Source: Serinibacter salmoneus (GTDB taxonomy: Bacteria; Actinomycetota; Actinomycetes; Actinomycetales; Beutenbergiaceae). Taken from it: a stretch of 64,000 nt of DNA. The notes under the pieces are model-generated. The model did not search any database. It was not told the DNA's origin and saw only the letters and a program-made list of their open reading frames with translations. The stretch covers positions 434,001 to 498,000 of the forward strand of contig NZ_PDJD01000001.1 of assembly GCF_002563925.1 (NCBI RefSeq), read 5' to 3'. Shown piece by piece: positions 1-64,000 of this stretch. The position numbers and the translations under genes are program-made. The first letter of the stretch is position 1. Each line of letters opens with the position of its first letter.

Positions 1-1
1 G

Positions 2-340
2 TCGCAGATCGAGCGGATCGCGGGTGCCGGCTTCGCACAGGGCCAACGGGACGCCCTCGCTCAGGCGCAGACGGGGGCCTTCGATGCGCTGGAGGCCGGC
101 GACTGGGACGGTGCGGTCACGATCCTCACCGACCCCGAGGGCGGTGCCGTCACCTCCTACGTCGACCTCAGCGCCACCCTCGGCACCCTCCTGGAGGAGC
201 GGGGGGCCGAGACCACGCAGGAGTTGGCGAGTGCGGCCCGCGGGGTCGCGACCCTGGGCTGGATCACGCTCGGCGCGGGCATTCTCGGGGCCGGACTGGC
301 CTGGCGAGGATTCGTGCCCCGACTCCAGGAGTACCGATGA
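2..340 (+). CDS. glnX: GlnX-like membrane sensor, C-terminal part (5' end outside window)
   Basis: Only the last 112 codons are present; the frame is open from base 2 and ends with TGA at 338-340. The visible part is an acidic, Ala/Gly-rich stretch followed by one membrane helix (ITLGAGILGAGLAW) and a short basic tail (RGFVPRLQEYR). The stop overlaps the glnH start (ATGA), so the two are translationally coupled. The name rests on gene order: in mycobacteria glnX, glnH and pknG are neighbours, and GlnX is the membrane protein that passes amino-acid binding by GlnH to the kinase PknG. The fragment has no diagnostic motif of its own, so the assignment is inference from context plus the terminal membrane helix. 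Confidence 0.65.
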   Translation, partial: SQIERIAGAGFAQGQRDALAQAQTGAFDALEAGDWDGAVTILTDPEGGAVTSYVDLSATLGTLLEERGAETTQELASAARGVATLGWITLGAGILGAGLAWRGFVPRLQEYR

Positions 341-1323
341 GACGCCCCCGCCCCCCGTGGCTGCGCACGTTGCCCGTGCTGGCGTTGTCCGGTGTGCTCG
401 CCCTGACCGCGTGCACCGCGGGCGACGGCGCCGCGGACCTCGGGATCGTCAGACCCGCCGATGCACAGGATGAGACGCACGAGGAGGCGGTGAGCACGCC
501 GGCGGCTGCGCCGGAGTGCGAGAACGTCACCGCCAGCTATGACGCCGCCGAGGACATCGCGGCTGCGTCCTCACCCGCGCTCTCCGCCATCCGCGAGCGC
601 GGTCGGCTCGTGGTGGGCGTCTCCTCGGACACCTACCTGATGGGTGCGCGCAACTCCTTCACCGGGCAGATCGAGGGCTTCGACATCGACATCGCACGGG
701 ATCTGGCCGAGGCGATCCTCGGGGATCCGGACGCCCTGGAACTCCAGGTGATCACCTCGGCCGACAGGATCCCCGCGCTGCAGTCGGGCGACGTGGACCT
801 GGTGGTGCGTGCCTTCAGCATCACCTGCGACCGTTGGGATGAGATCGCCTTCTCCACCGAGTACTACCGTTCCGGCCAGAAGCTCCTCGTCTCCACCGAC
901 TCCGAGGCGACCTCCCTGGAGGACCTGGCGGCCATGGGCGATGCCCGCGTGTGCGCCCCCGCCGGTACCACCACCATGAGCCGGGTCGAGGAGTTCGACG
1001 TCACGGCGGTGGGGGGAGCAACCCATTCCGCCTGCCTGGTGCTGTTCCAGCAGGGCCTGGTCGACGCGATCGCCGGTGACGACACGATCCTGGCCGGGCT
1101 CTCGGCCCAGGACCCCTACGCCAAGGTGGTGGGCGAGGCGATCTCCGTGGAGCCCTACGGCGTCGGCGTCCAGGCCGGGGCGCGGGAACTCGTCGCCGTG
1201 GTCAACGCGGTACTCGCCCAGCGCGTGGCGGACGGGCGGTGGGACGAGAGCTACGACCGCTGGCTCGCCGACCCCCTGGGCACCGAGGGCGAGCCGCCGC
1301 AACCCGTGTACGGACGCACCTGA
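337..1323 (+). CDS. glnH: GlnH-type amino-acid-binding lipoprotein
   Basis: 328-residue periplasmic-type binding protein. A signal peptide ends in a lipobox (LTAC, Cys26), so the protein should be lipid-anchored outside the membrane. Residues about 83-310 form a family 3 solute-binding domain, opening with GRLVVGVSSD and containing the typical EGFDIDIARDLAEAIL segment. No ABC permease or ATPase follows; instead pknG lies two genes downstream, the arrangement of the mycobacterial GlnX-GlnH-PknG pathway, where GlnH binds Asp/Glu and signals nitrogen status rather than driving transport. It starts at the ATG that overlaps the previous stop and ends in TGATG with the next gene. The exact ligand cannot be read from sequence. 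Confidence 0.88.
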   Translation: MRRPRPPWLRTLPVLALSGVLALTACTAGDGAADLGIVRPADAQDETHEEAVSTPAAAPECENVTASYDAAEDIAAASSPALSAIRERGRLVVGVSSDTYLMGARNSFTGQIEGFDIDIARDLAEAILGDPDALELQVITSADRIPALQSGDVDLVVRAFSITCDRWDEIAFSTEYYRSGQKLLVSTDSEATSLEDLAAMGDARVCAPAGTTTMSRVEEFDVTAVGGATHSACLVLFQQGLVDAIAGDDTILAGLSAQDPYAKVVGEAISVEPYGVGVQAGARELVAVVNAVLAQRVADGRWDESYDRWLADPLGTEGEPPQPVYGRT

Positions 1324-2492
1324 TGGCCGCCACGCAGGTGGCGGCGCCGCACGCACCCGGGCGCCTCGGTGAGCCGATCCCCGCCGTCGACCTCCTGGAC
1401 TACCTCGCGGGGTTGGACGCCTGGCTTCGTGACCGGCGGGCCACGCTGGACGGACTTGACGGGGAGCTGAGGCGACTCGGGGCGCAGGGCGCCGACGCCC
1501 ACCCCGACGCCGGTGGGAACCGGGCGCCCACGACGCTGGCCACACTCACCGGCGACCTCGTGCTGGCGATGTCGATGTGGCAGTCGGTCAACGACCGCGT
1601 GACCGAGCTCCTGAGGCTGTGGGACTCCGGCCGCGCCGACGCCACCGCTCGTGAGGCCATGTCCCGCACGATCTGGGGACGGCTGCGCTCCGAGGCAGGG
1701 CAGAGCGGGCAGACCACCCTCCCCGAGGGCACGCGCCTGACCGACGCCCTGCTCACGCAACTGCGGGGGAGACTCGCGTTCGACGTCGAGCACGCCGACA
1801 TCATCGCGCGGCTACGCCGAGCGCTCGCCTCGATCGTGCGCAGCGAGGATCACGCGGACGTCGGCTCCGACCTGCAGCAACGGTGTGGGCAACTGCGCGC
1901 CGCGCATCATCGGCTGCGCGAGGACTCGATGCGTGGCGCCGATATCGCCGGCCGACTGCGGGAGTTGGAGGACGCGGTCGCCCGGCTCGAACGGGACGCG
2001 ATCGTCTCCGCCGCCACCCGGCGCGAGCACCGTCGTGACGCCGACCGCGCGGAGCGACTGCTGGCGGAGCTGGGTGAGCGTGTGGCGCCGCTGCGGGACC
2101 TGGTGGAGCGCTGCCGCCGGGAGATCCTGGACCCGCCACTGCTCGCGGTGCCCGATCCGCAACGCCTGGGGCCCGTGCCGCAGGGCACGGCCGTGGTCGA
2201 CTACCTGCAACGACTGGCCAGTGTGGAGCGCGCCATGGACGTGGTGGAGACGCAGTACGCGCGGCCGCTTCGGGAGCGCGCCGCCCTGCGTTACCGCCTC
2301 GGTACGGCGCAGCAGCGGGCCCGGGCGGCGGGGCGGGAGGGCAGCCCCACCGTGGTCGCGGCTCGGGGAGAGGCGAGTGACGCCGTCGAGCACACGCCGT
2401 GCGACGTCACCCTCGCCACGGATCTGGTGGAGCAGTACGAGTACCTCGTACAGCCTCTACCGCACGCGCGAGAACGAAGGGGGACGTCATGA
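1323..2492 (+). CDS. Coiled-coil protein of unknown function in the PknG cluster
   Basis: 389 residues from the ATG at 1323, which overlaps the glnH stop (TGATG); an in-frame start at 1239 is possible but would overlap glnH by 85 bases. I recognise no enzyme domain. The protein is hydrophilic and largely helical, with heptad-like Leu/Arg/Glu patterns (for example ADIAGRLRELEDAVARLE, ADRAERLLAELGERVAPL), and has no signal peptide or membrane helix, so it is probably cytoplasmic. It lies between glnH and pknG and its stop overlaps the pknG start (ATGA), so dosage is tied to the kinase. A scaffold or adaptor role is plausible inference only. Mycobacterial glnH and pknG are adjacent, so this gene is an insertion relative to that layout. 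Confidence 0.8.
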   Translation: MAATQVAAPHAPGRLGEPIPAVDLLDYLAGLDAWLRDRRATLDGLDGELRRLGAQGADAHPDAGGNRAPTTLATLTGDLVLAMSMWQSVNDRVTELLRLWDSGRADATAREAMSRTIWGRLRSEAGQSGQTTLPEGTRLTDALLTQLRGRLAFDVEHADIIARLRRALASIVRSEDHADVGSDLQQRCGQLRAAHHRLREDSMRGADIAGRLRELEDAVARLERDAIVSAATRREHRRDADRAERLLAELGERVAPLRDLVERCRREILDPPLLAVPDPQRLGPVPQGTAVVDYLQRLASVERAMDVVETQYARPLRERAALRYRLGTAQQRARAAGREGSPTVVAARGEASDAVEHTPCDVTLATDLVEQYEYLVQPLPHARERRGTS

Positions 2493-4771
2493 CCTCGTGC
2501 AGCCAGCCCGGGTGCACCGGGCAGGTCCAGGACGGCTACTGCACCGTGTGCGGGATGGCGCCGGCGAGCGGGCCCATGGCGCTCGAGGCCGGGTCCGTGC
2601 CGACGGCCGCTGGGCGCCGGGCAGGCGCAGGGAGCGACCCGGGCGCATCCGCCCGGTTCCCGGCCTCGCAGCCGATGTCGGCGCGCACCTCCTCCCGGTT
2701 GGCCAGTGCGGCCTTCGGGTCCGCGCGTACCGCTGGGAGCCGAGCCACCCGGCGCACCGCCGCAGCCTCCACACGCTTCCGCGGAAAGCAACTCGGGGCG
2801 GGGATCACCACCATCCCGCCGGTGCCGATCACCGATCCCCTCGAGGCGGTACTCGCCGACCCGCAGGTGGCCGAGCACAAGAGGTTCTGTCCCGTCTGCG
2901 GCGCCAAGGTCGGGCGCTCGCGTGACGGCGTGCCCGCCCGGACCGCGGGATTCTGCCCGAGCTGTGGGTCGGCGTTCGACTTCGATCCCACTCTCGCTGC
3001 CGGTGACCTCGTCGGCGGGCAGTACGAGGTGGTCGGGCCCATGGCGCACGGGGGACTGGGGTGGATCTACCTCGCCCGCGACATCAACGTCTCGGGCCGC
3101 TTCGTGGTCCTCAAGGGCCTGCTGAACTCCGGCGATCGGGACGCCTACGAGGCCGCGGTGGCCGAGCGGGAGTTCCTCGCGGAGGTCGAGCACCCGCTCA
3201 TCGTGGAGATCTACAACTTCGCGCGGCATCAGGGCGCCGGGTACACCGTCATGGAGTACGTGGGCGGGCGGTCCCTCAAGGAGATCCTGATGCAGCGGCG
3301 GGCGGCCGCCGGAGGGCGGATCGACCCGCTCCCGGTGGACCAGGCGCTGGCCTACATCCTGGAGATCCTCCCGGCGTTCAGCTACCTGCACGAGAAGAAC
3401 CTGCTGTACTGCGACTTCAAGCCGGACAACCTCATCCAGCAGGGCGAGAGCGTGAAGCTCATCGACATGGGCGGGGTGCGCCGGATCGACGACGACGTCT
3501 CCGCCATCTACGGGACCGTCGGCTACCAGGCTCCCGAGGTGCCCACCGAGGGCCCCAGCGTGGCCTCCGACATCTACACGATCGGGCGCACACTGGTGAC
3601 CCTCGTGCTGGACTTCCGGGGCAACACCTCCACCTACGTGGCTTCGCTGCCGCCGGTGGCCGAGACGCCCGTCTTCGCGCGCTACGACTCCTTCTACCGC
3701 CTGGTGGCCAAGGCGTGTGCGCTGGATCCCAACGACCGATTCGCCAGCGTCGCCGAGCTGCGTCACCAGGTGCTGGGCGTGCTGCGTGACGTGGTGGCCG
3801 TGAACCGCACCGAGGAGTACGCCGCCCGGCACTCCCACGCCTCGGCGAACTTCGAGGCACCGGCCTCGGACGCCCCGCACGCCCCGATCAGCTGGCGGGA
3901 GTTGCCGCGGCTGAGGGTCGACCAGGAGGATCCCATGGCCTCCTGGCTCGCGGGGATCCCCGACACCAGCACCCGGGTGATGCAACTGCGGGAGGCGCCC
4001 ACCGTGACCCTGGAGGTGCGACTCGCGCGGATCCACGCGGCGATCCGCGCCGAGCAGTACGCGATGGCGGACGCCGAGATCGCCCAGGTGCTCAGCGACG
4101 ACCCGTGGGAGTGGCGTGCGCTGTGGCTCGCCGGCCTGCGTCAACTGGCCACGGGCGATGACGTGGAGGCCCGCAGCTCCTTCAACGCGGTCTACAGCCA
4201 GGTGCCCGGGGAGTTGGCCCCGAAACTCGCTCTGGCCGCGGTGTGTGAGCGCAGCGAGGAACTGCAGATCGCCGAGGGGCTCTACCGGGTGTGTGCCGCC
4301 TCGGACGCGAACTATGCGGGTGCGGCGGCCTTCGGCATGGCGCGCATCCGCGCCGGACGCCAGGATGCGGCGGGCACGCTGCGCGCGCTCGATCTCGTGG
4401 CCCCCACCCGGTCCTCCTACTCCCTCGCGCGGGTGCGTCGCGCCGGTGTCCTGGTGGACACCGCACGCAGTTTCGACGACCTCGCCGAGGCACTGACCAG
4501 CATCGACGGCGTCTCGGTCGCCGACTCCCTGCGGCTGGACCTCACCATCGCGGTGCGCACCGCGTGCCTTCGGCGTGTACTGGCCAAGGATCCCGGCGCG
4601 GACCTCGGGGGCGCGCCGCGGGACGTGCACGGCGTGCCGGCGCGGGAGAAACCGATGCGGCTGGCGCTGGAGGAGGCCTACCGAGCGCGAGCCCGGCTCG
4701 CCGTCACGGACGCCGAGCGCATTGCGCTGGTGGACCGGGCGAACCAGGTGCGTCCGAGGACTCTGGTCTGA
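2489..4771 (+). CDS. pknG: Serine/threonine protein kinase PknG
   Basis: 760 residues from the ATG at 2489 (ATGA overlap with the previous gene; an in-frame start at 2399 is less likely). Order of parts: an N-terminal zinc-ribbon-like motif (Cys4, 9, 18, 21), a linker, a rubredoxin-like pair CPVC/CPSC (Cys134, 137, 156, 159), a kinase domain about 179-430, then a helical TPR-like C-terminal half. Kinase residues seen: VLKG (Lys209), YCDFKPDN (Asp309) and LIDMG (Asp326). The Cys rather than Arg before the catalytic Asp is the non-RD state known for PknG. PknG is a soluble kinase controlling 2-oxoglutarate dehydrogenase through a small FHA protein (OdhI/GarA) in related bacteria. The extra N-terminal ribbon is shared with the PP2C and FHA proteins downstream. 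Confidence 0.95.
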   Translation: MTSCSQPGCTGQVQDGYCTVCGMAPASGPMALEAGSVPTAAGRRAGAGSDPGASARFPASQPMSARTSSRLASAAFGSARTAGSRATRRTAAASTRFRGKQLGAGITTIPPVPITDPLEAVLADPQVAEHKRFCPVCGAKVGRSRDGVPARTAGFCPSCGSAFDFDPTLAAGDLVGGQYEVVGPMAHGGLGWIYLARDINVSGRFVVLKGLLNSGDRDAYEAAVAEREFLAEVEHPLIVEIYNFARHQGAGYTVMEYVGGRSLKEILMQRRAAAGGRIDPLPVDQALAYILEILPAFSYLHEKNLLYCDFKPDNLIQQGESVKLIDMGGVRRIDDDVSAIYGTVGYQAPEVPTEGPSVASDIYTIGRTLVTLVLDFRGNTSTYVASLPPVAETPVFARYDSFYRLVAKACALDPNDRFASVAELRHQVLGVLRDVVAVNRTEEYAARHSHASANFEAPASDAPHAPISWRELPRLRVDQEDPMASWLAGIPDTSTRVMQLREAPTVTLEVRLARIHAAIRAEQYAMADAEIAQVLSDDPWEWRALWLAGLRQLATGDDVEARSSFNAVYSQVPGELAPKLALAAVCERSEELQIAEGLYRVCAASDANYAGAAAFGMARIRAGRQDAAGTLRALDLVAPTRSSYSLARVRRAGVLVDTARSFDDLAEALTSIDGVSVADSLRLDLTIAVRTACLRRVLAKDPGADLGGAPRDVHGVPAREKPMRLALEEAYRARARLAVTDAERIALVDRANQVRPRTLV

Positions 4772-5904
4772 TGGCCGCCCGCTGCCCCGAGTGCGGGGAC
4801 GTGTTCGCATCCGACGGTTACTGCCTGCGCTGCGGCACCCCGGCGCCCAGCGAGCGCGATCACGTGGAGTTGTGCCCATCGCCCGGGGTGGCGGGGGTGA
4901 GCGATCGTGGTCGGGAACGTGAGCGCAACGAGGACGCCCTGGACGTCCTGGTGCCCGGTCTCGCGCCGGCGCCCGCCTGGGGAACGCCGCCGCCCAGTGC
5001 GGCGTTCCCGGCAGCGTCTGAGGCCCCGCCCGGTCTGGCCGCCGTGGTGGTGTGCGACGGCGTGGCGGCGGCTCCGCGCTCCGAGGTCGCGAGCCTCGCG
5101 GCGGTGCAGGCAGCCACGGCCCGCATCGGCCACGGGTTGGGCGCCGGCGGCGGGGACCTCGCCGGCGCAGGGGGTCCGGCTCACGCCGTCGAACCCTCGC
5201 AGGCCCTCGATCCCGCAGACACGGCCGAGTTGCCGCGCCTGGCTGCGGTGGACCGCGGCGAGGTCCTGTGTGCGCTCACCGCAGCGGGCGCCCGAGCGGC
5301 GTCCCGCGCGGTCACCCGGGTCACTGCCGACCTCGGCGATCCCGCGCAACCGCCCTCGGCGACCTACCTCGCGGTGATCGTCGAACAGCCGGCGGGCTGC
5401 CCCGACGACGGGCAACTAGGTGGCGGGCAACTCGATGGCGGGGAACGGGTGGCCGCCCCACTCGTCGCCGTGGGGTGGCTCGGGGACTGCCGCTGCTACT
5501 GGCTGCCCGACGAGGGCGAGGCGCGACTGATCACGCGCGATCACTCCTGGGCGGCCGAGCTGATGGCGAGCGGTATGAGCCCCGAGGAGGCGGCCCGGGC
5601 ACCCCAGGCGCACGCGATCACCCGGTGGATCGGGATCGACGCACCGGATGACGTGGCCTCCACCGCCCGCTTCGACCCGCCGGGCCCCGGATGGGTGCTG
5701 GCGTGCTCCGACGGGTTGTGGAACTACGCGGCGGAACCCCAGGCGATCGCTCGGGTGCTCCTCGAGGTGTCGTCGATCGCGCAGCCCGCGTCCGCGGGGC
5801 CCGCGGCGGCGCAGGAGATCGCGAGCGGCATGGTCGCCTGGGCGAACGCCCAGGGCGGCCGGGACAACATCACCGCGGCACTGATCCGCATCAGTGCTCG
5901 GTAG
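4771..5904 (+). CDS. PP2C-family serine/threonine phosphatase with N-terminal zinc ribbon
   Basis: 377 residues, starting at the ATG that overlaps the pknG stop (TGATG). It begins with a CPECG/CLRCG ribbon (Cys5, 8, 18, 21). The PP2C signature follows: DRGRERERNEDAL (about 45-57), VVVCDGV (Asp96), LACSDGLWN (Asp314) and GGRDNITAAL (Asp365), which supply the acidic residues for the Mn/Mg centre. An Ala/Gly/Pro-rich insert occupies about 60-90. No membrane helix is seen, so it should be cytoplasmic. Directly behind the kinase it is the natural candidate to reverse PknG phosphorylation; that pairing is inference from operon context, since the membrane phosphatase PstP is the usual partner of other actinobacterial kinases. 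Confidence 0.92.
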   Translation: MAARCPECGDVFASDGYCLRCGTPAPSERDHVELCPSPGVAGVSDRGRERERNEDALDVLVPGLAPAPAWGTPPPSAAFPAASEAPPGLAAVVVCDGVAAAPRSEVASLAAVQAATARIGHGLGAGGGDLAGAGGPAHAVEPSQALDPADTAELPRLAAVDRGEVLCALTAAGARAASRAVTRVTADLGDPAQPPSATYLAVIVEQPAGCPDDGQLGGGQLDGGERVAAPLVAVGWLGDCRCYWLPDEGEARLITRDHSWAAELMASGMSPEEAARAPQAHAITRWIGIDAPDDVASTARFDPPGPGWVLACSDGLWNYAAEPQAIARVLLEVSSIAQPASAGPAAAQEIASGMVAWANAQGGRDNITAALIRISAR

Positions 5905-5932
5905 CCTGGGCCGAGGAACAGAAGGGACACAC

Positions 5933-7207
5933 ATGGCAACGTTCGAGGCACGGGTCTTCTCCAACGCCTACCTCCCGCAGGGCGCCACCGACGTGCACGC
6001 CATCGTGTCCGTCACGGCCGCCGGTGCGCAGTCGCACTCCGGCGGCGGGCCGGCCGCCGAGGTCATCATCTTCGATTCCTCCGGTTCGATGACGGGCGCC
6101 AACCTGGCAGCGGCCAAGCACGCCGCGAGCGTGGCGCTGGACCAGATCACCGACGGCACCTACTTCGCGATCGTGGCCGGGAGCCACATCGCCACCCGGG
6201 TCTTCCCCTACCCCAACGCGCCGGTCAAGGCGGTCCCGATGGAGCCGGCGGCGCGGGCCGAGGCCAAGCGCGCGATCCAACGGGTGGCCGCGACCGGTGG
6301 CACCGCGATGAGTTCCTGGCTCATGACCGCTCGGGAGATCTTCCGCTCGGTCCCGCCGGATGCCCGCAAGCACGCCATCCTGCTGACGGACGGGAAGAAC
6401 GAGTCCGAGCCCGCCGGGAACCTGGAGCGCGCGATCCGCGCCGTCCAGGGGGAGTTCCAGTGCGACGCCCGCGGCGTGGGCGATCGTTGGATCGTGGATG
6501 AGGTCCGCCAGATCACGACCGCGCTGCTCGGGCAGGTCGGTCTCATCGCGGACCCCTCCGGCATCGAGGCGGACTTCCGCGACATGATCCGCACCTCGAT
6601 GTCCCGCGGGGTCGCGGACGCGGAGCTGCGGGTATGGACGCCGCAGGGATCGCAGTTGCTGTTCCTGCGTCAGGTGGCACCGAACCTGGAGGACCTCACG
6701 CACCGACGCACCGCCGTGAACCCGCTGACCGCTGCCTTCCCCACCGGGGCGTGGAGCGACGAGGAGCGCGAGTACCACGTGGCGGTGCGGGTACCACCGC
6801 GACCACTGGGCGCCGAACAGTTGGTCGCCCGGGTGCAGGTGGCGGTGGCCGGGGAGGTCCAGGCCAACGGGCTGGTGACCGCCACCTGGTCGGATGACCC
6901 CGCCCTGACTGCGCGCATCAGCCCGCAGGTGGCCCACTACACCGGCCAGGCGGAGCTCGCCTCCGCCATCCAGGAGGGGCTGGCCGCCAAGGCGGCCGGG
7001 GACGAGGCCACCGCGACGACGAAACTCGGCCGGGCGGTGAGGCTCGCGGCCGAGACCGGCAACACCGAGGCGACCACGCGGCTGCGCCGCGTGGTGGAGA
7101 TCGAGGACGCCGACCAGGGCACGGTGAGGCTGCGGCGCGATGCCTCCCGACTCGACGAGATGGCACTGGACGCCGGCTCCACCAAGACCACGCGGGTGAA
7201 GCGATGA
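5933..7207 (+). CDS. VWA-domain protein of the PknG cluster
   Basis: 424 residues from the ATG at 5933, behind a purine-rich RBS (GAAGGGA); an upstream in-frame start at 5894 would overlap the phosphatase and is less likely. A von Willebrand factor A domain occupies about 43-225 with a complete MIDAS: DSSGS (Asp48, Ser50, Ser52), the Thr in TGGTAMSS (about 124) and LTDGK (Asp153). The remainder looks like beta-sandwich followed by an Ala-rich helical segment. No signal peptide is seen, so it should be cytoplasmic. VWA domains of this kind bind partner proteins through a metal. Flanked by kinase, phosphatase and FHA genes, it is probably an interaction part of the same phospho-signalling unit; its partner is unknown. 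Confidence 0.88.
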   Translation: MATFEARVFSNAYLPQGATDVHAIVSVTAAGAQSHSGGGPAAEVIIFDSSGSMTGANLAAAKHAASVALDQITDGTYFAIVAGSHIATRVFPYPNAPVKAVPMEPAARAEAKRAIQRVAATGGTAMSSWLMTAREIFRSVPPDARKHAILLTDGKNESEPAGNLERAIRAVQGEFQCDARGVGDRWIVDEVRQITTALLGQVGLIADPSGIEADFRDMIRTSMSRGVADAELRVWTPQGSQLLFLRQVAPNLEDLTHRRTAVNPLTAAFPTGAWSDEEREYHVAVRVPPRPLGAEQLVARVQVAVAGEVQANGLVTATWSDDPALTARISPQVAHYTGQAELASAIQEGLAAKAAGDEATATTKLGRAVRLAAETGNTEATTRLRRVVEIEDADQGTVRLRRDASRLDEMALDAGSTKTTRVKR

Positions 7208-8067
7208 GCGCGCGGTGCCCCGACGGCCACCTCTCCCAGGCGCAGGACTACTGCGATACCTGCGGACTGCCCATCGGCGCGAGTTCCTCCGCTGCACCGG
7301 CGCCCACGCCCGCCGAATCGGGTGTCGCTCCCACCGCGCTCGAGCCACGGGAGTGCCCCCACTGCGGCGCGCCTGCGGCCGCGCGCGCCCTGTTCTGCGA
7401 GAACTGCGGGTACGACTTCACCACGGGTACCGCGCCCGGCTCGCTGCCGCGGCCCGGCGGCGTGGGCTCCCGCGCATCCCTGGACTCAGGCGGGTCGGCC
7501 CCGGCGGGCACACCCGGTGGCGGGGAGGAGGACGAGGACGTCTCCGCCGTCGTGCGGCCCCGCGGTGCGGCGCCACAGGTGCAGCCCGACTCCGGCGGGC
7601 GGCCGCATGCCGGGGCGGATGTCGAGGGGCTCACGCGCCCCACGTCCGCGGTCACGACCGGCCCCACCGGCTGGGTCGCGGAGGTCTGGGTGGACCCGGA
7701 CTGGTTCTCCGAGCAGGATCCGCCCGACCCGTTGCCGTCGGTCGGGCATCCGCAGGTGATCCCGCTGCGCGCTCGCAGCGTGCTGGTCGGGCGGCCGTCC
7801 CGCTCGCGGGGTATCACCCCGGACGTGGACTGCTCCGGCGACCCGGGCGTGTCCCGCCGGCATTGCCAGTTGACCTTCGACGGCGTGCGGTGGTCGGTGG
7901 AGGACCTGCAGTCCGCCAACGGCACGTTCCTGGGCCCCGTGGGAGATCCGCTGCCGGTCACGCCGGTGCGTCCGGGGGAGCGGCGTGTGGTCGAACCGGG
8001 TACCAGGTTGTACGTCGGCGGCTGGACTCGGATCGCGCTTCGCGAGGCGTTGCCCTCGGAGGCGTGA
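7204..8067 (+). CDS. FHA-domain protein with two N-terminal zinc ribbons
   Basis: 287 residues; the ATG overlaps the stop of the VWA gene (ATGA). The N-terminus carries CPDGH/CDTCG and CPHCG/CENCG ribbons, then a Pro/Gly-rich linker, then an FHA domain at about 190-280 with the conserved core: VLVGRPS, VSRRHCQL and SANGTFLG. FHA domains read phosphothreonine, so this is the likely reader of the kinase in this cluster. It is longer than the small OdhI/GarA proteins that PknG phosphorylates and lacks their short N-terminal phospho-site layout, so I do not call it OdhI. It is the last member of the run; a 49-base gap precedes the malic enzyme gene. Confidence 0.9.
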   Translation: MSARCPDGHLSQAQDYCDTCGLPIGASSSAAPAPTPAESGVAPTALEPRECPHCGAPAAARALFCENCGYDFTTGTAPGSLPRPGGVGSRASLDSGGSAPAGTPGGGEEDEDVSAVVRPRGAAPQVQPDSGGRPHAGADVEGLTRPTSAVTTGPTGWVAEVWVDPDWFSEQDPPDPLPSVGHPQVIPLRARSVLVGRPSRSRGITPDVDCSGDPGVSRRHCQLTFDGVRWSVEDLQSANGTFLGPVGDPLPVTPVRPGERRVVEPGTRLYVGGWTRIALREALPSEA

Positions 8068-8116
8068 GAGGGCGCTACCCTCGCTGCACGTCCCGGCGAG
8101 AACCAAGGAGCCCGAA

Positions 8117-9520
8117 GTGAGTGCGCCCAGCGTCAGTTACTCCATCACCGTCCGACTCGACCTGCCCTCGCGGCCCAGTGTGGTCTCCACCCTGACCACG
8201 GTGGTGGAGGAGGAGGGTGGCGTGGTCACCGCGGTCGACGTCTCCGCATCGGGCGCCGACCGGCTCCAGGTGGACCTCACCATCGCCACCGGCGGGGAGA
8301 ACGACGCCGACCGCATCGTCAAGGCGCTGCGCCGGATCGACGGCGTGAGCATCGGCCGTGTCTCCGACCGCGTGTTCCTGGCGCACCTCGGAGGCAAGCT
8401 CACCATCAACTCCAAGGTGCCCATCCGACACCGTGACGACCTGTCCCTGGTCTACACCCCCGGGGTCGCGCGGGTCAGCAAGCAGGTGGCCGAGCACCCC
8501 GAGGATGCCCGCCGCCTGACGATCAAGCGGAACACGATCGCCGTGGTCTCCGACGGGTCGGCCGTGTTGGGGCTGGGGAACATCGGGCCGCTCGGCGCGC
8601 TTCCGGTGATGGAGGGCAAGGCGGCGCTGTTCAAGCGCTTCGCCGACATCGATGCCTTCCCCCTGGTGCTGGACACCCAGGACGTCGAGGCGATCATTGA
8701 GACCGTCAAGAACGTGGCGCCCGTGTTCGCCGGGATCAACCTGGAGGACATCTCCGCCCCCCGCTGCTTCGAGGTGGAGAAGCGGCTGCGCGCCGAACTG
8801 GACATCCCGGTGTTCCACGACGACCAACACGGCACGGGCATCGTGGCGACCGCGGCGCTGATGAATGCGCTGAAGGTGGTCGGCAAGGACATCGGTGAGG
8901 TGCGCGTGGTGCTCTCCGGCGCCGGCGCGGCCGGCAGCGCGGTGCTGCGGATGATGCTCGCCGCGGGCGTGGAGCACGTCACCGTGGTCGATGTGGAGGG
9001 GATCATCCACGAGGGCCGGCCCGGGCTGCACCCCTCCCAGGAGTGGATCGCGGAGCGGACCAACCGCCGGGGGCTGACGGGGTCGTTGTCCGATGCGATC
9101 GTGGGTGCGGATGTGTTCGTGGGTGTCTCGGCACCGAACATCCTCACCGAGGCCGATGTGCAGGCCATGGCCGGGGACGCGATCGTGTTCGCCCTGGCCA
9201 ACCCGGTGCCGGAGATCGATCCCGTGATCGCGGCCAGACACGCCGCGGTGGTCGCCTCCGGACGCAGCGACTACGCCAACCAGATCAACAACGTGCTGGC
9301 GTTCCCCGGTGTCTTCCGCGGACTGTTGGACGCGCGATCGCACGTGGTGACCGACGACATGCTGCTGGCCGCGGCACGGGCGTTGGCCGCCGTCGTCACG
9401 CCGGAGGAACTCAACGCGACCTACGTGATCCCGAGTGTGTTCCACCCCGAGGTCCACGAGACGGTCGCGGCCGCGGTGCAGCGGGCCGCCCTCGAGCACC
9501 CGGAGCAGCTCGACGCCTGA
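8117..9520 (+). CDS. Malic enzyme (NAD(P)-dependent) with N-terminal ACT domain
   Basis: 467 residues from the GTG at 8117, six bases after an AAGGAG ribosome site; the open frame extends back to 7985 but inside the FHA gene. Residues about 6-80 resemble an ACT regulatory domain (TVRLDLPSRPSVVSTL, an amino-acid-sensing fold). The catalytic part carries the malic enzyme hallmarks LSLVYTPGVARV, LGNIGPLGALPVMEGKA, NLEDISAPRCFEVE and HDDQHGTGI, then a Rossmann segment LSGAGAAGSAV. The reaction is oxidative decarboxylation of malate to pyruvate, linking the TCA cycle with glycolysis. Cofactor choice cannot be read safely. It precedes the PTS genes but has its own gap and probably its own transcript. 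Confidence 0.93.
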   Translation: MSAPSVSYSITVRLDLPSRPSVVSTLTTVVEEEGGVVTAVDVSASGADRLQVDLTIATGGENDADRIVKALRRIDGVSIGRVSDRVFLAHLGGKLTINSKVPIRHRDDLSLVYTPGVARVSKQVAEHPEDARRLTIKRNTIAVVSDGSAVLGLGNIGPLGALPVMEGKAALFKRFADIDAFPLVLDTQDVEAIIETVKNVAPVFAGINLEDISAPRCFEVEKRLRAELDIPVFHDDQHGTGIVATAALMNALKVVGKDIGEVRVVLSGAGAAGSAVLRMMLAAGVEHVTVVDVEGIIHEGRPGLHPSQEWIAERTNRRGLTGSLSDAIVGADVFVGVSAPNILTEADVQAMAGDAIVFALANPVPEIDPVIAARHAAVVASGRSDYANQINNVLAFPGVFRGLLDARSHVVTDDMLLAAARALAAVVTPEELNATYVIPSVFHPEVHETVAAAVQRAALEHPEQLDA

Positions 9521-9557
9521 ATCCCACACAAAACCACACGGCCCCACACGTTCGGAC

Positions 9558-9587
9558 TTGACGCCTGCCCGTATCTGGCGATATACA
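9558..9587 (+). promoter_or_regulatory. Sigma-70-type promoter of fruK-ptsH-ptsI
   Basis: A -35 box TTGACG (9558-9563) and a -10 box TATACA (9582-9587) are separated by 18 bases, unusually good matches for a high-GC genome. A second GTATAC motif follows at 9591-9596, giving two near-direct ATATACAG/GTATACAC words that could bind a repressor such as a FruR-type regulator. The fruK start lies about 85 bases downstream. Confidence 0.6.
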
Positions 9588-9671
9588 GTCGTATACACAG
9601 ATTCACGGACAGGGGTTAGGTGTGAACGCAACGAAGCGGAACCATCGGTCTGAAGCAGGGGAGGCGTCACG

Positions 9672-10622
9672 ATGATCATCACCGTGACCCTCAACCCCTC
9701 CGTCGACCGCACCGTCGAGATCGCCACGCTGCAACGCGGGGAGGTCATGCGCGCCAGCGGCACCCACGTCCATCCCGGGGGCAAGGGTGTGAACGTGACC
9801 CGTGCCCTGCTCGCCAACGGCGTGGACTCCCTGGCGGTGGTCCCGGTGGGTGGAGCCGACGGGATGCGCCTGACGGGCATGCTGGCGCGCGACGGCGTGC
9901 TGCACCGGGAGGTCCCCGTGGTGGGCCACACCCGCTCCAACATCACGATCGCCGAGGCGGACGGCACCACCACGAAGATCAACGCCCCGGGTGAGGCGCT
10001 GAGCGCTGCCGAGCTCGACGCGGTCTGGGAGGCGGTCGAGCAGAACGCCACCCCCGGGGACTGGGTGGTGCTGTGCGGCTCGCTGCCACCCGGGGTGGAC
10101 TCCGGCGTGTACGCCTCCGCCACTCGCCGGCTACGCCGCGCCGGGATGCGGGTGGCGGTGGACACCTCCGGGCCCGCACTGACTGCCGCGCTCGCCTCCG
10201 GTCCGGACCTGATCAAGCCGAACGCCGAGGAACTCAGCGAGGCGGTCGGGCGGCCCCTGCCCACCGTGGCCGACGCCGTCGAGGCCGCACGCGAGTTGCG
10301 CGGCTGGGGTGTGGGCAGCGTCGTGATCTCCCTCGGTGCCGCGGGCGCCGTCATGGTCGACGGCGCAGGAGTCCTGGCAGGCACCAGTACCGCGCGCATC
10401 GTGCGATCCTCCGTGGGGGCGGGCGACTGCTTCCTTGCCGGGTATCTGGCGGGGCTTCCCGAGGGTCGCGACGCCGCGCTCACCCGTGCGCTCGCCTACG
10501 GCGCCGCAGCGGTCGCCCTGCCCGGCTCCGGGGTCCCCGGACCGCAGCAGGTGGACCTCGACGCCGCCCACCTGCACTCCCCACTCGATCTCCCCGTCGC
10601 GCTCGCGGGACCGACAGACTGA
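9672..10622 (+). CDS. fruK: 1-phosphofructokinase
   Basis: 316-residue PfkB-family sugar kinase starting at an ATG behind a GGGGAGG ribosome site. The N-terminus (IITVTLNPSVDRTVEI) and HPGGKGVNVTRALLANG are typical of FruK, and the second PfkB signature SVGAGDCFLAGYLAG carries the catalytic Asp at about residue 252. It phosphorylates fructose 1-phosphate, the product of the fructose PTS, to fructose 1,6-bisphosphate. Genes for HPr and enzyme I follow in the same direction, but no fructose EII (fruA) is in the window, unlike the usual fruR-fruK-fruA layout. Tagatose-6-phosphate kinase is a related possibility, less likely in this context. Confidence 0.9.
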   Translation: MIITVTLNPSVDRTVEIATLQRGEVMRASGTHVHPGGKGVNVTRALLANGVDSLAVVPVGGADGMRLTGMLARDGVLHREVPVVGHTRSNITIAEADGTTTKINAPGEALSAAELDAVWEAVEQNATPGDWVVLCGSLPPGVDSGVYASATRRLRRAGMRVAVDTSGPALTAALASGPDLIKPNAEELSEAVGRPLPTVADAVEAARELRGWGVGSVVISLGAAGAVMVDGAGVLAGTSTARIVRSSVGAGDCFLAGYLAGLPEGRDAALTRALAYGAAAVALPGSGVPGPQQVDLDAAHLHSPLDLPVALAGPTD

Positions 10623-10675
10623 GAACAGCGTCACAAGTTCGGGCCTCCAGCGCTCGGACGTGATAACCAGGACAT

Positions 10676-10698
10676 GTTCCGCCACAAGGCGGCGGAAC
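10676..10698 (+). promoter_or_regulatory. Hairpin between fruK and ptsH
   Basis: GTTCCGCC (10676-10683) and GGCGGAAC (10691-10698) form a perfect 8-bp stem with a 7-base loop, ending 6 bases before the ptsH ribosome site GAAGGAG (10705-10711). There is no T-run, so it looks more like an attenuation or mRNA-stability element than a full terminator. It could set HPr/EI levels apart from FruK. Confidence 0.45.
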
Positions 10699-10716
10699 CC
10701 GGACGAAGGAGTCACC

Positions 10717-10974
10717 ATGGCACAGCGCACCGTCGAGGTTGCATCCGCCCAGGGCCTGCACGCCCGCCCCGCCACACTGTTCACCCAGGCGGCCGCCGGC
10801 ACCGGCGTGACCATCGCCAAGGACGGGGGCACGCCGGTGGACGCCGCCAGCATCCTGCGCGTGATGGCGCTCGGGGTGAAGAACGGCGAGACCGTCACCC
10901 TCGAGGGCGAGGACGAGGCCGCACTGGACCGCCTCGTGGCGTTGCTCGCGACCGATCTGGACGCCGAGCAGTGA
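10717..10974 (+). CDS. ptsH: Phosphocarrier protein HPr
   Basis: 85 residues, the normal HPr length, from the ATG at 10717 behind GAAGGAG. The active-site motif GLHARPA places the phosphorylated His at position 15. The helix carrying the regulatory serine is also present (AASILRVMALG, Ser45, equivalent to Ser46 of Firmicutes HPr). HPr passes phosphate from enzyme I to sugar-specific EII proteins in the cytoplasm. Its stop overlaps the GTG start of ptsI (GTGA), so HPr and EI are translationally coupled. Confidence 0.96.
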   Translation: MAQRTVEVASAQGLHARPATLFTQAAAGTGVTIAKDGGTPVDAASILRVMALGVKNGETVTLEGEDEAALDRLVALLATDLDAEQ

Positions 10975-12683
10975 CCGAGGTCCCCGGCCCCACCTCCCAG
11001 GAACTGCACGGCTCCGGTGTCGGGCGGGGCGCCGTGGTGGGCCCGGTCGCCCGGGCCTACCCGCCGCCTCCGACACCGCTGGATGCCGAGGGCCCGGACA
11101 ACGACGCCGGCCGTCAGGCGGCCGTGCAGGAGGTCGCCGAGGCCTACAAGGCGGTGGCCGCCACGCTGATGACCCGCGCACAGAACGCCGCCGGGACCAC
11201 CATGGGTGACGTGCTCACCGCCACCGCCGCAATGGCCTCCGACCCCGAGCTGATCGGCTCGGTCAAGGAGCGGGTGCTCACCGGTCAGGCTCCGCTGTTC
11301 GCGGTGGACCGCGCCACGGAGGAGTACGTGGACCTGTTCACGGCCGCGGGCGGCTACCTCGCCGAGCGGGTCACCGACCTGCGCAGCGTGCGCGACCGCG
11401 TGCTCGCCCGCCTCGCCGGACGCCCCGAGCCAGGTGTCCCCGAACTCGCGGAGCCGAGTGTCGTGGTCGCCACCGACCTCTCCCCGGCCGACACCGCCAC
11501 CCTGGACCTCGCGAAGGTCAAGGCCATCGTCATTGCGCAGGGTGGCCCCACCGGTCACACGGCAATCATTGCCGGCCAGTTGGGGATCCCGTGCGTGGTG
11601 CGGGTGGACGGCGCGGACGAGCTCGTGGACGGTGAGATCGTGGCCGTGGACGCCGCCACCGGCGTCATCACCCGCAACCCAGCCCCGGAGTTGACCGCCA
11701 AGGCCGAGCAGCGCATGCAGGCCCTGCACGACCTGGAGAAGGACCGTTCCGACGGCGCCACCTCGGACGGTCACCCGGTACAGCTCTTGGCCAACATCGG
11801 CACCGCGGAGGACGCCGAGCGTCTCACCGAGGCCGCCGTGGAGGGCGTGGGTCTGTTCCGCACCGAGGTGCTCTTCCTCGGGCGCACCACGGCACCCACG
11901 CGGCAGGAGCAGGCCGAGGTCTACGCACGCGTGCTCACTGCGCTCGGCGGCCGCAAGGTCGTGGTGCGGACTCTGGACGCCGGGGCGGACAAGCCACTGG
12001 CCTTCGTCACCCGCACCGACGAGGAGAACCCGGCGCTGGGTGTGCGCGGCTACCGCCTGGTGCGCACCGCCAAGGAACTCATGGCCGACCAGCTCGCCGC
12101 GCTCGCGGCGGCGCAGGAGGCCACCGGCGTGCAGCCGTGGGTGATGGCGCCGATGATCGCCACGGTCGACGAGGCCGCCGAGTTCGCCGCCATGGCGCGC
12201 GAGGCGGGGATCGCCAAGGCCGGGGTGATGGTGGAGGTGCCGAGCGCCGCGCTGCGTGCCCGCGACATCCTCGCCGAGGTCGACTTCGTGTCCATGGGGA
12301 CCAACGACCTGGCTCAGTACACGATGGCCTCCGACCGGCTCCTGGGGTCGCTGGTGGACCTGCTGGACCCGTGGCAGCCGGCCGTGCTCGATCTGGTCGC
12401 GGCGGTGGCCCGCGGGGGCCGCGAGGCCGAGAAGAGCGCCGGCGTCTGCGGCGAGTCCGCCTCGGACCCGCTCATGGCGCTCGTGCTGACCGGGCTCGGG
12501 GTGACGTCGCTGTCCATGTCACCGGCCGCCGTCCCGGCCGTGCGGTTCTCGCTCGCCCGCCACAGCCTGGAGCGCTGCCAGAAGATGGCCGCCGCCGCAC
12601 TGGCAGCGCCGACGGCCGCGAAGGGCCGTGCCGCGGTGCTCGCGCTGTGCGACCCGCAGGTCGCGGAGGTCCTCGCGCTCTGA
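10971..12683 (+). CDS. ptsI: PTS enzyme I (phosphoenolpyruvate-protein phosphotransferase)
   Basis: 570 residues from the GTG that overlaps the ptsH stop; earlier in-frame codons run through ptsH in another frame and are not used. Enzyme I takes phosphate from PEP and passes it to HPr. The HPr-binding helical domain is N-terminal, the phospho-His motif GGPTGHTAI puts His at 196, and the PEP-binding TIM barrel carries GLFRTEVLFL, SMGTNDLAQYT and the catalytic Cys in AGVCGESASDP (about 493). Length matches the family. Placing EI, HPr and FruK in one operon makes the general PTS proteins co-regulated with fructose use. Confidence 0.95.
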   Translation: MTEVPGPTSQELHGSGVGRGAVVGPVARAYPPPPTPLDAEGPDNDAGRQAAVQEVAEAYKAVAATLMTRAQNAAGTTMGDVLTATAAMASDPELIGSVKERVLTGQAPLFAVDRATEEYVDLFTAAGGYLAERVTDLRSVRDRVLARLAGRPEPGVPELAEPSVVVATDLSPADTATLDLAKVKAIVIAQGGPTGHTAIIAGQLGIPCVVRVDGADELVDGEIVAVDAATGVITRNPAPELTAKAEQRMQALHDLEKDRSDGATSDGHPVQLLANIGTAEDAERLTEAAVEGVGLFRTEVLFLGRTTAPTRQEQAEVYARVLTALGGRKVVVRTLDAGADKPLAFVTRTDEENPALGVRGYRLVRTAKELMADQLAALAAAQEATGVQPWVMAPMIATVDEAAEFAAMAREAGIAKAGVMVEVPSAALRARDILAEVDFVSMGTNDLAQYTMASDRLLGSLVDLLDPWQPAVLDLVAAVARGGREAEKSAGVCGESASDPLMALVLTGLGVTSLSMSPAAVPAVRFSLARHSLERCQKMAAAALAAPTAAKGRAAVLALCDPQVAEVLAL

Positions 12684-12702
12684 GCGCGCGAGTCGTGCGT
12701 GC

Positions 12703-12741
12703 GGGTGGCGGCCGTTCGGGACAGTGCCCCGGCCGCCGCCC
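12703..12741 (+). terminator. Probable terminator after ptsI
   Basis: GGGTGGCGGCCG (12703-12714) pairs with CGGCCGCCGCCC (12730-12741) in a 12-bp stem with one G-U pair and a 15-base loop. It lies 20 bases after the ptsI stop. There is no U-tract, as is common for actinobacterial terminators. Confidence 0.5.
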
Positions 12742-12773
12742 AGGCACCGCGCGTCCGCTCATAGGATCGAGGG

Positions 12774-13172
12774 GTGGCCCGACGACGCATCGACCCCGAG
12801 CGCGGACAGCGCGCCCTGCTGACGTGGTGGGAGCAGCGCGAGGACACGCCCCGCCCCGAGCTGCTCACCGCGGTGCGCTACGCCCTGGAGGAGCTCGAGG
12901 CGCTGCACCCCGGGCACAGCGTCGAGGTGAGGGTGCCGCCGGCCGGTGCGGTGCAGGCCTTCGGGGGTCCGCGACACACCCGTGGCACCCCGCCGAACGT
13001 GGTGGAGTGCCGGCCGCACACCTTCCTGGCGCTCGCCACGGGCGAGGTCGCCTGGTCCCAGGTGGCCGGACGCCCGATCGACGCAGGCGGCGTCAGCGCG
13101 TCCGGCACCCGCGCCGACCTCTCCGAGGCGATGGGCTATCTGCGGCACGCGGCGGGTAGGTTGCTGGAGTGA
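12774..13172 (+). CDS. Sterol-carrier-like (SCP) family protein
   Basis: 132 residues from a GTG start. The sequence (RALLTWWEQREDTPRPELLTAV... HSVEVRVPPAGAVQ... NVVECRPHTFLALATGE) looks like the small actinobacterial orthologues of the sterol carrier protein fold: an N-terminal helical piece, then an alpha/beta domain with the TFLALATG strand and a final helix. It is soluble, without signal peptide. The ligand and role are unknown; the fold suggests binding of a hydrophobic molecule. The stop overlaps the GTG of the next gene (GTGA). The family call is from memory of similar sequences and has moderate certainty. Confidence 0.65.
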   Translation: MARRRIDPERGQRALLTWWEQREDTPRPELLTAVRYALEELEALHPGHSVEVRVPPAGAVQAFGGPRHTRGTPPNVVECRPHTFLALATGEVAWSQVAGRPIDAGGVSASGTRADLSEAMGYLRHAAGRLLE

Positions 13173-13588
13173 GCACGGAAGAGTCACCAGACCCCCAGGC
13201 GCCGCAGAGCGCCGCTGAGTCGAGCACGCCGGCCGTGCCGCAACCCGAACCGGTCGGCACCGATCCGGTCAACGTTGCCGCCGTGGCCGATCCCACCCGG
13301 GTGCGCCGCGCGCCGCGGTTCGGTTCCTTCGTCTTCACCGCGGTCATCCTCGCGGCGCTGCTGGCGGGCCTGGCGACCTTCGTACGCGACGCGTTCCTGC
13401 CCCCCGAGGAACTCGTGGGACGAGCCCTGGGGGCGGGCGGCATGTTCCTGCTGTTGTGGCTGGGGTTGTCCGCGTTCTTCGTCCTCGCCGCGTACGCGAT
13501 CGCCGTCGCGCTGGATCGTCGCAGCGTGCGGCGCATGGAGCGCAGCCGGCAGGCATCGCGCCCCACCACCACGCGCGGCGGGCAGTAG
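13169..13588 (+). CDS. Small two-helix membrane protein of unknown function
   Basis: 139 residues from a GTG overlapping the previous stop. The first 50 residues are Pro/Glu/Ala-rich and disordered-looking, followed by two membrane helices (FVFTAVILAALLAGLATFV and MFLLLWLGLSAFFVLAAYAI) and a short basic tail. The topology suggests both ends in the cytoplasm. I recognise no family. It is followed 11 bases later by the RNB ribonuclease gene, so the three genes 12774-15075 probably share a transcript. Confidence 0.78.
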   Translation: MSTEESPDPQAPQSAAESSTPAVPQPEPVGTDPVNVAAVADPTRVRRAPRFGSFVFTAVILAALLAGLATFVRDAFLPPEELVGRALGAGGMFLLLWLGLSAFFVLAAYAIAVALDRRSVRRMERSRQASRPTTTRGGQ

Positions 13589-13599
13589 GGGGCAGCGCG

Positions 13600-15075
13600 A
13601 TGGCACTGCGGGCAGTGCGGGCCGGGGCGGCCGCCGAGGAGGCGGCGCCGCTGCTCGCGGCGCTGCGAGCCGACCTCGACATCCCCGAGGACTACGACCC
13701 GGCCGCCCTGGCCGAGGCCGAGGAGGCCGCAGCACAGGACGTCTGGGACGACCACGACCGCGTGGACCTGCGCGAGGTGCCGTTCGTCACGCTCGACCCG
13801 CCGGGGGCCAGGGATCTCGACCAGGCCTTCCACCTCGCCGCGGACGGTGATGGCTTTCTGCTCGAGTACGCCATCGCGGACGTCGCCTCCTACGTCACCC
13901 CCGGCGGCCCGCTGGACGCCGAGACCCACCGCCGCGGCCTCACCGTCTACGGCCCGGACGGGCGCAACGGGCTGCACCCGCCGGTGCTGTCGGAGGACGC
14001 CGCGAGCCTGCTCGAGGGCCAGGACCGCCGTGCCGCGGTGTGGCGGCTGAGGTTCGATGCTGCCGGGACCCTCGCGGATGCCACGGTGCGCCGCGCCGTC
14101 GTGCGCTCACGTGCCCAGCTCGCCTACGCCGAGGTGCAGGCGGAACTCGACGACGGCTCCGCCTCCGAGCCCTTCGTGCTCCTGGCGCGCCTCGGGGCGT
14201 TGCGCGCGGCCGCGCAGATCGCCCGCGGCGGTGCCAGTATCGACGTGCCCGAGCAGGAGGTGCACACCGACGGCGAGGGGGAGCAGCGCCGCTACCACCT
14301 GGTCAGCCGGGTGCCGCTCCCGATCGAGGACCACAATGCGCACCTGTCGCTGGCCACCGGCATCGCGGCCGCGCGGCTGCAGCGTGAGGCCGGCGTGGGG
14401 CTGTGGCGCACCCTGGACCCGGCCGACGAGCGCGACGTGGACCGGCTGCGCGGCGTGGCGCGGTCACTCGGCCTGGACTGGCCGGCCGAGCAGGGCTACG
14501 GCGCCTTCGCCGCCGGCCTGCAGGTCGGCGACCCGGCCGCTGCCGCGTTCGCCACCGAGGCGGTGCGGCTCTTCCGGGGCGCCGGGTACGTGGCGTTCGG
14601 CACGCCGTCGGCCCCCCAGGTGCCCGAGGGCGCCACCCACAGCGCGATCGCCGCGGAGTACGCCCACGTCACCGCGCCGCTGCGGCGCCTCGTGGACCGC
14701 TACGGCACCGAGATCGCCTTGGCGCACTGCGCCGGCACACCCGTCCCGGCATGGGTGAGCGGCGCGCTGGAGACGATGCCGGGGATCATGGCGGCCAGCG
14801 CCTCCCGCGCCAACACCTACGACCGCCAGGCGGTGGACCTCCTGGAGGCCCTCGTGCTGCGCGACCGGGTCGGTCAGCGGCTGCGGGCCCTCGTGCTGAA
14901 CGCCGGTAGGCCGAAGGAGGACGGCGTGCGCGCCGACGTCCTACTGAGCGACCCCGTGGTGCGCACGCGCGTGGTCGGGCCCGAGGGCGCGCTGCGCCCG
15001 GGCACCCACGTGGACGTGGTGATCCGCGCCGTCGACGTGCCGCAGCGGCAGGTGGAGCTCGCGCTCAGCTCGTGA
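13600..15075 (+). CDS. RNB-domain exoribonuclease (RNase II/R family, short form)
   Basis: 491 residues from the ATG at 13600; the frame is open further upstream but inside the preceding gene. The RNB catalytic domain occupies about 60-400: DPPGARDLDQAFH gives the metal-binding aspartates, followed by IADVASYVTPGGPLD and later HSAIAAEYAHVTAPLRRLVDRY. RNases of this family degrade single-stranded RNA 3' to 5'. The protein is shorter than RNase R: N-terminal cold-shock domains are missing and only a small beta-rich C-terminal segment stands in for S1. This short type is frequent in actinobacteria. Its last 11 bases overlap the end of purF on the other strand. Confidence 0.85.
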   Translation: MALRAVRAGAAAEEAAPLLAALRADLDIPEDYDPAALAEAEEAAAQDVWDDHDRVDLREVPFVTLDPPGARDLDQAFHLAADGDGFLLEYAIADVASYVTPGGPLDAETHRRGLTVYGPDGRNGLHPPVLSEDAASLLEGQDRRAAVWRLRFDAAGTLADATVRRAVVRSRAQLAYAEVQAELDDGSASEPFVLLARLGALRAAAQIARGGASIDVPEQEVHTDGEGEQRRYHLVSRVPLPIEDHNAHLSLATGIAAARLQREAGVGLWRTLDPADERDVDRLRGVARSLGLDWPAEQGYGAFAAGLQVGDPAAAAFATEAVRLFRGAGYVAFGTPSAPQVPEGATHSAIAAEYAHVTAPLRRLVDRYGTEIALAHCAGTPVPAWVSGALETMPGIMAASASRANTYDRQAVDLLEALVLRDRVGQRLRALVLNAGRPKEDGVRADVLLSDPVVRTRVVGPEGALRPGTHVDVVIRAVDVPQRQVELALSS

Positions 15076-16525
15076 TCGTCTCCTCGACGAACCGCAGGTA
15101 CTCCTCGTCCACCCGTCCGGCGATGTAGCGGCCGTCGAAGCAGCTCATCTCCAGGTCCGTCACGGCGTCCTGCCCGTCCAGGATGGCCTCCTTCATGTCC
15201 TCGACCTCCTGGTAGACCAGGTAGTCCGAGCCGAGCACCTCGTTCGCCTGCGGGATGGTGCGGCCGTGCGCCACCAGTTCGGCGCGAGAGGGCATGTTGA
15301 TGCCGTACACGTGCGGGTAGCGGATCGGGGGCGCCGCGGAGGCGAAGGTCACCTTCGCCGCACCCGCCTGCCGCGCCATCTGCACGATCTGCTGGGAGGT
15401 GGTGCCACGCACGATCGAGTCGTCCACGATCAGCACGCTCTTGCCCGCGAACTCCGAGGCCATGGCGTTGAGCTTCTGCCGCACGGACTTCTTGCGGGAC
15501 TTCTGCCCGGGCATGATGAAGGTGCGACCCACGTACCGGTTCTTGTAGAAGCCCTCGCGATACTCCAGGCCCAGCTGGCGGGCGACCTGCATCGCCGCCG
15601 GGCGCGCGGAGTCCGGGATCGGCATGACCACGTCGATCGAGCCGCTCGGGGCGTACTGCGCCACGGTGGTGGCCAGCCGCTCGCCCAGGCGCAGCCGCGC
15701 CTCGTACACCGAGATGCCGTTCATCGTGGAGTCCGGCCGGGCGAGGTAGACGTACTCGAAGGCGCACGGGATCAGCCGCGGTGTGGGGTGGCACTGCCGC
15801 CGGTGCATCTCCCCGTCCATGGCGATGAACACGGCCTCGCCGGGGGCGACGTCCCCGAGCAGCTCGTACTCGTTCGCCTCCGGAACCAGGGACTCCGAGG
15901 CCACGACCCACTCGGTGGTGCCATTGTCCGCCTCCCGGCGTCCCAGGCTGAGGGGCCGGATGCCGTACGGGTCGCGGAAGGCGAGCAGGCCGTACCCGGC
16001 GATCATCGCGATCACCGCGTAGGAGCCCTCCACGCGCTCGTGCACCCGCTGGACCGCGGTGAAGACCTGATCGGCGTCGAGCTGGTTGCCGGAGATGACG
16101 CCCTGCAGCTCGGTGGCGAGCACGTTCAGCAGCAGTTCGGTGTCGGACTGGGTGTTCATGTGGCGCCGGTCCACCCCGAACAGGTCCTCCCGGAGCTGGC
16201 GGGTGTTGGTGAGGTTGCCGTTGTGGACCAGCATGATCCCGTACGGCGCGTTCACGTAGAACGGCTGCGACTCCTCCTCGGCGCTCGCCTTGCCCTGGGT
16301 GGCGTAGCGCACGTGCCCCAGGCCCATCGTGCCCAGCAGCTTGCGCATGTCGCGGGTGCGGTAGGCCTCACGGACCTGGCCCTTGGCCTTGACCATGTGG
16401 AACACGCTGCCCTCGGCCGTGGCGATGCCGGTGGAGTCCTGACCGCGGTGCTGCAGCAGGGAGAGGCTGTCGTAGATGAGCTGGGAGACCGGTCCGGGTG
16501 AGACCGCACCGACGATGCCGCACAT
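15065..16525 (-). CDS. purF: Amidophosphoribosyltransferase
   Basis: 486 residues. First committed step of purine synthesis: PRPP plus glutamine to phosphoribosylamine. The N-terminus MCGIVGAVS exposes Cys2, the Ntn nucleophile of the class II glutaminase domain (LQHRGQDSTGIA follows). The phosphoribosyltransferase half has the PRPP loop VLIVDDSIVRGTTS and the C-terminal tail is complete. A purine-rich stretch (GGGGAGG on the opposite strand complement region 16540s) precedes the start. It is transcribed away from purM, with about 130 bases between their starts, and is convergent with the RNB gene. Confidence 0.96.
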   Translation of the reverse strand: MCGIVGAVSPGPVSQLIYDSLSLLQHRGQDSTGIATAEGSVFHMVKAKGQVREAYRTRDMRKLLGTMGLGHVRYATQGKASAEEESQPFYVNAPYGIMLVHNGNLTNTRQLREDLFGVDRRHMNTQSDTELLLNVLATELQGVISGNQLDADQVFTAVQRVHERVEGSYAVIAMIAGYGLLAFRDPYGIRPLSLGRREADNGTTEWVVASESLVPEANEYELLGDVAPGEAVFIAMDGEMHRRQCHPTPRLIPCAFEYVYLARPDSTMNGISVYEARLRLGERLATTVAQYAPSGSIDVVMPIPDSARPAAMQVARQLGLEYREGFYKNRYVGRTFIMPGQKSRKKSVRQKLNAMASEFAGKSVLIVDDSIVRGTTSQQIVQMARQAGAAKVTFASAAPPIRYPHVYGINMPSRAELVAHGRTIPQANEVLGSDYLVYQEVEDMKEAILDGQDAVTDLEMSCFDGRYIAGRVDEEYLRFVEETITS

Positions 16526-16658
16526 GAGTTGAGGCGCTCCAAGGGGAGGAAAAGGGATGCCGAGAGTGATTCTGTCACGTCGTGGCGCCGGGCGAGTGGG
16601 CGGTCCGCACCCTGACCGGCAACGGGTGCGTGGGCACGCAGCGCGATAGGTTGTGGCC

Positions 16659-17759
16659 GTGAGCGATCTCTACAGCCAGGCCGGAGTCGACGTCGAGGCG
16701 GGAGACCGCGCCGTCGAGCTGATGAAGGCGGCCGTGGGCCGCACCCAGGGCGCCGAGGTGCTCGGCGGGGTCGGCGGGTTCGCCGGACTCTGGGACGCCT
16801 CCGCGCTGCGGGACTACACCCGGCCGCTGCTGGCGACCTCCACCGACGGCGTTGGCACCAAGGTGGCGCTCGCGCAGCGCCTGGACATCCACGACACCAT
16901 CGGCATCGACCTCGTGGGGATGGTGGTGGACGACATCGTGGTCTCCGGCGCCAAGCCCCTGTTCATGACCGACTACATCGCCTGCGGCCGGCTCGTGCCG
17001 GAGCGGATCGCCGCGATCGTCTCCGGGATCGCGCGCGGCTGCGAGCTCACCCGCACCGCCCTGGTGGGCGGCGAGACCGCCGAGCACCCGGGGCTGCTCG
17101 GCCCCGAGGAGTACGACGTGGCGGGTGCCGCCACCGGCGTGGTGGAGGCCGCTGACGTGCTCGGCCCCGACCGGGTGCGCGAGGGGGACGTGCTGCTGGC
17201 CATGGCCTCCTCCGGTCTGCACTCCAACGGCTACTCCTTGGTGCGCCATGTGCTCGCCGGCACCGGATGGGAGCTCGAAGCCCATGTCGCCGACCTCGGT
17301 CGCACCCTGGGGGAGGAGCTCCTGGAGCCCACCCGCCTGTACACCGCGGCGTGCCTGGACCTCGCCGCGTCACACGAAGTGCACGCCTACACCCACGTCA
17401 CCGGCGGCGGCCTGGCCTCCAACCTCGCGCGGGTCCTGCCCGCCGGGCTCGTGGCGCACGTGGACCGCTCCTCCTGGCAGGTCCCGCCGATCTACTCGCT
17501 GCTCGCGCGCGGCGCGGACAGCGACCTGGTGGCGCTGGAGGGCACCCTCAACCTCGGCGTGGGGATGATCGCGATCGTGCCGCCGGAGAGCGTGGCGGGC
17601 GCGACGGCGCAGCTCACCCGGGCCGGCATCCCGACCTGGGAGCTGGGCCGGGTGGGCGTGGAGACGCCCGACGACGTCACCCACCACACGCTCGTGACCG
17701 GCACGAAGGGCGTGCGCGGCGGCGCCGTGGCGATGGGCGGGAGCTACCGCACGACCTGA
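16659..17759 (+). CDS. purM: Phosphoribosylformylglycinamidine cyclo-ligase (AIR synthetase)
   Basis: 366 residues from the GTG at 16659; a GTG two codons earlier (16653) is also possible, but the GATAGG element at 16645-16650 is better spaced for 16659. PurM closes the imidazole ring (FGAM plus ATP to AIR). Family motifs present: AGVDVEAGDRAVELMK, ATSTDGVGTKVALA, IGIDLVGMVVDDIVVSGA and THVTGGGLASNLARVLP. Length is normal. The gene is divergent from purF and followed by DUF3073, a frequent neighbour in actinobacteria. Confidence 0.95.
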   Translation: MSDLYSQAGVDVEAGDRAVELMKAAVGRTQGAEVLGGVGGFAGLWDASALRDYTRPLLATSTDGVGTKVALAQRLDIHDTIGIDLVGMVVDDIVVSGAKPLFMTDYIACGRLVPERIAAIVSGIARGCELTRTALVGGETAEHPGLLGPEEYDVAGAATGVVEAADVLGPDRVREGDVLLAMASSGLHSNGYSLVRHVLAGTGWELEAHVADLGRTLGEELLEPTRLYTAACLDLAASHEVHAYTHVTGGGLASNLARVLPAGLVAHVDRSSWQVPPIYSLLARGADSDLVALEGTLNLGVGMIAIVPPESVAGATAQLTRAGIPTWELGRVGVETPDDVTHHTLVTGTKGVRGGAVAMGGSYRTT

Positions 17760-17769
17760 GGGGCACCCG

Positions 17770-17821
17770 CGCGCTCGCCCCACCACCCCGCGCGCTCGCC
17801 TCAACACCGCGCGCGCTCGCC
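17770..17821 (+). repeat. 21-base tandem repeat after purM
   Basis: The word CGCGCTCGCC recurs at 17770, 17791 and 17812 with an exact 21-base period; the connecting bases (CCACCACC, TCAACACC) are variants of one unit. The array begins 11 bases after the purM stop. It has no coding function that I can see. Confidence 0.7.
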
Positions 17822-17957
17822 CCACCACCCCGCGAGACCGTGCCGCGTGCGCCGAGAGCGTGCCCGGGGGCAACGTCCTCGTCGCGGGTGGCACGGGCTC
17901 GGCGAGCAGGGTGGTCGGTGGCGGCGTGGACGTGCGCTCGTGCGCGAACGCGCGAGA

Positions 17958-17990
17958 ACCCGCGCACGCACCCATGGTGCGTACGCGGGT
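17958..17990. terminator. Bidirectional terminator between purM and the DUF3073 gene
   Basis: ACCCGCGCACGCACC (17958-17972) and GGTGCGTACGCGGGT (17976-17990) form a 15-bp stem with one mismatch and a 3-base loop. It sits between convergent genes, about 200 bases after purM and 22 bases after the DUF3073 stop, so it mainly serves the minus-strand gene. Confidence 0.65.
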
Positions 17991-18011
17991 CCTTCGAGGC
18001 TCCCCGGAGGG

Positions 18012-18191
18012 TTAGCGCTGGCTGGGTGAGGACCAGTCGTCCTCACCCTCATCGGCGTCGTCGTCGAGGTCGACGCCTCCCGTTCCCGTCGTCAACTCGC
18101 GCTCGAGCGCGGCGTAGTCGGTCTCGGGGCTGTAGTACTTCAGCCGGCGGGCGACTTTCGTCTGCTTTGCCTTCTGACGGCCGCGTCCCAT
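18012..18191 (-). CDS. DUF3073 protein
   Basis: 59-residue, highly charged protein. The start MGRGRQKAKQTKVARRLKY is the conserved basic N-terminus of the DUF3073 family, followed by SPETDYAALERELT and an acidic tail (DLDDDADEGEDD). It is found almost only in actinobacteria, often beside purM as here. Function unknown; the basic head and acidic tail suggest nucleic-acid or ribosome association, which is inference. Confidence 0.92.
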   Translation of the reverse strand: MGRGRQKAKQTKVARRLKYYSPETDYAALERELTTGTGGVDLDDDADEGEDDWSSPSQR

Positions 18192-18345
18192 GGACTCGAC
18201 CCCCTCCACGTTGGATGCCGGGGCGACACCGCCGAAACGTAGTCGCACCGGTTGCTGGAATCTGTGTCCGCACCAGATTACATGGCCGGGCCTGCCGTCA
18301 CCAAAGCGCGCGCTGTGGCGTCGCGCACCACGCGCTCCGGAGTGG

Positions 18346-18636
18346 TCAGCGGCGGCGGATCGCCAGGGTGATGAGCAAGCCGATCGCGAGCACCGCTCCG
18401 GAGGCGATCGCGATCGCCCGCGTGTCCTTCGCCTTGAGGTCCTCCACGAAGCCGAGACCGGCCTGTTGCGCGCGCTGCGCACCCTCCTTGGCCTGCGCGG
18501 TGACCTCCTTGACCTTGGTGCGGGGGTCCACGCGAGCGGCGAGTTCGTCGATGGTGCGCGCCATCTCCTCGCGGGTGCGCTCGAGGTCCGCGGCGATCTC
18601 GTCGGCGCTCATGTTCGCGCGGTCGTTCTCGCTCAC
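18346..18636 (-). CDS. DUF3618 protein with C-terminal membrane helix
   Basis: 96 residues from a GTG at 18636 overlapping the stop of the upstream holin-like gene (an internal ATG at residue 9 is an alternative). The motif SADEIAADLERTREEMARTIDELAARVDPR is typical of DUF3618; for length it is described rather than continued. An amphipathic helical stretch then leads to one membrane helix (AIASGAVLAIGLLITLAI) and RRR. Such proteins usually lie next to holin-like membrane proteins in actinobacteria and are thought to belong to the cell envelope; no activity is known. Confidence 0.85.
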   Translation of the reverse strand: MSENDRANMSADEIAADLERTREEMARTIDELAARVDPRTKVKEVTAQAKEGAQRAQQAGLGFVEDLKAKDTRAIAIASGAVLAIGLLITLAIRRR

Positions 18637-19028
18637 TTCAGGCCCTCCTTGACGATGGTGATGTCCTGCTGGATGTTGTCCTTGATCGCGGGCTTGACCT
18701 GGTTCGCGGCGTCCAGTTGCTTCTTGCCGACCAGCGCGAGCACCGCGGCGATCAGAAGGAAGACCACGGCCACGATCAGCGCAGCGAGCCATGCGGGCAG
18801 GACCAGGGCGAGCGCGAGGATCGCGGTGGCCACCAGCACCAGGCCCGCGACGCCGGCCAGTACCGCGGCTCCCACGAACAGCCCGATGCCCAGGCCCATC
18901 TTCTGGCCCTTCTCCTTCACCTGGGCCTTCAGGAGGGCGACCTCGCCGCGCAGCAGGGACTGGATCTGCTGCGTGAGGGTCGCAAACAGCTCCCCGAGCG
19001 TCGGTTGCAGCGGTGAGTTGCTCGTCAT
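18633..19028 (-). CDS. Phage-holin-superfamily-like membrane protein
   Basis: 131 residues from the ATG at 19028 with GGAG just upstream. Layout: an N-terminal amphipathic segment (LGELFATLTQQIQSLLRGEV), two hydrophobic hairpin helices (about 48-70 and 78-100) and a charged tail. This matches the actinobacterial proteins annotated as phage holin family (DUF1469-like), which are chromosomal and not tied to prophages. It overlaps the DUF3618 gene by 4 bases, a common pairing. There are no phage genes around, so a lysis role is not implied. Confidence 0.82.
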   Translation of the reverse strand: MTSNSPLQPTLGELFATLTQQIQSLLRGEVALLKAQVKEKGQKMGLGIGLFVGAAVLAGVAGLVLVATAILALALVLPAWLAALIVAVVFLLIAAVLALVGKKQLDAANQVKPAIKDNIQQDITIVKEGLK

Positions 19029-19187
19029 CTTCTCCTCCAGGACCGGCAGTGTGCAGCGTTGTGCATCGGCGACGGCACGCGCCACCACTCCTACCCAACC
19101 GCGCGAGGCTGGATGTGGCAACTAACGCGGTGATTCTCGGTGGCGCGGATCACATCGCTGTCGGTGGTTCATGGCAGACTGCGCGGC

Positions 19188-20195
19188 GTGAGCACACCCG
19201 GATCGCTCCTGTTGCTGGATTCCGCCTCGATGTACTTCCGCGCGTTCTACGGCGTGAAGGGCGAGGTGACCTCGCCGCGCGGCGAACCGGTCGGCGCGAT
19301 CCGGGGCTTCCTGGACGCCGTCGCCACCCTGATCTCCTCCCGCAGACCTGATCGAGTGGTGGCCTGCTGGGACGAGGACTGGCGCCCGGCCTTCCGGGTG
19401 GAGGCCATTTCCACCTACAAGGCGCACCGCGTGGCCGAGGGGGAGGGCACCGAGCCCGGCGCGGCCGAGGAGGTCCCGGACGCCCTGTCCGCGCAGGTGC
19501 CGGTGATCGTGGACCTGCTGGCCGCCGTCGGGATCGCCCGGGTCGGGGCTGCGGGCTGTGAGGCGGACGACGTGATCGGCACCCTGGCCACCCGCGCGGT
19601 CGCGGCCGGCTCGCGCGAGGTGGAGATCGTGACCGGGGATCGCGACCTGTTCCAGCTCGTGGCGGACCCCGCGCCGGTGACCCCCGTGCGCGTGCTGTAC
19701 ACCGGCCGGGGGATGCGCAACCTCGAGACGGTCACCACGGCGCGGCTCGCCGATAAGTACGGAGTGGCCGACGGCGCCGCCTACGCCGCCATGGCCACGC
19801 TGCGGGGCGACCCCTCCGACGGGTTGCCCGGTGTGCCCGGGGTGGGGGAGAAGACCGCCGCCGGTCTGCTTGCCAGGTACGGAACGCTCGAGGCGGTCAT
19901 GGAGGCCGCCCGCGGCGAGGATGCGGCGATGTCGCCGTCGGTGCGGGCCAAGCTCCTCGGAGCGCAGGAGTACCTCGCGGCGGCGCCCCGGGTGGTCGGG
20001 GTGCTGCGGGACGCCGACCTGCCCGCGCACGAGGACGCACTCCCCGCCGTCCCCGCCGACCCCGATCGCCTGGCCGCACTGGCCGAGCGTTGGGGTGTGG
20101 GCTCCGCCGTCGCTCGACTCACCGCGGCGATGGCCGCGGCCACCGGAAGCCGGGAGGGTTCTGCCGGTTCGGCCCTCAACCCCCGCGAGGGGTAG
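19188..20195 (+). CDS. 5'-3' exonuclease (PolA N-terminal-like)
   Basis: 335 residues from the GTG at 19188; a start at 19140 is in frame but less typical for the family. The protein begins with LLLLDSASMYFRAFYGVK, the opening of the flap-endonuclease fold found at the N-terminus of DNA polymerase I. Acidic metal sites follow (VVACWDEDWRPAFR, CEADDVIGTLATRAV, EIVTGDRDLFQL) and a helix-hairpin-helix segment (LPGVPGVGEKTAAGLLARYG). A polymerase domain is absent, so it is a stand-alone exonuclease, as in many actinobacteria that also carry full PolA. Role: removal of RNA primers or flaps (inference). Confidence 0.9.
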   Translation: MSTPGSLLLLDSASMYFRAFYGVKGEVTSPRGEPVGAIRGFLDAVATLISSRRPDRVVACWDEDWRPAFRVEAISTYKAHRVAEGEGTEPGAAEEVPDALSAQVPVIVDLLAAVGIARVGAAGCEADDVIGTLATRAVAAGSREVEIVTGDRDLFQLVADPAPVTPVRVLYTGRGMRNLETVTTARLADKYGVADGAAYAAMATLRGDPSDGLPGVPGVGEKTAAGLLARYGTLEAVMEAARGEDAAMSPSVRAKLLGAQEYLAAAPRVVGVLRDADLPAHEDALPAVPADPDRLAALAERWGVGSAVARLTAAMAAATGSREGSAGSALNPREG

Positions 20196-20204
20196 CGTGA
20201 CCTC

Positions 20205-21179
20205 GTGCTGCGGACGGGTCGGACGACGGGGCGGGGTCAGGCCCACGCCAAGGTGATCCTGTTCGGCGAACACGCCGTGGTGCACGGCGCCGCCGCCGTG
20301 GCACTGCCGCTGGGTGATCTGCCGATCCGCGCCACCGCCACCTGGCGGGACGGCCCGCTCACGCTGGCCAGCACCCTGTTCACCGGGCCCCTGGCCCAGG
20401 CGCCCGCCCTGCTGGAGGCGCCGATCGCCGTCGTGCACGCCTGCCTGACCGCGTTCGACCTACCCAGCGAGGGCATCGCGATCGAGGTGAGCGGGGAGAT
20501 CCCCGCCGAGCGCGGGCTGGGTTCCTCGGCCGCGGTGGCCGGGGCCCTGGTGACGGCGCTCGCGGACCTCGCCGGGCGGGAACTCTCGGAGGAGGAGTAC
20601 CTCGAGCTCGTGGCCGTCGGGGAGCGCGTGGCACACGGGCGACCCTCCGGCCTGGACGCCCGGGCCACCGCGGCGAGCGGACCGCTGCTGTTCGAGGCCG
20701 GCGCCGCCCGCGTGCTGGCCAGCACCCTCACCGGTGTGCTGGTCGTGGCCGACTCCGGGGTGCACGGCCGCACCCGGCAGGCGGTCGCGAGCGTCGCCTC
20801 GTTCCTGGAGCGACACCCCGTGCGGGGGGCCACCCTCGTGGCGGGCCTGGGGGCGCTGGCGCACGGCGGCGCACGGGATCTCACGGCGAACCGGCCGCGT
20901 GCGCTGGGGGAGAAGATGTCCACCGCACAGGGGATGCTGCGCGAGTTGGGCGTCTCCTCGCAGGAATTGGACGCGCTAGTGGATGCGGCTGTGGCGTCCG
21001 GGGCGCTCGGCGCGAAACTCACCGGCGGCGGACAGGGCGGCTGCATCATCGCTCTCGCCGAGGACGAGCTGGCCGCCGTGCGGATCGACGCGGCCGTGCG
21101 GGAGGCGGGCGCCGTCGCGACCTGGTGGCACCGGCTCGGACCCGTGACCCCGGACAACGATCGAGCGGAGACCTCATGA
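20205..21179 (+). CDS. mvk: Mevalonate kinase
   Basis: 324 residues from a GTG nine bases after the exonuclease stop. GHMP kinase fold: AHAKVILFGEHAVVHG at the start, the ATP loop ERGLGSSAAVAG near residue 100, the GRPSGLDARAT segment with the catalytic Asp, and KLTGGGQGGCII at the C-terminus. It phosphorylates mevalonate in the first step of the lower mevalonate pathway. The stop overlaps the next start (ATGA). It opens a four-gene operon in pathway order except that the decarboxylase precedes phosphomevalonate kinase. HMG-CoA synthase and reductase are not in the window. Confidence 0.93.
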   Translation: MLRTGRTTGRGQAHAKVILFGEHAVVHGAAAVALPLGDLPIRATATWRDGPLTLASTLFTGPLAQAPALLEAPIAVVHACLTAFDLPSEGIAIEVSGEIPAERGLGSSAAVAGALVTALADLAGRELSEEEYLELVAVGERVAHGRPSGLDARATAASGPLLFEAGAARVLASTLTGVLVVADSGVHGRTRQAVASVASFLERHPVRGATLVAGLGALAHGGARDLTANRPRALGEKMSTAQGMLRELGVSSQELDALVDAAVASGALGAKLTGGGQGGCIIALAEDELAAVRIDAAVREAGAVATWWHRLGPVTPDNDRAETS

Positions 21180-22174
21180 GCGCGGTCCGCGCCGTCGCCC
21201 ACGCCAACATCGCCCTGGTGAAGTACTGGGGGAAGCGGGACGCCGCCCTCATGTTGCCCTCCGCCTCCTCGGTCTCCCTCACGCTGGACGCGTTCTATAC
21301 GACGACGTCGGTGGGCTTGCACGAGGGTGATGCCGACGAGGTGAGCCTGGACGGCGCGCCCCTGACGGGTGGCGCCCTGGTCAAGGTGGAGCGGTTCCTC
21401 GACCTCGTGCGCTCGCAGGCTGCCCCGGGGGTGGCGGGGCGCCGCGCCCGCGTGGCCTCCCGCAACGACGTCCCCACCGCCGCCGGGCTGGCCAGTTCCG
21501 CCTCCGCGTTCGCCGCCCTCGCGGGAGCCGCGGCGGGTGCCTACGGCGTGGCGCTGGACCGCGCGGGGCTCTCCCGCCTGGCCCGGCGTGGCTCGGGGTC
21601 CGCCTCCCGGTCCGTCTACGGCGGCTTCGTGCAGTGGCGCGCCGCGGCCGAACTGCCTCCCGCCGAGGCCGATCTCGCCTCGGTGGCCGAGCCGCTGCCC
21701 TCCTCGCCCGATCTGGACGTCGCGATGGCCGTGGTGGTGCTCGCCGCCGGTCCCAAGGCGATCGGCTCCCGAGAGGCGATGGCGCACACCGTGGCGACCT
21801 CCCCCTACTTCCCCGCGTGGGCCGAGCACACCGAGCGTGATGCCGCCGCGGCCTGTGAGGCGATCGCGGCCGGTGACCTGGAGCGGCTCGGGGAGATCAC
21901 CGAGACCTCCGCGATGCGCATGCACGCCACGATGCTCGCCGCCGCGCCGCCCGTGCGCTACCTCGCACCCGCCTCCCTGGAGGTGCTCGACGCCGTCGCC
22001 GCCCTGCGCGCGGCGGGCACCGGGGCGTGGGCCACCATGGACGCGGGCCCCAACGTCAAGGTGCTGTGCGCCGCGAGCGACCTGGAGGCCGTGGTCGCCG
22101 CGCTCGCCGACGGTGGCCGGCGCACCGTGCTGCGCGCGCGTCCCGGCCCGGGGCTGCGCGTGGAGCGCGAGTGA
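21176..22174 (+). CDS. mvaD: Diphosphomevalonate decarboxylase
   Basis: 332 residues from the ATG that overlaps the mvk stop. It makes isopentenyl diphosphate from mevalonate 5-diphosphate with ATP. Family motifs: AHANIALVKYWGKRD at the N-terminus, NDVPTAAGLASSASAFAAL (phosphate-binding loop), SRSVYGGFVQW, and MDAGPNVKVL near the end with the catalytic Asp. Length is normal. The stop overlaps the GTG of the phosphomevalonate kinase gene. Confidence 0.95.
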   Translation: MSAVRAVAHANIALVKYWGKRDAALMLPSASSVSLTLDAFYTTTSVGLHEGDADEVSLDGAPLTGGALVKVERFLDLVRSQAAPGVAGRRARVASRNDVPTAAGLASSASAFAALAGAAAGAYGVALDRAGLSRLARRGSGSASRSVYGGFVQWRAAAELPPAEADLASVAEPLPSSPDLDVAMAVVVLAAGPKAIGSREAMAHTVATSPYFPAWAEHTERDAAAACEAIAAGDLERLGEITETSAMRMHATMLAAAPPVRYLAPASLEVLDAVAALRAAGTGAWATMDAGPNVKVLCAASDLEAVVAALADGGRRTVLRARPGPGLRVERE

Positions 22175-23304
22175 CCACCCCCGCCGGGCACCCGGGCGTG
22201 GTGGCGAGCGCACCCGGGAAGCTCTTCCTCGCGGGCGAGTACGCGGTGGTCGAGGCCGGGCAGCCCGCCGTGCTGGTGGCCGTGGACCGCCGGCTGACCC
22301 TCACGGTGCGCGAGGCCACACGCGAGGCCGATCTGGTGGGCGCCCGGTGGGCCTACGTCGCCGCCGCCCGCGATGTGGTCCGCGCCGTCGCCGCGGCGCA
22401 CGGGCGCACCCTCCCGCCGTGCGAGGTCTCCACCGTCAGCGGGTTGGACGACCCGCCGACGGACTCGGGGCCCGCCCGCAAGTACGGACTCGGGTCCTCC
22501 GCCGCGGCGACGGCCGCCGCCACGCTCGCGTTCGCGCGGTGGGCCGGCGCCTCCAGCACGGCGGGTCTGGATGAGCAGGCCTGGATGCGCGCGGCCCTGC
22601 TCGCCACGCTGCGGGTCAACCCCGCTGCCTCGGGCGGTGACGTGGCGGCGGCGGTGCTGGGCGGATGGGTGGAGTACACCTCGCCGGACCGCGACTGGGT
22701 CGCGCGACGCCTCGGGGCCGGGGCTCTCGACCCGGATGCCGTGATCGACCTGGTGACCGGTCCCTGGCCCGGGCTCTCGGCGCGGCGACTGGCGCCCGCA
22801 CCCGATTCTCCGGACCACCTGCACTGCGCGGACGACGGGGAATCGGCGGCCGGTCCTCCCACCCTGCCCGAGCTGCGGGTGGGGTGGACGGGGGCGCCCG
22901 CCTCCACCGTCTCCCTGGTGGCGGCGGTGCGCCGGGTGGGGACCCCGCCGTCGTTCCTGGTCGATTCGGCCGCGGCCACCGGTGATCTGGCCAGCGCGCT
23001 GAGCGCGAGGGACACCGCCGCCGCGCTCGCCGCGGTGCGGCGATCCCGGGAGGTGCTGACCGGGATGAGTCGCGAGGTCGGCGTGCCGATCGAGACCCCG
23101 GCGCTGACGGCGCTCACGGACATCGCCGCGGCTCACGGCTGGGCTGGCAAGTCCTCCGGTGCGGGCGGCGGGGACTGCGGGATCGCGCTGGGGGAGAGCG
23201 GCGCACGAGACACTGAGATGCTGCAGGAGTGGCGCCGCGCCGGGATCCGGCCGCTGCCCGTCCGGGTCGCGCCAGGCGCGAGGATCGAGGAGGACGCGAG
23301 ATGA
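22171..23304 (+). CDS. mvaK2: Phosphomevalonate kinase
   Basis: 377 residues from the GTG overlapping the mvaD stop. GHMP kinase with SAPGKLFLAGEYAVVEAGQP at the start, KYGLGSSAAATAA as the ATP loop (about residue 107) and GAGGGDCGIAL near the C-terminus. It converts 5-phosphomevalonate to the diphosphate. The N-terminal GEYAVVE is characteristic of the bacterial mvaK2 type. The stop overlaps the fni start (ATGA), so all four enzymes are translated as a coupled unit. Confidence 0.94.
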   Translation: MTTPAGHPGVVASAPGKLFLAGEYAVVEAGQPAVLVAVDRRLTLTVREATREADLVGARWAYVAAARDVVRAVAAAHGRTLPPCEVSTVSGLDDPPTDSGPARKYGLGSSAAATAAATLAFARWAGASSTAGLDEQAWMRAALLATLRVNPAASGGDVAAAVLGGWVEYTSPDRDWVARRLGAGALDPDAVIDLVTGPWPGLSARRLAPAPDSPDHLHCADDGESAAGPPTLPELRVGWTGAPASTVSLVAAVRRVGTPPSFLVDSAAATGDLASALSARDTAAALAAVRRSREVLTGMSREVGVPIETPALTALTDIAAAHGWAGKSSGAGGGDCGIALGESGARDTEMLQEWRRAGIRPLPVRVAPGARIEEDAR

Positions 23305-24488
23305 GCGAGAACGAGGCCCAGGCCGAGAGCCCCACCTCGCAGCGCAAGGACGACCACATCCGACTGGCGCTCGCCCAGCACGCACCCGAGCGGCCCCGCG
23401 ACTACGACCACGTGCGGTTCGTTCACCACGCCCTCGCCGGCGGCAGCAGCGCCGCCGTCTCCCTGGCCTCACCGGCCTTCTCCTGGAGCGCACCGCTGTA
23501 CGTGACGGGCATGACCGGCGGCACGGCCCGCGCGCACGAGATCAACCGCGGCATCGGGATCCTGGGTCGGGAGACCGGAATCGCGGTGGCGTGCGGCTCG
23601 ATGGGGATCGTGCTGCGCGAGCCGGAGACCGCGGCCTCCTTCACGGTGCTGCGGGAGGAGAACCCGGACGGGTTCGTGATGGCGAACACGAACGCCAACG
23701 TGACCGGGGCGCAGGCGGCGCGGATCGTGGGGATCATGGGCGCCGATGCGCTCCAGGTCCACATCAACGCCCCGCAGGAGATCGCGATGCCCGAGGGCGA
23801 CCGCGACTTCACCGCGTGGCGGGACAACATCGCCGAGATCGTCGACGCCGTGGAGGTGCCGGTGATCGTCAAGGAGGTCGGTGCCGGGCTCTCCCGCGGG
23901 AGCATCGCCGTGCTGCGGGACCTCGGGGTCGGCGGCGTGGACGTTGCCGGGCGCGGGGGCACGGACTTCGGCGCCATCGAATCGGCACGCCGGGCGGGTG
24001 GGGCGCGGTCCTACCTCGCCTCGTGGGGGCAGTCGGCCGTCAGCGCGCTGGTGGACGCCGCCGGCCTGGAGGGCGTGGGTCCGTGGGGTCGGGACGCCGC
24101 CGGGATCGGGACCCGCGGCGCGGGTGCGGCCGGCGTGCTCGGCTCCTCGGCGCCTGCCCCGGTGGACGAGCGGGTGGCCCTGCTGGCCTCCGGCGGCGTG
24201 CGGCACCCGCTCGACGTGGTGCGGGCGCTGGCACTCGGGGCCGATGCGGTGGGCGTGGCCGGGCAGTTCCTGCAGGTCCTCGTGACCGAGGGCCCCAGCG
24301 CCCTCGTGGACACGGTGCAGGAGTGGCTGGAGGAGATCCGCGACCTCATGGCCCTGCTCGGGGCTCCCGACATCCGCGCGCTGCGCCGCACCGACGTGCT
24401 GCTCAGCGGCCCGGTGCGGGAGTTCGCCGAGCTGCGCGGCATCGACGCGGCGGCCTACGCCCGCCGCAGCGCCTGGTCGCAGGTGTAG
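23301..24488 (+). CDS. fni: Type 2 isopentenyl-diphosphate delta-isomerase
   Basis: 395 residues from the ATG at 23301. FMN/NAD(P)H-dependent IDI-2 interconverts IPP and DMAPP. Motifs: MTGGTARAHEINRGI, ACGSMGIVL, HINAPQEIAMPEGDRDF with the metal-binding and substrate residues, VKEVGAGLSRG, and DVAGRGGTDF in the FMN-binding barrel. The protein is somewhat longer than Firmicutes homologues because of an Ala/Gly-rich insert after the flavin region (about 250-290). It closes the mevalonate operon; the palindromic element at 24539-24685 follows. Confidence 0.95.
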   Translation: MSENEAQAESPTSQRKDDHIRLALAQHAPERPRDYDHVRFVHHALAGGSSAAVSLASPAFSWSAPLYVTGMTGGTARAHEINRGIGILGRETGIAVACGSMGIVLREPETAASFTVLREENPDGFVMANTNANVTGAQAARIVGIMGADALQVHINAPQEIAMPEGDRDFTAWRDNIAEIVDAVEVPVIVKEVGAGLSRGSIAVLRDLGVGGVDVAGRGGTDFGAIESARRAGGARSYLASWGQSAVSALVDAAGLEGVGPWGRDAAGIGTRGAGAAGVLGSSAPAPVDERVALLASGGVRHPLDVVRALALGADAVGVAGQFLQVLVTEGPSALVDTVQEWLEEIRDLMALLGAPDIRALRRTDVLLSGPVREFAELRGIDAAAYARRSAWSQV

Positions 24489-24538
24489 CGCGCGCGCCCT
24501 GGCGGCCGCCGCGCAGGCACCGTCCCACGGCGCCCCAC

Positions 24539-24685
24539 CTCGCGGACGGCGGATCGCCTTCGCCTGCGGCGGATACGCGAGTGCGAAGCGCGCGGGGCCG
24601 CGCGTTGTCGCAGGTCAGCGCGTCGCCGTGAGTTCACACCCGTCGCAGATCCGCCGTCCGCGAAGGTGATCCGCCGTCCGCGAAG
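24539..24685. repeat. 147-bp palindromic element, upstream copy
   Basis: Left arm 24539-24574 holds two head-to-tail copies, 20 bases apart, of an inverted word ending CGGCGGAT. Right arm 24648-24685 holds the reverse complement as two direct copies of GATCCGCCGTCCGCGAAG (24648-24665 and 24668-24685, 20-base period). The arms pair over about 36 bases around a 73-base centre, so the element can fold into one long hairpin. A second, diverged copy with the same geometry lies exactly 1210 bp downstream (25749-25895), on the other side of the 24763-25710 gene. Confidence 0.8.
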
Positions 24686-24762
24686 CGGCGGTCCACGCCG
24701 ATTCATCCACAGGCGCTGCCCGACGGCGAACGACCGGCGACGATCTCGGCCACCCTGGGCGG

Positions 24763-25710
24763 ATGGAGCCATGCGAACGGGTTCGAGCACTCGGCGGTGC
24801 CGCGAGGTTCTCCGACATCGGTGCCTCGCGCCACCACCTCCGGGTCCTCGTGGAGGAGGGCCGCCTGGATCGCCCCGCGCGGGGGTGCTACGCGCTCCCG
24901 GGTGCCAGGCCTGAGGTGGTCGCGGCGATACGGGCGGGTGGTGTGGTCTCGTGTGTCTCGGCCCTGCGACTGATGGGCTTTGACGTCCCCGGGAGGGACA
25001 CGGGCCTGCACTGCTCCGTGCCACCTGGTCGGGGCTCGCGAGCCCGGGCCCACGTGCACCGGCTCCATCACGAGGACGTGACCGCTCTCGCCGGGACCCG
25101 CGTGGTCGGCGGCGTCCACGCCGCGGCCCGTGCCGCGACCTGTCTGCACTACGACGACGCGGTGGCGCTCCTCGACCACGTGTGCCGACCACGGCGTGGA
25201 CGCCCGCGCATCGCGCTGGCGCGGGTTCTTGCCCTGGTCGCCGCTCGCGAACCCGCACGCGCGCGGGCGCTGGCCATCGATGTCGACACCGCCAGCAGGA
25301 GCTTTCGCGAGACCGAGGTCCGCCTCGGCCTGCGCCGTGCGGGCCTGCGAGCGGCCACCGGCCTGGTGCTCCCGGGCGTGGGCGAGGTGGATCTCCTCGT
25401 CGAGGGTGTGGTCGTCGCCGAGATCGACGGATTCGCCTACCACTCCGAGCGGGCGGAGTACGTGCGTGATCGGCGGCGCGATCGCTCCGCCATCCACCTG
25501 GGTCACCCGACCCTGCGCTTCGCCTACGAGGACAGCACGGTCCCGCGCGTGCTCGGGTCCGTGCAGGGCGTTCTGGCGGCCAACCCCGAGCCCCTCCCGT
25601 TCGCGCCGCGCGTTCCAGCGGACGTGCGGGTGCAGGTTGCTGCGATCCGGGCCAGCGCACTGCGCGCCGAGAACCGGCGCTGTGCGCGCGGCCCCGCGAC
25701 GCAGCGATGA
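24763..25710 (+). CDS. Winged-helix (AbiEi-like) protein with DUF559/PD-(D/E)XK nuclease-like domain
   Basis: 315 residues. The N-terminal 80 residues resemble the AbiEi antitoxin-type winged helix (DIGASRHHLRVLVEEGRLDRPARGCYALPG). The C-terminal third (about 185-265) resembles DUF559/Vsr-like folds: FRETEVRLGLRRAGL, then GVGEVDLLVEGVVVAEIDG, giving an E...VD...E-I-D arrangement as in PD-(D/E)XK nucleases, then RRRDRSAIHLGHPTLRFAYED. No toxin gene (AbiEii) is next to it, so it is not a complete toxin-antitoxin pair. Such genes are patchily distributed and multi-copy in actinobacteria. It is framed by two palindromic elements in direct repeat, which suggests a mobile or duplicated cassette. 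Biochemical activity unknown. Confidence 0.8.
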   Translation: MEPCERVRALGGAARFSDIGASRHHLRVLVEEGRLDRPARGCYALPGARPEVVAAIRAGGVVSCVSALRLMGFDVPGRDTGLHCSVPPGRGSRARAHVHRLHHEDVTALAGTRVVGGVHAAARAATCLHYDDAVALLDHVCRPRRGRPRIALARVLALVAAREPARARALAIDVDTASRSFRETEVRLGLRRAGLRAATGLVLPGVGEVDLLVEGVVVAEIDGFAYHSERAEYVRDRRRDRSAIHLGHPTLRFAYEDSTVPRVLGSVQGVLAANPEPLPFAPRVPADVRVQVAAIRASALRAENRRCARGPATQR

Positions 25711-25748
25711 CGACGGGAGTCGCGAGCATCGGCCCGGTGCGCGCTGCG

Positions 25749-25895
25749 CTCGCGGAGGGCGGACCGCCTTCGCGCGCGGCGGGTGCGTGCGCGCTCCGGG
25801 CTGCCGCGTGGGCATCTGTGCAGGTCACGGCGATGACGCGGGTGGCCGGGCCTCACAGAACCGCCGCGCGCGAAGCCGATCCGCCGTGGGCGAAG
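25749..25895. repeat. 147-bp palindromic element, downstream copy
   Basis: Left arm CTCGCGGAGGGCGGACC (25749-25765) plus CTTCGCGCGCGGCGGGT (25768-25784) pairs with the right arm 25858-25895, two 18-base words 20 bases apart (GAACCGCCGCGCGCGAAG and GATCCGCCGTGGGCGAAG). The centre is 73 bases, as in the upstream copy, and both centres carry GCAGGTCA at the same offset (71 bases from the left edge). Stems are better conserved than loops. It begins 39 bases after the DUF559 gene stop. Confidence 0.78.
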
Positions 25896-25969
25896 GGAAC
25901 CCGGTCGGGGGTGTCGGGGGGTCGGGGTGGGGCTCTGAGGCGCGGGGGGCGACGGCGTAGGGTCGAGAC

Positions 25970-26578
25970 GTGAGCAGCACGAACCCCAGCAGGTGGGAGC
26001 AGATCGTCCAGGCGAACCCCGACCACTCCACCTGGTACATCGAGCGGTTCCGGCAGATGGCCCAGCAGGGCAAGGACCTGGACGGCGAGGCCCGGATGAT
26101 CGATGCGATGCTGCCGCGCGGCTCGCGCATCCTGGACGCCGGGTGCGGACCCGGCCGCGTGGGCGGCTCCCTCGCCCGCCGCGGTCACACGGTGGTGGGC
26201 GTGGACGTGGATCCCACCCTCATCGCGGCGGCCGAGGCCGACCACCCCGAGGTGACCTGGCTCGTGGGCGACATCAGCGAACTGGACCTGCCGGACCGCG
26301 GCATCTCCGAACCGTTCGATGCGATCGTCATGGCCGGGAATGTCATGACCTTCCTCGCCGAGGGCAGCGAGGCGCAGACCCTCGCCCGGTTGCGTGAGCA
26401 CCTTGCCGCGAGCGGCCGCCTCGTGGTCGGCTTCGGCGCCGGTCGCGGCTACGCCCTGGATGACTACGCAGCGCACGTGCGCGAGGCAGGGCTGCGCGAG
26501 GACCTGCGCCTGGGGACCTGGGACCTGCGGCCGTTCGGGCCCGAGTCGGACTTCCTGGTCTCGATCCTCACCCGGTAG
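25970..26578 (+). CDS. SAM-dependent methyltransferase (class I)
   Basis: 202 residues from a GTG. Rossmann-type methyltransferase with motif I ILDAGCGPGRVGGSLA (about residues 46-61), an acidic residue ending strand 2 (VVGVDVDP), and VGDISELDLP plus DAIVMAGNVMTFL as motifs II-IV. The N-terminus (WEQIVQANPDHSTWYIERF) is typical of small actinobacterial methyltransferases of unassigned substrate. No operon partner: the asparaginase gene is convergent with a small gap filled by a tandem repeat. Substrate unknown. Confidence 0.85.
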   Translation: MSSTNPSRWEQIVQANPDHSTWYIERFRQMAQQGKDLDGEARMIDAMLPRGSRILDAGCGPGRVGGSLARRGHTVVGVDVDPTLIAAAEADHPEVTWLVGDISELDLPDRGISEPFDAIVMAGNVMTFLAEGSEAQTLARLREHLAASGRLVVGFGAGRGYALDDYAAHVREAGLREDLRLGTWDLRPFGPESDFLVSILTR

Positions 26579-26587
26579 CGCGCGCCG

Positions 26588-26638
26588 CGGCGAGTGACGC
26601 GACGGCGCTACCCGACGGCGAGTGAGGCGACGGCGCTA
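26588..26638. repeat. 28-base tandem duplication at the asparaginase stop codon
   Basis: Two 23-base copies (26588-26610 and 26616-26638) of CGGCGAGTGACGCGACGG plus CGCTA differ at one base and are spaced 28 bases apart. The second copy includes the TAG stop (as CTA, 26636-26638) of the minus-strand asparaginase gene. Confidence 0.8.
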
Positions 26639-27661
26639 GACGACGGCGCGGACCCGTCCCACCACGGCGTCCCCGCCCGCGAGGTCGAGCCCGAGGTGGG
26701 CCTCCACCTCGTCCACGGCGGCGCGCTCCAGGGCACCGGCCTGCACCAGCAGCTCCAGCGCCACCAGGGAGGCCGGCCGCATCGAGCCGTCCAGCACCTT
26801 CACGGCCACCACGTGCCCGCTCGGGGCTGCCATCACGGTGACTCCCTCGGCACCCTTCTTGGCCACGGTGCCGAGCGACTCGATCACGATCGTGTTCTCC
26901 CGGCCGGAGCCGTCGATGGTCCACGGGAAGCGGCGCACCGCGTCCATGCCGCGCGCCGCGCCCGCCAGCAGCGGGTCGTCGGAGGTGAGCGACGCCGTCG
27001 CCGCCCACCGCGTGGCCCGCGCGAGGCCGTGCAGTGAGATCGCGTGCACGGGGGCGCCGCAGCCGTCCACACCCGAGGCCGCCACGTGCTCCTGGGCAGC
27101 GGCCTGCAGGGCCTGGACGATCGCGACCTGCAGCGGGTGCTGCGGATCGAGGTAGGTGCCGATCGGCCAGCCCTGCGCCACGCAGGCGCGCAGCATCGCG
27201 GCGTGCTTGCCCGAGCAGTTCATGAGCACCCGGGCCGGGACGCCACCGGCGGCGGCGTAGGCCGAGCGGGACCGGCCGTCGCCGGGCCATGCGGGCGGGC
27301 ACTGCAGGTCGTCCACCTCCAGGCCCACCTCGGTGAGCATCCGCTCCACCATCGCCTCGTGCCGCGGTGTGCCGCCGTGGGAGGCGATGGCCAGACCGGC
27401 CGCCTCGTCGCGGGCATCGGCGCCGAGGGACTGGGCCACGGCGCCCTGCACCGGCTTGATGGTGGAGCGGGGGAAGATCGGTGCCGCCACGTCCCCGAGC
27501 GAGCGCGCGACGGCGCCGTCGGGGTCGAGCAGGATCGCGGCGCCCAGGTGCCGGGACTCCACGAATCCGGAGCGTTCCACCACGGCGAGTTCGACGGCGT
27601 CGGCGGGCGCAATGGTCTGCGTGGCGCTGGCGGTGGCGGAGGGCGCGGGGGAGTGGCTCAC
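26636..27661 (-). CDS. Asparaginase (type II-like, AnsA/thermolabile family)
   Basis: 341 residues from a GTG. The sequence matches the asparaginase family with signature FVESRHLGAAILLDPDG near the N-terminus, IFPRSTIKPVQG (nucleophile Thr/Ser region), ASHGGTPRHEAM, LMNCSGKHAAML and GCGAPVHAISL. This family is distinct from the classical EcA-II/EcA-I folds and hydrolyses asparagine to aspartate. There is no signal peptide, so it is cytoplasmic. It follows the LysE-type exporter gene in the same direction with a 49-base gap. Its stop lies inside a tandem duplication. Confidence 0.88.
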   Translation of the reverse strand: MSHSPAPSATASATQTIAPADAVELAVVERSGFVESRHLGAAILLDPDGAVARSLGDVAAPIFPRSTIKPVQGAVAQSLGADARDEAAGLAIASHGGTPRHEAMVERMLTEVGLEVDDLQCPPAWPGDGRSRSAYAAAGGVPARVLMNCSGKHAAMLRACVAQGWPIGTYLDPQHPLQVAIVQALQAAAQEHVAASGVDGCGAPVHAISLHGLARATRWAATASLTSDDPLLAGAARGMDAVRRFPWTIDGSGRENTIVIESLGTVAKKGAEGVTVMAAPSGHVVAVKVLDGSMRPASLVALELLVQAGALERAAVDEVEAHLGLDLAGGDAVVGRVRAVV

Positions 27662-27710
27662 GCCGGGCCACGCTACCGGCCCGGAGCGGGAGTGGAGGCC
27701 AGGCCGGGCG

Positions 27711-28343
27711 CTACGTCTTGGATCCGCTGAGCGCGAGCGCCCCGCCCAGGCCGATCATCATGGTGCCGCCCGTCGCGCCCATCGCCGAGACCCGGCGCGG
27801 GGACCGAGCGAACCAGGTGCGCGCCGTCCCGGCCGCCAGCGCCCACGCGCCGTCGCACACGACGCCGATCGCCTGGAAGATCAGCCCCAGCACCAGCAAC
27901 TGGGCCCAGACCGGCCCGGCGGCGGGGTCCACGAACTGCGGCAGGACGGCCACGAAGAATGCGATCGTCTTCGGGTTGGTCACCCCGACCACGAACGCCT
28001 GGCGCAGCAGCGCTGCGGAGGTCGCGGGGGTGCGGGTGGCTCCTGGCAAGTGAGCGTCGCGGTGCCGGATCGCCTGGATGCCCAGCCAGATCAGGTATGC
28101 GGCACCGACGAGTTTCACCGCCGTCAGCGCCGTGACGGATGCGGCGACGACCGCCCCCACGCCGAAGGCCACCGCGAGGATCGCGGGCAGTGCCCCGAGG
28201 GCGTTCCCGAGCACGCTCAGCACCCCCGCGCGCCGACCGTAGGCGATCGAGCGACCGACGATGAACAGCACGCTCGGCCCGGGGATCAGGATGAGCACCA
28301 CGGAGGCGAGCACGAAGGTCAGCAGGGTGTCCACGGGGACCAT
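27711..28343 (-). CDS. LysE/RhtB-family amino-acid exporter
   Basis: 210 residues with about six membrane helices. The opening LASVVLILIPGPSVLFIVGR carries the PGP motif of the LysE/RhtB family; VTNPKTIAFFVAVLPQFVDP in the middle is equally typical. Proteins of this family export amino acids or related metabolites across the plasma membrane. Substrate cannot be predicted. It lies 45 bases after the peroxidase gene and before the asparaginase gene, all on the minus strand. Confidence 0.92.
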   Translation of the reverse strand: MVPVDTLLTFVLASVVLILIPGPSVLFIVGRSIAYGRRAGVLSVLGNALGALPAILAVAFGVGAVVAASVTALTAVKLVGAAYLIWLGIQAIRHRDAHLPGATRTPATSAALLRQAFVVGVTNPKTIAFFVAVLPQFVDPAAGPVWAQLLVLGLIFQAIGVVCDGAWALAAGTARTWFARSPRRVSAMGATGGTMMIGLGGALALSGSKT

Positions 28344-28388
28344 GGCAGCAGGGTACGCCCAGCGGCGAGGGCGCCCCGGAGCCGTTCC

Positions 28389-29636
28389 TCAGAAGAGGGT
28401 CTCGCCGATGTAGCCGCCCTCGCGGCACCCGGGCGGGATCGCGAACACGGCGGAACCGATCGGCGTCGTCCACTGGTTCAGCAGGTCCAGCTCGTCGAGG
28501 CGCTGCTGCACGGGCACGAACTGCGCCACCGGGTCGGCCTGGTACGTGGTGAAGATCAACCCGGAGCGCGAGGTCTCACCCGGGCCCGGGGTCTCGTCGT
28601 AGTTGTACCCGCGCCGGTAGAAGCGCTGGGAGGTGTCAGCCGATCGTGCCCGCCGGATGTGCGCCTCCGCGGCGATCACCGGGAACCCGAGCGGGCCGAC
28701 CGCCTCGAAGTCCGGCTCGTCGTGCTCGGCGACTCCGGTCAGCGGCGCCCCGGTCTCCAGGGTGCGGCCCACCGATTCCTCCCGGCCCTCGCGGGCGAGG
28801 TCATCCCAGGTCTCCATGTCCATCGCGATCCGCCGGATCACCAGTGACGTCCCGCCCGCGAGCGGCCCGTCGGCGATCCACACCAGGTCGGCGAAGTCCT
28901 CCGTGCCGGGGACCAGATTCACGGTGCCGTCCACCTGGCCGAACAGATTGCGCATGGTGCTGCCCTGCGGCCGGCTGCCGTAGGCGTGCCGGAAACCGTG
29001 CTGCTGCCACCGCTGGGTGGCGAAGGAGCGGGCGCTCTTGAGCAGCGAGCGGGTGGCGTGCGCGATCGTGACGGGGTCGTCCGAGGCGACCTCGATGAGC
29101 AGGTCGCCGTCGCTCCACTCCGCCCGCAGCGCGTCGATCCCGAACGCGGGCAGCGGCGCCAGCCAGGCGGGCGATGCCGCCCCGGCACGTTCGAGCAGGC
29201 CGGGCCCGAACCCGAAGGTGATCGTGAGCCGCGAGGGGTTCTGCGCGAGTTCGGGCTCCATGTCCGCCAGCGCGCCCCGCCCCTGGGTGAGCCGCTCGGC
29301 GTCCGAGGTCAGCAGGCGCATGAGACGGCCCAGTGCCTCGGCATCCACGCCCTCGTGCAGGTCCAGGGCGAGGTAGGTGGAGTGGGCCTGTGGGCTGACG
29401 CTCACCCCGGCCTGGTGCGCACCGTAGAAGGGGACGACGGCGGAACCTCGCAGTCCCGCCGTGTCCTGCGTGGGCTCGGCCGGGCCGGAGCCGGTGGTGT
29501 CGGCGGGCTTGGCAGGACTGGCAATGGCGTCGGCGCCGAGGGCGATGGCTGCGCCCCAGCCGGCGGCGGCTCCCCCGAGGAGGAACCGCCGACGGCTGGG
29601 ACCCCGCCGTGCATCGTGGTCAGCGGGGTAGGACAT
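28389..29636 (-). CDS. efeB: Tat-exported Dyp-type peroxidase (EfeB/DtpA-like)
   Basis: 415 residues. A twin-arginine signal (RRRFLLGGAAAG, about residues 15-26) directs the folded haem enzyme out of the cytoplasm. The dye-decolourising peroxidase domain has the GXXDG motif (FGQVDG) with the distal Asp, the proximal haem His region (EAHIRRAR) and FTTYQADPVAQFVPVQ, PIGSAVFAIPPG near the end. EfeB proteins act with EfeUO in iron uptake, but no efeU or efeO is here; instead PCuC and CopC genes precede it with ATGA overlaps. That linkage resembles the Streptomyces DtpA copper-trafficking locus, so a role in periplasmic copper/haem chemistry is likely (inference). Confidence 0.93.
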   Translation of the reverse strand: MSYPADHDARRGPSRRRFLLGGAAAGWGAAIALGADAIASPAKPADTTGSGPAEPTQDTAGLRGSAVVPFYGAHQAGVSVSPQAHSTYLALDLHEGVDAEALGRLMRLLTSDAERLTQGRGALADMEPELAQNPSRLTITFGFGPGLLERAGAASPAWLAPLPAFGIDALRAEWSDGDLLIEVASDDPVTIAHATRSLLKSARSFATQRWQQHGFRHAYGSRPQGSTMRNLFGQVDGTVNLVPGTEDFADLVWIADGPLAGGTSLVIRRIAMDMETWDDLAREGREESVGRTLETGAPLTGVAEHDEPDFEAVGPLGFPVIAAEAHIRRARSADTSQRFYRRGYNYDETPGPGETSRSGLIFTTYQADPVAQFVPVQQRLDELDLLNQWTTPIGSAVFAIPPGCREGGYIGETLF

Positions 29637-30253
29637 CAGTGGTCGTGGTCGCTGTGGTCGTCGCCGTCCTCGTGGTCATGGTCCATGTCCATGTCCTCAC
29701 CGGCGTACTCCTCATCGGCGCCGGTGAACTCCCGGGCAGAGGTCACGAAGGTGACGGTGGAGCCGTCCTGCAGCTCCAGGGTCACCTCGACCTCGTCACC
29801 GGGAAGGATCGGCTCCGTCAGGCCCATGAACATCAGGTGGTTGCCGCCCGGCTCGAGGAGGAGCTCCCCACCGGCCGGGATGGTGAACCCCTCGACCTGC
29901 TGCATCATCATGCTGTCCTCGCTCATGACGGTCTCGTGCAGCTCCATGGTGGTGGCGGCCGGGGAGGAGACCCCGATCACCTGGAGGTCGGCGTCCGTGG
30001 GGTTCACCAGGGTGCCGAACGCCGCCGTCATGCCCGTCTCGGCCGCCTTGGTCCAGGCGTCCTGGAAGGTCAGGGTGGCGTCCGTCGCCTCACCGGCGTC
30101 ATCGGTGGACTCGGTGGGCTGCGCGGACTCGGTGGTCTCGGTCGCCTCGGCGCCGTCGGCACTGGACTCGCCGGAGGAGCAGGCGGCGAGGGTCAGTGCC
30201 AGCAGGGCGGCGCCGGCTGTGGCGGTCACGTGGCGGGTGCGAAGGAGGGTCAT
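29636..30253 (-). CDS. pcuC: PCuC-type periplasmic copper chaperone, lipoprotein
   Basis: 205 residues. Lipobox LAAC follows a signal peptide, so it is a surface lipoprotein. After a Thr/Glu/Ser linker comes a PCu(A)C cupredoxin-like domain with the copper ligands: MELHETVM, then MQQVEGFTIPAGG and NHLMFMGL (the H(M)X10MX21HXM-type pattern). The C-terminus is an extra acidic, His-rich tail (MDMDHDHEDGDDHSDHDH) that should bind additional metal. PCuC proteins deliver Cu(I) to oxidase CuA/CuB centres or other cuproenzymes. Translationally coupled on both sides (CopC upstream, Dyp peroxidase downstream). Confidence 0.93.
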   Translation of the reverse strand: MTLLRTRHVTATAGAALLALTLAACSSGESSADGAEATETTESAQPTESTDDAGEATDATLTFQDAWTKAAETGMTAAFGTLVNPTDADLQVIGVSSPAATTMELHETVMSEDSMMMQQVEGFTIPAGGELLLEPGGNHLMFMGLTEPILPGDEVEVTLELQDGSTVTFVTSAREFTGADEEYAGEDMDMDHDHEDGDDHSDHDH

Positions 30254-30909
30254 GTCGTCTCGATTCGGGTTGTGCGGTGGCGGATGCGCCGGACCGCGAG
30301 GATGAGGGCAAGGGCACCGAGGCCCGCGAGTGCACCGCCGCCGCCGACCACGAGGGTGCGTGCGAGGGGCGGGAGCGGGCCGATGGTGCCCGTGGCCGCC
30401 TGGGTGGCAGCCGCGTCGGAACGGTCGTCGGACTGGTCGTCGTCGTGGTCGCCGGAGGGTGGGGGGTTTGCTGTTGCCTGACCAGAGGCCTCCGCCGGGC
30501 CCGTGTCGGGCTGCGCCGTCGGCCGATCGCCGACGTCACCCACGGAGAAGGGGACGACGCCCGAGACCGGGTGTCCGTCGGAGGAGACGATGCGCCAGCG
30601 CACGTCGTAGAAGCCGTCCTCCAGGTCTGCGACCTCGACCCTGACATCGGGGCCGGCGATCGTGATCGCACCGGCGTGATCGGCGCCGTCGAGGTCGGTG
30701 ACCATGACCGTGGTCCCGATGTCCAGGGCGTCCCCGGACATCGTGAGGACCACCTCGGCCGGCGGCGTCGGGAGTGCTTCCCCGGCGGCCGGAGTGGAGG
30801 CGATGAGCTGGTCGTGGGCAAGGCCGGCGGGGGCGAGCACGAGCGAGGCCGCGGCGAGGACGCCGAGGCCGAGGGTCGTGCGCACCGCCCGCCACAGGCG
30901 TGCGGGCAT
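30250..30909 (-). CDS. copC: CopC-domain copper-binding protein, membrane-anchored
   Basis: 219 residues from the ATG at 30909; the longer open frame upstream overlaps the next gene and is not used. A signal peptide ends in GLAHDQ, giving a mature N-terminal His (His after AxA), a known Cu(II) ligand in CopC. The CopC/YcnJ-type beta domain spans about 32-130 (STPAAGEALPTPPAEVVLTM, VRWRIVSSDGHPVSG with the second His). A Pro/Asp linker and one C-terminal membrane helix (TLVVGGGGALAGLGALALIL) follow. It holds copper at the outer face of the membrane. Second gene of the copper operon. Confidence 0.9.
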   Translation of the reverse strand: MPARLWRAVRTTLGLGVLAAASLVLAPAGLAHDQLIASTPAAGEALPTPPAEVVLTMSGDALDIGTTVMVTDLDGADHAGAITIAGPDVRVEVADLEDGFYDVRWRIVSSDGHPVSGVVPFSVGDVGDRPTAQPDTGPAEASGQATANPPPSGDHDDDQSDDRSDAAATQAATGTIGPLPPLARTLVVGGGGALAGLGALALILAVRRIRHRTTRIETT

Positions 30910-30947
30910 GGCTGCTTCTCTCGGGAGGACGCCCGGAGGGCGTGAGG

Positions 30948-31568
30948 TCAGGCGGTCAGCAGCACAGCGGGTGGACCACGGCCCGGGCGCGTGCGCACGA
31001 GTAGCGCACCGGTCAGCATCACGGGCGGCGCCGTGGGGATCGTGGCGCCGGCGTCGGGGGTCACGGGCCGCCAGGCCCGCAGCAGGCGGAGGACGGCGAA
31101 GGGCCGGGTCAGGCGGGCAGCGGTGCGCAGGAGCACCTCGCCGTGGTGCAGGGCCGCCGCGGTGATGCAGGCGGCCGCGACGTGTGCCAGCAGCATCGGC
31201 GCACTGGACTCGACCTGGTGAGCGGTGTGGGAGGCGCCCGCAGCATCGAGTGCCGCGCGGATGCCCGCCGCGGTGTGGGCCGCGTGTCCCGACGGGGTCT
31301 GCTGGGCGGCGGACGGGCTCGCGGTGCCGAGGGAGAAGGTGAGGTGGAAGAGGCCCTGGGCGGCGCTCGCGGCGAGCATCGCCGGTACCAGGCGGGGGCG
31401 GGGCCCGATGAGCGCCGAGGCCAGCACCCATGTCAGCAGCAGTGGCAGAACGACACCGAGGGGGCTCGCCATGCTGCCGCCCGCGAGAACGTGGGCGGTG
31501 AGTGCGACGAGGACAGCGAACGCGGCGACCGCGAGGCCGCGCAGTATCCGCACACCGTCCATCGACAC
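30948..31568 (-). CDS. Membrane protein of unknown function heading the copper operon
   Basis: 206 residues from a GTG at 31568 (an ATG two codons inside, 31562, is equally possible; no clear ribosome site). Four or so membrane helices: LAVAAFAVLVALTAHVLAG, VVLPLLLTWVLASALIG, ARLVPAMLAASAAQGLFH-type and MLLAHVAAACITAAAL. A His-rich loop between helices (GHAAHTAAG, ASHTAHQ, ALHHGE) could bind metal. I do not recognise the family; its place ahead of copC suggests a role in copper handling. 38 bases separate it from copC. Confidence 0.8.
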   Translation of the reverse strand: MSMDGVRILRGLAVAAFAVLVALTAHVLAGGSMASPLGVVLPLLLTWVLASALIGPRPRLVPAMLAASAAQGLFHLTFSLGTASPSAAQQTPSGHAAHTAAGIRAALDAAGASHTAHQVESSAPMLLAHVAAACITAAALHHGEVLLRTAARLTRPFAVLRLLRAWRPVTPDAGATIPTAPPVMLTGALLVRTRPGRGPPAVLLTA

Positions 31569-31629
31569 AGTCTGTCAGGTCCGGGCCTTGCCCGGCACCC
31601 ACGCCCGCCGGTCGGGATGCGGGCGGGGC

Positions 31630-32040
31630 TCAGGGAGCCAGGAGGGTGTCCACGTGGGCGGACAGAGCGGTGTGCGCCTGCGCGGCGAGTCCGTAGTAGG
31701 CCCATCGGCCGCGTTGCTCCCGGGTGAGGATCCCGGCGTCCACCAGCACCTTGAGGTGGTGGGAGACGGTGGGTTGCGCGAGGCCGATCGGCTCGGTGAG
31801 ATCGCAGACACAGGCCTCGCCGGCGCTCGCGCTCGCCACCAGGGAGACCAGCCGAAGGCGCGTGGGATCGGCGAGGGCCTTGAAGACGGTGGCGAGTTCG
31901 GCAGCGTGAGCCGCGGGCATCGCAGTCGTGGTGCCGCAGCAGGAGGGGGCGCTCCCCGATGTGGCGGCTGCGACGGTGGTGCCTGCCTCGCGGCTCGGTG
32001 CGGCGGTCATCCCGCCATCTTGCCACGTATCGACGGTCAT
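31630..32040 (-). CDS. arsR: ArsR/SmtB-family metalloid-responsive repressor
   Basis: 136 residues from the ATG at 32040; an ATG at 32010 (residue 11) is an alternative. Winged helix with VFKALADPTRLRLVSLV and the recognition helix LAQPTVSHHLKVLVDAGIL. Candidate As(III)/Sb(III) ligands: ACVCDL (Cys77, Cys79) and an N-terminal Cys34-Cys35 pair, an arrangement like Corynebacterium glutamicum ArsR, where an N-terminal Cys pair works with a Cys of the other subunit. It is divergent from the flavoprotein gene and should repress both from the shared region. No ArsB/Acr3 pump or ArsC reductase is nearby. Confidence 0.9.
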   Translation of the reverse strand: MTVDTWQDGGMTAAPSREAGTTVAAATSGSAPSCCGTTTAMPAAHAAELATVFKALADPTRLRLVSLVASASAGEACVCDLTEPIGLAQPTVSHHLKVLVDAGILTREQRGRWAYYGLAAQAHTALSAHVDTLLAP

Positions 32041-32042
32041 GG

Positions 32043-32073
32043 ATATAGTGATCGAATTGATGTACGTCTATAT
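32043..32073. promoter_or_regulatory. Candidate ArsR operator between arsR and the flavoprotein gene
   Basis: ATATAG (32043-32048) and CTATAT (32068-32073) are inverted copies framing an AT-rich core (TGATCGAATTGATG), the only AT-rich stretch in the area. Only 45 bases separate the two start codons, so a protein bound here would cover both promoters. Matches the general form of ArsR/SmtB operators. Confidence 0.55.
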
Positions 32074-32085
32074 GAGGAGCGTGTG

Positions 32086-33495
32086 ATGGTCCGTCGGGAC
32101 GAACTGCCCGTGGTCGTGATCGGAGCGGGACCCGTGGGTCTGGCCGCCGGGGCACACCTGCGTGAGCGCGGCCTGGAGGTCGTGATCCTCGAAGCGGGCC
32201 AGGCGGCGGGCGCCGCCGTGACCGACTGGGGCCACGTGCGCCTCTTCTCCCCGTGGCGGTACAACATCGACGCCGCGGCGCGCCGCCTGCTCGACGGTAC
32301 CGGTTGGGTCGAGCCCGACCTGGAGGAGAACCCCACCGGCGCCGAGTTGGTCCGCGACTACGTGGCGCCGCTGGCTGCGACCGCCGAGCTCGCGCCCCGG
32401 ATCCGGTACGGCCACCGCGTGATCGCGGTGACCCGGGAGGGCGCCGACCGCACCCGCTCCCTCGGCCGCGAGCGCCGTCCCTACCTGGTGCGTGCCGTGA
32501 CCGCGGCGGGTGAGACGGTCGACGTGCGTGCCCGCCACGTGCTGGACGCCTCCGGTACCTACGGTCAGCGCAACCCCGTCGGCGACGGCGGAATCCTCGC
32601 CCCGGGCGAGGCCGACGCCCGGGCGCGCGGCGCCGTCGTGGGTCCGCTGCCCGACGTGCTCGCCGCCGACCGGGAACGGTTCGCAGGTCGCACCACCCTC
32701 GTGGTCGGCATGGGTCACTCGGCCGCCAACACGCTGCTGTCCCTCGTGGAACTCGCCGAGCAGGCCGAGGGCACCCGGATCCTGTGGGCCATCCGCGGCG
32801 GATCCGCCCGCCGGCTCTTCGGCGGCGGCGCGGACGACGAACTGCCCGCCCGCGGACTTCTGGGCACCAAGCTCAAGGAGGCCACCGAGTCCGGTCGCCT
32901 CACCCTGATGAAGTGGGTCACCATCACGCAGATGGCGCCCGAGGGGGAGGGCACCCGGGTGCGTGGCCTCGCCCGTGAGGAGGCCTTCGAGGTCACGGTC
33001 CACTCGATCGTGGACGCTACCGGCTTCCGGCCCGACCTGGACATGCTGCGTGAGGTCCGGCTCGACCTGGACGCGGTCGTGGAGTCCCCGTCCGGCCTGG
33101 CCGAGCTCATCGACCCGAACCAGCACTCCTGCGGCACCGTGCCGCCGCACGGTGAGCCGCTGCTGCGTCACCCGGACGACGGCTTCTATCTCGTCGGGAT
33201 GAAGTCCTACGGGCGTGCGCCCACCTTCCTGCTCGCGACGGGGTACGAGCAGGTGCGTTCCGTGGCCGCGGCGCTCGCCGGTGACAGCGAGGCGGCGGGC
33301 CGGGTCTCCCTGAGTCTTCCGGCGACCGGGGTGTGCTCCACGGACCTCGCCGAGGAGGCGGGGCAGGCCGAGGCGGACGCCGCGGGCTCGGGTGGCTGCT
33401 GCGGCGGCACCCCGGAGGCGCCCCGATCCGAACCGCAGCCGGTGGGCTTCGCCAGCGGCGTCCCCCACGGCCGTTCACTGGACCTGCTGACCTGA
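32086..33495 (+). CDS. FAD-dependent oxidoreductase divergent from arsR
   Basis: 469 residues from the ATG at 32086, six bases after GAGGAG; the open frame upstream runs antisense to arsR and is not real. Two Rossmann dinucleotide motifs: GAGPVGLAAG (FAD, residues about 13-22) and GMGHSAANTL (NAD(P)H, about 207), as in flavin monooxygenases and thioredoxin-reductase-like enzymes. The tail carries Cys417 and a vicinal Cys438-Cys439 (SGGCCGG), a likely metalloid or redox site. Similar flavoproteins accompany arsR in ars loci (ArsO-like), but this one is longer and has the extra Cys tail. Substrate unknown; arsenical oxidation or detoxification is inference from context. Confidence 0.85.
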   Translation: MVRRDELPVVVIGAGPVGLAAGAHLRERGLEVVILEAGQAAGAAVTDWGHVRLFSPWRYNIDAAARRLLDGTGWVEPDLEENPTGAELVRDYVAPLAATAELAPRIRYGHRVIAVTREGADRTRSLGRERRPYLVRAVTAAGETVDVRARHVLDASGTYGQRNPVGDGGILAPGEADARARGAVVGPLPDVLAADRERFAGRTTLVVGMGHSAANTLLSLVELAEQAEGTRILWAIRGGSARRLFGGGADDELPARGLLGTKLKEATESGRLTLMKWVTITQMAPEGEGTRVRGLAREEAFEVTVHSIVDATGFRPDLDMLREVRLDLDAVVESPSGLAELIDPNQHSCGTVPPHGEPLLRHPDDGFYLVGMKSYGRAPTFLLATGYEQVRSVAAALAGDSEAAGRVSLSLPATGVCSTDLAEEAGQAEADAAGSGGCCGGTPEAPRSEPQPVGFASGVPHGRSLDLLT

Positions 33496-33530
33496 GATCA
33501 CGCACTGCGACCGCGGCAGTATCGGCGGTG

Positions 33531-33569
33531 ACGGAGGCCCCGCTCGGATGATCCGAGCGGGGCCTCCGT
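33531..33569 (+). terminator. Terminator after the ars-linked flavoprotein gene
   Basis: A perfect inverted repeat: 19 bases at 33531-33549 (ACGGAGGCCCCGCTCGGAT) pair with 33551-33569 around a single central base, so the real loop is about five bases. It starts 35 bases after the stop codon. Strong hairpin without a long T-run. Confidence 0.8.
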
Positions 33570-33769
33570 GGTGTCCGGCTCCCTCTCACCACGACGGCGC
33601 GGGCGCCGGTGCCCAACCGCTCGCAGTCCGAGGTGGCCAGGGGCTACGCTCGTCGGGACGTGATCTTCTCCCCCCATGGCTGAAATGCAGGAAATGAACA
33701 CCACCCTGGCCGCGCCGACCATGCACCCCTGTGGTGCCCGCGAGATTGGTAACCACAAGGGTACGTGAT

Positions 33770-35944
33770 ATGCGAAACGTCTGGACAGTATTCAAGCGGG
33801 ACCTCCTGCGCATCCTGAGAGTTCCCATCGCGGCGGTGATCGTGGGGGGTGCGCTCGTCACCCCCGCCCTGTACGCGTGGTTCAATATCGTCGCGTTCTG
33901 GGACCCGTTCGACAACACGCGGAATCTGGATATCGCGGTAGTGAGTCTCGACGAAGGGGCCTCGAACTCGTTGGCGGGTGACGTCAATGTGGGTGAGCAA
34001 TTGATCGATCAGCTCAAGGACAACCACGATCTTGGTTGGCATTTCTTCTCGACGAAGGACGAGGCGTTGGACGCGGTCCGTAGCGGTCAGAGTTACGCCG
34101 CGTTCGTTGTCCCGGCCTCCTTCAGCAAGGATCTGCTGAGCCTCACGACGGGCGACTTCACGCGCCCGGAGCTCCTCTACTACGTGAACGAGAAGCTCAA
34201 TGGTGTGGCACCGGAGATCACCGATACCGGTGCCACCACGGTGCAGACCCAGATGGTCGACGCGTTCACGCAGCAGGTGGCCGACGCCGTGGCGACCGCC
34301 GTCCGCGAGGGCGGGGGGGAGGTCGAGCAGGAACTGCTCGACCTGCAGGACTCGGTCATCGCGGACCTGGAGGATGCGGCCGATGTGATCGGCGAGGCGC
34401 GCGAGCAACTCGTGCAGTTGCAGGCAGACCTGGCGGCGGCGGTGGGTGATGTCGAGGGCGATGTGACGGCGCTGGAGAGTGTGGAGCGCGCGCTGGGCGA
34501 TCTCACCGGGACTCTCAACAGCGCGAGTTCCCTCGCCGCACAGGCGCAGTCCGAGCTCATCCGCCTTGCGGGGGTGACGACCACGGGCTCCCTGCTCGGC
34601 GCGACAGGTGTGGGGGAGGCCACCTCCGGCGTCCTCGCCGGGGTCGGCGAGGTGAGTGCGGCGGTCGCCTCGCTCGCGGCGTCCGTTCAGGCTCAGGAGA
34701 CGCTCGTGGGAGAGGCCGAGACCCTCCTGCGTGGCTTGGAGGATCAGCTCGAGGAGACCGGCGGTGCGCTGTCGGCCCTGGAGGGTGATCTGGGCGCGGT
34801 GCAGGACGACATGGGGGTGGCCATCGCCGATGTGAGGGCACTCAGTGGCGCCGCCCTGTGGCAGGACCTCGATGCGCTCACCTCGCTCGACCCGGAGCAG
34901 ATCGCCAGTTTCATGGCGACGCCGGTCGAGGTGGACCAACACACGCTGTTCGAGACGAAGACCTACGGGTCGCAGATGGCCGCATTGTTCATCAATCTCT
35001 CGCTGTGGATCGGAGCCTTTGTGCTCGTCGTCATCCTGCGGACCGATGTGGACAAGGACGGTGTTCCTGGGCTGACGCAGCGCCAGGCCTATCTCGGGCG
35101 GTGGTTGCTCTTCGCGGCGCTCACCGTGGCCCAGGCCACGACCCTGACCATCGGGAATCTCATCATCGGCGTGCAGCACACGAGCGCGATCGCCCTGTTC
35201 GGGACCTCGATCTTCATCGGGCTGAGTTATCTGAGCGTCATCTTCGCATTGTCGGTGACATTCGGTTACATCGGGAAGGGATTGGCGGTGATCCTGGTGA
35301 TCATGCAGATCCCGGGCGCCTCGGGGATCTACCCGATCCAGCTCATGCCGGAGTTCTTCCAGGCGCTGTACCCGTGGTTCCCGTTCACTTATGGAATCGA
35401 TGCGATGCGTGAGGTGATCAGTGGTTTCGCCGGCCTCGCGTACTGGCGCTACACCGGCATGCTGCTGGTGTTCGTGGCGGTCGCGTTCCTCCTGGGACTG
35501 GTCCTGCGCAGGCATGTCGCCAATCTCACCCGACTTTTCACCCAGCAGGTAGCCCGCACGGAACTGTTCACCTCCGACAGCGGCGAACCGGACGGGCCGG
35601 GCTTCCGGATCGGCCACGTGCTGGGGGCTCTGGCCAACCGCGCGGGGTACAACGAGGCCCTTGCGCGGCGGGTGAGGCGCTTCGGGCGCGTCTACGGCAC
35701 GGCACAGCGCGCCCTGGTGGCCAGCGGCGTCGTGGGTGCCCTCGCGCTGCCGTTCCTGGGGCTTGCGTTCCCCGATGCCAAGGTCACGCTCGTGGGCCTG
35801 TGGATCCTGTGGCTGATCCTCGTGTTCGCTGCCTTGGTGACGCTCGAGTACCTACGGTTCAGCCTGCAACTGTCGACCAAGGTGGGCCAGATGTCCGAGA
35901 CTGAACTCAAGAGTGAACTGACCGAACTCGAGGCTCAGCGATGA
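33770..35944 (+). CDS. YhgE/Pip-family membrane protein, first of a tandem pair
   Basis: 724 residues from the ATG at 33770 (AAGGG nearby). Topology: a membrane helix near the N-terminus (about 15-40) followed by YAWFNIVAFWDPFDNTRNL, a hallmark of YhgE/Pip proteins; a long extracytoplasmic coiled-coil-rich region (about 45-400); then about five or six C-terminal membrane helices of ABC-2-permease type (about 410-590) and a final hydrophobic pair. Family members include phage-receptor proteins and the type VII secretion component EsaA, but no WXG100 or EccC gene is here. Its third codon positions look less GC-rich than neighbours (GAT, AAT, TTG frequent). The stop overlaps the second copy (ATGA). 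Confidence 0.88.
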   Translation: MRNVWTVFKRDLLRILRVPIAAVIVGGALVTPALYAWFNIVAFWDPFDNTRNLDIAVVSLDEGASNSLAGDVNVGEQLIDQLKDNHDLGWHFFSTKDEALDAVRSGQSYAAFVVPASFSKDLLSLTTGDFTRPELLYYVNEKLNGVAPEITDTGATTVQTQMVDAFTQQVADAVATAVREGGGEVEQELLDLQDSVIADLEDAADVIGEAREQLVQLQADLAAAVGDVEGDVTALESVERALGDLTGTLNSASSLAAQAQSELIRLAGVTTTGSLLGATGVGEATSGVLAGVGEVSAAVASLAASVQAQETLVGEAETLLRGLEDQLEETGGALSALEGDLGAVQDDMGVAIADVRALSGAALWQDLDALTSLDPEQIASFMATPVEVDQHTLFETKTYGSQMAALFINLSLWIGAFVLVVILRTDVDKDGVPGLTQRQAYLGRWLLFAALTVAQATTLTIGNLIIGVQHTSAIALFGTSIFIGLSYLSVIFALSVTFGYIGKGLAVILVIMQIPGASGIYPIQLMPEFFQALYPWFPFTYGIDAMREVISGFAGLAYWRYTGMLLVFVAVAFLLGLVLRRHVANLTRLFTQQVARTELFTSDSGEPDGPGFRIGHVLGALANRAGYNEALARRVRRFGRVYGTAQRALVASGVVGALALPFLGLAFPDAKVTLVGLWILWLILVFAALVTLEYLRFSLQLSTKVGQMSETELKSELTELEAQR

Positions 35945-38256
35945 GGGGCGTGTGGCAGCTGTTCCGCAGCGACCTGCGGCGAGCGAGCAGCAACGTGATG
36001 GCGATGATCGTCCTCGCCGGCCTGGTGGTGATTCCCTCTGCCTTCACGTGGTTCAACGTGATCGGCAGCTGGGAGCCCTTCGACAACACGAAGAACCTCA
36101 AGGTGGCGGTGGCCAGCGTCGACGAGGGGTACACCAGCCCGCTCTTCCCGCTGCACGTCAACGTCGGCAGCATGGTGGAGTCCGCCCTGCGGGCCAACCA
36201 TGACCTCGACTGGATCATCACCAGCGAGGAGGAGGCGATCGAGGGCACCACGTCGGGGGAGTACTACGCCGCCATGGTCCTACCGAAGGACTTCAGCGAG
36301 CGGATGCTGACGTTCTACGCCCCGGGCGCCGAACCGACCCACATCGACTACTACATGAACGACAAGTCCAACCCGCTGGCCCCGCTGATCACCTCCGAGG
36401 GCGCCGACGACCTCTCGGCGCAGATCAACGCCCAGTTCATGGACGAACTCAGTAACGTCGCGCTCAGCCTCATCTCGGGGCTCTCGACGTCGCTGGCCGA
36501 GGGCAATGCCGGGGCTGCGCTGAGCGAGGTCGAATCCAACATCAGCGCGGTGGCCGTCCAACTGCGCACCGCCTCGCAGACCGCCTCGATGTTCACCGCG
36601 GTCATCGAGGCGAGCATCCCGCTGGTCGACGGTGCCTCGGGTCTGCTGGCCTCCGCGGGGTCGGAGTTCTCCGACGCGACCGGCAAGGTCCAGGAGGGCT
36701 TGTCCGCCGCAGCAACCGCCGAGGGTTCCATCACCGACGCCGGTCAGGCGCTGGGCGCTGCCCTGGCTGCCAGCCGGACGCGGGTCGCTGCCTTCAATGA
36801 GGACATCAACGCGATCCTCGACGCCCTGGAGAACGACGTCGACGGCAGTGTCGATCGTCTTCGGGACGTCTCGGACGACCTGGGCCAGTTGATCGCGGAG
36901 CAGGAGACGCTGCGCGACACACTGGCCAACCAGGTCAGCCCCACGCTCCCCACGGATCCCGACCCGGCGCCGGATCCCGACCCCACGCCCGAGCCCGACC
37001 CCACGCCCGAGGACGGGGATCCGACGTCCGAGGACGGGGATCCGACGCCGCAGGACCCCGATCCGACACCCGATGTGACTCAACCGACCCCCGACACCTC
37101 GCAGCGGACGCTGGACGCGGTCATTGCCGGACTCGACCGGGCCATCGCCGCAGAGACCGAACTCAAGGACCTCCTGGACGCGGCCGCCGCCGGCTTGGCA
37201 ACGGGCAACGAGGACGTCCAGCAGTTCCGAGACGACCTCCAGGACCAGCTCGCGGACGCGGTGGCCTCCTTCGAGAGCGCAGGTGCGGTCTACGAGAACG
37301 ACCTGCGGCCCACGCTGGACCAGCTCGCCGCCACCCTGGGTGCCGCGCAGTCCGCACTGGGGGCGATCTCCGATCAGGTGACGTCGGCCACGAGCGCCTC
37401 CGACGGGATCGTTCCTGTGCTCGAGACCGCGGCAGCCGACAACCAGGCGGCCGCCGCCGTTCTCAGCGATGCCGCCGACCAGATGGACGAGGTGGCTCAG
37501 GCCGTGTCTCGGGCCAACGACACCGGCGACCTCAGCGAGGTCGGTCAGATCATCGGGTCGGACCCCTCTGTCCTGGCCGCGGCGATCTCCCAGCCGATCG
37601 GTCTGGACCGCATCCCGGTCTACCCCGTGGTCAGTTTCGGTGCGGGTATGGCGCCGCTGTACACGACCCTGTCGCTGTGGGTCGGGGCGCTCCTGATGGG
37701 AGTCACCCTCCGGGTTGCCTCCCCCTCACGAGCGAGCGAGGAGGGGGAGGAGTTGAGCCTGAACCAGCGCTTCTTCGGCCGCTACCTCATCTTCGCGATG
37801 TTCGGCCTGGCGCAGAGCACCCTGGTGGGCCTGGGGAACATCGTGCTGGTTGGTCTCCACCCGGTGCACCCGCTGTTGCTCATGTTGACGCTGTGGACGA
37901 GCTCGCTCGTCTTCACCTTCATCATCTACACCCTCATCGTCTCCTTCGGCGACGCGGGCAAGGCCCTCGCGGTCTTCCTCCTGGTGATCCAGGTGGCCGG
38001 TGCGGGCGGGGCCTATCCGCTCGTCCTGCTGCCGGAGTGGTTCCAGCACGTCAGCCCGTTCCTGCCGGCCACGCACGCGATCGACGCCTTCCGGGCCGCG
38101 CTGGCGGGGATCTACCACGCCGACTACTGGGTGTCGCTGGGATGGCTGGTGGCCTTCGTGGTGCCGATGCTGCTGTTGGGGTTGGTGCTGCGCAAGCCTC
38201 TCATCGGTTTCAACGAGTGGGTCGAGCGGTCGTTGGCCTCGACCAAGCTCATGTAG
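35941..38256 (+). CDS. YhgE/Pip-family membrane protein, second of a tandem pair
   Basis: 771 residues; the ATG overlaps the previous stop. Same layout as its neighbour: N-terminal helix then FTWFNVIGSWEPFDNTKNL, a long outer region with repetitive Asp/Ala/Gln helices, and five to six C-terminal membrane helices ending in ATHAIDAFRAALAGIY. An Asp-Pro-rich linker of about 55 residues (PDPAPDPDPTPEPDPTPED and variants, about 335-390) interrupts the outer domain and is absent from the first copy. The two proteins probably work as a heterodimer, as expected for coupled paralogues. Role unknown: envelope transport or secretion is the family-level guess. Confidence 0.88.
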   Translation: MRGVWQLFRSDLRRASSNVMAMIVLAGLVVIPSAFTWFNVIGSWEPFDNTKNLKVAVASVDEGYTSPLFPLHVNVGSMVESALRANHDLDWIITSEEEAIEGTTSGEYYAAMVLPKDFSERMLTFYAPGAEPTHIDYYMNDKSNPLAPLITSEGADDLSAQINAQFMDELSNVALSLISGLSTSLAEGNAGAALSEVESNISAVAVQLRTASQTASMFTAVIEASIPLVDGASGLLASAGSEFSDATGKVQEGLSAAATAEGSITDAGQALGAALAASRTRVAAFNEDINAILDALENDVDGSVDRLRDVSDDLGQLIAEQETLRDTLANQVSPTLPTDPDPAPDPDPTPEPDPTPEDGDPTSEDGDPTPQDPDPTPDVTQPTPDTSQRTLDAVIAGLDRAIAAETELKDLLDAAAAGLATGNEDVQQFRDDLQDQLADAVASFESAGAVYENDLRPTLDQLAATLGAAQSALGAISDQVTSATSASDGIVPVLETAAADNQAAAAVLSDAADQMDEVAQAVSRANDTGDLSEVGQIIGSDPSVLAAAISQPIGLDRIPVYPVVSFGAGMAPLYTTLSLWVGALLMGVTLRVASPSRASEEGEELSLNQRFFGRYLIFAMFGLAQSTLVGLGNIVLVGLHPVHPLLLMLTLWTSSLVFTFIIYTLIVSFGDAGKALAVFLLVIQVAGAGGAYPLVLLPEWFQHVSPFLPATHAIDAFRAALAGIYHADYWVSLGWLVAFVVPMLLLGLVLRKPLIGFNEWVERSLASTKLM

Positions 38257-38273
38257 CGCGCAGCGTGGCCCAT

Positions 38274-38307
38274 CGGGTCCGGCGGGCCAGTGCGCCCGCC
38301 GGGCCCG
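38274..38307 (+). terminator. Terminator after the YhgE pair
   Basis: CGGGTCCGGCGGGC (38274-38287) and GCCCGCCGGGCCCG (38294-38307) form a 14-bp stem with one G-U pair and a six-base loop, 17 bases after the stop. Confidence 0.7.
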
Positions 38308-38379
38308 TGTGCGTCTCGGGCACGTGCACTCGCCGGGTCACGTGAAGATCGCGGAACGATCCTCCGGGTATCACTCGCC

Positions 38380-38401
38380 GTTCATCGGGCATTCACCTGG
38401 C
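38380..38401 (+). promoter_or_regulatory. PHO box (PhoP-type direct repeats) upstream of pstS
   Basis: Two adjacent 11-base direct repeats, GTTCATCGGGC (38380-38390) and ATTCACCTGGC (38391-38401), match the Streptomyces PHO-box form (GTTCACC-type units). They end 66 bases before the pstS start, with a TTATG-containing -10-like stretch 15 bases downstream. This is where a phosphorylated PhoP/PhoB-type regulator would activate the pst operon under phosphate limitation. Confidence 0.7.
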
Positions 38402-38467
38402 CCCCTGACGATGGCTTATGCCTGATGACACACGGCGAGTTCTCGCCACGACGATGGGATCACACGC

Positions 38468-39469
38468 GTGACCAAGACACTCTTCCGCATGGGTTCGGTT
38501 GCTGGTGCGACCGCGCTCGCGCTCACCCTCGCCGCCTGCGGCGGCCAGTCCAGCTCCAGCGACGAGTCGGGCACGACCGACGGCGCGACCGAGGAGGCGG
38601 CCGGTGAGGGCAGCGGCCTGAGCGGTGACGTCGTCATCGACGGTTCCTCCACGGTCGAGCCGCTGAGCTCGGCCGCCGCCACGCTGTTCCGCGACGTCGA
38701 GCCCGGCGTCAACGTCACGGTCGCCACCTCCGGCACCGGCGGCGGCTTCCAGCGCTTCTGCGACGGCGAGACCGACATCTCCGACGCCTCCCGGCCGATC
38801 GCCGAGGACGAGGTCACCACCTGCGCCGACAACGGCGTGGAGTACACCGAGATCGTCATCGCCAACGACGGTCTCTCCGTGGTGGTCAACCCCGAGAACG
38901 ACTGGGTGGAGTGCATCACCACCGAGCAGCTCGCCACCATCTGGGGTCCGGAGTCCGAGGGCACCGTGATGAGCTGGAGCGACGTCGACTCCTCCTACCC
39001 GGACGAGGCACTCGAACTGTACGGCGCGGGCACCGACTCCGGCACGTTCGACTACTTCACCGAGGCGATCAACGGTGAGGAGGGCGCCATCCGCATCGAC
39101 TACTCGCCCTCCGAGGACGACAACCTCACCGTCCAGGGCGTCTCCGGCTCCGCCGGCGCCATGGGCTTCTTCGGCCTGAGCTACGCCGAGGAGAACGCCG
39201 ACTCCGTGAAGCTGCTCGCCGTGGACAACGGCGAGGGCTGCGTGGTGCCGAGCAAGGAGACCGTCCAGGACGGCTCCTACGAGCCGCTCGGGCGTCCGCT
39301 GTTCATCTACGTGAACAACACCAAGTACGCCGAGAACGAGGCCCTGCAGACGTTCGTGGACTTCTACCTGGAGAACGAGCAGCAGATCGCCGAGGAGGCG
39401 CTGTTCATCGACCTCACCGACGAGCAGGCCGAGACCGCGCGTACCGAGCTCGACTCGCTGATCGGCTGA
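38468..39469 (+). CDS. pstS: Phosphate-binding lipoprotein PstS
   Basis: 333 residues from a GTG. Signal peptide with lipobox LAAC, then a Ser/Glu/Gly linker and the phosphate-binding domain (VIDGSSTVEPLSSAAATLF, TGGGFQRFCDGETDISDASRPI, GAGTDSGTFDYFTE). The protein captures phosphate outside the membrane and delivers it to PstCA. It is the highly expressed first gene of pstSCAB, behind a PHO box. The variant with FCDGETDISDASR is the actinobacterial type. Confidence 0.96.
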   Translation: MTKTLFRMGSVAGATALALTLAACGGQSSSSDESGTTDGATEEAAGEGSGLSGDVVIDGSSTVEPLSSAAATLFRDVEPGVNVTVATSGTGGGFQRFCDGETDISDASRPIAEDEVTTCADNGVEYTEIVIANDGLSVVVNPENDWVECITTEQLATIWGPESEGTVMSWSDVDSSYPDEALELYGAGTDSGTFDYFTEAINGEEGAIRIDYSPSEDDNLTVQGVSGSAGAMGFFGLSYAEENADSVKLLAVDNGEGCVVPSKETVQDGSYEPLGRPLFIYVNNTKYAENEALQTFVDFYLENEQQIAEEALFIDLTDEQAETARTELDSLIG

Positions 39470-39480
39470 GGACCTCCTCG

Positions 39481-40446
39481 ATGTCCACAGTGACTACCCC
39501 GCGTGGCCCGGTTCCCCCGGGCCACGCGGGGCCCCACGCTGCGGCGGCCGCCATCACGCACCACCGGCGCCGCCCCGTCGAGGCCGTCGTGAAGCTGCTG
39601 CTGCGCATCTCCGCGTGGCTCTCGGTGGCCATCACGATCGGTATCGTCTTCTCGCTCCTGGTGCCGGCGCTGTCCTTCTTCAGCGAGGTCCCGGTCTGGG
39701 AGTTCCTCACGGGGACCCGCTGGGCGCCGCAGTTCGCGGACGCCTCCTTCGGGGTGCTCCCGCTGGTGACGGCCACGGCCTGGACCACCTTCATCGCGCT
39801 GCTGGTCGCGGTGCCGTTCGGCTTGGGTGCGGCGATCTTCCTCGCGGAGTACGCCACGCCGGGCGTGCGCAAGGTGCTCAAGCCGGTGCTCGAGCTCCTC
39901 GCCGGGATCCCCACGGTGGTCTTCGGCTTCTTCGCCCTCACCTGGGTCACCCCGGTGATCCTCAAGGGCTGGTTCGGGCTGGACATCGGCACCTTCTCCA
40001 TCCTGTCCGCGGGACTGGTGATGGGCGTGATGATCATCCCGACGATCGCCTCCCTGTCCGAGGACGCCATGTCCGCGGTGCCCATGGCCCTGCGGCAGGG
40101 GTCCGCGGCGCTGGGTGCCAACCGCATGCAGACCACCATCCGCGTCGTCTTCCCCGCCGCGCTCTCGGGGATCGTGGCCGCGATCGTGCTGGGCATCTCC
40201 CGGGCGATCGGGGAGACCATGATCGTGGCGATCGCCGCGGGCGCCCAGGCGCAGATGGTGACCGACCCGACGATGGCCGGCTCCACCATGACCGGCTTCA
40301 TCGCGCGGATGGCGTTGGGTGACTCCCGCGTGGGTTCGCTGGAGTACAACACGCTCTTCGCGGTCGGCCTCCTGCTGTTCATCATCACGCTGGCCGTCAA
40401 CGCCGTCAGCATCCGGCTCGTTCGCAAGTTCCGTCAGGAGTACTGA
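39481..40446 (+). CDS. pstC: Phosphate ABC transporter permease PstC
   Basis: 321 residues, six membrane helices, 11 bases after pstS. The binding-protein-dependent transport signature appears around SAALGANRMQTTIRVVFPAALSGIVAAIVLGISRAIGETM (quoted in parts: GANRMQTTIRVVFPAALSG). Pairs with PstA to form the channel in the plasma membrane. Confidence 0.95.
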   Translation: MSTVTTPRGPVPPGHAGPHAAAAAITHHRRRPVEAVVKLLLRISAWLSVAITIGIVFSLLVPALSFFSEVPVWEFLTGTRWAPQFADASFGVLPLVTATAWTTFIALLVAVPFGLGAAIFLAEYATPGVRKVLKPVLELLAGIPTVVFGFFALTWVTPVILKGWFGLDIGTFSILSAGLVMGVMIIPTIASLSEDAMSAVPMALRQGSAALGANRMQTTIRVVFPAALSGIVAAIVLGISRAIGETMIVAIAAGAQAQMVTDPTMAGSTMTGFIARMALGDSRVGSLEYNTLFAVGLLLFIITLAVNAVSIRLVRKFRQEY

Positions 40447-40447
40447 G

Positions 40448-41353
40448 ATGGCCATCGACACCACCGTCTCCCGTCCGGCGCCGGAGCGCCTGAAGACGGG
40501 CTCCTCGCGCGAGCGATCGACCGCCTCGATCGTCTTCCTGTTCCTGCTGTGGCTCAGCCTGTTCGTCGCGTTCGCCACCCTCGTGGTGCTCATCGCGACC
40601 ACGGTCGTGGAGGGCTGGAGCCGGCTCGACTCGCGTCTCTTCACCGAGTACCCGTCCTCGCGGCCGGAGGAGGCCGGGGCCCGCCCCGCAATCCTCGGGT
40701 CGCTGTGGGTCATCGGGACCACCGCCGTGATGGCGATCCCGCTCGGGGTGGCTGCGGCGGTTCACCTGGAGGAGTTCGCGGACCGCCAGCACTGGTTCAA
40801 CCGCTTCGTGGAACTGAACATCCAGAACCTGTCCGCGATCCCGTCGATCATCTACGGCATGCTGGCGATCGGCACCCTGTCCCTGCTGGGCGTGGGCGAC
40901 AAGAACATCGTGGTGGGTGGTGCTCTCGCGCTGGCGCTGCTGATCCTGCCGGTCATCATCATGGCCACCCGTGAGGCGCTGCGCGCCGTCCCGCGCGAGC
41001 TGCGTCAGGGTTCGCTGGCCCTCGGCGCCACCGAGTTGCAGACCACCTGGCGGATCACACTGCCCGCCGCCGTCCCCGGCATCTCCACCGGCACCATCCT
41101 GGCGCTCTCGCGAGCCCTGGGCGAGGCCGCGCCACTGTTGCTGCTGGGTGGCCTGGTGTTCATCTCCTTCGACCCCAACGGGCTCCTGAGCGGGTTCACC
41201 ACCATGCCGATCCAGATCTTCGCGTGGACGGGCGCACCGCAGGTGGAGTTCCACCAGCTCGCGGCCGCCGCCTCGATCCTCCTGGTGGGGATCCTGATCG
41301 CCATGAACGCAGTCGCCATCATCATCCGCAACAAGTTCCAGAAGCGCTGGTAG
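40448..41353 (+). CDS. pstA: Phosphate ABC transporter permease PstA
   Basis: 301 residues from the ATG at 40448, one base after the pstC stop; upstream in-frame codons lie in pstC. Six membrane helices, with the EAA-type loop [19 protein letters not shown] contacting the ATPase. Second membrane half of the phosphate importer. Confidence 0.95.
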
Positions 41354-41369
41354 AGAGTTGAGTCCCGAT

Positions 41370-42281
41370 ATGAGCACACCGTCCCAGGGCGGCGGCGCCA
41401 TGACGTCCGCCGAGCAGAGCGCCCCGGCGCACGCCGAGCCGAGCCACGCACCTACTCCCGAGTTCAACGCCAGCCACCGCCACGTGGCCGACACGGCCGC
41501 CACCACCGTGCTGGACTGTGACAACGTCTCGGTCTATTACGGCGACTTCCAGGCCGTGCGTGACGTCTCGATGAGCATCGGCCACAACGAGATCACCGCC
41601 CTCATCGGCCCGTCCGGTTGTGGCAAGTCGACCATCCTGCGATCGCTCAACCGGATGAACGACCTCGTGGCCGGCGCCCGCGTCGACGGCGCCATCAACT
41701 ACTGGGGTCAGAACATCTACGGCGACGGCGTGGACCCGATCGAGGTCCGCCGCCGGATCGGGATGGTCTTCCAGAAGCCGAACCCGTTCCCGAAGTCGAT
41801 CTACGACAACATCGCCTACGGCCCGCGGGTCACGGGGATGAAGGTCTCCAGCATGGACGACCTGGTGGAGGAGGCGCTCACCCGCGCCGCGCTGTGGGAC
41901 GAGGTGAAGGACAAGCTGAAGCAGAGTGCCTACGGGCTCTCCGGAGGCCAGCAGCAGCGTCTGTGCATCGCCCGCACGATCGCCGTCCAGCCGGACGTGA
42001 TCCTGATGGACGAGCCGTGCGCCTCGCTCGACCCGATCGCCACGCTGCGCATCGAGGAACTGATGGTGGAGCTGCGCGACAGCTACACGATCGTCATCGT
42101 GACGCACAACATGCAGCAGGCGGCCCGTGTGGCAGACCGCACGGCGTTCTTCACGGCCGCAGTGGACGAGGGCACCGGGGACCGCACCGGCCTGTTGGTC
42201 GAGTTCGACACGACCGACACGATCTTCCAGAGCCCGCACGATCAGCGAACCGAGGACTACATCGCCGGCCGGTTCGGCTGA
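41370..42281 (+). CDS. pstB: Phosphate ABC transporter ATPase PstB
   Basis: 303 residues from the ATG at 41370; a TTG at 41358 and an ATG at 41400 are in frame, and the ribosome site is weak. About 45 extra N-terminal residues precede the ATPase core. Walker [10 protein letters not shown], signature LSGGQQQR, Walker B VILMDEP and [17 protein letters not shown] are all present. Motif [16 protein letters not shown] is PstB-specific. Energises phosphate import and closes the pst operon; no phoU follows here. Confidence 0.95.
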
Positions 42282-42288
42282 GCATCGG

Positions 42289-43056
42289 GTGACAACGGTG
42301 TCACAGGCTCTCATCGGGTCGCTCCTGGATGTCGACGGCGGCGCGCGCGTGGTCGTGGTGGGTCACGACCATCCGCGCGCCGTTCGCGTACACCGGGAGC
42401 TCTCCGGTTCCGGGGTGGCCACGCGGGTGTTCCACGAGGATGCCGCTGCGGCGGTGGCATGGGCGGGCGATCACGGGGCGGGCGTCCTCGCGCTCGGGGA
42501 TCGCATCGCGCAGGACCTCCTGGCCCCGCTGGTGCGGGTGGCGCATGACGAGTACGGCATGCGCGTGTTGCTGTGGTTCGCGCCGGACCGGGCCGAGGCG
42601 CTTACCGAGGCCGTCCTTGCCGGGGCACACCCGGTCCTGGACGAGGAGGGTCTCGTCCGTGAGGTGCTCGCCTGGGTCGCGGATCGGGGAGAGGGCATCG
42701 CCCCGGTGACCCGAGTGGGAGACCTCACGCTGGACGTGCGCGCCTACGACGCCCGCGTGGAGGGGGTGTGGGTGGGACTGGGCCCCGTGGAGTTCGAGGT
42801 GCTGCACGCTCTCGCGAGCGACCCCGACCACGTGGTGTCCCGGGCCACCCTCGCGGCGCGACACTGGCCGGGGTCACCCTCGGCCCCGAGCGCGCTGAGC
42901 GCCGTGGTGGCCCGGATCCGACACAAGCTACGGCGAATCGGGATGCACGGGGCGGTGGTCACGGTGCGCGGCGTCGGCTACCGGGTGGACAGCGCCCGCA
43001 TGGGAGCGGGCGCGACTCCCGGGCACCGGCTGCGGCCATCCCCGTTGCCGGTGTGA
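42289..43056 (+). CDS. PhoB/OmpR-like winged-helix regulator with degenerate receiver
   Basis: 255 residues from a GTG 8 bases after pstB (GTG at 42298 also possible). The C-terminal part (about 150-240) is an OmpR/PhoB winged helix: VGLGPVEFEVLHALASDPDHVVSRATL, then AVVARIRHKLRRIG and VRGVGYRVD. The N-terminal part has the alternating beta-alpha pattern of a receiver (VVVVGHDHPRAVRVHRELSG) but lacks the paired acidic residues, a clear phospho-acceptor Asp and the conserved Lys (GAHPVLDEEG where GADDYLTKP would be). It may respond to something other than phosphorylation, and its position suggests control of phosphate uptake. A strong terminator follows. Confidence 0.8.
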   Translation: MTTVSQALIGSLLDVDGGARVVVVGHDHPRAVRVHRELSGSGVATRVFHEDAAAAVAWAGDHGAGVLALGDRIAQDLLAPLVRVAHDEYGMRVLLWFAPDRAEALTEAVLAGAHPVLDEEGLVREVLAWVADRGEGIAPVTRVGDLTLDVRAYDARVEGVWVGLGPVEFEVLHALASDPDHVVSRATLAARHWPGSPSAPSALSAVVARIRHKLRRIGMHGAVVTVRGVGYRVDSARMGAGATPGHRLRPSPLPV

Positions 43057-43082
43057 CGCTGGACCGGGCCCGCCGGTACACG

Positions 43083-43120
43083 ACAAAGCCCCACCCCGCC
43101 GAGGCGGGGTGGGGCTTTGT
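43083..43120. terminator. Bidirectional terminator between the pst regulator and tRNA-Phe
   Basis: A perfect 17-bp stem, 43083-43099 (ACAAAGCCCCACCCCGC) with 43104-43120, loop CGAG. The stem flank gives a T-run on both strands (CTTTGT), so it can stop the pst-side transcript and the minus-strand tRNA transcript. Confidence 0.85.
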
Positions 43121-43127
43121 GATGACC

Positions 43128-43203
43128 TGGTGGCTCCGACGGGCGTCGATCCCGTGACCTCACGATTTTCAGTCGTGCGCTCTACCAACTGAGCTACAGA
43201 GCC
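43128..43203 (-). tRNA. tRNA-Phe (GAA)
   Basis: 76 bases including an encoded 3' CCA. Reading the minus strand: GGCTCTGTAGCTCAGTTGG start, anticodon GAA in CTGAAAA, T-loop GGATCGACGCC, acceptor closing GGAGCC. Last of three minus-strand tRNAs. Confidence 0.95.
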
Positions 43204-43206
43204 TTG

Positions 43207-43244
43207 AACGTTCGGCCGGCCACCGAAGTGACCGGCCGAACGTT
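43207..43244 (-). promoter_or_regulatory. Hairpin between tRNA-Asp and tRNA-Phe
   Basis: AACGTTCGGCCGGCCAC (43207-43223) and GTGACCGGCCGAACGTT (43228-43244) pair over 17 bases with one mismatch and a CGAA loop. It fills the spacer between the two tRNA genes exactly. It could guide RNase processing or act as a partial terminator for the tRNA transcript. Confidence 0.6.
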
Positions 43245-43248
43245 TCCG

Positions 43249-43322
43249 CGACCCCGACGGGACTTGAACCCGCGACCTCCGCCGTGACAGGGCGGCGCGC
43301 TAACCAACTGCGCCACGGGGCC
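43249..43322 (-). tRNA. tRNA-Asp (GTC)
   Basis: 74 bases, CCA not encoded (CGG follows the discriminator G). Minus strand begins GGCCCCGTGGCGCAGTTGG, anticodon GTC in CCTGTCACG, T-loop GGGTTCAAGTCCC, acceptor CGGGGTC. Confidence 0.95.
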
Positions 43323-43376
43323 TCGATGATGTTGCCTGCGAGACCGTACCATGCGTTTTCACACTGCACGAATCCG

Positions 43377-43449
43377 TACCCCCAACGGGATTCGAACCCG
43401 TGCTGCCGCCGTGAAAGGGCGGTGTCCTAGGCCGCTAGACGATGGGGGC
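43377..43449 (-). tRNA. tRNA-Glu (TTC)
   Basis: 73 bases, CCA not encoded. Minus strand GCCCCCATCGTCTAGCGG, anticodon TTC in CCTTTCACG, T-loop GGGTTCGAATCCC, acceptor ending GGGGGT with discriminator A (G1-U72 pair, normal for actinobacterial tRNA-Glu). First of the Glu-Asp-Phe trio. Confidence 0.94.
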
Positions 43450-43609
43450 CTCTGACTTCTCAGTGCCCGCGACGCCGTGGCGCCCCAGAACCTCATGAAG
43501 CATACGCGAGGATGGGTGGTATCCCCAAATCGGCGGGATTCCGCGGCTCGCGGGCGCAAGCGTGCTGCCGGGTCCGCACGATGTCGTTCTGCCTGGCTAG
43601 GTTGAGAGC

Positions 43610-44218
43610 ATGGACGAGAAGGCCGAACTGAACCGCCACCTGCGGCAGTCGCGCTCGCAGGTGCGCGCCAAGTTGGATGGGCTCAGCGAGGTGCAGGTGC
43701 GTTGGCCGCTGACCCGGACCGGGACCAACCTGCTCGGTCTGCTCAAGCACACCGCCTCGGTGGAGCTCGGGTACGTCACCGTCGTGTTCGGTCGGCCCGA
43801 ACCGGAGTTGCCGTGGTTCGCCGACGAGGCCGAGGTGAACGCCGACATGTGGGCGACGGCGCAGGAGAGCAGGGAGGAGATCCTCGCCCTCGCGGACCTC
43901 GCCGAGCGGGAGGCGGAGGCGACCTTCGCCGCCCACCCGCTGGAGGCCGTGGGGCGCGTGCCGTGGTGGGGCACGCACGGGCGCGAGGTCACGTTGCGGG
44001 AGATCATGCTGCACCTGGTGGTCGAGTACGCCCGCCACGCGGGCCATGCGGACATCCTGCGCGAACTGCTCGACGGCGGTGCCGGGAACGGCGACGGCAA
44101 CCTTCCCGAGCAACCCGAGGGGGCGTGGGCCTCCTACCGGGACCGCCTCGAGGGCGCCGCGCTGGCGGCCTCCGGGGCGAGCGGGCCACCGTCGCTGTGG
44201 GCGCCGGGGCGCGGCTGA
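43610..44218 (+). CDS. DinB-family (DUF664) metal-dependent protein
   Basis: 202 residues. Four-helix-bundle DinB/DUF664 type: LLGLLKHTASVELGYV holds the first metal His (47), and MLHLVVEYARHAGHADILRE holds the others (135, 143, 146). Family members include bacillithiol/mycothiol S-transferases that conjugate thiols to electrophiles, so a mycothiol-dependent detoxification role is possible in this lineage, but the substrate cannot be read. The stop overlaps the next start (TGATG). Confidence 0.88.
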   Translation: MDEKAELNRHLRQSRSQVRAKLDGLSEVQVRWPLTRTGTNLLGLLKHTASVELGYVTVVFGRPEPELPWFADEAEVNADMWATAQESREEILALADLAEREAEATFAAHPLEAVGRVPWWGTHGREVTLREIMLHLVVEYARHAGHADILRELLDGGAGNGDGNLPEQPEGAWASYRDRLEGAALAASGASGPPSLWAPGRG

Positions 44219-44577
44219 TGGCCGTGGAGATGAGCGTCGAGGCGTTCGAGGAGTGCGTGGCCGACGGGCTCGACCTCGTACCGGAGGAGCTCACCGCGCT
44301 GATGGACAACGTGGTGGTGCTCGTGGAGGACGTCCCGCCGCCCGGCGAGCCGGCCGACCTCCTCGGGCTCTACGACGGGACGCCGCTGACGGAGCGGGAC
44401 GGCTGGTGGGGTGCGGGATCGCTGCCGGACCGCATCACGATCTTCCGGCTGCCGACGCTGGCGATCTGCGAGGACGCCCAGCACGTGGCCGAGGAGGTGG
44501 CCGTGACCGTGGTGCACGAGATCGCTCACCACTTCGGTATCAGCGACGAGCGGCTGCACGAACTCGGCTGGGACTGA
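44218..44577 (+). CDS. Minimal zinc metallopeptidase family protein (MMP1)
   Basis: 119 residues. Zincin core HEIAHHFGISDERLHELGW (HExxH at 100-104, third ligand Asp110) at the C-terminus, typical of the small metallopeptidase family MMP1 / DUF1025. N-terminal half FEECVADGLDLVPEEL and VVVLVEDVPPP are family-typical. No signal peptide: cytoplasmic. Substrate unknown. Coupled to the DinB gene. Confidence 0.9.
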   Translation: MAVEMSVEAFEECVADGLDLVPEELTALMDNVVVLVEDVPPPGEPADLLGLYDGTPLTERDGWWGAGSLPDRITIFRLPTLAICEDAQHVAEEVAVTVVHEIAHHFGISDERLHELGWD

Positions 44578-44589
44578 TCGGGGCGACCC

Positions 44590-45549
44590 TCACCCGCGGG
44601 GGCGGGCATCCCAGGCCGAGGTGACCATCTCCTGCAGGGTGTGGCGCATCTGCCAGTCGATGTCGCGGGCGGCCAGCGTGCCGTCGGCCACGATCCGGTC
44701 CGGGTCGCCGGCCCGTCGCGGAGCGATCTCGGGAGTGAAGTCGATCCCCGTCGCCGCGGCGAAGGCGTCCATGATCTCGCGCACCGAGGAACCGTCCCCG
44801 GAGCCCAGGTTGTACACCGGCTCCAGGGTGCGGCCCTGCGCCAGGGCGGTGGCTGCGGCGACGTGTGAGGTCGCCAGGTCCGATACGTGCACATAGTCGC
44901 GCACGCAGGTGCCGTCCGGGGTGGCGTAGTCGGCGCCGTAGATGCGCGGCGTGCGGCCGTCCTCGAGCGCCTTGATGACCAGCGGGAAGAGGTTGTGCGG
45001 GGAGGTGTCGGCGAGTTGCGGCGTGCCGGATCCGACCACGTTGAAGTAGCGCAGGCTCGTGTGGGTGATGCCGAGGGCACGGCCGGCGTTGGCGAACAGC
45101 CACTCCCCGATCAACTTGCTCTCGCCGTAGGGGGACTCCGGGCGGGTCGGGGTCTGCTCGGTGACCAGGTCGGTCTCCGGTGTGCCGTAGCAGGCGGCCG
45201 AGGAGGAGAACACCACCTGGTCCACCCCGGCCGAACTCATGGCCTTCAGCAGGCTGATCGTGCCGGTGACGTTCTGGGTGTAGGTGTGCAGCGGACGCTG
45301 CACCGAGACGCCGGCGTACTTGAACCCGGCCAGGTGGACCACGCCGGCGACCCGGTGCTCGGTCATCGCCTCGGTCAGGACGTCGGTCTCCAGCAGGCTG
45401 GCCTCGAGGAACGGGACGTGCGCGGGGACGTAGTCGCGGTGCCCCGAGGAGAGGTCGTCCACCACGACGACGTCGATCCCCGCCTCGCCGAACGCCCGCA
45501 CCACGTGCGAGCCGATGTAGCCGGCGCCTCCCGTGACAAGCCAGGACAT
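44590..45549 (-). CDS. galE: UDP-glucose 4-epimerase
   Basis: 319 residues. Extended short-chain dehydrogenase fold with NAD-binding GGAGYIG (7-13), the catalytic Ser region SSSAACYG and YxxxK in SPYGESK, plus HLAGFKYAGVSVQRPL near residue 72. Interconverts UDP-glucose and UDP-galactose for sugar use and cell-envelope glycans. Convergent with the metallopeptidase gene (12-base gap) and divergent from the helicase gene. Length slightly short of E. coli GalE (338). Confidence 0.92.
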   Translation of the reverse strand: MSWLVTGGAGYIGSHVVRAFGEAGIDVVVVDDLSSGHRDYVPAHVPFLEASLLETDVLTEAMTEHRVAGVVHLAGFKYAGVSVQRPLHTYTQNVTGTISLLKAMSSAGVDQVVFSSSAACYGTPETDLVTEQTPTRPESPYGESKLIGEWLFANAGRALGITHTSLRYFNVVGSGTPQLADTSPHNLFPLVIKALEDGRTPRIYGADYATPDGTCVRDYVHVSDLATSHVAAATALAQGRTLEPVYNLGSGDGSSVREIMDAFAAATGIDFTPEIAPRRAGDPDRIVADGTLAARDIDWQMRHTLQEMVTSAWDARPRG

Positions 45550-45824
45550 GGTTCTCCTCCCTGGAGCGCGCCAATGCGGCCCCGCGATGACTGCGGCGAT
45601 GATCCGCCGCTCCCGAGGCTACTGGTGATCTGGGACACCTGCGCGCACCGAACGTCCCGCACTGTGTCACACTGAGGGGGACGGTGCCCGATGGCGCCGT
45701 GCCGCGAGACGCTCTCAGCGCTCCGGGTCCCGGTCGTTCGGCCGGGCCAGGATGCAGCGATCGCCTTCCGCGGCCCCGGCCGCACGGCGCAGGAGAATGC
45801 GCCGCACCTACCGAATGGACTTCC

Positions 45825-47600
45825 TTGTCGTCTTCGACGTCCGCGCCCTCTGGCGCGCCCAGCACTTCTCGTCCCGATTCAGCAGGCGGTTCCGCAGCCG
45901 CGAGTCGGCCGCGCCGCCGCCGCGGCGGCCGCGGCCGTGGAGGAGTCTCCCGCCCGGCCGGCGCCCCGCGCCCTGTGGAGGAGAGCGCACCGCCCGCAGC
46001 CGGTGAGGCTGCGCGGCAGCACGCACCCGCCGATGAGCCCACGGGCCCGGCCAGCACGGGGGCGATCGACGCCGTCGAGCACACCTTCGCCTCCCTCGGC
46101 GTGCCCAGCATGCTGCTCGACTCCCTGACCGAGCGCGGCTTCACCGAGCCGTTCCCGATCCAGGCGGCCACGCTGCCCGACAGCCTCGCCGGGCGTGACG
46201 TGCTCGGCCGTGGCCGCACCGGCTCCGGCAAGACGCTCGCCTTCAGCCTCCCGCTGGTGGCCCGCCTGGCCGGTGGCCGCCGCAGTCCGGGTCGCCCTCG
46301 TGGCCTCGTGCTCGCCCCCACCCGGGAGCTCGCCAGTCAGATCGCCGAGACCATCACCCCGCTGGCGCGCGCCGCCGGGATGCGCCTGACCACGGTGTTC
46401 GGAGGGGTCGGGCAGGGCAAGCAGGTCGAGGCACTGAACGCCGGCGTCGACATCCTCGTGGCCTGCCCCGGCCGACTGGAGGACCTCATGGGCCAGGGGC
46501 ACGTGCGGCTGGACGCCGTGCAGGTCGCCGTGCTGGACGAGGCCGACCACATGGCCGACCTCGGGTTCCTGCCCGGCGTCACCCGGATCATGAAGGCCAC
46601 CCCGGCCGGCGGGCAGCGCCTGCTGTTCTCGGCCACGCTGGACAACGGCGTGGACAAGCTCGTCAAGCAGTTCATGTCCTCCCCGGTCACCCACTCCGTG
46701 GACCCGGCCAGCGCGCCCGTGGCTTCCGCCACGCACCACATCCTCGAGGTCGCCGACGCCGGCGCGAAGAAGGAGATCGTGGAGCACCTGGCCTCCGGCA
46801 CCGGCCGCCGGGTGCTGTTCACGCGGACCAAGCACCAGGCCCGGCAGGTGGCACGCCGCCTGACCAGTGTGGGTATCCCCGCGGCGGACCTGCACGGCAA
46901 TCTGTCCCAGGGCGCACGTGAGCGCAACCTGGGGGCTTTCCACTCCGGTGCGATCCGCGTGCTTGTCGCCACCGACATCGCCGCGCGCGGGATCCACGTG
47001 GACGAGGTGGACCTGGTGGTGCACGTGGACCCGCCTGCCGAGCACAAGGCCTACCTGCACCGCTCGGGGCGCACGGCGCGCGCCGGGGCGAGCGGTGACG
47101 TCGTCACCCTGGTGCTGCCCGAGCAGCGCGCGGACATGCGCCAGTTGGCCCGTGCCGCGAAGATCACCGCGACCCCGCAGCGGGTGACGCCGGGGGCCAC
47201 CGCGCTGGTGAGCCTGGTCGGCGAGGTGGCTCCGCGGGTGGCCGAGGGCGAGCTGCCCGAGGGCGCGGCACGCAAGCCCCAGGCGCAGCCGACACGCAAG
47301 AAGGCCGGTGCCAAGGCCGGTGCCCGAGCGCCCCGGTCGGGCGGACGATCCGGTGCGACACAGGGCGTTCGCTCCGGCTCCCGGTCGGGTGCTCGCGCAG
47401 CGACGGCGAGCGGTGGCCACTCTCAGTCGGCCGCCTCGGACCCCCGCTCGGGTGGGCAGCGCCCACGCCGCGGGTCCTCCGGCAAGTCCGGACAGCCCGC
47501 CTCCCGCGGCAAGGGCCGGGGCCGCGCCCCGGTCTCCTACACCACCAGTTCCAGCGGATCCACCTCGCGCGGTGCATTCGTGCAGATGTCCGACCGCTGA
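45825..47600 (+). CDS. DEAD-box RNA helicase
   Basis: About 590 residues if started at the TTG at 45825; the frame is open from a GTG at 45684 (638 residues) and the true start is uncertain because the first 100 residues are low-complexity. Motifs: Q motif FTEPFPIQAATL, motif I GRTGSGKT, PTRELASQI, DEAD (LDEADHMADLGF), SAT (LLFSATL), and the helicase-C motifs FTRTKHQARQVARRL, TDIAARGIHVD and HRSGRTARAG. The tail is rich in Arg, Gly and Ser, likely an RNA-binding extension. Roles: ribosome assembly or cold adaptation (family inference). Confidence 0.9.
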   Translation: MSSSTSAPSGAPSTSRPDSAGGSAAASRPRRRRGGRGRGGVSRPAGAPRPVEESAPPAAGEAARQHAPADEPTGPASTGAIDAVEHTFASLGVPSMLLDSLTERGFTEPFPIQAATLPDSLAGRDVLGRGRTGSGKTLAFSLPLVARLAGGRRSPGRPRGLVLAPTRELASQIAETITPLARAAGMRLTTVFGGVGQGKQVEALNAGVDILVACPGRLEDLMGQGHVRLDAVQVAVLDEADHMADLGFLPGVTRIMKATPAGGQRLLFSATLDNGVDKLVKQFMSSPVTHSVDPASAPVASATHHILEVADAGAKKEIVEHLASGTGRRVLFTRTKHQARQVARRLTSVGIPAADLHGNLSQGARERNLGAFHSGAIRVLVATDIAARGIHVDEVDLVVHVDPPAEHKAYLHRSGRTARAGASGDVVTLVLPEQRADMRQLARAAKITATPQRVTPGATALVSLVGEVAPRVAEGELPEGAARKPQAQPTRKKAGAKAGARAPRSGGRSGATQGVRSGSRSGARAATASGGHSQSAASDPRSGGQRPRRGSSGKSGQPASRGKGRGRAPVSYTTSSSGSTSRGAFVQMSDR

Positions 47601-47619
47601 CCTGATCTGGACGCGGCGC

Positions 47620-47650
47620 AGCCCCTCCACCCGACCGGGGTGGAGGGGCT
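47620..47650. terminator. Terminator between the helicase and NTF2-like genes
   Basis: AGCCCCTCCACCC (47620-47632) and GGGTGGAGGGGCT (47638-47650): perfect 13-bp stem, 5-base loop, 20 bases after the helicase stop, between convergent genes. Confidence 0.8.
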
Positions 47651-47676
47651 GTGCTCGTTGATCGGCCGCCCGGCGG

Positions 47677-48003
47677 TCAGTGCCCGGCGCGGATCGTCAT
47701 CGAGGCGATCTGATCACCCTGCGTCTCGAAGCTGAAGATGCTCAGCCCGTTGGCATGATTGCTGCGCCAGTCACCGGTCACCACGATGCGGTCACCCTCC
47801 TCGGCGACCTCGGTGACGGTCAGGGTGCCGACCGCACCGATGAACTCCTTGTCGGACCAGCCCTTGATGGCCTCTCGGCCGGTGAAGATGCGGCCCCAGT
47901 CGTCCACGAAGCCCTCGGTGGTGAACGCATCGAGGAACGCCTCCTCGTCGTGGCGGTTGACGGCGTCGATGAACTCGGCGATCGGGCTCGGTGCGGTGGT
48001 CAT
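47677..48003 (-). CDS. SnoaL/NTF2-like protein
   Basis: 108 residues from the ATG at 48003; the long upstream open frame is antisense to the 48115 gene. The pattern IAEFIDAVNRHDEEAFLDAFTTEGFVDDWG, GREAIKGWSDKEF and TVTEVAEEGDRIVVTGDW is typical of nuclear-transport-factor-2-like small proteins (SnoaL, ketosteroid isomerase fold; motif split for length). No catalytic residues can be assigned; often a polyketide-type or detox enzyme subunit. Confidence 0.85.
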   Translation of the reverse strand: MTTAPSPIAEFIDAVNRHDEEAFLDAFTTEGFVDDWGRIFTGREAIKGWSDKEFIGAVGTLTVTEVAEEGDRIVVTGDWRSNHANGLSIFSFETQGDQIASMTIRAGH

Positions 48004-48114
48004 GGGTCCCCCCGGGTGTGCGCGGGCCGGCCCTCCCGGCCCTCTCGTCGCTGAGCCTAGGCCGGATTCCTGACAGGGTGCACGCGGGAGGCCGATGTCC
48101 GGCAGGCTAGGGGT

Positions 48115-49170
48115 ATGACGAGCCAGAGCCGCCTGGGCCCACGCCTCGCAGCCGCGCTGGACGCGCGCTGGGAGCACCTGCTCGTGCGGGTCTGCGGACG
48201 TCGGGGCTGGCGGCCCACCCCGGTGGTGTTCAACTCCTACGCCCGCAGCGCCGGGGTCGAGGGCGGGGGATGGGCGCGCGTGCTGTGCCGGGTGCTGATG
48301 CTCCCGCGCAGTGCCGAGGGCGGCTCGCACGCCCGGGACGGGCTCTCGCGAGGCTGGCGCCGTTACTTCACCGCGCCCGTCGCCGGGGTGGAGGTGATTG
48401 TGCGCATCGGCGCCGATGGGCCGCATGAGCGCGTGCACCGGGTGCGCACCGCCGCGGGCGGCTACCTCGATCTGCGCCTGGAGGCCGACCTCCCGCTCGG
48501 ACAGCACGACGTGGTGGTCGAGGCGCCCGGTGGGGCGATGGCGCGCGGGGTCGTGCACGTGGTCGATCCGGACGTGGCCCGCGGCCTGGTCAGTGACATC
48601 GACGACACCGCGATGATCACCCTGCTGCCCAAGCCGCTGCGCGCGTTCTGGAACACGTTCGTGATGCAGGAGGTGGAGCGGCGCCCGGTGCCCGGGATGG
48701 CGAAGTTCCTGCGCTCGCAGGCCGCCGACACGGGCCTGATGGTCTACCTCTCCACGGGCGCGTGGAACTACGCACCGGTCATCGAGGCCTTCCTCAAGCG
48801 CCATCACTTCCCCCCGGGCGCCCTGCTCATGACCGACTGGGGTCCCTCCGCGCAGCGGTTCTTCCGCTCCGGCACGGAGCACAAGCGCACCCAGCTGCGG
48901 CGCCTGACCCACGAGTTTCCCGAGATCCGGTGGCGCCTCGTGGGCGACGACGGGCAGCACGACCCCGAGACCTACTCCTCCTTCGCGCGTGCCTACCCCG
49001 ACCGCGTCGAGACCGTCGCGATCCGCACCCTCACGCCGGTGGAGCACCTGGTGACGGGCGCCCCGCAGACCCGCGAGGAGGCCGAGGGCCGGGTTCAGGT
49101 GCCGGGTTCGGTGCGGGTGCTGCGCGGTGGGGACGGGAACGCGTTGCTCGTGGAGGACCTCGGGCTGTAG
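48115..49170 (+). CDS. App1-type phosphatidate phosphatase family protein (DUF2183)
   Basis: 351 residues. Core DIDDT (Asp161 to Thr165) with the HAD-like nucleophile, GMAKFLRSQAADTG, YLSTGAWNYAP and LLMTDWGPSAQRFFRSG, RWRLVGDDGQHDPETYSSFA are the DUF2183/App1 hallmarks. In fungi App1 is a phosphatidate phosphatase; bacterial members are unstudied but share the catalytic core. No membrane helix or signal peptide is seen; a basic N-terminus may contact lipid. Stands alone between divergent and convergent neighbours. Confidence 0.88.
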   Translation: MTSQSRLGPRLAAALDARWEHLLVRVCGRRGWRPTPVVFNSYARSAGVEGGGWARVLCRVLMLPRSAEGGSHARDGLSRGWRRYFTAPVAGVEVIVRIGADGPHERVHRVRTAAGGYLDLRLEADLPLGQHDVVVEAPGGAMARGVVHVVDPDVARGLVSDIDDTAMITLLPKPLRAFWNTFVMQEVERRPVPGMAKFLRSQAADTGLMVYLSTGAWNYAPVIEAFLKRHHFPPGALLMTDWGPSAQRFFRSGTEHKRTQLRRLTHEFPEIRWRLVGDDGQHDPETYSSFARAYPDRVETVAIRTLTPVEHLVTGAPQTREEAEGRVQVPGSVRVLRGGDGNALLVEDLGL

Positions 49171-49197
49171 CGGGTCGGTGGCCCGGTGCGCGCCGTG

Positions 49198-49238
49198 ACC
49201 CGAGCGCGTTGCGCAGTTACCCGAGCGCGTTGCGCAGT
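49198..49238. repeat. 20-base direct repeat across the stop of the 2-hydroxyacid dehydrogenase gene
   Basis: ACCCGAGCGCGTTGCGCAGT occurs identically at 49198-49217 and 49219-49238 (21-base period). The copy at 49219-49238 encodes the final codons (LRNALG) plus stop of the minus-strand gene; the other lies just beyond the stop, so the gene end is duplicated. Confidence 0.85.
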
Positions 49239-50164
49239 GGGCGTCCCTCGAGGAAGGCTCGCGTGTTCGCGGCGATCAGGTCGTCCGCACCGAGCGGACG
49301 GCCTCCGGCGCTGTGCGGGGTGAGGATGAGGTTCGGCGCGTCCCACAGCGGTGAATCGCTGGGCAGCGGCTCCGGCGTCATCACATCCAGCGCGGCGCCC
49401 CCGATCCTCCCGGCGTGCAGCGCCGCGATGAGGGCCTCCTGGTCAACGGTGGCGCCGCGCCCCACGTTCACGAGCCAGGCGTGGTCCGCCATGGCCTCGA
49501 AGGTCGAGGCCGAGACGGCCGCGGTGGTGGCGGGGGTGGCCGGCAGGATGTTCACCAGGACGTCGGTGTGCGGCAGGATCCCCGGCAGTTCCGCCGGGGT
49601 GATCACCGGGTAGCCACCCCGCTCACCGGCACGGGTGGCGACCCCGACGATCTTGGCGCCCATCGGCCGCAGGTAGCCGGCCAGGCGTTGACCGATCCCG
49701 CCGAAGCCCCAGATCACCACGTTGGCACCCGAGATCAGGCTGAAGCGCCCCGCGTTGTCCAGGGGCTGGTTGACGCCGAGCTCCCGCGCCCACCGGTGGT
49801 CGTCGACGGCGCGCACCGCCACGTCCAGGCGCCGCGCCGCGGCGAGGATCAAGCCCAGCGCGTGCTCAGCGACCGGCACGTCGTGCAGGCCGTTGCCGGA
49901 GCACATCACCACGTCCTCGCCGAATCCCGCCTCCACGATCGCATCCATGCCCGCCGACAGGCTCTGGATCCACCTCAGGTTCGGCAGGTCGCGCGCCGCC
50001 TGCGCCATCCAGGTGGGGGAGGAGGCCCACAGCACGATCGCCTCCGCGTCGCGGGAGGCCTCGGGCAGGGGAGCGCGGGTGTCGTAGGGCACCGCCTCCA
50101 CGCCGTCGGGCAGCACGGGGTCCAGGGGCACGTTCGTGGGCAGGAGGATCTTCACGTCTCCCAT
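49217..50164 (-). CDS. D-isomer-specific 2-hydroxyacid dehydrogenase
   Basis: 315 residues. NAD-binding [13 protein letters not shown] in the middle, [18 protein letters not shown] and [20 protein letters not shown] near the end, and the catalytic His in LTPHSAG (general base; arginine in WIQSLSAG-type substrate site is less clear). Family enzymes reduce 2-keto acids or act as phosphoglycerate or glyoxylate dehydrogenases; the substrate is unknown. Ends within a perfect 20-base duplication. Confidence 0.9.
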
Positions 50165-50244
50165 TGTGGGCGGGGCGCCGCTCCTGGAACAGTCGCGTCC
50201 ACACCCTGGTTGACTCTGGAGCAGTCACCGAACGAGGAGAGGTC

Positions 50245-50649
50245 ATGGACTACCAGGTCTGGAAGAGCGACGAGGAGTGGCGCAGCCTGCTGGCGCCGGA
50301 GGAGTTCGCGGTGCTGCGTGAGGCGGCCACCGAGCGCGCCTGGACCGGCGAACTGCTGGACGAGACGCGGGAGGGGATCTACTCCTGCCGTGGCTGCGGC
50401 GCCGAACTGTTCCGCGCCGAGACGAAGTTCGACTCCCACTGCGGCTGGCCGAGTTTCTACGCCCCGCAGGACTCCGACGCCGTGGAACTGATCGAGGACC
50501 GCAGCCTCGGGATGGTGCGCACCGAGGTGCGCTGCGCCGCCTGTGGTTCCCACCTGGGGCACGTGTTCGACGATGCGCCGCAGACCCCCACCGGGGACCG
50601 GTTCTGCATGAACTCGATCGCTCTGAGCTTCGCCGCAGACGAGGAGTGA
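50245..50649 (+). CDS. msrB: Peptide-methionine (R)-S-oxide reductase
   Basis: 134 residues from the ATG at 50245 behind GAGGAGAGG; longer in-frame extension to 50164 lies in the intergenic region and is not needed. Zinc site CRGC...CAAC (Cys48, 51, 97, 100), [12 protein letters not shown] and the catalytic Cys in RFCMNS (121). Repairs oxidised methionine residues in proteins using thioredoxin. Complements the catalase and peroxidase genes nearby. Confidence 0.96.
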
Positions 50650-50754
50650 GCGGCACGGCCCGCCGCCCTGCGCCCACGGGCGGCGGCGGGCCGGCTTCTT
50701 CCCGCTGGGCGGACCGTTACGCAACGGCGGGCGCACCGTCGCTACGGTGGCGGG

Positions 50755-51675
50755 GTGACCGGTGTCCTGGAGGGTTTCGCGCTCATCGGCGCGATCATCG
50801 CCGTCGGCTACCTCCTCGGCCGCACCGGCAGCCTCGGCGAGGAGGCCGGTGCGGTCCTGAGCCGGCTGGCGTTCTTCGTCGGCGCCCCCGCGCTGCTCTA
50901 CGTCACGCTCAGCCGGGCCGAGGTCTCCGCGCTGGTGGATGCGCGGTCGCTGGTGTCCTACGGCACCTCGGCGGCCATGATCCTGGCGTACGTGCTGATC
51001 GCGCGGCTCGGCATGCGCCGGCCCGCGGGGGAGACCGTGATCGGCGGACTCTCCTCCGGGTACGTCAACGCGGGGAACCTCGGGATCCCGATCGCCGTGT
51101 ACGCCCTCGGGGGCGCCGAGGCGGCGGTGCCCACGATGATCTTCCAACTCGTCATCCTGGCGCCGACCTCCTTCCTGGTGCTCGACGCGCTGGAACACCG
51201 CGGGACACCCGGGCGCTGGCGCCGCGCGTTCGCGCCCCTGCTCAACCCCCTCCTGCTGGCCTCGGCCGCGGGGGCGATCAGCGCCGTCGTGGGCTGGCAG
51301 CCCCCGGAACTGGTGATGGCGCCGATCGAGACCCTCGGCGGGCTCGCCGTCCCCGCCATGCTGCTCGCGTTCGGGATCTCGCTGCGCGGGTCCCCGATGC
51401 CCGGCCGCTCGGAGATGAAGGCCCAGCTGCTGGTGGTGGTGATCCTGAAGTCGTTCGTGCAGCCGCTGCTCGCCTACGGTGTCGGCCGGGCGGTCGGGCT
51501 GGAGGGCGACGTGCTGCTGGCGGCCGTGGTGATCGCCGCCCTGCCGACGGCGCAGAACGTCTTCACCTACGCGATGCGGTATGACCGCGGTGTGATGCTG
51601 GCGCGCGAGAGCGTGCTGGTCACCACCATCTTCTCGGTGCCGGTGGTGTTGCTCGCGGCGGCCCTGCTCGCCTGA
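50755..51675 (+). CDS. AEC-family (auxin-efflux-carrier-like) transporter
   Basis: 306 residues, about ten membrane helices, GTG start. The pattern LSRLAFFVGAPALLYVTL at the start and SGYVNAGNLGIPIAVYALG in the first half match the AEC family, whose bacterial members export or import small organic acids and are often linked to malate or auxin-like efflux. Substrate unknown. Followed by an EamA transporter gene 59 bases later. Confidence 0.9.
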   Translation: MTGVLEGFALIGAIIAVGYLLGRTGSLGEEAGAVLSRLAFFVGAPALLYVTLSRAEVSALVDARSLVSYGTSAAMILAYVLIARLGMRRPAGETVIGGLSSGYVNAGNLGIPIAVYALGGAEAAVPTMIFQLVILAPTSFLVLDALEHRGTPGRWRRAFAPLLNPLLLASAAGAISAVVGWQPPELVMAPIETLGGLAVPAMLLAFGISLRGSPMPGRSEMKAQLLVVVILKSFVQPLLAYGVGRAVGLEGDVLLAAVVIAALPTAQNVFTYAMRYDRGVMLARESVLVTTIFSVPVVLLAAALLA

Positions 51676-51734
51676 GTCGGGGCCAGCCGGACCCCGTGCA
51701 CCGCGCGGCGCCCGGTGGGTGCTGGAATGGCCCG

Positions 51735-52640
51735 GTGAGTGTTGCTGCGCGCGCCCTGGATCGCACCCCCGCCCCGGCGATCTTCCTGGCCTCCGGACTG
51801 TCGCTGTACCTGGGGTCGGCGCTGGCGGTGGGCCTGTTCGCGGTGGCGAGCGCCACCGAGGTGGGCTGGGCGCGGATGGCGGTGGCCGCCGTCGTGCTGC
51901 TGCTGATCGTGCGCCCCTGGCGCCTGCGGTGGACCCTCGCCGAGCTCATCGGCTCGGCCGTGTTCGGGCTGGTGCTCGGCGGGATGAACCTTCTGTTCTA
52001 CGTGGCGATCGACTACCTGCCGCTCGGGGTGGCCGTCGCGATCGAGTTCACCGGTCCCGTGGTGGTCGCCGCGTGGGGCAGCGGCTCCCGGCGCTCCGCC
52101 CTCGCGCTGGTGCTCGCGGTACTCGGGGTCGCCGCCATCAGCCTGACCGGGGTGGACTGGTCGGGGGATGCGATCGCCGCCATCGGGTTGCTCGCCGCGC
52201 TGGCCGCCGGTGCGTCCTGGGCGGTCTACATGGTGCTCGGGCGCCGCATCGCCGCCCAACGCGACGGCGTGGCCTCCCTCAGCATCGGGATGGCCGCCGC
52301 GGCCCTGGGATACGCCCCGCTCGGCATCGGGGGCGTGAGCGCGATGACGGCGAACTGGACGTTGATCCTGGCGGTCATCGGCGTGGGGATCCTCTCCAGT
52401 GTGTTGCCCTACACCCTGGACCAGGTGGCGCTCACGAGGCTCAGCGCGAGCACGTTCGCGCTGCTCACCGCCCTGCTGCCGGCGACCGCGACGCTCATCG
52501 GGCTGGTGGTGCTCGGCCAGCTCCCGAGCCTGGGGGAACTCGCGGGACTGCTCGCGATCAGCGTGGCGGTGGCACTGGCGACGCGAACGGCGGCCCCTCC
52601 ATCGAAGGAGGGACCGCCGTCGGAACTACCACCCGGCTAG
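51735..52640 (+). CDS. EamA/RhtA-family drug/metabolite transporter
   Basis: 301 residues from a GTG at 51735 (ATG-less extension to 51696 less likely). Ten membrane helices in two EamA repeats; YLPLGVAVAIEFTGPVVVA (first) and SSVLPYTLDQVALTRLS (second) resemble RhtA, the threonine/homoserine exporter. The last codons contain a terminator-like hairpin (52587-52620), so the stop sits inside the probable terminator. Confidence 0.9.
   Translation: MSVAARALDRTPAPAIFLASGLSLYLGSALAVGLFAVASATEVGWARMAVAAVVLLLIVRPWRLRWTLAELIGSAVFGLVLGGMNLLFYVAIDYLPLGVAVAIEFTGPVVVAAWGSGSRRSALALVLAVLGVAAISLTGVDWSGDAIAAIGLLAALAAGASWAVYMVLGRRIAAQRDGVASLSIGMAAAALGYAPLGIGGVSAMTANWTLILAVIGVGILSSVLPYTLDQVALTRLSASTFALLTALLPATATLIGLVVLGQLPSLGELAGLLAISVAVALATRTAAPPSKEGPPSELPPG
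52587..52620 (+). terminator. Terminator-like hairpin overlapping the EamA gene end
   Basis: ACGGCGGCCCCTCC (52587-52600) and GGAGGGACCGCCGT (52607-52620) pair with one mismatch around ATCGAA. It overlaps the final codons of the transporter gene. Lies between convergent genes and may serve both. Confidence 0.55.
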
Positions 52641-52676
52641 GGCGACCGACTCAGCCGGTCTGCGTGGGCGAGGGGC

Positions 52677-54158
52677 TCAGACGCTCGCGCCCTCGCGAGC
52701 CGCGGGCGTGATCTCACGCACCCCGGCCGCCACGCGTGCCCCGAGGTCGGCGTCCACGTTGCTCCAGTAGGCGAAGATCCGCTCGAACAACTCCGGGCGC
52801 TCCACCTGGGAGACGTGGCCGACGATATTGCTCACCAGCCGGTCGCGGGCGGCGTCGTCCATCACCTCGCGCACCAGCGTGCCGGCCTGACCGAAGTCGT
52901 CGTCCTCGGGGTGCAGGGTGGCGGCGGCGCGCACCATCTCACCGTCGTTGGCCCAGTTCCCGGCGTCGCCCGCGGCGGCGGGGTCGGCGTGCGCGCCACC
53001 GAGGGAGTTCGGCGCGTACACGGGGGAGTGCGCCGGGGTGAAGCTGTACCGCATCGAGCCCTCCTTGGAGTAGGAGTGGCGCTCGTTCCGGGGCGCGTTG
53101 ACCGGCAGGTCGGCGTGGTTGGTGCCCACGCGGTAGCGGTGCGCATCGGCGTAGCTGAAGATGCGGGCCTGCAGCATCTTGTCCGGGCTCGGGCCGATGC
53201 CGGGCACGAAGTTCGAGGGCGCGAAGGTGGCCTGCTCGATCTGCGCGAAGAAGTTCTCCGGGTTGCGGTTCAGCGTGAGCACGCCCACCGGGATCAGGGG
53301 GTAGTCGCCCTTGGGCCACACCTTGGTGAGGTCGAACGGGTTGAACCGGTAGTCCTTGGCGTCCTCGTACGGCATCACCTGCACGAACAGGTCCCACTGC
53401 GGGAAGTCGCCGCCCTCGATCGCGGCGTGCAGGTCGCGGCGGTGGAAGTCCGCGTCCTCCCCGGCGATCTGGTCGGCCTGCGCCTGCGTGAGGGTCTCGT
53501 TCCCCTGACGGGTCTCGAAGTGGTACTTCACCCAGAACCGCTCACCGGCGGCGTTGGTCCACTGGTAGGTGTGGGAGCCGAAGCCGTCCATGTGGCGCCA
53601 CGAGCTGGGCAGGCCGCGGTCACCCATCAGCCACGTCACCTGGTGCGCGGACTCCGGGGAGAGCGTCCAGAAGTCCCACTGCATGGTGTGGTCGCGCAGG
53701 CCGCTGCCCGGCAGGCGCTTCTGGGAGCGGATGAAGTCGGGGAACTTGATGCCGTCGCGGATGAAGAACACCGGGGTGTTGTTCCCCACGAGGTCATAGT
53801 TGCCCTCGGAGGTGTAGAACTTCAGCGCGAAACCGCGCGGGTCGCGCCAGGTGTCGGGGGAGCCCTGCTCGCCGGCCACGGAGGAGAAGCGCAGCAGGGT
53901 CTCGGTGGTGGTCCCGGGCTGGAAGACGGCGGCGCGGGTGTAGGCGCTGACGTCGTGCGTGACCTCGAACGTGCCGAACGCGCCGCCGCCCTTGGCGTGC
54001 ACCACGCGCTCGGGCACACGCTCGCGGTTGAACTGGGCGAGCTTCTCCACCAGGTAGTGGTCGACCAGCGCGATCGAGCCGTCGTTGCCGACGCTCTGGG
54101 AGTGGGCGTCGCTGGCGACGGGGGCGCCGGCGTTGGTGGTCGTGTGGGGCTGGGTCAT
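52677..54158 (-). CDS. katA: Catalase (clade 3-like, small subunit)
   Basis: 493 residues. Active site H54 ([12 protein letters not shown]), Asn127 ([13 protein letters not shown]), and haem Tyr in [14 protein letters not shown] (about 337). Converts hydrogen peroxide to water and oxygen. Co-directional with the fur gene 48 bases upstream and downstream in transcription, the fur-catalase pair known in actinobacteria. Confidence 0.96.
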
Positions 54159-54206
54159 GGCATGCCTCCAATAGGGGTGGAACTGGACAGTGGGGGTCTG
54201 GGGCGC

Positions 54207-54695
54207 TCAGGCGGGCGCAGGGGTGCCCGACGGCGTGGCCGGGCCGGGTGCCGCGTCCGGGTCGGTCCGGGCACAGGTGGGGCACAGGCCCCAGTAGGTC
54301 ACCTCGGCGGAGGCGATGGCGAAACCGTGGTCGTGCGAGGGCGTCAGGCACGGGGCGTGCCCGACGGCGCAGTCCACATCCGCGATCGCGCCGCAGCGGG
54401 TGCACACCACGTGGTGGTGGTTGTCGCCCGTGCGCAGCTCGTAGCGGGCGGGGGACCCGGCCGGCTCGATGCGGCGGATCAGGCCCGCCTCGGTCAGGGC
54501 CGCGAGCACCACGTACAGGGACTGCACCGTGATGGTCGGCAGCGTGGCGCGCACGGCGCGGTGCACGTCCTCGGTGTCGGCGTGGGGCCGCTCGGCCAGC
54601 GCGGCGATCGTGGCCAGGCGCTGCTGGGTGACGCGCAGCCCGGCGGCGCGCAGCATGGCCGCGCCTTCCTGACTCACCGTCATCTCCATACCCAT
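54207..54695 (-). CDS. furA: Fur-family peroxide/metal-responsive regulator
   Basis: 162 residues from the ATG at 54695 (ATGs at 54689 and 54683 are also in frame). Winged helix (GLRVTQQRLATIAALAERP, TVQSLYVVLAALTEAGLI) then metal-binding HHHVVCTRCGAIADVDC and CPTC at the end. Placed directly before katA, as FurA/CatR are before catalase genes, so it should repress catalase until peroxide oxidises it. A palindromic operator candidate lies just upstream. Confidence 0.93.
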   Translation of the reverse strand: MGMEMTVSQEGAAMLRAAGLRVTQQRLATIAALAERPHADTEDVHRAVRATLPTITVQSLYVVLAALTEAGLIRRIEPAGSPARYELRTGDNHHHVVCTRCGAIADVDCAVGHAPCLTPSHDHGFAIASAEVTYWGLCPTCARTDPDAAPGPATPSGTPAPA

Positions 54696-54701
54696 GACTA
54701 C

Positions 54702-54719
54702 ATCACAGATATGAGTGAT
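54702..54719. promoter_or_regulatory. Palindromic Fur operator candidate upstream of furA-katA
   Basis: ATCAC (54702-54706) and GTGAT (54715-54719) form an exact inverted repeat with an eight-base AT-rich centre (AGATATGA), 6 bases before the furA start on the minus strand. A second inverted pair CTAGC/GCTAG lies at 54726-54742. Autoregulation is expected; the short distance to the ATG suggests a leaderless or near-leaderless transcript. Confidence 0.55.
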
Positions 54720-54812
54720 TCACAACTAGCGACCGGTGCTAGCGGGGCGGGCAGCGTGCGGTGGGGGAGGGTGCGACTCACCCGCGCGGCATGCCCCATG
54801 GCCCCGAGCGAC

Positions 54813-54847
54813 GTGCCCGGTGCGCCAGACCTCGGCGCACCGGGCAC
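54813..54847. terminator. Terminator after the GlsB/YeaQ-type gene
   Basis: GTGCCCGGTGCGCC (54813-54826) and GGCGCACCGGGCAC (54834-54847): perfect 14-bp stem with a 7-base loop, 17 bases beyond the stop of the minus-strand gene. Confidence 0.78.
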
Positions 54848-54863
54848 GACGACCCGCCTCGGG

Positions 54864-55124
54864 TCAGGCCCTGCGCTTGGCCAAGGCCCCGTAGATCGCC
54901 AGCACGAGCAGCGATCCCAGGATCGCCAACAGCCAAGTCTGGATACTCCAGAACTCTTCGAGTCCCACACCGAAGATCGCACTGCCGAGGAAGCCCCCGA
55001 CAGCCGCTCCGATCACCCCGAGCAGGAGCGTGGCGAGCAGCCCACCGGGCGCACGGTCCTTCAGGATCGCCTTCGCGATCGCTCCGGCGATGAGACCCAA
55101 CACGATCCAACCGATGATGCCCAT
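54864..55124 (-). CDS. GlsB/YeaQ/YmgE-family small membrane protein
   Basis: 86 residues from the ATG at 55124 with GGGGAG six bases upstream. Three short membrane helices with Gly-zipper features: GWIVLGLIAGAIAKAILKD, LLATLLLGVIGAAVGGFLG and WLLAILGSLLVLAIYGALAK. Transglycosylase-associated / GlsB family, linked to general stress in several bacteria; molecular role unknown. Much longer open frame upstream is antisense to the ThrE gene. Confidence 0.92.
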   Translation of the reverse strand: MGIIGWIVLGLIAGAIAKAILKDRAPGGLLATLLLGVIGAAVGGFLGSAIFGVGLEEFWSIQTWLLAILGSLLVLAIYGALAKRRA

Positions 55125-55262
55125 GTATCTCCCCTTTCGTGGTGCTGAAGCGCCAGGATGACACCGCCGGAACGTCCCGGTCCAAGGCCCCCGCAATACT
55201 CGTCCCGGCCTTGACACCGGGGCCGTGAGCGTGCGCACGCCCCGTGCGGATAGCCTCGTGGG

Positions 55263-57092
55263 GTGCGTGCCCGGCGACTCGTCAGTGGTGTCTCCCGCCT
55301 CCTGTCCGGCGGGGTCCCTGTCGCGCCCGCAGGCAGGCGCACGGAGGCTGGAATCGACCCCAAGGTGGTGGTCAACGGGATCCTCGAACTGTGCGTGCGA
55401 GTAGGCGAGGCGCTGCTCTCGCTCGGCGCCGATGCCGCCGACGTCACCGACGCCGTGCGCCGCATCGGCCGCGCGTACGGACTGGAACTGCAGGTCGACC
55501 TGACCTTCACCTCGCTCGTCGTCGCCTACGACCCCGGGGCCTCCCGCCCGCCGGTGACGATGATGCGCGTGGTGGAGATCCGCAGCGCCGACTACGGCCG
55601 ACTCGCCGCCGCCAGCACCCTGGCCTACGAGATCGTGGAACGCGAGGGTCCGCGGCTTCGCGCCGACTCCACGGACGAGGACTACACGGCCATCCGTGTC
55701 GACCTGGAGCGGGCCCACCGCGAGCTGGACGCGATCATCTCCCAGCCGGTGAAGTACCGCCGCTCGTTGGTCACGGTGCAGATGGCGGTCCTCGCCGGGG
55801 CCGTGGCCGTGCTGCTCGGCGGTACCTGGCTCGTGGTCCTGATCTCCGTGGTGGCCGCGGGTGCGCTGGACGCCCTCGTGACCTCGCTCAGCAAGTGGGG
55901 CCTGCCGGCCTTCTTCACCCAGATGGCCGGGGCGGGCCTGGTGACCGCGGTGGCGGTGGTGTTGCTCGCTGACCAGTCCTGGATGCCGGAGGCGTTCAAC
56001 TACGTGCGGCCCTCGGTCGTGGTCGGCTCCACGATCGTGGTGCTGCTGGCCGGGATGTCCTTCGTGGGTGCCGTGGGCGATGCGGTGAACGGATATCCGC
56101 TCACGGCCTCCGCGCGCGCCGTGGAGGTGCTCGTCCTCACCCTCGGTCTGGCGATCGGTGTGGGCGGGGTCCTGGCGGCTGCGCGGCGGCGTGGGGTCGC
56201 CCTGGACCTGGTGGACCTGCCCGGGGTGTCGCTGCCGCTGGTGGTGGAACTGATCGCCGCGGCCGTGGTGGCCGCCATGTGGGCCTTGGCCTGCCACGCC
56301 GGGTGGCGCATCACCCTGATCGCCGCCGGGATCGGCTCGATCGCGTGGGCTGTCTACTCCGCCGGCCTGGACGCCAACCTCGGCGCGGCTGTGGCCTCGG
56401 CGCTGGCCGCGCTGGTGGTGGGGTTCGTCTCGGAGTCGATGTCCGGGAAGCTCAAGGTGCCCTCGGTCGTGACCTCCGTGTGCGGGATCGTGCCGCTGCT
56501 GCCGGGTCTCGCGATCTACCGCGGGCTGCTGGCATTCGTGGACTCCAACCCGGGGACCGGCGGTGCCGCCTTGCTGCTGGATGCGGCGATGATCGCTCTG
56601 GGGCTGGCCGCCGGGGTGACCCTGGGCGAGTTCCTCGCGCGGCGCATCGGCACCGCGCCGCGCCAGGTGCTGCTGCGCGGCACGGTCCGGCGCCGGCGGC
56701 GCACCGTGGCCCCCGCGCTCGCAGGCGCTGCCCCCGTGCTGCACGAGACCCCCGCGGCCGGCGACGCAGCCTCGACGTCGGCCCCGGTCTCTCCGGAGCA
56801 GCCGGATGACTCGCTGTACCCGTACGCGCAGGATCCGCAGGTCGAGCAGATCGACCAGGGCTGGTCGGGGCCCGGGGTGGTGGAGGGGCGGGAGGTGCCT
56901 GGCCGCGAGGATCCGGTAGGCGCCGGGGGCGAGACGCAGCGGTCCGCCGATGCCCCGGACCTCGGGGCCGGGGACGAGGCCGGCTACCCGATCCATGACG
57001 ACCAGTACCCGCTCGAGTCGGCCCTGTACGTGCCGGAGGACGGTGCGCACTGGGAGGACGACCTGGACCCCGGTCGCGAGGGCGAGTCGTAG
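55263..57092 (+). CDS. thrE: ThrE-family threonine/serine exporter, single-chain
   Basis: 609 residues from a GTG. The N-terminal soluble/ThrE domain (GEALLSLGADAADVTDAVRRIG) leads to five helices (about 175-270), followed by the ThrE_2 half with five more (about 290-440; FVSESMSGKLKVPSVVTSVCGIVPLLPGLAIYRG, quoted in parts). Single-chain fusions of both halves are the actinobacterial norm (Corynebacterium ThrE exports Thr and Ser). The last 150 residues are an acidic, Pro/Gly-rich tail without helices. Confidence 0.9.
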   Translation: MRARRLVSGVSRLLSGGVPVAPAGRRTEAGIDPKVVVNGILELCVRVGEALLSLGADAADVTDAVRRIGRAYGLELQVDLTFTSLVVAYDPGASRPPVTMMRVVEIRSADYGRLAAASTLAYEIVEREGPRLRADSTDEDYTAIRVDLERAHRELDAIISQPVKYRRSLVTVQMAVLAGAVAVLLGGTWLVVLISVVAAGALDALVTSLSKWGLPAFFTQMAGAGLVTAVAVVLLADQSWMPEAFNYVRPSVVVGSTIVVLLAGMSFVGAVGDAVNGYPLTASARAVEVLVLTLGLAIGVGGVLAAARRRGVALDLVDLPGVSLPLVVELIAAAVVAAMWALACHAGWRITLIAAGIGSIAWAVYSAGLDANLGAAVASALAALVVGFVSESMSGKLKVPSVVTSVCGIVPLLPGLAIYRGLLAFVDSNPGTGGAALLLDAAMIALGLAAGVTLGEFLARRIGTAPRQVLLRGTVRRRRRTVAPALAGAAPVLHETPAAGDAASTSAPVSPEQPDDSLYPYAQDPQVEQIDQGWSGPGVVEGREVPGREDPVGAGGETQRSADAPDLGAGDEAGYPIHDDQYPLESALYVPEDGAHWEDDLDPGREGES

Positions 57093-57125
57093 GCGCTCGG
57101 CCGTACCGGGTGTGACGATGGCCGG

Positions 57126-57648
57126 GTGAGCCACGTGACCCACCCCGCCCCGAGGGCGACCCTGCGCCGCGCCCGTGCGCGCTGGGTAGGGATCGCCGTA
57201 GCCGCCCTGGTGCTCTTCGCGCTCGTGTACGTGCTGGCGGTGCTCACCGACACCGGTCAACGCTGGGAGAACGCGGCGCTCGCCGGCTCCGCAGATGTCC
57301 CGACGGACGAGCGTGCCGTGGCCGATGACACCCTGGACGCGATCACCAAGGTGAGCCTCGCCGTCGCCATGGCCCTGATCGGTGTGATCGGCCTGATCCG
57401 CGGGGGCATGCGGCTCGCTGCCGCCGGTGTGGGCATCATCGCGGTGGGGCTCGGTGCGGCGGAAGTCCTCAAGCGCTTCGTGCTGCCACGCCCCGATCTC
57501 ATCGGCGCGGATCAGCCGATCGCGCACAACTCCTTCCCCTCCGGTCACACCACGATCGCGATGACGGTCACGGTCGCGGTCCTCGTGGTGGTTCCCTGGG
57601 GGTGGCGCGGGGTGGCCATGGCACTGGTGATGACGTGGTCGGTCTCGC
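57126..57648 (+). pseudogene. PAP2-family phosphatase, broken (3' half lost)
   Basis: The reading frame opens at 57126 (GTG) and encodes about 174 residues of a PAP2 membrane phosphatase: LKRFVLPRPDL (motif 1) and HNSFPSGHTTIAM (motif 2) with membrane helices around them. After GVAMALVMTWSVSR the frame turns into Arg-rich sequence (RVRGRHGHRRARGPRLRD) and runs on to 58004, and the third catalytic motif (SRxxxxxHxxxD) is missing. At 57649 a coherent frame starts in the +1 phase. A deletion or frameshift at about 57640 best explains this; an enzyme without motif 3 would be inactive. Sequencing error is the alternative. Confidence 0.6.
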
Positions 57649-57876
57649 GTGTTGCGGGTCGTGTTCGTGGCCGTCATGGGCATCGGCGCGCTCGCGGCCC
57701 TCGCCTCCGGGATCCTGCTGGAGACGACCGATGTGCTCGTTGGGGCGAACGACTCCCCGGACTACCGGGTCCTCATGGAGGCCCAGGCCTTCGCAAGCGC
57801 GGGATCGATCGCTGCGGCGCTCGTGGCGTGGTGGAGTTGGCGCCGACTGGAGGTCGTTCCGGTTCGACGGCGCTGA
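57649..57876 (+). CDS. Small two-helix membrane protein or relocated gene end
   Basis: 75 codons from GTG in the +1 frame relative to the PAP2 remnant, with normal high-GC codon use: one helix at residues 4-22 (VVFVAVMGIGALAALASGIL), a hydrophilic loop, a second helix (SAGSIAAALVAWWSW) and a basic tail. No ribosome site is visible at the start and a stop lies 18 bases before it, so it is either a genuine small gene or the tail of another protein joined to PAP2 by deletion. Confidence 0.45.
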   Translation: MLRVVFVAVMGIGALAALASGILLETTDVLVGANDSPDYRVLMEAQAFASAGSIAAALVAWWSWRRLEVVPVRRR

Positions 57877-57897
57877 CGCCGGTAGCGCCGGGTGCCG

Positions 57898-58209
57898 TCA
57901 GGGCGTGGGCACCGGTACCAGGGCGTCGTCGAACTGGTGGTTCTTCTCCAGCCAGTGCTGCACGTAGGAGCAGGTGGCGGCGAAGGTGCCGCCCTGCCCG
58001 GTGACATCGCTGATGGCGGCCTGCACCAGTCGTCCGGCCAGCCCGTGCCGCTCGTGGGCATCGCGCACGACCGTGTGGTTGAACACCGTGACGCCGTCGA
58101 TCACGTCGTAGGCCGCGATCCCGACGACCTCATCGCCGATCGCGAGCTCGTAGCGTTGCCGCTCCGGGCGATGGGAGATGGCGACGTCGTCGTAGTCCGT
58201 GGCGGTCAT
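57898..58209 (-). CDS. GNAT-family N-acetyltransferase (YidJ/Gcn5-related small type)
   Basis: 103 residues from the ATG at 58209, behind CTGGAGGGC; the longer frame to 58278 is less likely. Pattern ERQRYELAIGDEVVGIAAYDVIDG, NHTVVRDAHERHGLAGRLVQAAI and CSYVQHWLEKN matches short GNAT-like proteins of the Gcn5-related N-acetyltransferase superfamily. Acetyl-CoA site HERHGLAGRL is visible. Substrate unknown. Confidence 0.85.
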   Translation of the reverse strand: MTATDYDDVAISHRPERQRYELAIGDEVVGIAAYDVIDGVTVFNHTVVRDAHERHGLAGRLVQAAISDVTGQGGTFAATCSYVQHWLEKNHQFDDALVPVPTP

Positions 58210-58299
58210 GCCCTCCAGTGTGCTGCCGATGGTGGGCATGGCGCCACAGGTGGCTGCGCCGTCGGGAAACCCTGCCACCCGGCCTCGAGCCGGGCGTGA

Positions 58300-59679
58300 T
58301 CAGCCGCCCAGTTCCGGCAGCAGCCACCTGGCCACCTCGAAGTAGATCAGCAGCCCGGTGCCGTCCACGACCGTGGCGATCATGGGCCCGGAGACCACGG
58401 CGGGGTCCACGCGCAGCTTCTTCAGCAGCAGCGGGATCATCGAGGCGATCAGCGAGGACCACAGCACGATGCAGGCCAGTGCCACGGCCACGGTGATCAT
58501 GACCTGGGACTCCACACCCAGGGTCCACGCCCGGATGAACCCGGCGGTGGCCATCGCCGCCGCGATGAAGACCCCGGTGGTCAGCTCCTTGCTGATCACC
58601 CGGCCCACGTCCCGCAGTCGTACGTTCTCCGTGGCCATGGCGCGGATCAGGGTGGTGGTGATCTGGGTGCCGGTATTGCCGCCGGTGCCGATGAGCAGGG
58701 GGATGAAGAAGGCGAGGGCCACCACGGCGTCCAGCTCGTCCTCGAAGGCCTGTAGCACGGTCCCGGTGTAGGCCTCGGCCACGAACAGCACGAGCAGCCA
58801 CACGATGCGCTTGCGCCACAGCAGCCACGGGGAGGCGCGCATGTACGGCACCTCCAGCGGTTGGGACCCGCCCTGCCGCTCCGCGTCCTCCGTGGCCTCC
58901 TCCTCCACGATGTCCGAGACGTCGTCGGAGGTCACCACGCCCAGCAGCCGGTTGTCGCCGTCCACCACGGGCAGGGCCAGCAGGCGGTGCTTCACCAGCA
59001 CCTTGGCGGCCTCCTCCTGATCGGTGAGGGCCTCCACGGTGATCACGTCGTGCTCCACCAGGTTGTGGACCACCACATCGGGGTCGGCGAGCACGAGGTC
59101 GCGGAAGGAGACCACGCCGTGCAGGTGCTGCTCGTCGTCCACCGCGAAGACGTAGGCGCCGATGTGGGAGTCCTGGCGCAGTTTCGCCTTGTGGGTGCGC
59201 ACCTCGTGGATCGCCTCACGGGCCGTGGCGGAATCTTGCACCGTGACGACATCCGGCACCATGTGCGCGGCCGCGGAGCCCTCCGGCCACTGCAGCAGTC
59301 CGCGCAGTACCTGGACCCGCTCGGTGGGCATGGCCGCCAGCAGTCGCTCCCGCTCCGGGGGGTCCAGTTCACGCAGCAGCGCGGCGGCCCGGTCGGACTC
59401 CATCCGGGTCAGCATCGCGGCGGCGTTCTCCGGCGGCGCGATGCGGGTGGCGTCCACCGCCACGTGCAGGTCGAGGGTGTCCACGAGGTCGGCGGCCTGG
59501 GCGGGGGGGATGGTGCGCGCGAGCTGCACCACCTCCTCACGGGTGAGGTCGGTGAGCTGGTCCGCCCGATCGACGGGGTCGTCCACCAGGTCGAGCCAGA
59601 GTTCGATCGCCTTCGGGGTGCCCAGGGCGATCGCCTGATGCAGGTCGAGTGTGGTGGGTGGGGGAGTTGCGCTGCGCAT
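58300..59679 (-). CDS. mgtE: Magnesium transporter MgtE
   Basis: 459 residues from the ATG at 59679. MgtE layout: N-terminal superhelical domain (about 20-130), two CBS domains (about 135-260, VVSFRDLVLADPDVVVHNLV and LLGVVTSDDVSDIVEEE) sensing Mg2+, a connecting helix, then five membrane helices with the conserved FFIPLLIGTGGNTGTQ and IASMIPLLLKKL. Gated importer controlled by intracellular magnesium. Confidence 0.95.
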   Translation of the reverse strand: MRSATPPPTTLDLHQAIALGTPKAIELWLDLVDDPVDRADQLTDLTREEVVQLARTIPPAQAADLVDTLDLHVAVDATRIAPPENAAAMLTRMESDRAAALLRELDPPERERLLAAMPTERVQVLRGLLQWPEGSAAAHMVPDVVTVQDSATAREAIHEVRTHKAKLRQDSHIGAYVFAVDDEQHLHGVVSFRDLVLADPDVVVHNLVEHDVITVEALTDQEEAAKVLVKHRLLALPVVDGDNRLLGVVTSDDVSDIVEEEATEDAERQGGSQPLEVPYMRASPWLLWRKRIVWLLVLFVAEAYTGTVLQAFEDELDAVVALAFFIPLLIGTGGNTGTQITTTLIRAMATENVRLRDVGRVISKELTTGVFIAAAMATAGFIRAWTLGVESQVMITVAVALACIVLWSSLIASMIPLLLKKLRVDPAVVSGPMIATVVDGTGLLIYFEVARWLLPELGG

Positions 59680-59829
59680 GGGTGCCTTCCCGGGTCGCGG
59701 TCACCGGCCCTAGGATTCTCGCCCACCCCGCAGCGCCCCGCCTGCCGACGGGGTGAATGGTTGGTGAACGCAGTCTGGCACGATCTGAGGGCGCGAGTCG
59801 CCGAGGGGGGAGGTGCGTGTGGGTCGCAG

Positions 59830-59902
59830 TAGGCCCCGTGGGGCTCGAACCCACAACCCACGGATTAAAAGTCCGTTGCTCTACCAATTGAGCTAGAGGC
59901 CC
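59830..59902 (-). tRNA. tRNA-Lys (TTT)
   Basis: 73 bases, CCA not encoded. Minus strand starts GGGCCTCTAGCTCAATTGG, anticodon TTT in ACTTTTAAT, T-loop GGGTTCGAGCCCC, acceptor GGGGCCT with discriminator A. Confidence 0.94.
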
Positions 59903-60078
59903 GCGCTCGCGGCGGATCCCGGCCACTGGTCGGTCACCGTGCTGTGCCCGACCAGGGTACGGCCCTGCCTGCGCGCAGGGTAATCGCCTCGCCGCGAGCG
60001 AGCATTCGCGCGGCCTGCGCACGCGTGGTTCGATGTCACGTGGATCGCTGACTCACCCTGTGTCCCCGGAGGTTCCCC

Positions 60079-60516
60079 ATGCGCCCGTCCCGTCCCTTCT
60101 CCGTTGCTGCCGCACTCGGCCTGATGGTCGCGCTCAGTGCGTGCAGCACGTCCAGCGAGAGCGGGGACCTGGAGGCGTTCAGCATCCAGGGGAACTGGAC
60201 GCTGACCTCCGGCGAGGGGCCGAACGGGGCGGTGGAGCCCGTGGAGGGGTCCCCGATCACCCTGGAGGTGGACGGGCAGGGCACCGTGCACGGCAACTCG
60301 GGCTGCAACACCTACAACGGCACCGCAACCGTCGAGGGCAACGCGGTGACCTTCGGACCGCTGATGCAGACCATGATGGCCTGCGACGAGGCTGTGATGA
60401 CGGCCGAGTACGCCTACACCACTGCGCTCGAGGGCGTGAGCGAAGGATCGGTAGAGGACGGCGGGCTGGTGCTCACGGGCGAGGGTGTGGAACTGCGCTA
60501 CGACCCGACCGAGTGA
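60079..60516 (+). CDS. META-domain (HslJ-like) lipoprotein
   Basis: 145 residues. Signal peptide with lipobox LSAC, then a META domain: GNWTLTSGEGPNGAVEPVEG, GNSGCNTYNGTATVEGNAV, GPLMQTMMACDEAVM and VLTGEGVELRYDP. Family members (HslJ) help heat resistance or bind ligands at the surface; function here unknown. Confidence 0.9.
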   Translation: MRPSRPFSVAAALGLMVALSACSTSSESGDLEAFSIQGNWTLTSGEGPNGAVEPVEGSPITLEVDGQGTVHGNSGCNTYNGTATVEGNAVTFGPLMQTMMACDEAVMTAEYAYTTALEGVSEGSVEDGGLVLTGEGVELRYDPTE

Positions 60517-60581
60517 GCCCGCGGGTGGCTGCCTGAGGGGCGGCAGGCTGCGGTGCCTTGGTGGGGCCTGTTCCCTCGCGC

Positions 60582-60624
60582 TCGCGAGGCAGTTGCGTCC
60601 CCTTCGCGAGGCAGTCGCGTCCCC
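60582..60624 (+). repeat. 22-base tandem repeat between META and GNAT genes
   Basis: TCGCGAGGCAGTTGCGTCCCC (60582-60602) and TCGCGAGGCAGTCGCGTCCCC (60604-60624) differ at one base and are spaced 22 bases apart, 66 bases after the META gene stop. Confidence 0.75.
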
Positions 60625-60684
60625 CACAGGCCCCGGTTTCGTGATTCGCGAGCCCGTCGTTCCAACCATCGGGGAGCTGCGGCA

Positions 60685-61221
60685 ATGTCCGGATACGCCG
60701 AGTACCGACCGGCGACGACCCGCCCTGCCCGGACGCTCGACGTCGATGTGCGAGCCGCCGACGTCGACGACGTGACAGCGATCGTGGAGGTCGAACGCGC
60801 CGCGCGCGGCATGGCCCCGGCGGGATTCCTCGAGGCGCTCCGGGCGCTGATGGGCAGGCACGGCACCATCCTGCTCGTCGCCGTGCTCACCGACCTCGGC
60901 GCCGCCGGCGAGGGCGTGATCGGCTGGGCCTCGGCCAGGTTCCGAGAACCCGAGGACGCACCGAACGGGTGGTACGTCGGAGGACTCGCCGTCCTCCCTG
61001 ATGTCCGACGGCGTGGTGTCGCCCGGCTCCTCCTCGCCACCCTGGATGAGCACCGCCCGGGCAATGCCGGACTGCTGCGCAGCATCGTGAACGCCCGCAA
61101 CCTCGCTTCCCTCGCGCTGCACCGCTCGTGTGGTTTCCGCGAGATCGAGCGAGGTCCAGTGTTCCTCGGAGTCGAGTTCACGGGTGGCGAAGGCGTCCTG
61201 CTGGAGAGGCTCACGGCCTGA
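60685..61221 (+). CDS. GNAT-family N-acetyltransferase
   Basis: 178 residues from the ATG at 60685 with GGGGAG upstream; an upstream frame to 60553 passes through the repeat. Motif A GGLAVLPDVRRRGVARLLL (acetyl-CoA site) and NARNLASLALHRSCGFREI are present. Substrate unknown. Stands between repeats; transcribed like the META gene. Confidence 0.88.
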   Translation: MSGYAEYRPATTRPARTLDVDVRAADVDDVTAIVEVERAARGMAPAGFLEALRALMGRHGTILLVAVLTDLGAAGEGVIGWASARFREPEDAPNGWYVGGLAVLPDVRRRGVARLLLATLDEHRPGNAGLLRSIVNARNLASLALHRSCGFREIERGPVFLGVEFTGGEGVLLERLTA

Positions 61222-61265
61222 TTCCGCCCGCTCGACCAGCGAATCATCTCGCCGTGAGACTCACG

Positions 61266-61325
61266 CCTCCTCCTCCTCCTCCCCCCCCTCCCCGGGGAGC
61301 CACGTCCCCGCGGGGTGGTGGCTCC
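61266..61325 (+). other. Pyrimidine tract followed by a hairpin after the GNAT gene
   Basis: Bases 61266-61293 are all C or T except none (CCTCC repeats then a C8 run), followed by GGAGCCAC (61296-61303) and GTGGCTCC (61318-61325), an 8-bp stem. Probable transcription stop or a GC-rich structured spacer ahead of the HNH gene. Confidence 0.45.
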
Positions 61326-61432
61326 GGTGTGGTTGTCCACAGGGACTCGGTGCGGGTGGAGGATGTCAGTCCCTGGTTCTAGTCTGGCTACATCAGTTCG
61401 AATCACTGATCTCAGTCAGGGGGTGAGAGGGG

Positions 61433-63370
61433 ATGGTCGCAGAGCTCGCGCCGAGCGCGGCGCCGCAGACCACGAGCGCTCGTGATGGTGGCGCCAACCC
61501 CGTCGCGAGCGTTGCTGGGCCCGCGACATCGCCCCCGTCCCCAGCCGATCCTTCCGCCCTTGGTGGCCCTGCGGCGCCTGCCGCACCTGCGGCGCCTGCC
61601 GCACCTGCGGCGCCTGCCGCACCTGCGGCGCCTGCCGCACCTGCGGCGCCTGCCGCACCTGCGGCTCCTGCTAGCCCTGCCGCCCCTGACACTGCTGCCG
61701 TCCCCGCCAGTCCACCTGATCTCGCCAGCGCGGCTGTGCGGGCGCGGGGTGTGGTGGGGGAGCTGGCGCAGGTTGTGGCGCGGGCGGAGGCGCTGGTCGA
61801 GGCCGGTGCCGGTCCGAGTGCGGTGCTGGACCCCGGCGGGGTGGATGGTGCGGGTGGGATGAGCCTGGGCGAGGTCCTGGCGTTGGTGGACACCTGCGCC
61901 TCGGTCCTGGGAGTGACACGCACCCGGTTGGCGGGGATCGCTTCCACGGTGGCGCAGCGAGGTGGGCGCGATGCGCGTGATGCGGTCACCGACCGCGCGG
62001 CCTCCTCCCGTCAGGGCCTGGGGTCCGCCCGTGCCGAGGCTCAGGCCGGCGCGACCCTGCGGCTGCTGCCGCAGGTGCGGCAGGCCGCCACGACCGGGCA
62101 GGTCAGCGAGGGGCACGTGCGTGCGATCAGCAGCGTCCTGGGCGGCCTGGCGCCCGCGGTGCGCGAGGAGTTCGCCTCCCGGGAGGGCATGATCCTGCAA
62201 CGTGCCAAGCAGGCCAGCGTCCCGGAGCTGCGGCGGGAACTGCAGGCCCAGGCCGCGGCGTTGGAAGCCGACAAGGCCGACGCCTCCTTCGAGGCCGCTC
62301 GCTCCCAGCGGCACCTGCGGCTGCGCCCCCGAGGCGGGGGCCTTGCCCTGGAGGGGTTTCTGGACCCCGTCGCCGGCGCGAAGGTGCGCACCGCCCTGGA
62401 GGCACTGACCCCCACCCCCGCCCTGGGGGATACCCGCAGTGGGCAGCAACGACACGCCGATGCCCTGGTGATGCTCGCCGACCACGCCCTCAGCAGCGGT
62501 AAGCACAAGCCAGGTGCGCAGGTACGCCCCCACCTGAACATCCTCATCCGGGAAGACACCTGGCTGCTGCTGCGCCACCGCCGCCGACAAGCCACCTGCC
62601 CCGGCGCGGCGATCACCCGCGCCAGCAGCAGCGCCTTCACCGCCAGCGGGCTCACCTCACCGCCCCCGTTGGCGCAACTGCTGGATGGGACCCTGATCCC
62701 CTACGCCGCCCTGGAGGTCCTGGCATGTGACGCGATGGTGCAGCGCCTCGTGCTGGACCCCACCGGTGCACCCTTGGACATCGGGCGCGCCCAGCGCACC
62801 TTCACCGGGGAGCTACGCCGCGCGGTCATGGTCCGCGACCGGCACTGCCAATACCCCGGCTGCACCATGCGCGCCGAATGGTGCGAGGTCCACCACATCC
62901 TGGAATGGGACAACCACGGCGACACGTGCCTGGCCAACGGCATCTCCCTGTGCAGCCACCACCATCACGAGACCCACACCCGCCACCTGACCATCACCCG
63001 CACCCCCACCGGATTCACCTTCACGACCCCCACCGGCATCCCCCTGGGCGCCACCACCCGCACCCACGACCACCTCCTGACCCCGCCACCACCGAACACC
63101 AAGCGCCGACCCACCAACCCGAACCACGAGCGCAGGCACACCAACCAACGGCTCGACCCCGGCGATCGGCCCGACCCCGCGGGAAGGCCCGGCGCGGGCG
63201 AGGGCCCAGGATGCCGCGGACCCGCGGGCAGTGGCACCGGAGACAGGCCCGACCCCGCAGGGGGTCCAGCGCCAGGTGGCAGGCCCGACCCCGGAGATGG
63301 GCCCCACGCGGCGGTGACACTGGCCGCGGAGACCCGTGCGGCGACGACCCAGGCGGTGGCAGCGATGCAC
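61433..63370 (+). CDS. HNH endonuclease, DUF222 (13E12-type); no in-frame stop in window
   Basis: ATG at 61433 behind GAGAGGGG. Parts: an Ala-Pro head with five copies of AAPAAP (residues 47-76), a DUF222 domain (about 95-330; SEGHVRAISSVLGGLAPAV), and an HNH domain (about 460-505; CQYPGCTMRAEWCEVHHI, NGISLCSHHHHETH), then Gly/Pro/Asp-rich tail. The frame is open to base 64000 through the antisense of the DUF389 gene. 63370 is set as the end because homology fades there; it is not a stop codon. A frameshift near 63330-63380 or a 3' truncation is likely (a stop in another frame lies at 63379). 13E12 HNH genes are multi-copy and mobile-like in actinobacteria. Confidence 0.7.
61571..61660 (+). 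repeat. 18-base tandem repeat (5 copies) coding for Ala-Ala-Pro units
   Basis: GCGGCGCCTGCCGCACCT is repeated five times without change, at 61571, 61589, 61607, 61625 and 61643, then decays. In the HNH frame each unit reads AAPAAP. Perfect identity suggests recent slippage, so copy number may vary among strains. Confidence 0.9.
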
Positions 63371-64000
63371 CTACGAGGTGAAGCCCGCCTCGATCCGTTC
63401 GCCCTGCGTCGTCGCGACGACGACCTCGTACCCCGGCGGCACCCGGCCGTCCAGGATCGCCACGAGCTCGTCGATCTCGGGCAGTTCACCCGCCGTACGT
63501 ACGTCCACCACGATGTCGTTGGAATGCACCTGTACCTCGGTCACCCGAGCCGTGGGGTCGTCCTCGAGCCACTGCACGGCGGCCGAGTGCACGCGGTCGG
63601 TGTAGACCGCCAGCAAGTAGGTCAAGGCGGTGTTCGTGGCGAGCGGGATGCCGACCACGACCAGCAACGCGCTGATCGCGAACACCACTCGGCGCTGGGG
63701 TCGCACCACGTGCTCGTTCAGGCGCAGTGCCGTGAACACGAGGGTCCCGGCCAGCACCAGCGCCAGCAGGTTGGAGATGAACAGCGTCAGGGCGCCGACG
63801 GCAAGGCCCCAGGAGCCCTCCCCGAGGCACACCCCGACGACGGCGAGCGGCGGCACCAGCGAGATGGAGATCGCGACACCCGGAAGCACGGCCGCGACGT
63901 CCCGCCGCGCCAACGCGATCGCCCCGGCGAAACCCGTGGCGATCGCGGCGATGAGGTCCAGCAACCCGGGGGAGGTGCGCCCGGCGATCTGCTCGTTCGC
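63371..64000 (-). CDS. DUF389 membrane protein, 3' part (start outside window)
   Basis: Runs from the window edge at 64000 to TAG at 63371-63373. Helices: IAAIATGFAGAIALARR, AAVLPGVAISISLVPPLAVVG, VGALTLFISNLLALVLAG and FAISALLVVVGIPLA, followed by a soluble C-terminal domain (DDPTARVTEVQVHSNDIVVD). The PGVAISISLVPPLA motif is the DUF389 / TIGR00341-type hallmark. Function unknown. Its end abuts the HNH frame on the other strand. Confidence 0.88.
   Translation of the reverse strand, partial: ANEQIAGRTSPGLLDLIAAIATGFAGAIALARRDVAAVLPGVAISISLVPPLAVVGVCLGEGSWGLAVGALTLFISNLLALVLAGTLVFTALRLNEHVVRPQRRVVFAISALLVVVGIPLATNTALTYLLAVYTDRVHSAAVQWLEDDPTARVTEVQVHSNDIVVDVRTAGELPEIDELVAILDGRVPPGYEVVVATTQGERIEAGFTS

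Follow-up and report, generated by a model that had tools for sequence, protein, structure and literature searches.

The window, by which we mean the whole 64,000-nucleotide stretch of Serinibacter salmoneus DNA under study, carries an ArsR-type repressor gene and a flavoprotein gene that stand head to head, in divergent orientation (Table 1). An earlier note on this DNA had described the pair and the two cysteine sets of the repressor (34-35 and 77/79), and the sequence confirms both. It had likewise pointed to Cys417 and Cys438-Cys439 of the flavoprotein; all of these are present, but its list left out Cys349, a residue kept as strictly as Cys417. These four are the only cysteines of the flavoprotein.

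Table 1. Features of the arsR-flavoprotein locus and of the ars operons found elsewhere in the genome (window positions, unless a genome position or a fetched locus is named)
Feature	Position	Strand	Remarks
ArsR/SmtB-family repressor gene	31630..32040	-	136 aa; HTH_metalloreg and HTH_5 over cut-off
Predicted sigma-70-like promoter of flavoprotein gene, TTGCCA-18-TATAGT	32020..32049	+	consensus match only; encloses box 1
Operator-like box 1, ATCGACGGTCATGGAT	32029..32044	.	between the -35 and -10 elements of the predicted promoter
Operator-like box 2, ATTGATGTACGTCTAT	32056..32071	.	arsR-flavoprotein intergenic region
FAD/NAD(P)H-type flavoprotein, putatively ArsV-like	32086..33495	+	469 aa; ATG at 32086, stop ends at 33495; from Pyr_redox_3, conservation, model and fold matches
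Cys349 codon	33130..33132	+	in invariant D-P-x-x-H-S-C-G; C in 105/107, 2 gapped
Cys417 codon	33334..33336	+	T-G-V-C, at the end of the folded core; C in 105/107, 2 gapped
Cys438-Cys439 codons	33397..33402	+	C-terminal tail, predicted disordered from 434; C in 99/107 and 95/107
trxB(arsT)-acr3-arsR:arsC-arsC operon	about 154.7-158.6 kb of genome; L145 5688-9577	-	paired box before it, genome 158534-158565
arsD-arsA operon	2.31 Mb of genome; L266 7108-9352	+	two strict boxes upstream, genome 2313043-2313092

We investigated the conservation of these cysteines in 107 homologues, which comprise all the places identified when a sample of 297 genomes from the order was scanned, together with three plasmid loci; the family was present in 96 of the 297 genomes. 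Three fragments were retained among the 107 (L117, 72 aa; L153, 330 aa; L154, 215 aa), a second piece of L153 was dropped, and alignment A2 excludes L101 and L107. The three fragments come from genomes with broken or partial copies of the gene, showing an early stop, a split frame and a remnant, respectively.

The earlier note had proposed examining whether the cysteine tail is kept in homologues, and this was found to be the case (Table 1), the remaining sequences having seven gaps and one alanine at Cys438, and nine gaps and three glycines at Cys439. A CC pair lies within the last 70 residues of 97/107 homologues. In a scan of named genomes, which are partly those of the 107-sequence set, the best 80 of at least 587 confirmed stretches contained the HSC motif in 80/80 cases, TGxC in 79/80 and the CC tail in 76/80. 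Among 15 plasmid homologues that we chose from Actinomycetota, Pseudomonadota and Bacillota, all contained HSC and 13 the CC tail, the exceptions having CGC (Priestia) or cysteines that stand apart (Mammaliicoccus). Throughout the family the tails bear cysteines, often as several CC pairs, and vary in length and sequence. Judged from these alignments, the cysteine pattern is conserved more than chance would give; Cys349 and Cys417 are its fixed members, and the tail appears real, with a loose sequence. Conservation in the tail is matched or exceeded by that in the stretch from K373 to F381 and in the flavin and dinucleotide motifs.

The flavoprotein matched Pyr_redox_3 in Pfam (49 bits, cut-off 30), with no row for the FMO-like family PF00743 at E 0.001. 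It passed no specific model among the 21 NCBIfam families matched, the best being ArsO (53.6 bits, cut-off 425), and these matches included no ArsV model. Membership of ArsO (NF040505) was rejected on this score, the match covering residues 10-145 only; YpdA/Bdr (32.9 bits, cut-off 339.9), thioredoxin reductase (18.5 bits, cut-off 343.45) and MerA, which was not among the 21 families, were rejected as well. The active-site cysteine of YpdA sits in the first dinucleotide motif, and the column that we took for this position holds V17 in the flavoprotein and Val (63), Ile (22), Gln (19), Thr (2) or a gap (1) across the 107 homologues, with cysteine in none. Thioredoxin reductases carry a CxxC redox pair ahead of their C-terminal FAD segment, and MerA has a redox cysteine pair close to the N-terminus; ahead of residue 349, none of the 107 contains a CxxC, and the flavoprotein itself has no cysteine at all. 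The absence of both the CxxC and the YpdA-type cysteine speaks against a classical disulfide reductase.

A structure model made with 77 sequences (pLDDT 87.3, pTM 0.86) has a confident core, with pLDDT below 50 over residues 434-469, predicted to be disordered, and low values also at 376-380. Its nearest solved fold is the bacillithiol disulfide reductase YpdA/Bdr (Z 29.5, rmsd 2.7, 318 aligned residues, 18% identity), from which the flavoprotein differs in the cysteine position and the family score given above. The class B flavin monooxygenase SMFMO (4a9w) is similar in fold too (Z 25.0, rmsd 3.7, 308 aligned residues, 24% identity), but the flavoprotein lacks the PF00743 match at E 0.001 and has the extra cysteine motifs and the tail. 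We read the flavoprotein from its sequence as a two-Rossmann protein with four cysteines, two of them invariant. An invariant K373-x-x-G-R-A-P-T-F stretch begins 24 residues after Cys349 and, by analogy with the fold, should border the flavin.

ArsO of the Streptomyces FR-008 arsRBOCT cluster resembles the flavoprotein in being an actinobacterial ars-cluster flavoprotein with a similar first dinucleotide-binding stretch, but the two score only 22.7 bits against each other. Three genes away from the gene annotated as ArsO, the FR-008 plasmid carries a relative with 48% identity to the flavoprotein, so that one cluster holds both as distinct proteins. Plasmids of Streptomyces, Rhodococcus and Paenibacillus repeatedly carry, close to members of the family, another NAD(P)/FAD-dependent oxidoreductase, a shorter one of 350-356 aa (L236 7808-8878, minus strand; L238 10610-11650, plus; L246 2163-3212, plus), and the FR-008 copy of it scores 53.5 bits against the flavoprotein.

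The repressor passed both the metalloregulator model HTH_metalloreg NF033788 in NCBIfam (97.4 bits, cut-off 55) and HTH_5 in Pfam (58.8 bits, cut-off 22), and we read it as a standard metalloid-type ArsR. Its cysteines are Cys34, Cys35, Cys77 and Cys79, in the two sets Cys34-Cys35 and Cys77-x-Cys79; a start at Met11 (at 32010) is likelier, to judge by homologues such as L043, and would shift these numbers by ten. The vicinal N-terminal cysteines align with Cys15-16 of Corynebacterium glutamicum ArsR (6j0e), but the third ligand of the latter, Cys55, falls on a non-cysteine position, and a CVC is found here instead. The CxC corresponds to two of the three helix cysteines of R773 ArsR (site positions of both proteins as given in the accessible parts of PMC11868830 and PMC13236881). 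The four cysteines are no exact fit to either of the published three-ligand sites compared, those of 6j0e and R773. Both sets are nevertheless usual among ArsRs adjoining the flavoprotein family: parsing succeeded for 90 of the 96 distinct ArsRs encoded divergently next to the enzyme, and 76 of these 90 combine the N-terminal CC with a CxC beyond the core, six having the CxC alone and eight neither set, while five of the six unparsed sequences also carry both.

We next consider the neighbourhoods of the relatives, fetched as about 7 kb either side and shorter at contig ends. An arsR-type gene was identified in 99/107 stretches, adjacent and divergent in 64, so that the homologues are not mostly away from arsR, the other outcome that the earlier note had set against its reading; together with the conserved tail cysteines, this supports the link to metalloids that it had drawn. 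The genes acr3 or arsC were found in 80/107 stretches. In the named loci (the best 80 of at least 587), arsR was present in 78/80 and acr3/arsC in 68/80. An arsR-flavoprotein pair with no acr3/arsC in the stretch, as in the window, occurs in 20/107. Neither arsR nor acr3/arsC was found in 6/107; five of these keep the operator-like box introduced further on, and L154, the last of the six, is the 215-residue remnant.

The family spans Actinomycetota, Pseudomonadota and Bacillota. In 18 annotated plasmid loci of our own choosing, ArsR is present in 15, and ArsR or another arsenic-labelled gene in 17, the exception being a Roseomonas locus with a PadR regulator and an MFS gene. An efflux-type MFS gene lies downstream, directly or past one small frame, in 12 of the 18, and in relatives from Ensifer adhaerens and a Paracoccaceae species the flavoprotein gene stands between arsR and an MFS efflux gene. 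No MFS gene was found beside the flavoprotein gene in the window. Counts of GNAT and MFS/ArsK neighbours made by tblastn at 40 bits are loose, and carry no weight here.

The predicted promoter of the flavoprotein gene was the sole promoter-like match in 31500-33800 (mean of 0.0 in shuffles). The operator-like boxes follow a strict pattern, ATYGA-N6-TCRAT, or a looser one, ATYGA-N6-TNNAT. The box was first spotted by eye, in the very loci counted here, so that its semi-independent tests are confined to the counts made genome-wide, in operon-type loci and in loci with no arsR. At least one strict box was present at -250..+40 in 55/62 distinct divergent-arsR loci, against an expectation of 0.005 per stretch, estimated from the remainder of these loci, and the looser box in 59/64 adjacent-divergent loci (background 0.016-0.020 per stretch). 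In operon-type loci, with arsR elsewhere in the stretch, the box was found at the arsR promoter in 31/35 and directly before the flavoprotein gene in 0/35. In loci with no arsR in the stretch, it precedes the flavoprotein gene in 6/8 and is missing from 2/8, which suggests that in the former the flavoprotein may be controlled in trans. The loci that keep one or two boxes in this way are L138, L140, L141, L073, L122 and L051.

Within the window, the looser box occurs at 32029 and 32056 and at no other place (0.30 expected; 4/100 shuffles reached two). Genome-wide, the looser box gives 18 matches, which fall on 14 places, as against one match for the pattern read backwards. Six of the 14 places form three pairs less than 50 bases apart, with 0.003 expected, and all three pairs lie before ars genes: at the arsR/flavoprotein locus, before trxB-acr3-arsR:arsC-arsC, and before arsD-arsA. 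The other eight are unpaired. The arsD-arsA locus was found through the box, with no prior knowledge of it. Seven other ArsR-type loci are present in the genome; the box scan of four of these (L149-L152) gave none, and in the remaining three (L146-L148) no ars gene was recognised by eye.

The trxB-acr3-arsR:arsC-arsC, arsD-arsA and arsR-flavoprotein loci thus apparently form one regulon. A single ArsR may serve all three, although the arsR:arsC fusion could serve its own locus. Dispersal of ars genes is known already from Thermus thermophilus, as far as the accessible part of PMC5658604 describes it.

The earlier note had stated that no ArsB, Acr3 or ArsC accompanies the pair, and had supposed that the enzyme may act on its own. 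The statement holds within the window, where ArsB, Acr3 and PF01451-type ArsC have no match, but the genome encodes acr3 and arsC about 310 kb away. The search for ars genes elsewhere, which the note itself had proposed, identified the trxB-acr3-arsR:arsC-arsC and arsD-arsA operons; since both share the paired box with the arsR-flavoprotein locus, independent action is not supported. The thioredoxin reductase of the acr3 operon scores 393.7 bits (cut-off 343.45), ArsD 110.5 (cut-off 90) and ArsA 755.1 (cut-off 650). ArsD has a CC tail that resembles that of the flavoprotein. In the acr3 operon, ArsR is fused to an ArsC-type domain. At arsD-arsA we noticed no adjacent arsR, and a reading frame for an IS-like transposase precedes the operon (L266 5943-6917, minus strand).

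Acr3 has a single match in the genome and the LMW-phosphatase/ArsC-type family PF01451 five, all of them outside 434001-498000 (the window); the ArsC search covered this LMW-phosphatase type, as distinct from the glutaredoxin type PF03960. There was no genome match to ArsB, ArsH, ArsI/CadI or ArsP. Five matches to the ArsM model NF008823 were all below cut-off (best 67.4 bits, cut-off 263), and PF13489 is too general as an ArsM probe.

A metalloid function of the pair is strongly supported. We consider that the flavoprotein is probably an ArsV-type flavin monooxygenase of trivalent organoarsenicals and antimonite, its chemistry being deduced by comparison, and that the pair forms one module of an arsenic regulon. 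ArsV/ArsW occur in an ars operon with an MFS efflux gene alongside. ArsV is reportedly an NADPH-dependent flavin monooxygenase, the work being that of Zhang et al. 2022 (Environ Microbiol 24:752) and Chen et al. 2021 (23:7550). The available portions of PMC11719878 and PMC10080717 describe it as oxidising methylarsenite and antimonite. Compared by description and not by sequence, the likeness lies in a flavin enzyme in ars clusters, including the relatives between arsR and an MFS gene noted above; the flavoprotein of the window differs in being divergent from arsR, with no adjacent MFS gene, and this missing partner counts against the assignment.

Under the ArsV-type reading, ArsR would sit on the boxes and shut off the flavoprotein gene, and perhaps the other two loci too, until Cys34-35 and Cys77/79 take up As(III), Sb(III) or methylarsenite and ArsR comes off the DNA. 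The flavoprotein would bind FAD and NAD(P)H, and its disordered Cys438-439 tail would capture the trivalent metalloid together with Cys417, and hand it to Cys349, placed near the flavin. Reduced flavin and O2 might then oxidise the metalloid to its pentavalent, less thiophilic form, in the manner described for ArsV; by this analogy, oxidation is plausible. Arsenate reduction and As(III) export would remain the job of the other two loci, with the flavoprotein module covering organoarsenicals and antimonite. Oxidation of the ArsV kind fits best because the genome has no match to ArsH, ArsI or ArsP, and no ArsM over cut-off, so that nothing else searched for would handle these compounds. Against an oxidase stand the nearest solved fold, YpdA, which is a disulfide reductase and not a monooxygenase, and the many relatives inside acr3-arsC operons, where oxidation of inorganic As(III) would undo the work of ArsC.

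These same observations favour a thiol-type reductase, in which NADPH electrons would pass through the flavin to Cys349, Cys417 and the tail, so as to reduce either an adduct of arsenic with a thiol or the disulfide that ArsC leaves behind. Mercuric reductase MerA uses a C-terminal cysteine pair, which the tail may resemble, and many relatives adjoin arsC. However, the homologues lack a CxxC before residue 349 and have Val, Ile, Gln or rarely Thr at the presumed YpdA cysteine position, the acr3 operon of this genome already encodes a thioredoxin reductase, and the hosts in Actinomycetota, Pseudomonadota and Bacillota differ in their low-molecular-weight thiols; we consider this reading unlikely.

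Still less probable, in our view, is that the tail serves as a metalloid buffer or chaperone site, passing As(III) to ArsD/ArsA-Acr3, with flavin chemistry secondary. Its predicted disorder, the retention of cysteines in tails of varying length and sequence, often with several CC, and the similar CC tail of ArsD would agree with such a role, but conservation of the flavin and dinucleotide motifs and of K373-F381 is no lower than that of the tail, and arsA or arsD was not noticed at many enzyme loci (uncounted). That the substrate is copper, mercury or some other thiophilic metal could be suggested by the neighbouring CopC and PCuAC families, encoded on the arsR strand, and by merA beside one Mammaliicoccus relative and near one in Afipia. 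Given the frequency of Acr3/ArsC at the family's loci (80/107, and 68/80 among the best 80 of at least 587), and a box common to the acr3 and arsDA loci, we regard it as very improbable.

Returning to the ArsV-type reading, the flavoprotein most likely belongs to the ordinary ars repertoire, in which it is under-annotated. A bolder version would be that Cys349, Cys417 and the disordered tail deliver the metalloid to the flavin with no redox disulfide, combining a MerA-like capture tail with monooxygenase-type chemistry, in a family that differs, in part or altogether, from characterised ArsV and that in this lineage shares regulation in trans with the acr3 and arsDA loci by way of the common box; this is conceivable, and we hold it to be rather doubtful. 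We found no description of the cysteine signature in the open-licence literature, and it may still be published.

The family is very common (96/297 genomes of the order; at least 587 confirmed stretches), yet in the records consulted it bears generic names alone, those of an FAD- or NAD(P)-binding oxidoreductase. With the conserved cysteine set, calls of this arsenic gene gain a signature that can be tested, and scattered genes of the regulon can be predicted from the shared box, which led here to arsDA at 2.31 Mb. If the proposed chemistry is true, it would add an oxidative route for organoarsenicals or antimony to reduction and export.

Finally, a GC-rich inverted repeat, seen by eye, lies 3' of the flavoprotein gene (33532-33568), with no T run and no predicted terminator. 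Just beyond arsR and on its strand (27711-31602, minus), we identified genes for a membrane protein (30948-31568, no Pfam match), CopC, PCuAC, a Dyp-type peroxidase and LysE, a possible copper or metal neighbourhood that is perhaps partly read through from arsR.
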